Below the pieces are notes generated by a model. The model was not told the origin of the DNA. It worked only from the letters and a program-made list of their open reading frames with translations, and searched no databases. Source: an uncultured Clostridia bacterium (GTDB taxonomy: Bacteria; Bacillota; Clostridia; TANB77; CAG-465). Taken from it: a DNA stretch of 37,263 bases. The translations under genes were made by a program, and so were the position numbers. Below, one piece after another: positions 1 through 37,263 of the stretch (within the stretch, counting starts at the first letter, position 1; each line of letters opens with the position of its first letter). Location: contig CANPWO010000009.1 in assembly GCA_947584535.1 (NCBI GenBank), positions 1-37,263 on the forward strand. Reading direction: 5' to 3'.

Positions 1-452
1 ACTGGTACATCAATAAACTGACCAAGTTCAGAAAAATCTATTATTTTATCAATTATTGGATCAACATCTTTTTTTCCTAGCCCATACATTGATGCATTAA
101 AATATATATTTTCTCTTCCTGTAAAGTCAGTATTAAATCCAGCTCCAAGTTCTATCATACTTGAAAGTTTACCGTTTATCTCAATTGTCCCTTTTTCTGG
201 ATATATAATTTTATTCATAAGTTTAAGCAATGTAGATTTACCTGAGCCATTAACTCCAATTAATGCAACAGATTCTCCTCTTTTTATATCACAAGATATA
301 TCTTTTAAAACTACATGCTTAGACTTTTTATTTCTTTTTAAATTAGATAATCTTTCTTTTAAAAAATATGCTTTATCTTCATATACAGTAAATTCCTTAG
401 TAACATTTTTTACAGAAATTGCTATATCATTACTTTTACCTTTTTTTGCCAC
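1..452 (-). CDS. Polysaccharide/teichoic acid ABC exporter, ATP-binding subunit (5' part, runs off the left edge)
   Basis: This is the ATPase half of a Wzm/Wzt or TagGH-type exporter that moves a lipid-linked polymer across the membrane. About 150 residues are visible. They begin at a GTG codon (450-452) placed 8 bases after GGAGG (461-465), a site that lies inside the end of the permease gene, so the two are translationally coupled with a 3-base gap. The Walker A motif GVNGSGKST is readable around residues 65-75, followed by the beta strand ending in SSMIELGAGFN and then FTGRENIYFNASMYG. This ELGAGF..GREN arrangement is typical of the polysaccharide exporter ATPases. The signature motif, Walker B and any C-terminal carbohydrate-binding domain lie outside the window, so Wzt and TagH types cannot be told apart. 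Confidence 0.93.
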   Translation of the reverse strand, partial: MAKKGKSNDIAISVKNVTKEFTVYEDKAYFLKERLSNLKRNKKSKHVVLKDISCDIKRGESVALIGVNGSGKSTLLKLMNKIIYPEKGTIEINGKLSSMIELGAGFNTDFTGRENIYFNASMYGLGKKDVDPIIDKIIDFSELGQFIDVP

Positions 453-455
453 AAA

Positions 456-1238
456 TTATACCTCCTCTGCAAAACGTCTTTGTAATTTATTAAATACTAA
501 ATATCCAATAATTAACACTACAACAGATCCTAAAAATACAATTCCTAAATTTCTAAAATTTGGAAGTGTTTGATTATATAATATATTTTGATATTCCATC
601 ATTATTAAAGTCATTGGGTTTAATTTATATAGCCCCAAAAATTTTTCAGGTACCATTGATATACTATAAAGTATTGGACAAGCATACATCCATATCATCA
701 TTACTGGATTCATAATATATTGTACATCTCTTATATATACATTTGCTGCTGAAAGCAACATTACAAGACCTAAACTAAATATTGCTTGAATAAGTACAAT
801 TACAGGCAAGAATATTGCTACCCATGCTACTCCTACTCCAGATACAAGTAAAGCTATAAATATAATAACAGCACTAAAGAAATATTGTATTGTATTACTT
901 ATTACTACAGCTAAAGGTAATATTTCTCTTGGAAAATATACCTTTTTTAATATACTTGCATTATTTGAAACACAAACAGTTCCCGTTGCAATTGTATTTG
1001 CGAAAGCATTCCAAGGCATAAGGCAAATAAACAAATATATTGAATAATGCTCTATACCTGTTCTAAATACAAACTGGAATACTAAAGAATAAACAAAAAG
1101 CATTAATAGTGGATTTAATAATGTCCATAAAAATCCAAAAAATGAACCTTTATACCTTCCATTTATATCTTGTTTAACTAACGTCTTTAACATATGTCTA
1201 TAATGATATATTTCTTTTACTTTATCTATAATTTTCAT
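456..1238 (-). CDS. ABC-2 type polysaccharide export permease (Wzm/TagG-like)
   Basis: This is the membrane subunit that pairs with the adjacent ATPase to export a surface polysaccharide or teichoic-acid-like polymer. At 260 residues it has the usual family length, with six hydrophobic segments. The N-terminal DINGRYKGSFFGFLWTLLNP is the diagnostic amphipathic helix plus first membrane span of ABC-2 exporters. Later landmarks are FPREILPLAVV and YIRDVQYIMNPVMMIWMYACP. The ATG at 1236-1238 follows AAAGGAGAACATAG. The gene sits 35 bases downstream of the phosphomannomutase gene, which suggests co-transcription of sugar supply and export. The family call is firm; the exported polymer is unknown. 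Confidence 0.95.
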   Translation of the reverse strand: MKIIDKVKEIYHYRHMLKTLVKQDINGRYKGSFFGFLWTLLNPLLMLFVYSLVFQFVFRTGIEHYSIYLFICLMPWNAFANTIATGTVCVSNNASILKKVYFPREILPLAVVISNTIQYFFSAVIIFIALLVSGVGVAWVAIFLPVIVLIQAIFSLGLVMLLSAANVYIRDVQYIMNPVMMIWMYACPILYSISMVPEKFLGLYKLNPMTLIMMEYQNILYNQTLPNFRNLGIVFLGSVVVLIIGYLVFNKLQRRFAEEV

Positions 1239-1273
1239 CTATGTTCTCCTTTTTTAGTATGTGTAAACTTATT

Positions 1274-2662
1274 TTATTTTAATAAGTTCATAAATTCACT
1301 TTCTATTTTTTTCATATCTTCTTCTGTTACACCTTCAAATCTAGCTGTTATATCAGGCCCTGTATTTGAAGCTCTAACTAAAGCCCAACCATTTTCAAAT
1401 TCAGCTCTTACTCCATCAATATCGTTAAATTTATATTCTTGTGATCTACAATATGATTTTATTTTATCAATTACTTTAAATTTCTCATTATCAGTAGATT
1501 TTATTTTTATTTCTGGTGTAGAGTAATATTTATTAACACCTTCAAGTAATTCTGAAACATTTTTATCTGTTTTTGTTAATATTTCAGCAAGTCTAAGTCC
1601 TGCATAAAGACCATCATCTATATTTGGCCATTTATCATTGAAAAATACATGTCCTGAAAGCTCACTACCAAAAGCAAAGTTTCCTTCTCTCATTTTAGCC
1701 TTCATATATGAATTTCCTGTTCTATAACATACAGGATTTCCACCAAGTTTTACTATTTCATCTGGTAATGATTTAGAACATTTAACATCAAATAGTGCAT
1801 TTTTATTTGATACTTTACTCATTATATCTCTCCAGATAATAATAGCGAAAAAGTCAATGTATATCATTTTTCCATTTTCATCTATTATACCAACTCTATC
1901 ACCATCACCGTCAATTCCAACACCAAAATCTGCTTTTGTTTCTATAACTTTCTTTTTTAAATCCTCATTATTAGCTTCAACACTTGGATCAGGATGATGA
2001 TTTGGAAATCTTGAATCAGATTCCATATATAATGGTACCATATCTATTTTATCTTTAAACATATCAAATACATCTTTTGCAATAATAGAAGCTGTTCCAT
2101 TTGCAGTATCTACAACTACTTTTATCTTTCTTTTTCCTAAATTAATAGATTCTTTTATTAATTTTAAATATTCTTTTTTTACATTAAATTCTTGTACCTT
2201 ACCTTCTCCTGATGCAAATTCACATTTTGAAGTAAATTCTCTAAATTCTTGTATCATTTCTCCACAAGCATTTCCAAAGTTACTTATAGCAAATTTAAAA
2301 CCATTATATTCTTTTGGATTATGACTTGCAGTTATCATTATTCCTGGCATTATCTCTGGTTTATCATTTAAATTTATTTGTGCAAAATAATACATTGGAG
2401 TTGTAACAAGACCAATAGCATATACATTCATTCCAGTTGAAATTATACCTTGAATTAAAGCTTCATATAAAGGCTCTGATGACTGTCTATTATCATGTCC
2501 TATTACACATTTTGTATATCCATTTCTTGCAATATATGTTCCAAAAGATTTACCTATTGTATAGGCTATATCTTCATTTAAATCTTCACCATATATTCCT
2601 CTAATATCATATCCTCTAAATATATTAGGATTAATATTTTTTACTATTTTATAATCTTTCAT
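1274..2662 (-). CDS. manB: Phosphomannomutase/phosphoglucomutase
   Basis: This alpha-D-phosphohexomutase interconverts mannose-6-P and mannose-1-P (or the glucose equivalents) to supply nucleotide sugars for glycan synthesis. All four family signatures are visible: FRGYDIRGIYG near the N-terminus, the phosphoserine loop ITASHNPKEYNG, the metal loop GIDGDGDRVG, the sugar loop GSELSGHVFF, and the phosphate-binding RASNTGPDITARFEG near the C-terminus. Two starts are possible. The GTG at 2671 would be at or next to the predicted transcript start and has no ribosome site. The ATG at 2662 follows GGGTG by 6 bases and is preferred, giving 462 residues. Its own promoter lies immediately upstream. PMM versus PGM preference cannot be read from sequence. 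Confidence 0.93.
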   Translation of the reverse strand: MKDYKIVKNINPNIFRGYDIRGIYGEDLNEDIAYTIGKSFGTYIARNGYTKCVIGHDNRQSSEPLYEALIQGIISTGMNVYAIGLVTTPMYYFAQINLNDKPEIMPGIMITASHNPKEYNGFKFAISNFGNACGEMIQEFREFTSKCEFASGEGKVQEFNVKKEYLKLIKESINLGKRKIKVVVDTANGTASIIAKDVFDMFKDKIDMVPLYMESDSRFPNHHPDPSVEANNEDLKKKVIETKADFGVGIDGDGDRVGIIDENGKMIYIDFFAIIIWRDIMSKVSNKNALFDVKCSKSLPDEIVKLGGNPVCYRTGNSYMKAKMREGNFAFGSELSGHVFFNDKWPNIDDGLYAGLRLAEILTKTDKNVSELLEGVNKYYSTPEIKIKSTDNEKFKVIDKIKSYCRSQEYKFNDIDGVRAEFENGWALVRASNTGPDITARFEGVTEEDMKKIESEFMNLLK

Positions 2663-2679
2663 ATATATCACCCGTCTAG

Positions 2680-2708
2680 ATTATATCATAGTATATCCAA
2701 AAAATAAA
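2680..2708 (-). promoter_or_regulatory. Predicted sigma-A promoter of the phosphomannomutase gene
   Basis: On the minus strand the -10 is TATAAT (2680-2685), preceded by the extended -10 dinucleotide (TGATATAAT). A weak -35 TTTATT (2703-2708) lies 17 bases upstream. A transcript starting about 7 bases downstream would have a leader of only about ten bases, with the GGGTG ribosome site at its very 5' end. Confidence 0.6.
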
Positions 2709-2774
2709 GTTTTTTAGCAAAAATGTCCTTTTTTAATGTTATGTTACAATATAGGTAAAACAAAACATATACAA

Positions 2775-2834
2775 AAAGTGATTCAACTGATATAATTGAA
2801 ATAACTACAAATCAAAAAGGAGTTGAATCACTTT
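2775..2834. repeat. 14-bp perfect inverted repeat
   Basis: AAAGTGATTCAACT (2775-2788) is repeated as its exact reverse complement at 2821-2834, with 32 bases between. It lies between the phosphomannomutase promoter and an IS66 transposase relic. It may be an element terminus or a miniature element, but I could not assign it to a known family. Confidence 0.6.
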
Positions 2835-2937
2835 ATATATTTTATCAAAAGAATTAAAAAGTACAAGATGTTTACCACAAAAAATCAAAAACATAGTTAA
2901 TGCAGTGTTAATATTCATACTAGACAATCACTTTATT

Positions 2938-2962
2938 CCCAGTTGATTATATTTCAACTGGG
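2938..2962 (-). terminator. Hairpin at the end of the transposase relic
   Basis: CCCAGTTGA (2938-2946) and TCAACTGGG (2954-2962) form a perfect 9-bp stem with a 7-base loop. It coincides with the stop of the frame-shifted IS66 relic reading leftwards. No strong U-run follows, so the terminator role is tentative. Confidence 0.4.
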
Positions 2963-3215
2963 ATATACATTTTTTTATAATAGCAGAATACGTATCTTGG
3001 CACTGTTTTTTTAGAATAAGTATTATAATTTTTATATCTAACTAATTCTGTTACCCTTCTTTACTTCTAAAGCAACCTGATATCTTTTGTTTTGATTTTA
3101 CATGCCTTAAATATCTTTCTGCCATATTATTATCATAGAATATTTTAAATTCATTTATTAACATTAAGTTATTTTCTTTATATTTCTTTAATCTATTTAA
3201 TAATCTTTTCTCTTT
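2947..3215 (-). pseudogene. IS66-family transposase remnant (C-terminal piece)
   Basis: Reading leftwards from about 3215, the frame gives a segment with FYDNNMAERYLRHVK followed by SKQKISGCFRSKEG and a stop. This matches the conserved C-terminal block of IS66 transposases (DNN.AER..R..K.KQK.SG.FRS.EG), which contains the catalytic Glu of the DDE triad within NNMAER. After the stop at about 3050 an alternative frame continues (VTELVRYKNYNTYSKK) to 2947, so at least one frameshift has occurred. An in-frame stop just upstream of 3215 and the absence of the remaining several hundred residues show that this is a dead relic. The AT-rich piece from 3216 to 3289 holds nothing else I recognise. It marks an old insertion between the exporter genes and the glycosyltransferase cluster. 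Confidence 0.75.
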
Positions 3216-3289
3216 ATTTTAAATTATTTTATAACGCAAAATAAATATGTATAGTATAGTTCTAAATACTATATACAACTTTTACATTA

Positions 3290-4855
3290 CTATTTTTCTT
3301 CATGGTATTCTTTATCTGTATTTACGTTCCATACATTATCTTTAGTTGCTTTTCCAGTACGAATATTTTTAGCCGCTTCTATACCTGTTACCATTGAATG
3401 ATCCATATTATTATAACGGTGTTGTCCATTTCTTCCTATACAGTATAAATTATCTATTTTATTTATATATTCAATTAATTTGTTAATATCTTTATATGTA
3501 TCAAAATAAGCTGGATATGCTTTCCTTATTTTTTCACGGTGTGAATCTTCTACTTGATCTTTACTTATAATATTCATTGACACTAATTCATCAATTGCAA
3601 AATTAATAAATTCTTCATCTGTCATATTCCAGTACATATCTCCTTCTTCACATGTATATTCTAATCCTATCCATACTTTATTTTCAACATCTTTTACTAA
3701 ATATGGTGACCAGTTATTAAATATTTGAATACGACACATTTTAACTTCTGGCTCCTGTACATAAATCCAACAGTCTGGAACAATATTTCCTAAAGTTTTT
3801 ATATTTGTTTTATTTTCTAGATTAAGCTTGTCCACTAACAGACCTACTGTTATAAAATCCCTAAAAGGTAAACCTTTTGCAATACTACTTATTTGTTCTG
3901 GAACCTCAATGCCTTTAAATCCTGAAACTAAATCATTCATTGGCATTGTTGATATAAAAATATCTCCATCTATAGTTTCATTATTTCCATCTGCTTGGCA
4001 ATCTACAGATATAATTTTTCCATCTTTAAAATTAATATTTTTTACTAAATATCCCTTTTTTAATATAGCCCCTTCTTTAATTACTTTATCTGCTAATGTC
4101 TCCCATAATTGTCCTGGTCCATATTTTGGATACCAAAATTGCTCAATTAATGATGTTTCTGTATTATCTGAATTTTTCTTTCCAAAAGTTTTATGAAACA
4201 TATCTTTTATTACTGCTTTAATAGATATTCCCTTTACACGTTGTGCTCCCCAATCTGCTGATATTTCACTTGGATGTCTTCCCCATAATTTTTCTGTGTA
4301 TTTTTCAAAAAACATACTATATAATACTTTTCCAAATCTATTTATATAAAAGTTTTCTAGTGAGTTTTCTTCTTTCTTTACAACAGTTGATTTTAAATAG
4401 CTAAAACCTGCTTTCATTGTACGTAATAATCCCATATTTTTAAATGTTTCAAACTTCATACTAATTGGATAATCAAAAAATTTCTTTAAATAATAGATTC
4501 TAGATACTCTTTGCCTTATAAGCATTACATTATCATCTTTTTCAGGATCTGGACCTCCGTTTTCTAATGGTTTTTCTCTTTGTAATTTTTCATCATCAAA
4601 AGAATTTTTCCCTTGAATAGGCATTAATTCTTTCCAAAAATTCATAACTCTATCGTCCTTTGAAAAGAAACGATGCCCTCCTATATCCATACGATTATCA
4701 TGATATTTAACTGTTTTAGAAATTCCCCCAATATCTTGAGTTTCTTCTAAAATTTCAACATCATATTCTTTATTTCCATTTTCTTTTAATAACTCATGGG
4801 CAGCTGTAAGACCAGCTGGTCCAGCTCCAATAATAATAACTTTCTTCTTTTTCAT
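3290..4855 (-). CDS. FAD-dependent oxidoreductase of the PRK07208 / protoporphyrinogen-oxidase-like group
   Basis: This is a 521-residue flavoprotein. The N-terminal dinucleotide-binding fold has [18 protein letters not shown], followed by the family block [10 protein letters not shown] and the later [25 protein letters not shown]-like region (split here: [11 protein letters not shown], then YTEKLWG). [27 protein letters not shown] and the C-terminal [15 protein letters not shown] are also present. This layout matches the group often annotated as PRK07208 or COG1232, which is repeatedly found next to GtrA and glycosyltransferase genes; its substrate is not established. The start ATG follows GAAAGGAAG, and the gene begins 2 bases after the GtrA stop, implying tight co-translation. 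Heme synthesis is unlikely here. A role in modifying a lipid-linked or nucleotide sugar is inferred from context only. Confidence 0.85.
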
Positions 4856-4857
4856 TT

Positions 4858-5298
4858 CTATTTTCTTCCTTTCTTTTTATCAATAATAACATAAATTGCT
4901 TTTCTTGCAAAGAAATTCCATACAAATACTAAACCTGTAGATATCACCTTACTTATCATATAATATATACCTATTGTTGTAAATATCCATACAAATCCTG
5001 TATCTAGTCCTAAACCAATTACTCCTATAATTGCATAAATTATAAATTCTGTAATTTTATTAATTTCATTTTCTTCTGAAAATACTAAACATTTACTTAA
5101 AATATAATTTGTCAATAATCCTAATATAAAGCCCAATACATTTGCAAATAAATAATATATATGTAAAAACTCTGTAAATATATATAAAGAACCTATATTT
5201 ATAACAGCAGCAACTCCACCTACAAATATATATCTAAAAAATTGTAGTTTCGTATCATTTGTTTTTTCTAAAAATAATTTATAAAACGATTTATTCAT
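4858..5298 (-). CDS. GtrA-family membrane protein (polyprenyl-phosphate-sugar flippase)
   Basis: This small polytopic protein of about 146 residues has four hydrophobic helices, the standard GtrA/DPMS_flippase layout. Landmarks are [20 protein letters not shown] in helix 1, the [12 protein letters not shown] segment between helices 2 and 3, and a final [11 protein letters not shown]. GtrA proteins are thought to flip undecaprenyl-phosphate-linked sugars outward for extracytoplasmic glycosyltransferases. The ATG at 5298 sits 6 bases after AGGTG and is preferred over the in-frame GTG at 5307, which would consume that ribosome site. It overlaps the end of the upstream gene by 8 bases. Confidence 0.88.
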
Positions 5299-6613
5299 TT
5301 TTTTCACCTTTTTTTATTGTATTATTTAAAAAATATACTAAATATAGCATTACTAAAGGAATTGATGCAGAAAATAATCTTTGTTCTTCTTCTGGTGCAC
5401 CAATTATTAATGTAAATATATTTGCAAAAATCAATGACATAAAAAATGCAACCATCCAATTTATATTTTTATTTTTTATAAAATTATATATCAAATACAA
5501 AATATTTACAACAATCAACCAATACAAAGTACCAAATGTAATCGGCATCATCACTTCTCCTATATATTTATAGCTTATTACATACGGTTTATCTTTATCT
5601 GAGAGATTTATATTATCTACATAATTCAATCCAATATTTTTACTTCCCAATATAAAAGTTTTTTGTATTAAAAATTGCTTATGTTCCGAAGTTTTTGTTG
5701 CAACTTTTAATAACTCATTTATTTGATCTTTATCAAACTCACTTTTTAATACATCGCACGTTTCCCATATTGTTTTACCTTCTTGCAATGCCTCATCTAT
5801 TACTTTTATCATCTCTTCATTATTTGTTTTTTTATATGCTTTGCTTTGTATTACTGAAACAACATTATTTAAATCAGCAACTCCAGTTAATGCAAATTTT
5901 CCATACTGTTGTAACATCAAAAAACAATATATAAATAAGAAAATTCCACATATTACACATGAGCAAATTCCCACTATTGCTTGTTTTATATCTTTTTCTT
6001 TTTTGTTAAAGAAAATTCTTAAAATCCAAAATAAGAAATAAATTGGAAAAACATATATAAACGAAGGTCTAGTCATTATCATAATTAGTATTAATATACC
6101 TATACTACCAGACAGAATATATCGTGGTTTCTTTAAATATTGAATTGTTAACAAAGCTAAAAATGTCATTTCAAATATAGATAATGATTCAGTAAGAACA
6201 GGAACATTCCACATAATAACAAATGGTGATATACCAAATATTAGCGTAAAAATACCTATTATTATTTTATTTTTTGTAAGAGATGCTACACAAGCATAAA
6301 ATAAAATTAAAGTTATTATAAATAATAATTTTTGTGCCATTGTTACATTTTCTGCTAATTTTTCATTTCCACCAATTTTTTCAATTATTTTTATAAAGTA
6401 AGGATATACTGGTGTTCTTTTTTCATCTACTTCTCCTTTTAATATGCTTACATTATCTTTATACTCTATATACGATGTGCTATCAAAAGATAGATGTGTT
6501 TTTTCAGTTGTACTATATATTTTTATTTGAAATATAATAGAAATTAATATAACATAAATAAGTGGCTGTTTTAATATTTCAATTATTTTATTTCTAGTTT
6601 TTTCTTTATTCAC
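5291..6613 (-). CDS. Polytopic GT-C-like glycosyltransferase candidate
   Basis: The 440-residue protein has about ten hydrophobic spans. After the first span it carries FDSTSYIEY, an acidic motif in the first external loop, then RTPVYPYFI. A further loop contains VPVLTESLSIFEM. An early acidic D-x-x-x-Y loop, a P-x-Y-P segment and a T-E in a later loop are typical of GT-C glycosyltransferases (GT39/PMT/ArnT-like), which take sugars from polyprenyl phosphate on the outer face. A large extracytoplasmic segment around residues 230-330 (KAYKKTNNEEMI region) precedes the last helices. It is followed directly by the GtrA flippase, which fits that role. No specific family name can be given, and acceptor and donor are unknown. 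Confidence 0.7.
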   Translation of the reverse strand: MNKEKTRNKIIEILKQPLIYVILISIIFQIKIYSTTEKTHLSFDSTSYIEYKDNVSILKGEVDEKRTPVYPYFIKIIEKIGGNEKLAENVTMAQKLLFIITLILFYACVASLTKNKIIIGIFTLIFGISPFVIMWNVPVLTESLSIFEMTFLALLTIQYLKKPRYILSGSIGILILIMIMTRPSFIYVFPIYFLFWILRIFFNKKEKDIKQAIVGICSCVICGIFLFIYCFLMLQQYGKFALTGVADLNNVVSVIQSKAYKKTNNEEMIKVIDEALQEGKTIWETCDVLKSEFDKDQINELLKVATKTSEHKQFLIQKTFILGSKNIGLNYVDNINLSDKDKPYVISYKYIGEVMMPITFGTLYWLIVVNILYLIYNFIKNKNINWMVAFFMSLIFANIFTLIIGAPEEEQRLFSASIPLVMLYLVYFLNNTIKKGEKNE

Positions 6614-6689
6614 AAGTTATTCCTCCTTTTTAATAATATAAAAATCCTTTTCATTAGCTTAACAATTTTTTTGTTTAAACCTATTGATT

Positions 6690-6719
6690 TTATCTTATTT
6701 TCAACTTCAAATAAGATAA
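6690..6719 (-). terminator. Hairpin downstream of the first tandem GT-C-like gene
   Basis: TTATCTTATTT (6690-6700) and its reverse complement (6709-6719) form a perfect 11-bp stem with an 8-base loop, 12 bases after the stop of the 6732 gene. No U-run follows directly. A degraded version of the same sequence lies after the second copy near 8365-8395, so it is part of the duplicated unit. Confidence 0.45.
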
Positions 6720-6731
6720 TGTAACTATTTT

Positions 6732-8282
6732 TTATATATTATTCTTTTTGGATATTTTTTCTTTTATCTTTAAAATAAATTCATCAAATCCTATTACTGC
6801 TAGTGGTATTAATATTACTACATAAGGAATAACATATCTAGATTTTGCTTCCCAAATAATGTGAAAACTAAAGCCTCCTAAAAATATTAATATTAATAAT
6901 AACATTTCATTACTTATATTTTTTCTTTTTAATATAACACAAATTAATGAACCTATATATATAATACAAGTAATTATTTTTTGAGATAATTTTATAATTT
7001 TCCAATTTCTATCTTCAAACAATGTGGTTAGCATCTTATTTTTTGTCATATCAACATCTCCTTGCATATTGTAACAATCACTTGCCATAATTGGTTCTGC
7101 CCACATAGAAATAATTTTATCTCTATAGAATCTATATGTATAATGTGGATGTTCTGTTAAGTATTTTAATCTATTTATTAATTTTTCTTTTGTTTGATTT
7201 TCAACTGTTTTATCGTCATTTGAGTGATTTTGCATTTCTGCATTAATAATAGCTACTTCGTCATTAAACCATCCATTTGCTAAATTACCCTCACTCATTC
7301 CCATATATAAGTAATTAATAATTGATTTTTCTTTTAAATTATTTAATCCATACTTATTTGATACTAAAATAGTTAAAAGTTTATTTGGAGCAATTGCTAA
7401 TATAACAAACAAAACAATTGTTAATGTCATTATGACTCTTTCTTTTATTGATTTATCTCCGCGTTGCAAATAAATAAATAAATAAATAAATATAGCTATA
7501 ACAAATATAATAGAATTACTTCTTGTAATAACAGCAAGTGCCATACATAAGCCTGAAAAAATAGCGAAACATATTTTTTTGTTTTTTTCATATTTTATAA
7601 TAAATACAATCGCCCAAATACTTAATGATAATCCTATAAAATCACCATATACCCACGTAGATAGCAAACTAATTGGTATAAATCCTAATATCAATATAAA
7701 AAATAATAAATCATTACCTTTTTTATTATTTTTTTCACTTTTATAAATCCAGTATAATCCCAATACTGTAAATATATTAAATATAACATTTACCAATCTA
7801 AGTAATTGAACGTTATCGGTTCTAAATATTTGCATTATGGTTTCAAAAAAAGCTACAATTCCAATATTATTTTTATAAAAAGCAAAATATTTTAATATAT
7901 GCTCCTTCATAATATCTTTGTTATTAAACAATAGTCTTGCCGTTCCATAAACCATACCTGGATCTGCATCTGGTTTTGTTATTGAATTATATATCCATAA
8001 TACTTGAAAGGTAATATATCCAAGCATAGCTATTACTATAATTAGTATCTTTAAGTTTTTATTAATTTTTATTTTACTTATATAATAAGTAATTGCTATT
8101 AGTCCTATAATAGAAGCAATAATAACTCCTAATTTAATTATTCTCATACTTTGTATCTCTGTATGTTCTGTACCCTTTAAAATAGATACGTCATATTTAA
8201 TATTCAATATAAGTATAAAGCCTAATACAATTATTGCAATTATTATAATTATTTTTTTTATAAAGTTATATAATTTTTCTAT
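6732..8282 (-). CDS. Polytopic GT-C-like membrane protein, copy A (probable ATA start)
   Basis: This integral membrane protein has about ten hydrophobic helices and resembles polytopic GT-C glycosyltransferases: an acidic loop after helix 3 (KPDADPGMVYG), STWVYGDFIGLS, ITRSNSIIFV, and a large external loop with several conserved Trp and His residues before the last helices. An obvious open reading frame can be drawn from a TTG at 8207, but the frame continues upstream through 25 more codons that encode a good membrane helix (IIIIIAIIVLGFIL). It reaches AGGAGG at 8291-8296; TAG closes it at 8295-8297. Only ATA (8280-8282) or ATC (8283-8285) could start there, at 8 or 5 bases from the ribosome site. 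The ATA start gives 516 residues. Function is inferred from topology and context. Confidence 0.75.
   Translation of the reverse strand: MEKLYNFIKKIIIIIAIIVLGFILILNIKYDVSILKGTEHTEIQSMRIIKLGVIIASIIGLIAITYYISKIKINKNLKILIIVIAMLGYITFQVLWIYNSITKPDADPGMVYGTARLLFNNKDIMKEHILKYFAFYKNNIGIVAFFETIMQIFRTDNVQLLRLVNVIFNIFTVLGLYWIYKSEKNNKKGNDLLFFILILGFIPISLLSTWVYGDFIGLSLSIWAIVFIIKYEKNKKICFAIFSGLCMALAVITRSNSIIFVIAIFIYLFIYLQRGDKSIKERVIMTLTIVLFVILAIAPNKLLTILVSNKYGLNNLKEKSIINYLYMGMSEGNLANGWFNDEVAIINAEMQNHSNDDKTVENQTKEKLINRLKYLTEHPHYTYRFYRDKIISMWAEPIMASDCYNMQGDVDMTKNKMLTTLFEDRNWKIIKLSQKIITCIIYIGSLICVILKRKNISNEMLLLILIFLGGFSFHIIWEAKSRYVIPYVVILIPLAVIGFDEFILKIKEKISKKNNI
7468..7491. repeat. Six-copy AAAT microsatellite inside copy A
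   Basis: Six perfect copies of the tetranucleotide AAAT lie within the coding region, where the minus strand reads as alternating Leu/Phe/Ile/Tyr codons (IFIYLFIYLQRG). A change of one unit would shift the reading frame. Confidence 0.85.
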
Positions 8283-8395
8283 GATATATTCCTCCTATAT
8301 ATAATAATGTTAGTTAAGAAATTTAACTTAGCATTTTTTATTTAATTTTATATTATTTTCATATTGTATTTTCAATTTCAAATAGAATAATGCAA

Positions 8396-9952
8396 TTACT
8401 TTTTATATTTTTTCTTGTTGGATACTTTTTCTTTTATCTTTAAAATAAATTCATCAAATCCTATTACTGCTAGTGGTATTAATATTACTACATAAGGAAT
8501 AACATATCTAGATTTTGCTTCCCAAATAATGTGAAAACTAAAGCCTCCTAAAAATATTAATATTAATAATAACATTTCATTACTTATATTTTTTCTTTTT
8601 AATATAACACAAATTAATGAACCTATATATATAATACAAGTAATTATTTTTTGAGATAATTTTATAATTTTCCAATTTCTATCTTCAAACAATGTGGTTA
8701 GCATCTTATTTTTTGTCATATCAACATCTCCTTGCATATTGTAACAATCACTTGCCATAATTGGTTCTGCCCACATAGAAATAATTTTATCTCTATAGAA
8801 TCTATATGTATAATGTGGATGTTCTGTTAAGTATTTTAATCTATTTATTAATTTTTCTTTTGTTTGATTTTCAACTGTTTTATCGTCATTTGAGTGATTT
8901 TGCATTTCTGCATTAATAATAGCTACTTCGTCATTAAACCATCCATTTGCTAAATTACCCTCACTCATTCCCATATATAAGTAATTAATAATTGATTTTT
9001 CTTTTAAATTATTTAATCCATACTTATTTGATACTAAAATAGTTAAAAGTTTATTTGGAGCAATTGCTAATATAACAAACAAAACAATTGTTAATGTCAT
9101 TATGACTCTTTCTTTTATTGATTTATCTCCGCGTTGCAAATAAATAAATAAATAAATAAATATAGCTATAACAAATATAATAGAATTACTTCTTGTAATA
9201 ACAGCAAGTGCCATACATAAGCCTGAAAAAATAGCGAAACATATTTTTTTGTTTTTTTCATATTTTATAATAAATACAATCGCCCAAATACTTAATGATA
9301 ATCCTATAAAATCACCATATACCCACGTAGATAGCAAACTAATTGGTATAAATCCTAATATCAATATAAAAAATAATAAATCATTACCTTTTTTATTATT
9401 TTTTTCACTTTTATAAATCCAGTATAATCCCAATACTGTAAATATATTAAATATAACATTTACCAATCTAAGTAATTGAACGTTATCGGTTCTAAATATT
9501 TGCATTATGGTTTCAAAAAAAGCTACAATTCCAATATTATTTTTATAAAAAGCAAAATATTTTAATATACTATCTTTCATAATATCTTCGTTGTTAAATA
9601 ATGAACTTGCCGTTCTATAAACCATACCTTGGTCTGCTCCTGGTTTTATTACCGAATTATATATCCATAATACTTGAAAAGTAATATATCCAAGCATAGC
9701 TATCACTATAATTAGTATCTTTAAGCTTTTATGAATTTTTATTTTACTTATATAATAAGTAATTGCTATTAATCCTATAATAGAAGCAATAATAACTCCT
9801 AATTTAATTATTTTCATACTTTGTATCTCTGTATGTTCTGCACTCCTTAAAATAGATACATCATATTTAATGTTTAATACAAGTATAAAGCCTAATACAA
9901 TTATTGCAATTATTATAATTATCTTTTTTATAATGTTATATAATTTTTCTAT
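8396..9952 (-). CDS. Polytopic GT-C-like membrane protein, copy B (probable ATA start)
   Basis: This is the tandem paralogue of the 6732 gene. The proteins are identical from KYFAFYKNN to about LKIKEK near the C-terminus. They differ in the first 115 or so residues (for instance KPGADQGMVYR against KPDADPGMVYG) and in the last dozen (VSNKKKYKK). The first in-frame ATG is at 9817 and has no ribosome site. Upstream codons remain open with mostly synonymous or conservative differences from copy A and encode the same N-terminal helix, back to AGGAGG at 9961-9966. No ATG, GTG or TTG occurs in frame between the stop of the preceding gene (9995-9997) and 9817, so ATA (9950-9952) or ATC (9953-9955) is the likely start. 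The ATA start gives 518 residues. The role is probably sugar transfer outside the membrane (inference). Confidence 0.75.
   Translation of the reverse strand: MEKLYNIIKKIIIIIAIIVLGFILVLNIKYDVSILRSAEHTEIQSMKIIKLGVIIASIIGLIAITYYISKIKIHKSLKILIIVIAMLGYITFQVLWIYNSVIKPGADQGMVYRTASSLFNNEDIMKDSILKYFAFYKNNIGIVAFFETIMQIFRTDNVQLLRLVNVIFNIFTVLGLYWIYKSEKNNKKGNDLLFFILILGFIPISLLSTWVYGDFIGLSLSIWAIVFIIKYEKNKKICFAIFSGLCMALAVITRSNSIIFVIAIFIYLFIYLQRGDKSIKERVIMTLTIVLFVILAIAPNKLLTILVSNKYGLNNLKEKSIINYLYMGMSEGNLANGWFNDEVAIINAEMQNHSNDDKTVENQTKEKLINRLKYLTEHPHYTYRFYRDKIISMWAEPIMASDCYNMQGDVDMTKNKMLTTLFEDRNWKIIKLSQKIITCIIYIGSLICVILKRKNISNEMLLLILIFLGGFSFHIIWEAKSRYVIPYVVILIPLAVIGFDEFILKIKEKVSNKKKYKK
9138..9161. repeat. Six-copy AAAT microsatellite inside copy B
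   Basis: The same six-unit AAAT tract as in copy A at the equivalent codons, with the unit number unchanged. It lies within the block that is identical between the copies. Confidence 0.85.
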
Positions 9953-9994
9953 GATATATTCCTCCTCATATAAATATATTAAAGGATTACTTTT

Positions 9995-11965
9995 TTACAA
10001 ATGTACCATAATAATTTGTGACACAGTATAAATTTGCAATACTAAAATAGAAATTGCAACAAATTTATTGATATTTTCTACTTTATAAGTTGTTTTAACC
10101 TTTAAAACACTTCCTAGCAATAACATTACAAGTGGTAAAATAGGTAAAAAATACCTTCCTTGCACTCCAGAAATACTATCTTTTCCAATCGGTGTCCATT
10201 GAACATATAAACTTGTAAATACAAGTAGTATTGTAGTTATAGTAATTAAAGCTATCCATACTAACTGATATGTTTTAAATTTATTTTTTAATTCTTCATC
10301 AGTAATAGCAACAAATAGATAAATAGCTAAAATAAAATAAGGTACAATAGCATATAATTTTACCAATTCTCCCCAACCTAAATCAGCTCCGAATAATGAC
10401 ATTAAATAACTACTTCCATTAAGATTTATTGTATATAAAACATTTTGTACATACTGGATTGGATTTTGTAACGCCAACAACACTTTTATTTTAGAATCTC
10501 CTTCTCTAAAATCTGCCAAATATCCACTTGCAATTTTTAGCCAAATCAAATTTAGGATAAGAGCTGTTCCTGCAATAACACAAAAATTAAATATTTTATT
10601 TTTATTATTTTTAAATTTTTCTTTTGGTATTATTAGAATTAATCCTACCAGAGGTATATAAACAATTTTACAAAGTGCTATTATAACTGACATTATTAAT
10701 AATAATATTTTTTCTTTTAACTTTATCTTTTCTTCGTTTACAAACGTTAAATGCAATATATACGCAATGTATAAAAACGACATAGATATAGTCATTGCAT
10801 CTGGAGATAGAGAGGAAAATCCCTCTATAGCAATTGGTATCATTGCTGGTATTAGTAACAATTTTTTTCCAAATGGCATTATTTTTATCGCCAAATATAA
10901 TAACAAAACTGAAACTAACATATTAAAAAATCTTCCAGCATAAGTAATTAAATATACATTATTTGTAAAAAATCTTGAAATAGTAATTCCAATTGCTTGT
11001 GGGATATATTGTACAAATGAATATAGTGCAGCTGTTTCTGGATTTAATAATACTTTATCTTCTTCATCTAATCGAATATGTAGTTTCTCTTTAACTTGAC
11101 TATAATCCATAGTTGCCCAATCTATCGGCATAACACCAGCTACTGCTCCTGGCATCATTGAGCCCTGTATTCCGTCATTATTAGGTGTCTTTAAATGCCA
11201 TTCCGATACTTCATATGCTTTTAACCAATGATAATATTCATCATGATTTTTAAAAGTAGGCATTGACAATAAAAAGAATATACATAAAAATGGAACTATC
11301 ATAAGAAATAAATTTTCTACTTTTATATTCTTTTTGGTATAAATAATAATTGAAATAACAATTACACCAACTACCAATATAAATAAAATACCTATATAAA
11401 TTATACATCTAATATTGCTCTTATATAAATCTTGAAACGCTAATGAAATATTATTCTTTGCTTCTCCGTCTATGTATAGTGTATCATTTACTGCTTCATT
11501 TAGATTAGTTGTTTTTAATGAATAAAATTTTTCTGCTCCACTTAAATCCTCAAATTTGATATAAATACTATATTCTTTATCCTTAGAATTTGTTTGTTTT
11601 TCAAAATTTAGCATATATTGTGGATTTTCTCTTATATAGTTACGAGTAATTTGTTTTTCTTCTAAAATCTTTCCATTATAATCTTTAATGCCTAGTAAAA
11701 CTTTTCCTCCACAATTAGCATCATCTTTATAGCTTTCAAAATTTAAAATAACTCTTTCAAGATTGTTATCAACTGCTACAAAATTTTGTATGACCTCCAT
11801 ACCTTGACTTACATCTTGAATTACTCCTGTTGTTTCTTGAAGCCTTCCTTTTGTATATAACTTATTTTTTATTGATACGGTATAATTTGCTACTAATAAT
11901 ATTAAAGAAATAGCTATAAATAATATAATTAAAAATTTCCAATCTTTTTTTATTGTAATTTTCAT
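9995..11965 (-). CDS. DUF2142-family polytopic membrane protein
   Basis: The 656-residue protein has an N-terminal helix (residues 10-30), then an extracytoplasmic beta-rich segment of about 150 residues (TGVIQDVSQGMEVIQNF to YIDGEAKNN), then about ten helices. The motif MPTFKNHDEYYHWLKAYEVS, in the loop after the second helix, matches the DUF2142 signature (DE..H...AYE), an acidic-loop motif suggestive of GT-C enzymes. The next loop, GIQGSMMPGAVAGVMP, is also seen in the family. A final loop holds QWTPIGKDSISGVQGRYFLP, where the GVQGRYFLP box is a strong family mark. The start follows AGAGGAAATT. Family function is unproven; membership in a polysaccharide locus suggests transfer of sugars or other groups to a surface glycan. 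Confidence 0.88.
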   Translation of the reverse strand: MKITIKKDWKFLIILFIAISLILLVANYTVSIKNKLYTKGRLQETTGVIQDVSQGMEVIQNFVAVDNNLERVILNFESYKDDANCGGKVLLGIKDYNGKILEEKQITRNYIRENPQYMLNFEKQTNSKDKEYSIYIKFEDLSGAEKFYSLKTTNLNEAVNDTLYIDGEAKNNISLAFQDLYKSNIRCIIYIGILFILVVGVIVISIIIYTKKNIKVENLFLMIVPFLCIFFLLSMPTFKNHDEYYHWLKAYEVSEWHLKTPNNDGIQGSMMPGAVAGVMPIDWATMDYSQVKEKLHIRLDEEDKVLLNPETAALYSFVQYIPQAIGITISRFFTNNVYLITYAGRFFNMLVSVLLLYLAIKIMPFGKKLLLIPAMIPIAIEGFSSLSPDAMTISMSFLYIAYILHLTFVNEEKIKLKEKILLLIMSVIIALCKIVYIPLVGLILIIPKEKFKNNKNKIFNFCVIAGTALILNLIWLKIASGYLADFREGDSKIKVLLALQNPIQYVQNVLYTINLNGSSYLMSLFGADLGWGELVKLYAIVPYFILAIYLFVAITDEELKNKFKTYQLVWIALITITTILLVFTSLYVQWTPIGKDSISGVQGRYFLPILPLVMLLLGSVLKVKTTYKVENINKFVAISILVLQIYTVSQIIMVHL

Positions 11966-12058
11966 AATTTCCTCTTTCTATCATATATTTAATAATACAA
12001 TGTAACATTTTAGTTATAACTATAAAATAAATAAGCTATAACTTGATATTTATATTTT

Positions 12059-12433
12059 TTAACTTTCTTTACTTTTCTCTTCTACTTTTTTTTCTAACTG
12101 CTCTACTTTAGCAGATAATATTGCATTTTCTTGTATTAGTGTAGTTACCTTTTCAACCAATTTTGAAAAGGCTAAACTTAAATAAAAAATTATAACTATT
12201 ATTAAAAAAATATATATTAAAAATAACGCATTAGTTGGTTCTACTACATGAATTATCTTTGATATTTCTATTATAATATTTGGAAATATAGCACATAATA
12301 AAGTTACTATACCAAAGAATAGCCACAAAAATGTATATTTATACGTTAACTTTCTTTTTTGTGTAACCACTAATATAAAAACACAAAATAAAAAAGTTAT
12401 TCCAATCAAAATAAATTGTAATATATTATTCAT
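12059..12433 (-). CDS. DUF2304-family small membrane protein
   Basis: This 124-residue protein has three hydrophobic helices (about 5-23, 33-52 and 68-88) and a charged C-terminal coiled coil (ENAILSAKVEQLEKKVEEK). Size, the motif KRKLTYKYTFLWLFFGIV and position match DUF2304 proteins, which usually follow a GT2 dolichol-phosphate-mannose-synthase-like gene, as here. The ATG lies 2 bases after the GT2 stop, and GGAGG for it sits inside the GT2 gene, so the two are coupled. A helper or membrane tether for the GT2 enzyme is plausible, but the family has no firm function. Confidence 0.85.
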   Translation of the reverse strand: MNNILQFILIGITFLFCVFILVVTQKRKLTYKYTFLWLFFGIVTLLCAIFPNIIIEISKIIHVVEPTNALFLIYIFLIIVIIFYLSLAFSKLVEKVTTLIQENAILSAKVEQLEKKVEEKSKES

Positions 12434-12435
12434 AA

Positions 12436-13134
12436 CTATACCTCCCTATTTTTTACAATGCAGGCTAATAGAACGGCCAGCCCTACCTTGATCGCATAAT
12501 AAATTGATTTTATTGGTGTAATTGATGATGATCCACTATCTCTTTGTTTCATTTTCATAGGTATTTCTACTATTTTAAAATTATTTTTAGCAATAAACGC
12601 GTTTGTTTCAGGCTCAGGATAATCAATCGGATAACTTTTTGAAAACATTTCTATAATTTTTTTATTTGCCGCTCTATACCCAGAAGTAGTATCTTTTATA
12701 CTTTTTTTTGTAAACAATTTGATAATTAATGAATACAAATTAATTCCTAGTCTTCTAAAAAAGGTAGATTGAAATCCAGATTTGTCTATAAATCTAGATC
12801 CTATTACAAAATCATTTCCTTCTTCTATTTTTTTTATTAATTCTGGTATATATTTAGGGTCGTGCTGCCCATCCGCATCCATTTGAATTGCTATATCATA
12901 TCTATTTTCATAGGCATATTTATAGCCTGTTTGCACAGCGCCTCCAATTCCTAAATTGATTGGTAAATTAATAACATTAAACTCATTTTTTCTGCATATT
13001 TCCAAAGTATTGTCTATTGAACAATCATTAATAATAACATAGTCTATATCTTTACAATGTTTTTTTAAATTTTTAATTGTTTCTGCAATTGCGCCCTCTT
13101 CGTTATAAGCAGGTATAATTACTAATGATCTCAT
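12436..13134 (-). CDS. GT2 family glycosyltransferase, polyprenyl-phosphate sugar synthase type
   Basis: A 232-residue GT-A fold enzyme. LVIIPAYNEEGAIAETI starts the nucleotide-binding fold, and YVIINDCSIDNT and NLGIGGAVQTGYKYA follow. The metal-binding box MDADGQHDPKYIPEL is intact, followed by FVIGSRF and the acceptor-side DTTSGYRAANK and KMKQRDSGSSS. This set is that of DPM1-like synthases, which move a sugar from a nucleotide donor onto polyprenyl phosphate at the cytoplasmic face. It lacks the C-terminal helices seen in some relatives, and the downstream DUF2304 protein may substitute. It likely charges the carrier used by the GT-C-like genes around it. The sugar identity is not readable. 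Confidence 0.9.
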   Translation of the reverse strand: MRSLVIIPAYNEEGAIAETIKNLKKHCKDIDYVIINDCSIDNTLEICRKNEFNVINLPINLGIGGAVQTGYKYAYENRYDIAIQMDADGQHDPKYIPELIKKIEEGNDFVIGSRFIDKSGFQSTFFRRLGINLYSLIIKLFTKKSIKDTTSGYRAANKKIIEMFSKSYPIDYPEPETNAFIAKNNFKIVEIPMKMKQRDSGSSSITPIKSIYYAIKVGLAVLLACIVKNREV

Positions 13135-13150
13135 TTTTCCCTCCCATTAT

Positions 13151-14629
13151 TTAAAACACACATAAATGCATTACATTATCTTTAAAAATAATTTGTTCTT
13201 TATTAAAAGACTGCCAATCATTTTGCAAAAAATTCTCTTTTACTGTATTATCATTTTTTACTATTTTAAAATCACGATTAGTATATAATTTTAATATTCT
13301 ACTTATACACCAATCTGCTGAATATGCCTTAATATTCATATCGCCAGACGCTTTCACTCCAGCATAAGTATATTGTGGTAATGAATCTTTATAAATAGAT
13401 ATTTTATCAATTTTATTACCAGTTTTTTCTTCATAATCTTGTATTGTTTCTTTTATTTCTAATGTAACTATTTTATCCATATAATTTACTATATAATTAT
13501 CTATAGAATATCTCATAAAGCTATTTAATTGTATTAATAAAAATAGAATCAAAATAATAATAATACTATTCATTTCTATACTTTTTATTTCATATTGCAT
13601 AAATAAATAAAATGCTAGCATTCCTATAATTGTAGCCATTGAATATGAGCTTCTTGCAACAAACCAAATAGAACTTGTATCCTGTAAAATTTGTGGTACA
13701 ATTGTAACTACCAATGTTATTCCAATTAAGTAAAATGCCCCAAAAATTTTTAGAAACTTTAATTTTAATGTACTTTCTTGCTTTATTGAGTTATAAATTA
13801 TAATACTAAGTAAAATTATACTAACAATGATAAATAAATATTTAGGTAATAAATTATATGTATTTATTATCATTGACTTTGCGCCTGAAATAATTTTCAA
13901 AATTGATTCACGCAAAATAATATTTCCACTTACTCTATTATTTGAAAATAAAAATCTTATAGATAAAAAGTTAGTTAGTGCCGGTATTCCATAAACTAGT
14001 GCAATTACTATATTATTTACTAAAAATTCCTTTATATTTTTTGAATATTTTATAACATAAATTAACGAAATTGCTACAAATACGCCAACTGTTCCTTGAT
14101 AACAACAATTCGCTACTAACATAAAAATTAAAGCGAGTATTACAGATTTTTTCTTTCCACAGAAAAACTTCTCTATCTGTTCTACTGATAATATACAAAA
14201 TAACACAGACATCATTATAATTCCTTTTTCAATGTACATAAATAATTCTATTGAAAAGGGATTAATAATAATCAGTGTTGATATTATAATAGACACAATA
14301 TCATTTTTTATTTCTTTTTTTATTAGTTTATTTAATCGAAATAAACTAATTATTGTTGTTATAACTGCAACAAGATATGATAACATATACACATAGTAAT
14401 TCCCCAAATTTAAAATTCCCATTGAAAAATATGAAGCAATACCAGTAATAAATCTACCACATGAAAAAAAATGTAATACTGTATTTTTTAAAGTATTTGT
14501 AAATACACCATAAGTATCAGGGGCATACTGAAATTTGCAAAAAACTCCAAAAAATAATATTGTTATCATAAAGAAAATATATAATTCCTTAGTTTTAAAT
14601 ATTTCTTTTTTGTTATATTTAATTTTCAT
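13151..14629 (-). CDS. GtrII-like glucosyltransferase domain membrane protein
   Basis: The protein of 492 residues has about eleven hydrophobic helices. After helix 1 the external loop reads KFQYAPDTYGVFTNTLKN followed by FSCGRFITGIASYF. The acidic APDTYG and the following S-x-GR element, then a helix, match the Glucos_trans_II (GtrII) group, which glucosylates O-antigen-like polymers from undecaprenyl-phosphate glucose. It ends with a hydrophilic external domain of about 110 residues. ATG follows GGAAGGAAATTCT. It is the first gene after a clear promoter at 14686-14714 and so probably heads the transcription unit running towards 3290. Presence with GtrA and a GT2 gene completes the classical gtrABC triad in scattered order. 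Confidence 0.82.
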   Translation of the reverse strand: MKIKYNKKEIFKTKELYIFFMITILFFGVFCKFQYAPDTYGVFTNTLKNTVLHFFSCGRFITGIASYFSMGILNLGNYYVYMLSYLVAVITTIISLFRLNKLIKKEIKNDIVSIIISTLIIINPFSIELFMYIEKGIIMMSVLFCILSVEQIEKFFCGKKKSVILALIFMLVANCCYQGTVGVFVAISLIYVIKYSKNIKEFLVNNIVIALVYGIPALTNFLSIRFLFSNNRVSGNIILRESILKIISGAKSMIINTYNLLPKYLFIIVSIILLSIIIYNSIKQESTLKLKFLKIFGAFYLIGITLVVTIVPQILQDTSSIWFVARSSYSMATIIGMLAFYLFMQYEIKSIEMNSIIIILILFLLIQLNSFMRYSIDNYIVNYMDKIVTLEIKETIQDYEEKTGNKIDKISIYKDSLPQYTYAGVKASGDMNIKAYSADWCISRILKLYTNRDFKIVKNDNTVKENFLQNDWQSFNKEQIIFKDNVMHLCVF

Positions 14630-14685
14630 AGAATTTCCTTCCTATATTAGAATTTATATATATTTTTATATTAAAAATCATTTTC

Positions 14686-14714
14686 ATAATATAACAGTTT
14701 AAAACATTTGTCAA
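14686..14714 (-). promoter_or_regulatory. Predicted sigma-A promoter of the glycosyltransferase operon
   Basis: On the minus strand TTGACA (14709-14714) is followed after 17 bases by TATTAT (14686-14691), a near-consensus vegetative promoter about 55 bases upstream of the GtrII-like gene. The remainder of the 193-base gap (14630-14822) is AT-rich with no other clear signal. Confidence 0.8.
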
Positions 14715-14822
14715 TAAATAAACATCAACTAAATTTACAATTAATGTCTATCAATTTAAAACAAAAAAAACTAATTTATATATACAATCTTTGTTATTTA
14801 CATTTATAAAACATATCCTTTT

Positions 14823-15425
14823 CTATAATTCATTTGCTACCCAATTATCTAAATTTATAAACTGTTCTTCAGCTTGACTACTTATTTTTTTTAATTTACT
14901 TTTACTTACTCTCTTAAAATACCAATCTCTTAATACAGTTACATATTTTAAATTATTAATTTGTTGATATCTAGAAAATAATTTTAATTCTTCTATTACA
15001 TTATCTTGCTTTTTACTATACGTTAAATTATATAATTTTTGATTAAATAATATAGATAACACCATTGAATGAAATCTACTACTTACCATATATTGAATTT
15101 TAGCATATTTTTCCAAATACTCTTCTATATTTGAATTAAATTTTATTATTTCAATACTATCTTTATATTGTTCTGGTAATAAATCTATTATATTATTAAT
15201 TGCCTCTGTATCTTTTTCAAATTCTGAAAAAGATAATAGATACACTTTATAATTTCGTTTTGCAAATTTTATAACAATCCTTTTTATAAAGTCATTGTAT
15301 ATAGCTTCTAATTCTTTTAAATTATCTCTTATTGATAAATTAATTACAGAAATTCCTATACTTTTCTTTTCTTTTTTTATATTTTTGCTAAATTTATAAG
15401 AAAACACCATATCTGGAGCATACAT
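14823..15425 (-). pseudogene. Polysaccharide pyruvyl transferase, C-terminal fragment (frameshifted)
   Basis: This is the downstream part of a gene broken at about 15478-15483. The frame opens without a start after the break (ICFRDKESYNLF, the usual RDk.S..l element of the family), and the Met at 15425 is internal (MYAPDMVFSY). Family marks include ISVINLSIRDN and the C-terminal MVSSRFHSMVLSILFNQK, close to the conserved S.R.H...la..... box. Joined to the upstream fragment by removing one base, it makes a protein of about 354 residues, normal for the family, which adds ketal pyruvate or similar groups to surface sugars. An independent start at 15425 has no ribosome site, so this piece is unlikely to be made alone. 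Confidence 0.8.
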
Positions 15426-15468
15426 AACCTTATCAATATCAGAAAAAAGATTATATGATTCTTTATCC

Positions 15469-15888
15469 CTAAAGCAAATTCCGATCGCATTTAGTAAAAA
15501 TTTCTCTTGCTAAATTTAAATATTCTTGTGTTTTATATGGTCCAAAATTACAAGACATATAGAAAAATTTTCTGTTTTTTTCGTTACATCTTTTTATAAA
15601 TTTATTAAAATCATTCAATTCTCTAAAACTATATTCTGATTCCATAAATATAGATCCACCTACATACACATATGCATCAAAATCCTCTATATTTATTATA
15701 TCCAAATTTCTTTCAATAGTAATAAAATGTATATTTTTTAAATCCTTATACAATTTATTATAACCCTCTTCTACTAAATGTATATAAAAATTTATATTTG
15801 GATATCTTTTTAATAACATATAAATAAACATATTATCTCCTAAATTAACTTTTGTATATGCAAATAGTAATATCTTCTTTTTACTCAT
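15469..15888 (-). pseudogene. Polysaccharide pyruvyl transferase, N-terminal fragment (frameshifted)
   Basis: 139 residues starting at an ATG after AAGGGGGATTAATCAA, so initiation looks intact. It opens with KILLFAYTKVNLGDNMFIYML, the typical G-[DN]-[DN] start of polysaccharide pyruvyl transferases, and then has DAYVYVGGSIFMES, the GGs.f element. It ends with KCDRNLL and a premature stop at 15469. An extra base within CGGAATTTG (about 15478-15483, minus strand) shifts the frame; deleting it restores CDR-ICFRDKESYNLF. No homopolymer is present, so slippage is less likely than mutation or a read error. It is the most upstream gene of the glycan cluster. Confidence 0.82.
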
Positions 15889-16406
15889 TTGATTAATCCC
15901 CCTTAATACTTAATTAAATTTATTATTTTTTTATTTAAACATGTAAAACATATACTTAATATAAAATAAGAAATGTAATAATTCTTTGAAAAATCTGGAC
16001 ATATTTTTAAAATTATTGAATTATTTTATTAATTCATATAAATAACGAAAATTTATTTTAATTAAAGTCAAAACTTTATCCCAATGTCTTATTTCATAAT
16101 AGAACAAAAAAATGTTTCCTATGTTTTATATATTTCTAGCTAATTTAGAAAAGAAGCTTAGTTTAAATTAATGTCAAGTATAACTTTAAAAGAAATTTTT
16201 TTATTAAATTTGGCTATATTAATAATAATTTTTTTCATCCGTTCATATATACTATATCTATTTTATTTTTTAATTATATATAGTCATCTAAATTGCATTA
16301 TATCATATGAATTCATATTTTTAAACCTTTTTCTTCAAAAAATTACAAAATACGAATATATTAACATAAATATAAAGATAATCATAAATAATATAAAATG
16401 TATGTA

Positions 16407-16443
16407 AATAAATATACACCGGCATAGTCTGTGTATATTTATT
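16407..16443. terminator. 13-bp perfect stem hairpin
   Basis: AATAAATATACAC (16407-16419) pairs with its exact complement at 16431-16443 around an 11-base GC-containing loop (CGGCATAGTCT). No gene clearly ends here on either strand except the rejected plus-strand frame. It may be a relic of a mobile element or an orphan terminator. Confidence 0.45.
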
Positions 16444-16456
16444 GATATTATTTAAA

Positions 16457-16487
16457 AGAAGAAGCAAAATGTTATTTCACTTCTTCT
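16457..16487 (-). terminator. Hairpin with U-rich tail on the minus strand
   Basis: AGAAGAAG (16457-16464) pairs with CTTCTTCT (16480-16487). The loop can pair further (AAAT with ATTT). Read leftwards, the stem is followed by TTTT, which looks like an intrinsic terminator, but the nearest minus-strand gene (16712) ends more than 200 bases away. Confidence 0.4.
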
Positions 16488-16490
16488 ATA

Positions 16491-16588
16491 CTGTTTCTAA
16501 GTTTTTTTTGAAATTTACACCCCAACTATTGACTTAGAACCGTTTCTGTGTTTTTTTGAAATTTGCACTCTAACTATTGACTTAGAGC
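16491..16588. repeat. Two-copy imperfect tandem repeat of about 48 bp
   Basis: Unit 1 (16491-16540) and unit 2 (16541-16588) share TTTTTTTGAAATTT, AACTATTGACTTAGA and an initial GTTTCT, with a few substitutions between. Together with the adjacent hairpins it could be the remains of an insertion sequence end. I cannot name the family. Confidence 0.6.
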
Positions 16589-16711
16589 TATAATTCTATA
16601 ATTTTGCTAATTAATTTTTATATTAATCTAATTATTAAATATAGTAACAATGTTATTTAATATTATACCTAATTAATCATATAAACATATTAATTATTAC
16701 AATTAATAATT

Positions 16712-17449
16712 TTACTTTTTCAATTCGTTATCTATATCATAAAAATTTCCTTCATTATTAAAAGCTATTGTTGTTAAGTATCCTCCAGGTCCATCTTTTG
16801 ATCTAACACTTACAATTTGCATTCCTACAATATTTTTTAAATTACTAACTTTACCATTAGATTTATATATACTATTTTTTATTGCATCTTTTATATTCAT
16901 ATATTCAACAGTTCCATCAGATAAAATAAAAAATGCCATTTCATTTACATGAATATCTTGCCCAATTCCTCCAATAAATATATCAGAAATTTCTTTATCA
17001 AATGTATATGATTTATATATATTTTCACTACCTATATTTATATCTGGAAAATTAGCTTTGAATTTATTTACATCTATTGAAATTCCAACGTTTTTTTTAT
17101 TTGATTGAACAGTTAATTCAATTCCATAATAATCATCTGTTGAATTTATAATATTTTCATATATTAAATTATCATTATTTTTATTTAAACAATTTGAAGT
17201 TTCCACATTAAATTTTCCATATTTTTCTACTATTTTCTCCTGCAGTTGAGTTGTTAAATTATCATTTTCTATACTTTCACTATTAATTTTGTCTACTTTG
17301 CTATTTTCTTGTTTTAAATAAGCAATTTGCTCTTTTAAATCAATTACTTGTTTTTTTCTAACAATTCCAAAATATACAGCTATACACGAAGCAACAATTG
17401 TAGTTATTACAAATATAGTTATATAAATATTTTTCCTTTTACTTTCCAT
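16712..17449 (-). CDS. Uncharacterised membrane-anchored extracytoplasmic protein (paralogue of the 20550 gene)
   Basis: The ATG at 17449 (MESKRKNIYI) lies 8 bases after GGAGG. An in-frame ATG 15 bases upstream (17464) overlaps that ribosome site and is rejected, leaving 245 residues. A short basic start leads to one hydrophobic segment (ITIFVITTIVASCIAVYFGI), then a coiled-coil stretch (VIDLKEQIAYLKQENSKVDK) and a globular part of about 160 residues I do not recognise, with VGISIDVNKFKANFPDI and GGYLTTIAFNNEGNFYDID. The first 30 residues closely match the 20550 protein, including the AS-C inside the hydrophobic segment, which could be read as a lipobox, although hydrophobic residues follow the Cys. 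The gene has its own promoter and is downstream of the 17593 gene. Confidence 0.75.
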   Translation of the reverse strand: MESKRKNIYITIFVITTIVASCIAVYFGIVRKKQVIDLKEQIAYLKQENSKVDKINSESIENDNLTTQLQEKIVEKYGKFNVETSNCLNKNNDNLIYENIINSTDDYYGIELTVQSNKKNVGISIDVNKFKANFPDINIGSENIYKSYTFDKEISDIFIGGIGQDIHVNEMAFFILSDGTVEYMNIKDAIKNSIYKSNGKVSNLKNIVGMQIVSVRSKDGPGGYLTTIAFNNEGNFYDIDNELKK

Positions 17450-17479
17450 ATACAAATCCTCCATATTTTATATAGTTAT

Positions 17480-17509
17480 ATAATAACATATTTTTACAAA
17501 TAAAATCAA
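17480..17509 (-). promoter_or_regulatory. Predicted promoter of the 16712 gene
   Basis: TTGATT (17504-17509) and TATTAT (17480-17485) are separated by 18 bases on the minus strand. The sequence around the -10 (AAAAATATGTTATTATAT) closely matches that upstream of the paralogue at 21407-21436, so the promoters were duplicated with the genes or are under shared control. Confidence 0.6.
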
Positions 17510-17547
17510 TATCTAAAAATAAGAATTATTATAAATATAATACATAA

Positions 17548-17581
17548 GAGAACTATCTATTTATAATTATAGATAGTTCTC
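17548..17581 (-). terminator. Hairpin downstream of the 17593 gene
   Basis: GAGAACTATCTAT (17548-17560) and its exact complement (17569-17581) form a 13-bp stem with an 8-base loop 11 bases past the stop. The tail (TTATGTATT) is only partly U-rich, but position and strength fit a terminator separating this gene from the next promoter. Confidence 0.65.
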
Positions 17582-17592
17582 AAACTTTATTA

Positions 17593-19365
17593 TTATGAAA
17601 TTCCTCTTCCATCATCTGCATTTTGATTATCAGTTACAATATTTTCTTCTACTTTAGGTATTTCTTTCTTTTTAAGTACTGACTTATTATCTCCTAAATA
17701 ATTCCCAGCACTATCATAATAATATTCAGCTTTTTCATCTTTTGATGTAATTCCTTCAACTTTAGTATATTCGTTAAATAATAATCCATCAATACTTGCT
17801 TTAGGTTTTACAGATAATTTTGCCAATTCCTTAAATATATTTTTATCAAAGAAGTCTCTTGACATTTCTGATAAAGTTGCATCAATATTTACTTTTATAA
17901 ATGGTTCATATTCATCTTCATAAGTATTAAACTCTCCACTTAAAAGGCATTGATAAACATATCCTTTATCTGTATTTTTATTAGATTTTTCTTTAATACT
18001 ATTTATCTTCTGATTAAATCTAGTCTTAAAATCACTTGATACTTTTTTATCTATATCATCATTAACATTATATATATTTAAATTAGTACTTTGAGAATCA
18101 ACAAACAAATTACTTGTTAATTTTCCATATGTAATACCTTTTAAATCTTCTTTACTACTTAATAAAGATGTACAAATTGGAGTTGTATATACATAAATAT
18201 TTTTCATACCAATATCATTATTTGTATAAATATTATTACTAGCATATTTTTTAAAAATAGTTAAATATTGTATATAATCCATTAAATCTATACTCATTCT
18301 ACCACTTGATATTTGTTCATTATTTAATAAATCATATATAAAAAGTTTAGTTTCATTAAAGCAAAACTCTATATTATCTTTTTTATTTTTATATTTATTT
18401 ACAACAGCAAGTAATTCATCTTCATAATTTGATGTATCTCTTCTATCCATATTTGTATTTTTATCAAGTTCTTCTTCGCTCATATCAAATGATATATTAG
18501 TATCCCACGCCATTGCGTTATATGCAGCGTCTGATACTATAGCAGCAATTGGTGCAAAAGAAACAAATAAATCCTCTAAATGTAATTTTTCACCTGTAAC
18601 TAAATTATAGTTTAAACATTTAATTTTATAATCTGTTCTAATATCATCTACTTTATCTAGTTTACTAAAATCTCTTGATAATTTACTAAACTCTAGTGAT
18701 AATACATTTGAATAATTTGCTTTTACACTAACACTTACCTCATCTGCACCACTTACATTTTCTTTTATCATACTATATGCAAGCTCTTTTATTTCTTTAT
18801 TAATTTTATTTTGTATATTAGTATCTTTTAAACCTGATATTTGTACATAAGATATTCTAGTAAATTTTCTAGCAGAATAATCTTCTGGATCATCACCTTC
18901 ATTAACTGTTTTTATCTCTATATCATTCTGATTATATGTTTCTTCAAAGTCTTTACATAAGTAAATAGCATCTTCTGCTTGTTTTTTTGTTTTTTCTTCA
19001 GTTACAAATGCATCTTCAATTGTTTCTTGAATTTTTTCTTCACCTTTATTTTTATTATCATTTATACTTTTTATCTTTAGCAATGTTAAAACAGTTGTTA
19101 AAATAATACATACTATTATGACTATAATTAATACTTTAGTTCTAGTTTTTAATTTCTTTTTCTTCTTTACATTTGTTGTAATTTTCTTATCATTTTTATT
19201 TTCTATGATATTATCATTACTTAAACTATTGCTATTATTAATATTTAAACTTGTATTTTCTTCAACAATTTGATTATTATTACTTTCTACAGTAACTATA
19301 TCATTTTCTTTATTTGATACATTTTCTTCCTTAATTACTTTTAAGCTATTTGAATCTTTTTCCAT
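17593..19365 (-). CDS. Large membrane-anchored protein with RsiV/PdaC-like (DUF3298/DUF4163-type) region
   Basis: The ATG at 19365 follows AGGAGGAACAAA, giving 590 residues; earlier in-frame Met codons lie inside the preceding gene. A disordered Asn/Lys-rich cytoplasmic tail of about 85 residues leads to one helix (VLIIVIIVCIILTTVLTLL), then an extracytoplasmic part. About residues 160-300 read ISYVQISGLKDTNIQNKINK, then VLSLEFSKLSRDF, then LNYNLVTGEKLHLEDLF. This is the layout of the DUF4163/DUF3298 domains seen in RsiV anti-sigma factors and PdaC deacetylase (isGl.d...q..iN, y..vlSl.f, N.d..tGk.l.l.dlF). No anti-sigma or deacetylase domain is visible. The rest is unassigned. It lies 10 bases downstream of the PstS-like gene, so they form an operon. 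Confidence 0.7.
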   Translation of the reverse strand: MEKDSNSLKVIKEENVSNKENDIVTVESNNNQIVEENTSLNINNSNSLSNDNIIENKNDKKITTNVKKKKKLKTRTKVLIIVIIVCIILTTVLTLLKIKSINDNKNKGEEKIQETIEDAFVTEEKTKKQAEDAIYLCKDFEETYNQNDIEIKTVNEGDDPEDYSARKFTRISYVQISGLKDTNIQNKINKEIKELAYSMIKENVSGADEVSVSVKANYSNVLSLEFSKLSRDFSKLDKVDDIRTDYKIKCLNYNLVTGEKLHLEDLFVSFAPIAAIVSDAAYNAMAWDTNISFDMSEEELDKNTNMDRRDTSNYEDELLAVVNKYKNKKDNIEFCFNETKLFIYDLLNNEQISSGRMSIDLMDYIQYLTIFKKYASNNIYTNNDIGMKNIYVYTTPICTSLLSSKEDLKGITYGKLTSNLFVDSQSTNLNIYNVNDDIDKKVSSDFKTRFNQKINSIKEKSNKNTDKGYVYQCLLSGEFNTYEDEYEPFIKVNIDATLSEMSRDFFDKNIFKELAKLSVKPKASIDGLLFNEYTKVEGITSKDEKAEYYYDSAGNYLGDNKSVLKKKEIPKVEENIVTDNQNADDGRGIS

Positions 19366-19375
19366 TTTGTTCCTC

Positions 19376-20443
19376 CTATTTAACAGGAACATATCCTGCA
19401 TCTAATGCAACTTTTTGACCTCTTGCAGATAACATTTGATTTGCTAATTTTCTTGCAGGACTATCCGGTCCATCAGCCTTATTAATAACAATATAATATG
19501 CTGTAGTAAATGGATATTTCTCACTTTTTATATTTTTTACATTAGGCTCAACACCATTTATACTTAGTAATTTAATTCCACTTGCTACATCTTTATCGAT
19601 TGTTTCATACATAGTTGTAGCATAATAATAATATGAATATCCTATTGAGTCCTTACCATTATCATATGAAGATACAAGATTTATTATTTGTGCCATTGTT
19701 TCAACAAGATTTTCTTTTGGTGCAGACATAAGTGGTTTATCTTTCATAACAAGATTTAACATTCCAGTTTGACTACCTGAATTAGTTGGTCTTTGATATG
19801 CAATAATATCACTATCTTCTCCACCTACTTCTTTCCAATTTCTTATCTTTCCAGAATATATATCTTGAACTTGCTCAACTGTTAAGTTATTTACTTTATT
19901 ATCTGAATTAACATAGAATACAAAACCCTCTTTAACAACTGGTATAACTTCAAGTTCTACACCTTTTTCTTTAGCAAGTTGTAACTCTTCATCTGATGGT
20001 GATGTTACAACAATTAAGTCTACTTCATCATTTATTAGTTTTACATATCCTGGATGTGTATTTGAAAAGCCATAGCTATCAAAATCTATATTATCAGTAG
20101 CAGTAAAATTCTTCATAAATGCTTGAACTAAAGGTTGAGTTGCAAGTGAAGCATCAATTTTAGGTAAATTCTCCATTGTATATAACGGCTCACTTGTTAT
20201 AGTTTCTTCTTTTTCTTCAGATTCTGATACTAAAGTATCAGTTTCTGTATTTGAATTTTTTAAATACAGATTAGTTATTAAAAAATACGCACCAATACAT
20301 GCAGCTATAACTATTATAATTATTAGTATATTAGTAAAAATTGAAAGACTTTCTTTCTTATTATTGTTATTTTTTTTACCGTTATCAATAACTTTGTTAT
20401 CTTCTTTAACATCTATATTTTCCTTTTTTTCCTCATTTTCCAT
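19376..20443 (-). CDS. PstS-like substrate-binding protein anchored by an N-terminal helix
   Basis: The 355-residue protein has a hydrophilic Lys/Asn/Glu-rich tail of about 32 residues, a hydrophobic helix (ILIIIIVIAACIGAYFLI), a short acidic linker and a periplasmic-binding-protein fold of the PstS type. Marks include DLIVVTSPSDEE, FVFYVNSDNKVNNLT, VEQVQDIYSGKIRNWKEVGG (the classic lt..q...If.G.i..W...gG), IIAYQRPTNSGSQTGML (phosphate-loop-like R..nSGS.t) and IGYSYYYYAT. No permease or ATPase of a phosphate ABC transporter is adjacent. A phosphate- or anion-sensing or cell-surface role, rather than uptake, is inferred. ATG follows GGAGGTTTTGTTTT. The long cytoplasmic tail is unusual for PstS, which is normally a simple lipoprotein. 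Confidence 0.82.
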   Translation of the reverse strand: MENEEKKENIDVKEDNKVIDNGKKNNNNKKESLSIFTNILIIIIVIAACIGAYFLITNLYLKNSNTETDTLVSESEEKEETITSEPLYTMENLPKIDASLATQPLVQAFMKNFTATDNIDFDSYGFSNTHPGYVKLINDEVDLIVVTSPSDEELQLAKEKGVELEVIPVVKEGFVFYVNSDNKVNNLTVEQVQDIYSGKIRNWKEVGGEDSDIIAYQRPTNSGSQTGMLNLVMKDKPLMSAPKENLVETMAQIINLVSSYDNGKDSIGYSYYYYATTMYETIDKDVASGIKLLSINGVEPNVKNIKSEKYPFTTAYYIVINKADGPDSPARKLANQMLSARGQKVALDAGYVPVK

Positions 20444-20479
20444 AAAACAAAACCTCCATACATATTATTTTTTAACAGT

Positions 20480-20515
20480 ATTAATATATTATATTTTATT
20501 GTATAATATATTAAT
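20480..20515. repeat. 14-bp perfect all-A/T inverted repeat
   Basis: ATTAATATATTATA (20480-20493) and its exact complement (20502-20515) flank an 8-base loop in the gap between the 20550 gene and the PstS-like gene. It lacks a U-run, so it could be an operator or a weak processing or termination hairpin. Confidence 0.5.
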
Positions 20516-20549
20516 CTAAGATTTCTCCATATTTAAAATTAATATAATT

Positions 20550-21377
20550 TTATTTGTGATAAGTTCTATCTAATGATAATATTATTTTTTTACCATTTAT
20601 ATCTTTATATTTAAGTATATAAGTATCTAATATTGCTGATTGTTCGTAACTTATTTTATTTTCATCTATATATTCATCTATTTTTTCTATACTTTGATCA
20701 GGTGGATAAACAGAATCAAAAGTCAAAGTATATTCATTTGTATTCTCATTTAAAATTAAACTCTTTGCTTTATATATATATATTCCAAGACCAGTTGGAA
20801 AACCAACAGCAACTTCATCATTTACAACTTCTGCACCAGTATTTGAAAAGTTTATTTCCTTATCAAATATATTTTTAGAATGTTTATTTAAAAATTCTTT
20901 CTTAACATATTTTACTGGTCCTTCTTCTTTATAATCTCTTGAATTTTTTTGAAATTCACTATTATCGTTTTTTGAAGCTACAAATGCAGCTATACTTAAC
21001 ATATTGCTATCATTAAAGTTACCATTTTCAAAATTATATGTATCATTTGATATATTGTATTTTTGTTTATTTGCAATAATTACTTGAAGTATAGCCACAT
21101 TATCATTATCTTTTAATATTTTATTATGTTCTTTCTTTACTTCATCATTTACTAGTAACTCTTTTGCTTCATTTTTTACTTCATTAATATTACTATTTTT
21201 ATTTTCTTGATTTTCATTATTTGTATTATTTATTTCTTCTCTTAAATCTTCAACTTGTGCCTTTAAATCATTTGCCTCTTTATTTCCCATTATTCCAAAA
21301 TATACAGCAACACATGAAGCTATTATTGTAGTTATAACAAAGATAACTATGTAAATATTTTTCCTTTTATTTTCCAT
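20550..21377 (-). CDS. Uncharacterised membrane-anchored extracytoplasmic protein (paralogue of the 16712 gene)
   Basis: The ATG at 21377 (MENKRKNIYI) lies 8 bases after GGAGG; the ATG at 21392 overlaps that site and is rejected, giving 275 residues. The start, hydrophobic segment (IVIFVITTIIASCVAVYFGI) and following coiled coil (ANDLKAQVEDLREEINNTNN) match the 16712 protein closely, but the external part differs. Here about 170 residues (ILQVIIANKQKYNISND, then EGPVKYVKKEFLNKHSKNIF, then GFPTGLGIYIYKAKSLIL) do not match any family I know. The shared anchor with variable head suggests a duplicated module. It precedes the PstS-like gene, separated from it by an AT-only inverted repeat. Confidence 0.75.
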   Translation of the reverse strand: MENKRKNIYIVIFVITTIIASCVAVYFGIMGNKEANDLKAQVEDLREEINNTNNENQENKNSNINEVKNEAKELLVNDEVKKEHNKILKDNDNVAILQVIIANKQKYNISNDTYNFENGNFNDSNMLSIAAFVASKNDNSEFQKNSRDYKEEGPVKYVKKEFLNKHSKNIFDKEINFSNTGAEVVNDEVAVGFPTGLGIYIYKAKSLILNENTNEYTLTFDSVYPPDQSIEKIDEYIDENKISYEQSAILDTYILKYKDINGKKIILSLDRTYHK

Positions 21378-21406
21378 ATACATTTCCTCCATAATTTTAT
21401 ACTTTT

Positions 21407-21436
21407 ATATTAACATATTTTTATAACAATTTTCAA
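21407..21436 (-). promoter_or_regulatory. Predicted promoter of the 20550 gene
   Basis: TTGAAA (21431-21436) and TAATAT (21407-21412) lie 18 bases apart on the minus strand. The region TAAAAATATGTTAATAT resembles the promoter of the paralogous 16712 gene. Confidence 0.6.
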
Positions 21437-21441
21437 TAGTC

Positions 21442-21482
21442 AAAAAAAATATTAGTGCAAAATTAATATTTCACACTAATAT
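21442..21482 (-). terminator. Intrinsic terminator of the RloB/ATPase unit
   Basis: Read leftwards, ATATTAGTG and CACTAATAT (21474-21482 and 21449-21457) form a 9-bp stem followed at once by a run of seven or eight T (down to 21442). It lies 42 bases after the RloB stop and just before the next promoter. Confidence 0.82.
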
Positions 21483-21523
21483 ATATATATTTATATAAAT
21501 TTTATTATGTCATTAATTATAGA

Positions 21524-22186
21524 TTATCTTTTTATTGCCCCACATTCTTTTAAAATCTGTTCAACACATTCATTTATTGTTAAGTCTGGATTATCAGTAA
21601 AATATTTAAAATCGCCATATGTTCTACATGTTTTAATTGAATGTTGTTCATTTAATTTTCTAATTTCATTTGCATTTTTTATAGCAAATTTAACATCCTT
21701 AAGTTCTATATTAGATAAAATTTTTTTAAAGTTATCTTCATTTTTATATTCATCAATAAATTGAAAATTTTCATTATATGCTTTATTTATTCCATTTATA
21801 TATTGCCTTCTATGAGATACAGGTCCAATTTGTTGTTTTTTATGCAATATCATCCATAAATCAAAACTATAATTACTATATCCAAGTTTAAATACTAAAT
21901 TTCTTTTTATCTTTTTTACATTATTTAATTCAGCTAAAACTTTATTAAACTTTTCCGTATGACAATCCTCATTACTTTCATAATCACATATATGAAATAT
22001 TTTACCACCGTATGGAGATGTTATTGTTTTAGCTCTACTTGTAATAGAATTTTCAATTTTTATATTGAACTTAACTTTACATGGCAAATCTTCATTTTTA
22101 TTAATTAAATTCTGTAAATGTTCAAAATACCACTTTTCAGTTTCTCCCTCTACAGATAAATAATATTTATTACAGATTTTTTTCAA
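21524..22186 (-). CDS. RloB-family protein (AbiLii-like)
   Basis: A 220-residue protein of the RloB family, a Toprim-like nuclease-type fold used in phage defence pairs. It begins with YYLSVEGETEKWYFEHL, whose EGETE is the Toprim-type acidic start, continues with IFHICDYESN (the D-x-E position), and has YSNYSFDLWMILHKKQ, the RloB hallmark (S...FelW.llH). The start is a TTG at 22184-22186, 10 bases after AAAGGA, and 6 bases after the stop of the ATPase fragment. In the AbiL system of lactococci an ATPase gene and an RloB-like gene work together in abortive infection, so the pair here is likely a defence unit. The C-terminal 60 residues are Lys-rich and end NECVEQILKECGAIKR. Confidence 0.82.
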   Translation of the reverse strand: MKKICNKYYLSVEGETEKWYFEHLQNLINKNEDLPCKVKFNIKIENSITSRAKTITSPYGGKIFHICDYESNEDCHTEKFNKVLAELNNVKKIKRNLVFKLGYSNYSFDLWMILHKKQQIGPVSHRRQYINGINKAYNENFQFIDEYKNEDNFKKILSNIELKDVKFAIKNANEIRKLNEQHSIKTCRTYGDFKYFTDNPDLTINECVEQILKECGAIKR

Positions 22187-22192
22187 CTTTTA

Positions 22193-22561
22193 TTATTCCT
22201 TTCCTTTTTCATCTATGAATATATCTGAAAAATCAATGTCTTTTATTGCCCCGTATTTATTAATAAAGTAGTTTTTTAAATAATCTTCTGTATTTCTAAC
22301 TCCTTTATTTCCATTAGTTCCAAAATCTGCTAGTGAATAATGTATACTTCCATTTTCCTCTTTTTCTACAAATTTAATTTCATCTCTTCTTAATACAGAA
22401 TTATTTAAAAAAATAGGATTATGTGTATTAAAAATTAACTGTGCTCCCTTTTTATTTATTTCATCATTATGAAAAATATTTATAATATTCATAATTGCCA
22501 TTGGATGAATTGAAGCATCTAATTCATCAACTATTAATGTATATCCGCTCCTTAATTGCAA
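22193..22561 (-). pseudogene. AAA15-type defence ATPase, C-terminal fragment (frameshifted)
   Basis: This is the ending of the ATPase in the neighbouring reading frame. It carries the Walker B and D-loop block (TLIVDELDASIHPMAIMNII) and the H-loop segment LIFNTHNPIFLNN, both intact, then a C-terminal stretch ending KDIDFSDIFIDEKGKE. The apparent start (TTG at 22561) has no ribosome site and is internal to the broken gene. Removing one base at about 22545-22551 would join AIKSGYTLIVDELDAS without a gap. The split falls just before Walker B, so the upstream fragment alone cannot hydrolyse ATP. Confidence 0.85.
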
Positions 22562-23498
22562 TAAAAATTAACGGAAATATATTTATAAATCTAAGTGTTC
22601 CAAATGATTCAAACCAATCAGCAGGTAATCCCACATTTTTACCTTTAGATTCTATTATAGATAAAGGCTCAGAAACTCCTTTATCATTATCTATTTGATA
22701 TGCTATATGCTTTGAAGTTAATCCAAATATTTTTGCAGCTTTATTTAAATTTTTATCAACAAATAATTTTTTATTTAGGTCATTAGAAGATACTGTAGGT
22801 AAAATATGCATTTTATCAAAATGATATATAATTTTAAAATTATTTTTAAACCATTCATAAATAATATCAAATATTTTCTTGCTATAAAGAGATTTAAACA
22901 TTCCATTTAAAAATAATTCTTTACCATCCAAATTTGTTCTTGCAATTTTTTCAGCAGTTTCTTTAGAAAAATTTTCAATTTTAAAATTATCTATTACATC
23001 TAGTCTTCCAATAGTTAAATCATCATTTCTTTTATAAATCATCGAATTATTTATATATAGTTCTTCATTAATTATTTGCCTATCAAATTCTAAGTCAAGA
23101 AATTTTCCAAGTAATATTGATAAATTATAATTAAATATAAAGCCTTGTGAATAAAATTTTATAGAAAAACTTACCGGTTCATCACTTTTGCTTTCTACAT
23201 TTGGAATAAGCTCTAATTTATCGACGGCAGTATTTGGTGTTGTTACTGTTTCTTTATTTCTAATATTACCTTCCAAAACTATTGAACGCAAGACATCCAT
23301 TCCACCAATAATATTTGTTTTCCCTGAAGAATTTGGTCCATAAATAGCAGATGAAGATAATGCTCTTATAGTTTTTTTATTATTAATTTTTTTACATATA
23401 ATGCTATATTCTAAATCCTTTACTTGAGTTGGAATCATCTTAAAATCTAATTCTTGTTTAAATGATTTATAATTTTTCATTTTAAATTCTAATAGCAT
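22527..23498 (-). pseudogene. AAA15-type defence ATPase, N-terminal fragment (frameshifted)
   Basis: The ATG at 23498 follows AGGAGGAAAT. It begins with LEFKMKNYKSFKQELDFKM, the usual start of AAA15/AbiLi/RloA ATPases, and has Walker A as AIYGPNSSGKTNIIGGMDVL. A middle part of about 200 residues without helices into the membrane leads to DWFESFGTLRFINIFPLIF, the signature region, where the frame is lost. With the downstream fragment and one base removed it gives about 434 residues, full family length. The gene has a perfect consensus promoter with an overlapping palindrome. The frameshift means either an inactive defence unit, a reading error, or a recoding event. Confidence 0.85.
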
Positions 23499-23509
23499 AT
23501 TTCCTCCTA

Positions 23510-23532
23510 AACTTGCAATATTATTGCAAGTT
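23510..23532 (-). promoter_or_regulatory. 9-bp palindrome, candidate operator or 5' hairpin of the defence unit
   Basis: AACTTGCAA (23510-23518) and TTGCAAGTT (23524-23532) surround a 5-base spacer, beginning about 8 bases downstream of the -10 and ending 5 bases from AGGAGG. The site spans the predicted transcript start, so a repressor there would block the promoter, or the RNA would form a hairpin near the ribosome site. Confidence 0.6.
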
Positions 23533-23539
23533 ATTTTAT

Positions 23540-23568
23540 ATTATATAATTATTTTATGAAAATGTCAA
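23540..23568 (-). promoter_or_regulatory. Perfect consensus sigma-A promoter of the defence unit
   Basis: Minus-strand TTGACA (23563-23568) and TATAAT (23540-23545) are separated by exactly 17 bases, matching the vegetative consensus at every position. Confidence 0.88.
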
Positions 23569-23681
23569 CTAATTATGCTACTTTTTTGCATTTTTATAAA
23601 TAATACTATATATAGATAATTATTTTTATTCTTCATCACCATCACATTCATCAGATATAATCATTTATAAGCTATTTAAAT

Positions 23682-25793
23682 TTAAAATTTTATGCCATTT
23701 TCTACAACATTTTGGACTTTATCGTTTGCTTTATCTGCTGTTGATATTTTAAAATATTCATCCATAATAGGTTTTACTACATTTGCTGTATATGTACCTT
23801 CTTCTCCACCTTGAATTATCGCAACAACCGCAATTTTAGGCTTATCGTATGGAGCAAATCCAACGAATATTCCATTATTTTGTTTACCTGCTACTTGTGA
23901 TGTACCAGTTTTACCTGCAACTTTTATACTACTATTTTTAAATATATTACTAGCTGTACCACCTGACTCGCTTGTAACAGATAACATTCCTTCTTTAATA
24001 GCATTTACATAGTTTTCCTCAAGACCAATATTTTTACTTGCAAAATTTACACCTGTTTTTTCACTAGCATATTTATCTATCTCATCAAGAGAAACTTCAG
24101 TACCATTTTGTTCATTTTTTATCTCTTTTATAATTGATACTTTATTTAAAGTACCTCCATTTGCAATAGCTGAAATATAATTTGCAAGTTGGATTGGGGT
24201 AAATGAATTTGAAGACTGTCCAATAGATGCATTTAAAGTATCACCTAAATACCATTCTTCTGCTCCATCTCCTGCAATTTGTCCTGCATCCTCTCCTAAA
24301 AGTTCTATACCAGTCTTTTGTCCAAAGCCAAATAATTTAGCAGTTTCTACAATTTTTGATATACCTGTTCTTCTACCAACCTCATAAAAGTAACAGTTGC
24401 AAGATCCTTTAATTGCTCCTTCTAAATTTACATATCCATGAGTTGTTCCATATTGAGAATAAATCCAACATTTAGGATGATGTCCATATGGATACACACC
24501 AGGATCTAAAATTTTTTCATCAAGAGTTATTTTTCCTGCTTTAAGACCTGCTATACCAACAAGCATTTTATATGTTGAACCAGGTGAATACTTACCAGCT
24601 ATTGCCCTATTATACATAGGGTTTAATGGATCATTAAATAAACTATTTAAATCTTTATCTGAAATACCCGATGACATTTGATTTATATTATATGAAGGGT
24701 AACTTGCCATAGCAAGAGTTTCTCCACTTTGAACATCTAATACAACTACACTTCCAGCAGAAGCTTCAGGTATTTTTCTTCCTATCAAAGTTCCATCTTT
24801 TAATTTATTAATAACATTTTTTAAAGAGTCTTCTGCAACTTTTTGAAGTCTATAATCAATAGTAAGTGCTATACTATTTCCTGCAACTGCTTCTTCAGTT
24901 ATAGTTTCAGATGATACATTACCTTTTGCATCTGTCTCTGCTTTTATAACGCCATCTTTACCTTTTAAGTATTTTTCAAAAAATTGTTCAACACCATCTT
25001 TACCAATAATACTATTTATAGTATAGTATCCCTCATCTTTTACTTCGTTATATTCTTTATCATTTATTTTACTAACATAACCTAAAATATGTGCAGCAAA
25101 AGTATCTTCTGTATAGTATCTTTTAGGAACAGAAACTACATTTACACCATAAAGCTTTGATTTCATCTCCTCAATTTGTGCAACTGATTTCTCTGAAATA
25201 TCTTTTGCAATAGTAGTTGAATTGAAAAGTGAATAGCCATTTAAATTGCCTTCATATTTTACCTGTATCATTCTAATTTGCATTAATCTATCAGTGCTAT
25301 AATCTTTTAGTTCATATTTATCTATATAATAATTTATAGTATCATCAAAAGAAATGTTTTCATCTAATTTCATTTCTTTTTTCCATTTTTTTTCATCATC
25401 TTCACCATCAAAATCAAAGCCATCTAACTTATCATTAACTGGAAAAGTAGAATATATCTTATCTTCATTTGAAAGCAATATATTTATTAATTTTGCTATA
25501 GCTTCGTTTTGTTCTTCTGTTGTAACTCTAACTTTATATAACTCTACATTAAATGAAAGTTTGCTACTTGCAAGGACAATTCCATTTCTATCAGTTATCT
25601 CACCACGAGAAGCTTCAATCTTTTCTGTTCTTACCATTCTTTTTTCTGATTTTTCTCTATATTCACTTCCATTTAATATTTGCAAATTAAAAAGTTGAAT
25701 AATGAATAAAAAAGAGATAAGGCATACTATTATTGTTAAAATTAAAGTTCTATTTTCAAAAAACTTATTAATTTTTTCAATTATATTTTTCAC
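23682..25793 (-). CDS. mrdA: Penicillin-binding protein 2 (class B transpeptidase, elongasome)
   Basis: 703 residues: a short cytoplasmic tail, one helix (LILTIIVCLISFLFIIQLFN), a dimerisation domain with the R-x-x-R-G-x-I-x-D-R-N-G motif (ASRGEITDRNGIVLA), a pedestal region with PKRYYTEDTFAAHILGYV, then the transpeptidase. Active-site motifs are all present: S-x-x-K in PGSTYKMLVG, S-x-N in GQSSNSFTP, and KTGTSQVAG. The start is a GTG at 25793. It is the last gene of mreBCD-pbp2, the standard context for the enzyme that crosslinks side-wall peptidoglycan. An insertion of about 60 residues with an acidic patch (DGFDFDGEDDEKKW) in the N-terminal half is present in many clostridial PBP2s. Confidence 0.95.
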   Translation of the reverse strand: MKNIIEKINKFFENRTLILTIIVCLISFLFIIQLFNLQILNGSEYREKSEKRMVRTEKIEASRGEITDRNGIVLASSKLSFNVELYKVRVTTEEQNEAIAKLINILLSNEDKIYSTFPVNDKLDGFDFDGEDDEKKWKKEMKLDENISFDDTINYYIDKYELKDYSTDRLMQIRMIQVKYEGNLNGYSLFNSTTIAKDISEKSVAQIEEMKSKLYGVNVVSVPKRYYTEDTFAAHILGYVSKINDKEYNEVKDEGYYTINSIIGKDGVEQFFEKYLKGKDGVIKAETDAKGNVSSETITEEAVAGNSIALTIDYRLQKVAEDSLKNVINKLKDGTLIGRKIPEASAGSVVVLDVQSGETLAMASYPSYNINQMSSGISDKDLNSLFNDPLNPMYNRAIAGKYSPGSTYKMLVGIAGLKAGKITLDEKILDPGVYPYGHHPKCWIYSQYGTTHGYVNLEGAIKGSCNCYFYEVGRRTGISKIVETAKLFGFGQKTGIELLGEDAGQIAGDGAEEWYLGDTLNASIGQSSNSFTPIQLANYISAIANGGTLNKVSIIKEIKNEQNGTEVSLDEIDKYASEKTGVNFASKNIGLEENYVNAIKEGMLSVTSESGGTASNIFKNSSIKVAGKTGTSQVAGKQNNGIFVGFAPYDKPKIAVVAIIQGGEEGTYTANVVKPIMDEYFKISTADKANDKVQNVVENGIKF

Positions 25794-25825
25794 CTTATCA
25801 CCAACCTTTTACTTTTTTTATTTTT

Positions 25826-26350
25826 TTAAATTGCACTTTGTTTTCTTAAATTACTTTCAAATTTATCAACAATTTTATATACAACGCCATAAATTATAAA
25901 TACAATTATAGTATTAAGTATTGAACTTACTATTACTTGTTTTAAAAAGAAGAAAAAATTACTATAAACATGTGTTATCATTAAATACTCAATATATTGT
26001 ATTAACTCAAATATACCTGTAAAAATAAGTGTAACATATACAAGTGACATCTTATTTTCTTTTCTATAATTATAATTTATAAAACCAGTTATTGCACCTG
26101 TTATAGTATAAGCAACAGTAAACATACCTGTGGTACTTCCAAAAATCAAATCACACAAAAAACCTATGATGAAAGCAAAAATTGTTCCAGTATATGTACC
26201 ATACCATAAACTTACCACAATTACAGTTATAAGAATCAAATTTGGTTTTATGCCAAATAATTCTCTTGTATCTACTACAAATAATTGTAAGTAAAATATT
26301 AATAATATAAATAATATTATATATATCACAGTTAAGCATTTTTTTACCAT
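25826..26350 (-). CDS. mreD: Rod shape-determining protein MreD
   Basis: About 174 residues, five or six hydrophobic helices and little else. LFVVDTRELFGIKPNLILI and the later GFLCDLIFGSTTGMFTVAY match MreD (kpnlllil..., GF..Dl.f....G). ATG at 26350 sits after AAGGTGA with 6 bases between; the GTG at 26359 would use up that site. It lies between mreC and the PBP2 gene. It is a membrane component of the elongasome. Confidence 0.93.
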   Translation of the reverse strand: MVKKCLTVIYIILFILLIFYLQLFVVDTRELFGIKPNLILITVIVVSLWYGTYTGTIFAFIIGFLCDLIFGSTTGMFTVAYTITGAITGFINYNYRKENKMSLVYVTLIFTGIFELIQYIEYLMITHVYSNFFFFLKQVIVSSILNTIIVFIIYGVVYKIVDKFESNLRKQSAI

Positions 26351-26364
26351 AAAAGTCACCTTTT

Positions 26365-27210
26365 CTAGTTAATAATTATTCCTACTTCTGATATTGTTCT
26401 AATATTTACATTAGGTTCAACAATAGCATATCTATTTGTATCATTTTTATTATTTACTACTTCTATAATTTTCCCTACTGGTATAGCGTTAGGATATGTA
26501 GAACCAAGTCCAGAAGTATATAACATATCAGAAATTGAAATTTCAGCATCTATAGGAATAAATGTTAGTTTTAATCTATTTTTAGATTTTAAAGTTAAAT
26601 CACCTTGTAATATTGCAGGCTCATTAATTGTACTAATGTTAACACTTACAGATGAAGATGGATCAAGTATTGTTGTTACTGTACATCTATCTTCTAATAC
26701 ATTAGATACAAAACCAACTAACCCGTCCTCATGTACTACAGCTTGATTTAAAGCTACTCCGTCTTTTGAGCCTATATCAACTTGAAATGTTTGTGTCCAA
26801 TTATCATGTTCTCTATATATAACTGAGCCAAGTTGTATTTTAAAATGTTGAAATTGCTTCTTTATATCTAACATTTTTTTTAACGAATTATTTTCTTCTA
26901 ATATTTTTTCTGATTCTAAAATTCTATATTTAAGTTCTGACTTTTCTTTTTCAAGTTTTTCTTTTTCTTCATTTACTTTTTTGTTATTTGCAAAATATGA
27001 AGAAACTCCTGAGAAAAAATTACTAGTTGATTCAAATACTATATCAAATGGCTTAGATATAACAGATGAAATACTACTTATAACCTTATTAGAGCTATTT
27101 CTAAAGAAAAATGATGCAAATATAATTATTACTATACATGTAACAATAATAAATATAATTTTTTTCTTTTTTTCTTTATCATTGCTGTCAAAATTATATC
27201 TGTATTTCAT
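26365..27210 (-). CDS. mreC: Rod shape-determining protein MreC
   Basis: 281 residues with one N-terminal helix (IIFIIVTCIVIIIFASFFF), a coiled coil (about residues 70-115, NNKKVNEEKEKLEKEKSEL onward) and two beta domains. Landmarks are QTFQVDIGSKDGVALNQAVV, GLVGFVSNVLEDRCTVTTIL and a C-terminal GLGSTYPNAIPVGKI. The last two are the MreC signatures. It links MreB to the transpeptidase outside the membrane. ATG follows AAAGGAGGCAATTAATAG; it starts 25 bases after mreB. Confidence 0.95.
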   Translation of the reverse strand: MKYRYNFDSNDKEKKKKIIFIIVTCIVIIIFASFFFRNSSNKVISSISSVISKPFDIVFESTSNFFSGVSSYFANNKKVNEEKEKLEKEKSELKYRILESEKILEENNSLKKMLDIKKQFQHFKIQLGSVIYREHDNWTQTFQVDIGSKDGVALNQAVVHEDGLVGFVSNVLEDRCTVTTILDPSSSVSVNISTINEPAILQGDLTLKSKNRLKLTFIPIDAEISISDMLYTSGLGSTYPNAIPVGKIIEVVNNKNDTNRYAIVEPNVNIRTISEVGIIIN

Positions 27211-27235
27211 CTATTAATTGCCTCCTTTTATACTT

Positions 27236-28252
27236 TTATCTCTTTCTTGCAAGAGTAGTTTTCTTTAATATTTCTATACTATCAAGTGCCATTCCCAGTC
27301 CTTTTAATACACAATTTTCAGGATTTTCAGCTAAAAATACTGGTATCCCTGTTTCTTCGTTTATAAATCTATCTAAATTCTTTATTTGAGAACAGCCTCC
27401 TGAAAGTACAATGCCTCGTTCCATAATATCTGCAGCTATTTCAGGTGGTGTTTGTTCTAAAGTTAATTTTATTACTCTTAATATTTCATAAAGTGCATCA
27501 CTCATTGCATTTTTAATATCTTCTGTTGTAATTGTTATAGTTTGTGGTAAACCAGATGTTAAGTTTCTTCCCTTTATTATCATTTTCTCATCAGTCATAG
27601 CAGAAGTTGCAGCACCTATTTGTTTTTTTACATCTTCTGCTTCACCTTCACCAATTATTACATTAAAGTTTTGCTTAATATACTCTATAATATCTCTATC
27701 TATTCTATCTCCTGCTACTTTTATTGAATTAGAAACAACTATACCTCCTAAAGATAAAACAGCCATTTCACTAGTTCCACCACCAATATCAACAATCATT
27801 GAGCCTTCTGGTTGTTCTACTTTTATACCTGCACCAATAGCAGCCGCCATTGCTTCTTCCATTAAAAATACATCTTTTGCTCCTGCTTTATATGCAACTC
27901 CCTGAACTGCTCTTTCTTCAACATCAGTAATTCCAGCTGGAATAGATACAACAAGTCTTGGTTTAGAAAAAAGGCTTTTTGGTATAACACTTGAGATTAA
28001 TGTTTGAATTAACATCCTAGTTCCGTCAAAGTCAGCAATAACACCATCTTTTAATGGTTTTACCGCAATAATATTATCTGGTGTTCTTCCTACCATTTCT
28101 TTTGCTTGATTACCTACAGCAAGTATTTCTCCTGTTATTTTATTTATTGCTACAACAGTTGGCTCAGATAAAACTATCCCTTTTCCTTTTATATGTATTC
28201 GTATATTTGATGTTCCTAAATCAAGTCCTATGTCTTTTGATATTATACCCAT
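27236..28252 (-). CDS. mreB: Rod shape-determining actin-like ATPase MreB
   Basis: 338 residues, the usual size. The phosphate 1 loop GLDLGTSNIRIHIKGKGIVL, the mid motif EEAMAAAIGAGI, phosphate 2 IVDIGGGTSEMAVLSLGGIV and the adenosine loop GIVLSGGCSQIKNLD are all present. MreB filaments direct side-wall synthesis. The ATG at 28252 follows AAGGTGGTAAAA; the GTG at 28261 lies within that ribosome site and is less likely. Variants called MreBH or Mbl exist in some Firmicutes, but the mreC neighbour supports MreB. Confidence 0.96.
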   Translation of the reverse strand: MGIISKDIGLDLGTSNIRIHIKGKGIVLSEPTVVAINKITGEILAVGNQAKEMVGRTPDNIIAVKPLKDGVIADFDGTRMLIQTLISSVIPKSLFSKPRLVVSIPAGITDVEERAVQGVAYKAGAKDVFLMEEAMAAAIGAGIKVEQPEGSMIVDIGGGTSEMAVLSLGGIVVSNSIKVAGDRIDRDIIEYIKQNFNVIIGEGEAEDVKKQIGAATSAMTDEKMIIKGRNLTSGLPQTITITTEDIKNAMSDALYEILRVIKLTLEQTPPEIAADIMERGIVLSGGCSQIKNLDRFINEETGIPVFLAENPENCVLKGLGMALDSIEILKKTTLARKR

Positions 28253-28286
28253 TTTTACCACCTTTTTTTCATTTTCTTAGATTTTT

Positions 28287-28991
28287 TTATTTAATATATC
28301 CCTTTTCTTTAAAACTCATAAATTTATTATTTGCAATTATTATATGATCTAATAAATTTATATTAAAAATTTGAGATATTTCAATAACTTTATTTGTAAA
28401 ATTTAAATCATGCTTGCTTGGCTGTAAACTGCCACTTGGATGATTATGTACAAGAATAATTGAATGAGCCATTTGCTTTACAGGTTCTGAAAATATTTCT
28501 TTTAATGATATATTTATACTATCATTACTTCCAATTGCATTTGTTACAATAGCTAAAACTCTGTTTCTTTTATTTAACAATATAGTCCTTAAAAATTCTT
28601 GTTTTTCAAAACAGAACATTTCTCCAACCAAATTAAATACATCACTTGGAGAAACAATTTTATCTTTTTGTATATTATTCTCATAAGTTTTTGCAATTCT
28701 TTTTGCTAGTTCTAAAACTGCTTTAATTTGTATTGCTTTTACCCTACCAATACCTTCAAAATCTTGTAGTTCTTGCAATGATAATTCAGATAAATATTCT
28801 ATATCAGAAATTTTTAAATTATTACTTTTATTTAATATGTTTCTTGAAATATCCAAACAGCTATATTTTTTTGTTCCGTTTTTTATTATTATTGCAAGTA
28901 ATTCAGAATTTGTTAAATTTGATGAACCTACTAGTTCCAATTTTTCATAAGGTCTATCATTTAACGGTAATTTATCTACAATTTTAGCCAA
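28287..28991 (-). CDS. radC: RadC-family JAB/MPN domain protein
   Basis: The chosen start is a TTG at 28991 that follows AGAAGG by 7 bases, giving 234 residues, which matches RadC length. A longer frame back to 29063 would overlap the upstream gene by nearly 90 bases and adds residues without RadC similarity. It opens KLPLNDRPYEKLELVGSSNL, has a helix-hairpin-helix (LQDFEGIGRVKAIQIKA), and ends with the metal-binding box VHNHPSGSLQPSKHD. RadC was once linked to DNA repair; its actual role is unsettled. The start overlaps the DUF4321 gene by 16 bases and the mreB gene follows within 35 bases. Confidence 0.93.
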   Translation of the reverse strand: MAKIVDKLPLNDRPYEKLELVGSSNLTNSELLAIIIKNGTKKYSCLDISRNILNKSNNLKISDIEYLSELSLQELQDFEGIGRVKAIQIKAVLELAKRIAKTYENNIQKDKIVSPSDVFNLVGEMFCFEKQEFLRTILLNKRNRVLAIVTNAIGSNDSINISLKEIFSEPVKQMAHSIILVHNHPSGSLQPSKHDLNFTNKVIEISQIFNINLLDHIIIANNKFMSFKEKGYIK

Positions 28992-29236
28992 CGTGTTACC
29001 TTCTGTGCTACTAGTGCAAAAATTAACATGAAAATAACCCCACCAACACTTATTTTGCACCATATACCAAATGTAATATTTAAAAAATCTAAATCAAGTA
29101 CAATTGGATTTGTAAATCCTATTTCTCCTCCAATTGATAGCCATTTTAAAAGTGCTATAGATGAAGTGGCTTGTCCAATTGCTACTCCTACTAACATACC
29201 TAAAATAGCACAAACAACTACTATTACCTTTCTCAT
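28976..29236 (-). CDS. DUF4321-family small membrane protein
   Basis: 86 residues with two hydrophobic helices (VIVVVCAILGMLVGVAIGQA and VGGVIFMLIFALVA) and the central IVLDLDFLNITFGIWCKI, characteristic of DUF4321 proteins that lie beside radC and mreB in clostridia. It heads the mre operon. ATG follows GGGAGGTAACAT. Function is unknown. Confidence 0.9.
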   Translation of the reverse strand: MRKVIVVVCAILGMLVGVAIGQATSSIALLKWLSIGGEIGFTNPIVLDLDFLNITFGIWCKISVGGVIFMLIFALVAQKVTRWLKL

Positions 29237-29284
29237 ATGTTACCTCCCATAATATGTATTTTTAACATATCAAAATTCCATTTT

Positions 29285-29313
29285 ATTATATAACTTTTTT
29301 CCAAATATTTCAA
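29285..29313 (-). promoter_or_regulatory. Predicted promoter of the DUF4321-radC-mre operon
   Basis: TTGAAA (29308-29313) and TATAAT (29285-29290) are separated by 17 bases on the minus strand, about 50 bases upstream of the first start. Confidence 0.82.
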
Positions 29314-29377
29314 TATTATTTCATTAATATGTTATTTTTGTTTAAAAGTAATAACTTATAATATTAAATATTTTAAT

Positions 29378-29415
29378 AAAAAAAGATTCCAAAAACAAAT
29401 TTCTAGAATCTTTTT
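29378..29415 (-). terminator. Intrinsic terminator after the 29425 gene
   Basis: AAAAAGATTC and GAATCTTTTT (29380-29389 and 29406-29415) form a 10-bp stem with a 16-base loop. Read leftwards, it ends in seven T. It is 9 bases past the stop and about 65 bases before the mre operon promoter. Confidence 0.8.
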
Positions 29416-29424
29416 ATTAATATA

Positions 29425-29961
29425 CTACTTATTTTTTAATATAAATCTAACTATACAGATAATAAATATAATACCAAATATAATTAATAAACTAATTATA
29501 ATGATGTTTGATATATCACTTTGTTTATATATTTGATTATTTTGTTTTATAGCATCTTTTACATCTTCATTATCCTTTATCTTATCTACTATATCTGAAT
29601 AGTTTTCTGCTTTATCATAAGCATCTATTGCTTCATTAATTTTATTTTGTATTTCTTCATTATATCCTGTAAAATAAGTTGAACCTATTACTGTTATAGG
29701 AAATTTATTATTTCTTATTTTTAAAGCATCTTTTACCTTACTATATAATTCTTCATTTTCATTTGTGTTAATATACTCTTTACCAATATTCACATTTTTA
29801 TCTAAGTAATTCTTTTCTTCATTATAAACTTCATTTTCTTCATTGTAAAATACATATACTCTTACATTACTATATAAAGAAGAATTAGTTACAACTGCAT
29901 TTGAAAAATTACTAAAAATAAAAAGTGTTAATAATAAACTTATAAATAATATTTTCTTCAT
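29425..29961 (-). CDS. Secreted, C-terminally anchored protein with thioredoxin-like features lacking cysteines
   Basis: 178 residues: a signal peptide (ILFISLLLTLFIFSNFSNA), an extracytoplasmic part and a C-terminal helix (about 150-172) with a basic end. The outside part reads VRVYVFYNEENEVYNEEKNYLDK, split here at the beta strand VRVYVFY and the helix NEEKNYLDK, then FPITVIGSTYFTGYNEEIQN. This order, a strand before where CxxC would be and a cis-Pro-like P-x-T-V-I-G-x-x-x-F-x-G-Y segment, resembles thioredoxin or glutaredoxin domains, but there is no Cys in the extracytoplasmic domain; the only one is in the C-terminal helix. I infer a redox-dead fold. It follows the giant surface protein gene after a hairpin. 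Confidence 0.55.
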   Translation of the reverse strand: MKKILFISLLLTLFIFSNFSNAVVTNSSLYSNVRVYVFYNEENEVYNEEKNYLDKNVNIGKEYINTNENEELYSKVKDALKIRNNKFPITVIGSTYFTGYNEEIQNKINEAIDAYDKAENYSDIVDKIKDNEDVKDAIKQNNQIYKQSDISNIIIISLLIIFGIIFIICIVRFILKNK

Positions 29962-29983
29962 TTCATCATCCTTTAACTATAAT

Positions 29984-30016
29984 TTAAGGTGTGATGCTTA
30001 TATCATCACACCTTAA
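29984..30016 (-). terminator. 13-bp hairpin after the giant surface protein gene
   Basis: TTAAGGTGTGATG (29984-29996) pairs exactly with 30004-30016 around a 7-base loop, 6 bases past the stop of the surface protein. No U-run follows on the minus strand, so it may attenuate or protect RNA between this gene and the 29425 gene rather than end transcription fully. Confidence 0.6.
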
Positions 30017-30021
30017 TAATT

Positions 30022-33000
30022 TTATTGTTGGTCATATGCATTTTCGTGAACGTATTTATCCCACCATGCTTTTCCAGCTTCATAGAATTTTGTAATATCA
30101 TCAGCAGTTAATTGCTTTCCACCTTTTGATAAAAATTCTATAGGTTTTTCTATGGTAGTATCATCTACATTTTCAAAAGTAACATCGAATGTATTTGATG
30201 AACTTTCTTGATGTGTTTTTATACTTTTTATATATTGATCATTTTCATCTAATTCTACATCTACTAATACTGTTTCACCCCATTCAGTAGTAGTATATTT
30301 TGAAGTTAAACGATAATTATTCTTTACCCAGTCAGTATATTTATCTCCGTTTAATTTTACTTTATAAGTATGTTCTTTTCCTTCAACTGCTTCTACTGTA
30401 TCAATAGCGTTTATAGAAGTTTTGCTATCTTTCATTACATCTGTTAACATTGTAACTTCATGAATAGCACGACCTACTTGTAGAGGATGCATATATACCC
30501 AATCATTAATATATATCTTTCCATCTTTTGCTTTATATACTTCTCCGTCTTTTGTTAAATTTTCTCTGCCATCTTCTTCTGCAATTGCTTTGCTTACAAC
30601 TACACTAGATGTTCTATTCTCATCTTCTATTCCAGCATATTTTAATGCGAAAGCATATTCTTCTACATTATCACCATTATCTGATGTTAAATGTGTTAAT
30701 CCATCATTTTTATTATATTGATAAGTAAATGCTTCGGTATAACCATTTATTTTATTATTCTTTTTAACAGTAAAGCTATTTACATCTAATGTATTTTGTG
30801 CTGCTTGATTAATTTTTTCTTCAAGAGTTTCTACATCACTATAATTAATTGTATATTCTTTTACTTCATACTGATTTGAATTTGCACCATCAGGATCAAG
30901 TTCTAGTTTATATACTTTTCCGTTATTACCTGTTATTTTTGAAGATTTAATTGCTTCTAATTGTAAATTCATTGTTTTAGCATTACTTACTGTTGCAATT
31001 CCATCATTTGAGTTTGAGCCATAAAGGTAACTTTTTACATTTCCGTTTGGGTCTGTAACTTTAACTGTTGAAACTCTATCTTCAAAATCATTTGATGTTA
31101 ATGCTACTGGTAAATAAAACTTACCATCTTCACTTTGGCTTATTACTCCTGAATAAGTATCTCCATTAAGTTTTAAGCCTTTAATAACTGCTTGCTCTGG
31201 AAATATAGAATCCACTCCCGCTACTTCCATTCCAACTAATATTGTAATATCTTCAACATTATCTGGCTTTTTTTCAATTTCATCACCAGTTGAGCTTAGA
31301 TATTTCTTTTCAATGTTATGAAAATCTTTAACATGAAATTTTATATTGCTAAAATCTTCTGATGAATCACCACATTCAACAGCAATTGCAATTACCTTCG
31401 ATGTTAATAGTGATATATCAGCCTCTTTTTTATTAGCATCTTTTAGTATTTTAATTGCATAATCATTATTGTATGTATTGTTCTCAATTCTAATAGGCTC
31501 ATCAGTATCAGTAATTTTTGCACTTATGTCAAAACTATTTATAGTTATCTCACATGTCTTCTTGCCATCACTAGAATTTATTTTTCTAAATGTATTGGTA
31601 CAAATTTCTGATACTCCCGCTAAAGGATCTTCAATATCAATAAATGTATTTTTTATATTCTCTCCTTCAAATGTGTTCCATCTAATATCAGTTGCAACCT
31701 TATCTGTTCCATCAAGTTTTATAGCACTATCTACTGGGTTACCAACATTTTTTAAACTTGATTGCCACAATATAAATTTAAATAATTCATCTGAGTTACT
31801 AGTAGTAACATCTATTAACGCTTCGTCACTTTCATTTGCTTCTATTTCAAAGTCTATTCTATGAATGAAAACATCATCTGCTGTTATTTTTATACCACCT
31901 TTAACTTGCAATTTTATATGTGTAGATGGTCCAATAAGTGAAAGTTTTCTATTAATAGTGATAGCACCTTTGTCTGTATAATTAATATTGTTTTCTATAT
32001 ATATTTCTTTAATTGTAGGATCTTGTAAAGCATTATACAATTGATCTGCATCTTTAACATGTTTTACTTCAGGGTCTAATTTTGCATTATATGCTATAAA
32101 ATAATATTTATCTGATGTGGCCTTTCCTAAATTTTTAATTACTCCAGATGTATCAGCATCATCAAAGAATACGGTATTTGACCCACTCTCTGTATAACCA
32201 ATTTTAGTATAATCATATCCATCATATCTAAAACCTTTAAATGCAATAAATGAATCCTCAGTGTTTGGTTCTTCGATTTGTTCATTATGATAACAATATC
32301 TATTAAATTCAGCAATTCTTCTTCCTTCATGGTTATGAAAAACAATTTTATATATTTTTGAATTATCTACTTTATTATAATAATTATAATATTTGTATGT
32401 ACTATCAACTTCCCTTTTATCTCCCAAATTGCTTTTAACTAATTGATTCTCATATTTAGTGATTTTTTCTACTTTTTCGAGTTTTGTTGCAGGTTTATTT
32501 TCACTATCTGTAAACTCAATATTTGCACCTGTTTTTTCTGATTTAACAGCAGGTTTATCGTATTTTTCTCCATTAAAAGTTAGTTTTGAAATGTTCAATG
32601 TAGCACCACTCTTAACTTCAACAGCCGTTTCTGCTTTATCTCCTTCAATAGTAAGCCCTGTTGTTGCTAAATTTCCATTACTTTCAACAATGATTGGAGT
32701 TTTTGCGTCTGCTAATGTAATAGCATCAATAGTCACATCTGGTGAACTTACTTTAAATATCGTTTCAGCACTACCAGAAGCAGTTAATTTATGATGTTCC
32801 TTGCCTCCATTTATTACAACTTTTCTTGTAATATCTACAGGATTACTTACTGTAAAGTCTTTACCTATAAATATATTTTCTGCTCCACTTTTTAATGCTT
32901 CATTTAAATCATTTTCTGAATTTACTATAATAGCATCTGATTCAAATTTAAATTCGTATTCAGTAGGTACATCTACTACACTTGCAAGTGAAAGTCCACT

Positions 33001-36000
33001 TTCTTCTGGTGCTTTTGTAAGTGTAATTGTTTCTGGCAAACTTTCTGGTTTAATTTTTAATTTAAAGCTGTTGTAACCTTCTTTATGAGCCAAATCACTT
33101 AAAGTTACTGTATCTTCATCTTTACCTTCAAATTGTGTTTTTAAAATTTCTGAATATAATTCTTTTGCATCATTAATAACTTGTTGTTTTAATTCTTCTT
33201 GACTAGTCTTTTCACCTTTTGTAAATGTTTTTTCTTGACCATTTATTGATAATGTAATTTCTTTAATTTCATCCTTTAATAATATATAAGCAATTGTTCC
33301 AGGTATGCTTGTTTCGTTCATTCTTGATAATTTTACTGTAGGATCTTTTACTGTAATTGTAACTTTTCCACTATTTTCTTTGTAATCTTCAATTACAAAT
33401 TCTTCACTAAAATCATCTTTGTTATTTAAATCTTCAAGAACATCGCTAATAAATTTATCTGAATATATATTCCAATGTGGAACTATTTTTATATCTTCAG
33501 TATCTTTTGATATATTCTTAGTTTCAAATTTTGTTCCATTACCTTCGTCCCAATAAGCAAAACTACGATAATCTTTCTCTACTCCTTCTAATTTTGGTTC
33601 AGCTGGAAGATTATCTGTTGTTATTACATCTTCATCCCATACTGTAATTATATTATCTTCAGCATCTGTTCCATCATCAATTGTAATTTTATGAGATGAT
33701 AAAAATTCTAATTTAGAATAATCTATTGTTTCCTCATATGGTAAGAAGTCATTTCCATCACCATCCCAGTCAATCATATAAGTAATTTTTTTGTCATCTC
33801 CAGGTTTATCATCAAGTTTAATTAATGCAGTTACAAATCCATTTTTGTAATCTTCAGCACTTGGTGCTACCGCCGGTTTATAATTTCCTTTTGAATCCTT
33901 TAACTGAACTGTCCACTTATCTGTAGTCACATAAGGAGTAGCTTCTAAATCTTCTGTTGTTGGACCGTTTATTTTTAAAACAATATAATATCCTTTATCT
34001 GTATCAAAGCCAGCTGCTTTTTTCAATGTTTGCTCTTTAATTTTACCACCTAATTCATAAGCTACAGTTAATCCTTTTCCCTCTTCAACAGTAATATCTT
34101 TTCCTGCATTTTTGAAATCATAGCCCCATTGTTCTGTAATTTGATTTTTATCAGCAATAGTTATATCTGCTATATCATCTTCACTAGCAAGCGCATCTAT
34201 CTCTGTCATGTAACTTTCATATTGGAAATGTAAATCACTCCAATCTATAGTTACTTCATATGGTTTATATTCTCCCTTATCATCGTCAAAATCTACATTA
34301 ATTTTAAATTTCTTTGTTGTTTGATATTTGCGTGGATTTATATATTTTAATACATAAATTTCATCGTTTCCGCCAAAATCTGCCTCAGTTATAGTATTAG
34401 TTTCTTCGCTACCTTCTCCATCAGTTAAAAATCTAACTGTTGTATTTTCATTTGTTCCTGATGTTCCTGCTTTTTTCAATTTAAATGCTAAATAATAATC
34501 ATCTGCTAAATTTCCGAAAGGGTTAGATTCATTCCATTCATCATCATCGAATATTGGAATTAATCCACTTACTTTTACTGTATTTCCTTCAGTTTTAAAT
34601 TCTGTTAAATAATTTTTGTCTTCTGTCCAACCTTTCCAATTTTCATTTTCAGCATTTGCTACAGTTCCAAGATCTGAAATCTCAACGATTGAAGATTTTT
34701 CAAATGTTACTCCACAATAGTCAATTGAGTAAACAACTGGTAAAAATTCTTTACCATTAGCTCCGTCCCAGTCAACTACATAGTATAATACTCTATCGCA
34801 TACACCATTTTCTCCACAACAACCGCCTTCACAAGTTTCCTTTCCAGTACATTTTGTGCAACTTGTTGTATCTTTTGGAAATCTATATAAGATTGTTAAG
34901 TCATTATTTTTGTCAAGGTCTTTTGAAGTAAATTTCTTTATTATATTCTCTTGTTTTAAATCTTCACCTATATCTTTATGAGATTTTACTCTTGTTATTT
35001 CGATTTTCTCTTTATCTAAATTTACACCTTCTGGATGTTGAATTGTAAAATCAAAATAATATCCATCTTTATCTTTTTCTCCAAATGGTACTGCTGTTAG
35101 TTGTTGTTCTACTAATGTTCCCTTTAGCATTCCATCTGCCAATGTAACATTTTGTCCATTTGGTGTTGTATATCCCCATTCTTTCATTGTATTTTTGTCT
35201 TGTTCAGTTGCTTTATCTAATTCAACTTTAGCTTCAGAATCTACTTGAAGTTTTAATTCACTCCAATCTACTGTAATTGTATAGGAATTATATTTTGTTC
35301 CTTCTCCATCCATATCCACTTCAATAGTAAATGTTTTGTTGTTTGAATTTGGATGAAGATGTTTTAACATATATATAGTTTGATTTTCATCAAAATCTTT
35401 ACCTGTCCATTTAAACGTTTCCTCTCCATCTATAATGTTAACTGTAGTTTTATTATCATCTTTATTATCTCTTGTTTTAATTGCAAAAGCTATATAATAA
35501 CCTGTGTCGTGTCCTTCTTTAAAAGGAAGATTCTCTGCAGTACTATCAAATATTGGAAGAAGTCCTGTTACTTTTACTTTATCTCCATCTAGTGTATATT
35601 CAACATTATAATCTGTTGGCTTAGTCCATCCATAACTTTCTTTTAATTTAGTTTCATCATCTGCCTTTGTTACTTCAAATTTTGAATTCTTTCTTAATTC
35701 TAATTTACTAAAGTCAATTCTAATTCTTGTTGGCACACCATTAACTTCTATAATAATATCACGATATTTTGTTACTTCATTTTCTTCAACTTCCATAAGA
35801 ATAGTAATTTGGCCATTATTTAAATCTTTTTTAGTGTATATATTATAATCATCATCTGTTTTTGGATCTGGTTTTTTTGGTAATTTTATATTTATTTTTT
35901 CAGCATTTTTTTCACTATCATCTAATGTTATTGTATATGCAAAATAGAAACCTGATGTGCTATCTCCAAAGCCCTTTACTCCTTCTTTCTCTGTTACATA

Positions 36001-37263
36001 GCCATCATCTAATATTTCATAAAGTCCATCAGCTGTTTTTCCTATATTATATGTATTTTCAATTGTATAATTTAATTTATCTTTTAATTCTTGAACATCA
36101 TCTTGAAGAATTTCTGTTCCAATTGTAGCTTTTGCATCATATGCAAATTTAATTTTATATTCTTCTACTACATTATTATTTTGTGAACGAGCCTTTTCTT
36201 CATTTAATGTTACTTTTAATGTTAGTTCATCTTGTATCTTAGCTAAATCACCTAATGTTATATTTATGAACTTTGATAATGCATCGTCTGCGTCATTACA
36301 ACTAGTATTTGTTAATTTACATAATAAATATGCAAATTGTTTCCATGCTGATGATGTAGGACCTGCCCCACCTATAACATCGTCTGCATCAAATACAACA
36401 TCTTCTTTACCATTAGAGATAGTTATTGATAAAACATTATCTTCTTTTACTATATCAACTATATCAGCAATAAGACCTGTATTTGAAATTTCAGAATTCT
36501 TTTTATTTAAATCATACACATTAAATGTTAATGTTGGATTTCCCTTTTCAAAAGAAACATCATAATAATATCCGTATTTTCCTGTACTATCATTAATTTT
36601 TTTCTTTGCAGTATCAATTAAATCATCAGTGTTAACTTCATCATACCATGTTGCTTTTAAAGTAATAGGTTCTTTAACCTCATCTACTTCAAAATCCCAT
36701 GTTTTTTCTTCTTCACCTGATTTACTCCATACCCATTCTTTAAATTTATAACCTTTTCTAGTTGGTGCATTATCACCAGTAATTAATGTTTTATCAATTT
36801 TACCTTCATCTACTCTAATTGATTTTTTATATTCATCTGCACTATCATCATCATCATTTAAGTCCAAAGTTACTGTATATGCTTCTTTTAATTTATTATA
36901 ATCTACATATTTTATTGTAATTGGATTATCTTTATCAAATGATAAAGTGTTACTTCCTATAAAATTATTTTTTAATTCCCATTTATTTGTTTGGAAATTT
37001 TTTGATAAAGAGTATATATTCATATTCTCCGGTTTTGTTTCATTTTCTGATGAAACACTTATACTAGTTGCTCCTAACATTACATCTCTTAATTTAAAAT
37101 CTATTCCAGATGTAAATATATATTCTCCAACTATATATGCATTTTCTGCATCTTTATTAATTTTCTCTATTTGTTGTCCTAACTCGTCTAAATCAAGTAT
37201 TTCCCTTGCATACATTGATTTAACCACAAATGAAACACAAAATACTATAAACGTTGATATAAA
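30022..37263 (-). CDS. Giant secreted surface protein with repeats (5' end beyond the window)
   Basis: Over 2,410 residues are visible and the frame stays open to the window edge. A GTG at 37227 is internal: the 12 codons before it read FISTFIVFCVSF, part of a signal peptide core. In order, with approximate positions: an InlB/Flg_new-like repeat (36885-36640, RKGYKFKEWVWS, ATWYDE); five related modules of about 160 residues (36165-33690); a second InlB-like repeat (33700-33465); a beta-helix-like segment (32945-32470, NSENDLNEALKSGAENIFIG); a third InlB-like repeat (32350-32080); and another beta-helix-like segment (32065-31460, IKEIYIENNINYTD, VFIHRIDFEIEAN). About 450 residues of unassigned sequence follow. 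There is no LPxTG motif and no terminal helix, so anchoring is unclear. It is probably an adhesin or matrix protein. Confidence 0.85.
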   Translation of the reverse strand, partial: FISTFIVFCVSFVVKSMYAREILDLDELGQQIEKINKDAENAYIVGEYIFTSGIDFKLRDVMLGATSISVSSENETKPENMNIYSLSKNFQTNKWELKNNFIGSNTLSFDKDNPITIKYVDYNKLKEAYTVTLDLNDDDDSADEYKKSIRVDEGKIDKTLITGDNAPTRKGYKFKEWVWSKSGEEEKTWDFEVDEVKEPITLKATWYDEVNTDDLIDTAKKKINDSTGKYGYYYDVSFEKGNPTLTFNVYDLNKKNSEISNTGLIADIVDIVKEDNVLSITISNGKEDVVFDADDVIGGAGPTSSAWKQFAYLLCKLTNTSCNDADDALSKFINITLGDLAKIQDELTLKVTLNEEKARSQNNNVVEEYKIKFAYDAKATIGTEILQDDVQELKDKLNYTIENTYNIGKTADGLYEILDDGYVTEKEGVKGFGDSTSGFYFAYTITLDDSEKNAEKINIKLPKKPDPKTDDDYNIYTKKDLNNGQITILMEVEENEVTKYRDIIIEVNGVPTRIRIDFSKLELRKNSKFEVTKADDETKLKESYGWTKPTDYNVEYTLDGDKVKVTGLLPIFDSTAENLPFKEGHDTGYYIAFAIKTRDNKDDNKTTVNIIDGEETFKWTGKDFDENQTIYMLKHLHPNSNNKTFTIEVDMDGEGTKYNSYTITVDWSELKLQVDSEAKVELDKATEQDKNTMKEWGYTTPNGQNVTLADGMLKGTLVEQQLTAVPFGEKDKDGYYFDFTIQHPEGVNLDKEKIEITRVKSHKDIGEDLKQENIIKKFTSKDLDKNNDLTILYRFPKDTTSCTKCTGKETCEGGCCGENGVCDRVLYYVVDWDGANGKEFLPVVYSIDYCGVTFEKSSIVEISDLGTVANAENENWKGWTEDKNYLTEFKTEGNTVKVSGLIPIFDDDEWNESNPFGNLADDYYLAFKLKKAGTSGTNENTTVRFLTDGEGSEETNTITEADFGGNDEIYVLKYINPRKYQTTKKFKINVDFDDDKGEYKPYEVTIDWSDLHFQYESYMTEIDALASEDDIADITIADKNQITEQWGYDFKNAGKDITVEEGKGLTVAYELGGKIKEQTLKKAAGFDTDKGYYIVLKINGPTTEDLEATPYVTTDKWTVQLKDSKGNYKPAVAPSAEDYKNGFVTALIKLDDKPGDDKKITYMIDWDGDGNDFLPYEETIDYSKLEFLSSHKITIDDGTDAEDNIITVWDEDVITTDNLPAEPKLEGVEKDYRSFAYWDEGNGTKFETKNISKDTEDIKIVPHWNIYSDKFISDVLEDLNNKDDFSEEFVIEDYKENSGKVTITVKDPTVKLSRMNETSIPGTIAYILLKDEIKEITLSINGQEKTFTKGEKTSQEELKQQVINDAKELYSEILKTQFEGKDEDTVTLSDLAHKEGYNSFKLKIKPESLPETITLTKAPEESGLSLASVVDVPTEYEFKFESDAIIVNSENDLNEALKSGAENIFIGKDFTVSNPVDITRKVVINGGKEHHKLTASGSAETIFKVSSPDVTIDAITLADAKTPIIVESNGNLATTGLTIEGDKAETAVEVKSGATLNISKLTFNGEKYDKPAVKSEKTGANIEFTDSENKPATKLEKVEKITKYENQLVKSNLGDKREVDSTYKYYNYYNKVDNSKIYKIVFHNHEGRRIAEFNRYCYHNEQIEEPNTEDSFIAFKGFRYDGYDYTKIGYTESGSNTVFFDDADTSGVIKNLGKATSDKYYFIAYNAKLDPEVKHVKDADQLYNALQDPTIKEIYIENNINYTDKGAITINRKLSLIGPSTHIKLQVKGGIKITADDVFIHRIDFEIEANESDEALIDVTTSNSDELFKFILWQSSLKNVGNPVDSAIKLDGTDKVATDIRWNTFEGENIKNTFIDIEDPLAGVSEICTNTFRKINSSDGKKTCEITINSFDISAKITDTDEPIRIENNTYNNDYAIKILKDANKKEADISLLTSKVIAIAVECGDSSEDFSNIKFHVKDFHNIEKKYLSSTGDEIEKKPDNVEDITILVGMEVAGVDSIFPEQAVIKGLKLNGDTYSGVISQSEDGKFYLPVALTSNDFEDRVSTVKVTDPNGNVKSYLYGSNSNDGIATVSNAKTMNLQLEAIKSSKITGNNGKVYKLELDPDGANSNQYEVKEYTINYSDVETLEEKINQAAQNTLDVNSFTVKKNNKINGYTEAFTYQYNKNDGLTHLTSDNGDNVEEYAFALKYAGIEDENRTSSVVVSKAIAEEDGRENLTKDGEVYKAKDGKIYINDWVYMHPLQVGRAIHEVTMLTDVMKDSKTSINAIDTVEAVEGKEHTYKVKLNGDKYTDWVKNNYRLTSKYTTTEWGETVLVDVELDENDQYIKSIKTHQESSSNTFDVTFENVDDTTIEKPIEFLSKGGKQLTADDITKFYEAGKAWWDKYVHENAYDQQ
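33690..36165 (-). repeat. Five diverged modules of about 160 residues in the giant surface protein
   Basis: A recurring module end is visible six times: FAYDAKAT (about 36148), IDFSKLELR (35705), VDWSELKLQ (35255), IDYCGVTFE (34710), IDWSDLHFQ (34235) and IDYSKLEFL (33715). Spacing is 440-550 bases. Within modules recur a W-x-x-P or WGY element, GYY.AF or GYYIVLKI, a D-x-D-G element and Y..tIDwS. Nucleotide similarity is low, so expansion is old. Confidence 0.8.

Follow-up and report, generated by a model that had tools for sequence, protein, structure and literature searches.

Probable AUA start codons behind strong ribosome sites in two tandem GT-C-fold glycosyltransferase genes of an uncultured Clostridia bacterium

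We found that two tandem genes for membrane glycosyltransferases of an uncultured Clostridia bacterium are probably translated from AUA. The genes lie on the minus strand of contig CANPWO010000009.1 (positions 1 to 37,263, called the window here), and in each of them an ATA codon follows a strong Shine-Dalgarno (SD) sequence, AGGAGG, at a gap of 8. The start at ATA that had been proposed in the original prediction is supported by the modal SD spacing, by the starts of homologues, and by ATA starts on three other genes of the genome: infC, a superoxide dismutase (SOD) gene and a YgjV-family gene. AUA starts behind strong ribosome sites have already been reported in Staphylococcus aureus, and the two genes are of this known type.

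The two start sites are alike. On the minus strand both copies read AGGAGG (8291-8296 in copy A, 9961-9966 in copy B), then AATATATC, then ATA GAA AAA TTA TAT AAC, with the proposed start codon at 8282-8280 in copy A and 9952-9950 in copy B; the predicted placement of AGGAGG 8 nt before ATA is thus exact. In copy A an in-frame TAG (8297-8295) overlaps the ribosome site, so no usual start lies between it and TTG at 8207-8205, 25 codons downstream of the ATA. In copy B the frame is open up to the stop at 9995-9997, and ATG, GTG and TTG are absent before ATG at 9817-9815, 45 codons downstream of the ATA. Both of these features had been described beforehand, and both are present in the sequence. 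The upstream frame of the two genes encodes a hydrophobic helix. An RNA structure at the start was rejected, as 81-nt folds there gained no stability over shuffled sequences (z about 0).

Both genes encode membrane proteins of about 517 residues that match PMT_2 (PF13231) above the gathering cut-off (33.2 against 26.1 bits). Copy A (6732-8282, 516 codons; PF13231 E 7.5e-8) was assigned to the GT-C fold from its open frame, translation and Pfam match, and copy B (8396-9952, 518 codons) from its open frame, Pfam match, AlphaFold model and structural matches. Nine homologues went into the model of copy B (mean pLDDT 76.6, pTM 0.83), whose first helix, at residues 2-29, is confidently predicted; a beta hairpin and another helix come next. 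By Foldseek the model comes closest to GT-C enzymes (oligosaccharyltransferases, protein O-mannosyltransferases, PglB and ArnT; TM about 0.3-0.45, E 1e-4 to 1e-2). Likeness to the GT-C and PMT_2 enzymes lies in this shared fold, in the N-terminal helix and in Asp107, which is invariant among the aligned sequences and sits in what we take to be the loop where GT-C enzymes carry a catalytic acid. The profile TIGR03766 (XrtG-associated glycosyltransferase) aligns its position 8 with residue 7, counting from the ATA; its score of 47.5 bits is far below the curated cut-off of 500, so the genes do not belong to that family. Neighboring genes encode GT2, DUF2304, GtrA, DUF2142 and GtrII proteins and another PMT_2-like protein, and the neighborhood is a glycan-building cluster. 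Elsewhere in the window, two adjacent frames (22193-22567 and 22527-23498) resemble a single ATPase gene split by a frameshift (22193-23498).

No close orthologue was found in 95 related genomes, where the best homologues are 35-39% identical. Further homologues came from Clostridia assemblies, and identity ranges over 26-39% in all; with the best at 39%, an ATG-bearing ancestor is not directly visible. Homologues with readable 5′ ends begin with ATG, GTG or TTG just ahead of the same first helix. Their aligned starts fall at codon 1 (L008 and L003) or up to about 7-10 codons in (L004, L007, L027 and L028), some of them at the codon 8 position (M-K-K against I-K-K here) rather than at codon 1. 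The same-genus sequence L008 reads AAAGGAGATATAAT ATG GAA AAA TTA AGT AAT TTT, compared with ATA GAA AAA TTA TAT AAC TTT here, so that its protein begins MEKLSNF where ours reads (ATA)EKLYNF. The alignment of homologues that had been suggested as a check therefore favours the proposed start, with ATG at the ATA codon in L008 and, in the others, a usual start no more than about 10 codons from it.

The genes arose by tandem duplication of a 1670-bp unit (6745-9968, minus strand); the duplicates, 6745-8298 and 8415-9968, are homologous from the ribosome site onward. A central stretch of about 1.07 kb is identical between them, and the 5′ part of about 400 nt is about 92% identical. An identical core beside a diverged 5′ part could mean that gene conversion took place, that the domains diverged, or that the core was collapsed in assembly; the diverged part includes PDADP against PGADQ at the putative catalytic loop. 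Most simply, the shared ATA either predates the duplication or passed between the copies by gene conversion, and since the copies stem from a single duplication it counts as one event, not two. It had been claimed that the extensions ahead of the usual starts differ mostly at synonymous or conservative positions. This fails for the extension, where codons 1-25 hold only three differing sites, two of them non-synonymous (F7I and I25V) and one synonymous (K10); the TTG/TTA, AAT/AAC and GAC/GAT changes that had been cited are at codons 26, 27 and 31, at or past the TTG of copy A. The proposed dN/dS comparison is accordingly uninformative for these 25 codons with their three differences, while over codons 1-140 it does point to coding constraint (pS 0.154, pN 0.060; Fisher p = 0.011).

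The decisive evidence comes from elsewhere in the genome, where ATA starts were also found on genes outside the window. The infC gene reads TGGAGG TGTTTAGT ATA AAA CAA GAT TTT TTA ATC AAC GAA, again with a gap of 8. Among 31 genomes of the order (L060-L090) infC starts with ATA in 26, ATT in three and ATC in two, hence with a near-cognate codon in all 31, and this self-regulating gene serves as an internal positive control. An Fe/Mn SOD gene (L098, 18900-19535; PF00081 and PF02777) has the SD AAGGAGGT at a gap of 8 ahead of ATA GAC AAC GAA AAA TAT CCA TTT; ten relatives have ATG, TTG or GTG within one codon of this ATA. A YgjV-family gene (L180, 3789-4304; PF10688) has two adjacent ATA codons, one of which is its start, and relatives have TTG or ATG at that position. 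Outside infC, then, the ATA starts tested (SOD and YgjV) are not common to relatives, which fits drift rather than conserved control. With at least three unrelated genes bearing AUA starts, the start type appears real, weak, known, and not special to glycosyltransferases.

That a glycan gene might have a conserved ATA start, and with it IF3-linked control, had been put forward as the point of interest. The conservation proves to be limited to two recent duplicates, whose homologues use ATG, GTG or TTG, and no evidence of such IF3-linked control was found. For infC a near-cognate start is conserved in orthologues; no such conservation was seen for the glycosyltransferases, whose homologues are distant (at most 39% identity). 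Dedicated control of a glycan gene through AUA is not supported: the two copies amount to a single event, their homologues start in the usual way, and AUA also stands on unrelated genes. A broader form of the idea, in which AUA is a maintained control device and the transferases, SOD, the YgjV-family gene and infC form a small IF3-tuned set, strikes us as unlikely. The infC start in all 31 genomes, the retention of strong SDs, and the conserved, medium-dependent AUA start of S. aureus ccpN (PMC13009471) speak for it, and the drift pattern of SOD and YgjV, whose ATA is not shared with relatives, speaks against it.

Alternatively, the ATA codons could be start-loss alleles, the ATG having been lost before duplication and both genes being now effectively silent and decaying. 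This is quite unlikely. The usual starts of homologues would fit it, as would the absence of the gene from most of the genus, which marks it as dispensable. However, neither frame is broken over its roughly 517 codons, their 5′ parts diverged under coding constraint, the invariant Asp107 and a C-terminal EAKSRY motif are kept, and infC and SOD share the ATA codon.

An in-frame ATC directly precedes the ATA in both copies (8285-8283 in copy A, 9955-9953 in copy B) at a gap of 5. Being adjacent and in the same frame, it might itself be the start, and a gap of 5, though a less common spacing, is present at some usual starts. Gap 8, however, is the modal SD-start distance in the sampled genome, both for 500 usual starts whose SD run reaches 5 or more and for 367 strong-SD usual starts with a run of 6 or more. 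ATA at gap 8 is used by infC and SOD, and our survey of strong SDs lacking a usual start (see below) yielded no ATC at gap 7-9. Judging by the spacing and by the ATG of L008 at the ATA position, we prefer ATA as the probable start codon and consider ATC very unlikely.

Translation from the internal TTG 8207 and ATG 9817, with the upstream frame open by chance, is highly improbable. No usual start comes earlier in the frames, and standard gene callers would report these two, yet the perfect SD would be left idle, and within the first 100 codons of either copy a strong SD (run of at least 5) precedes none of the usual starts. A start at the TTG would cut off the conserved first membrane helix, and one at the ATG both that helix and the extracytoplasmic hairpin; no homologue examined begins at the equivalent of the copy B internal Met. 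That the start codon is an artefact of assembly or consensus calling is hardly credible even in a fragmentary genome assembly, for ATA occurs in both diverged copies and in SOD, YgjV and infC, and for infC independent genomes show it too.

Under the preferred reading, initiation at AUA, the codon would be read by ordinary initiator tRNA to give full-length protein with an N-terminal Met. The initiator tRNA of this genome has the usual hallmarks (C1/A72 mismatch and three G-C pairs in the anticodon stem), so altered machinery is not needed, and special translation machinery was rejected as an explanation. A single ATG-to-ATA (G-to-A) change before the duplication, in a genome of about 25% GC, is the most likely origin. 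AUA may cut translation to perhaps a tenth of that from AUG, a loss that would be tolerated because the SD is strong. Since start-codon proofreading leads one to expect IF3 sensitivity for any near-cognate start, the sensitivity of both genes would be a side effect of AUA.

Near-cognate starts are known in several bacteria. In Escherichia coli the AUU starts of infC and pcnB limit expression and are discriminated by IF3, with a feedback role shown only for infC; the starts described here are likewise near-cognate but are AUA rather than AUU. The AUU start of pcnB is also cited in the S. aureus study (PMC13009471). That study used retapamulin ribosome profiling, re-annotation and reporters to map AUA starts behind extended SDs on infC, ccpN and citZ, and an AUU start on cvfC1 (PMC13009471). 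These resemble the present cases in having a strong SD at normal spacing, whereas the glycosyltransferase starts, in an uncultured Clostridia-type lineage, are predicted from sequence. In ccpN and citZ reporters AUA gave about 10% of the AUG level, and ccpN up to 30% in rich medium (PMC13009471). In Listeria, ATG-to-ATA change of rsbW lowered expression without abolishing it; rsbW start mutants with ATA or ATT are described there, along with an ATT start on infC and an ATC start on rnhC (PMC13068326). The rsbW alleles are selected mutants of a regulatory gene, in contrast to the state fixed here in two paralogues.

The survey covered about 1.10 Mb of this genome (about 1.59 Mb in total) and, for two congeners, 0.39-0.40 Mb apiece. 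It retained coding frames that had a strong SD but neither an SD-preceded usual start nor an in-frame ATG farther upstream. This yielded 23 sites at gap 7-9: ten ATA, three ATT and ten others. ATA or ATT thus occupies 13 of the 23, against a background of 13% for ATA, ATT and ATC together (p 9e-7, with paralogues and orthologues counted separately); as a decoy control, 29 scrambled motifs gave 14% ATA, ATT or ATC. This genome has 947 coding frames of 100 codons or more, and the six ATA and two ATT sites among them make up approximately 0.8%. For five of these eight near-cognate cases, homologue starts or conservation lend support: the two transferases, infC, SOD and YgjV. Weak cases include L138, which is VirB4-like and begins mid-family, and L051, a messy cluster; several non-ATA matches are gene fragments beginning mid-domain (L173 and L099).

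L051 (3967-7417, contig C13 of this genome) holds frames with ATA or ATT behind strong ribosome sites together with frame breaks, and two of its proteins had no Pfam match when tested. L101 (17993-18811, also of this genome) encodes a 272-residue protein with an ATT start at SD gap 8 and adjoins tRNA-Tyr and tRNA-Met genes; it matched nothing in Pfam or NCBIfam, and among the 38 genomes searched no other one has a relative. In three congeners a DUF512-like gene (L162, L189 and L193) has ATA or ATT directly after GAGGTG or GGGGTG, leaving its start ambiguous because of the in-frame GTG inside the ribosome site.

For the two glycosyltransferases the finding means mainly a corrected annotation. 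Gene callers limited to ATG, GTG and TTG shorten such proteins, here by the first membrane helix, or miss them. The occurrence of several AUA starts per genome in the genus is a more interesting lead than the glycosyltransferases, and with AUA-initiated genes standing beside an AUA-initiated infC, this genome allows a test of an IF3-responsive set against tolerated drift. Tentatively, and at somewhat less than even chances, AUA (with AUU) may be a regular minor start class in this lineage of small, A+T-rich Clostridia-type bacteria, at about 1% of genes and well above the handful of cases from model Bacillota. If so, a scattered set of genes would be tied to the level of IF3, and their N-termini would be systematically misannotated.
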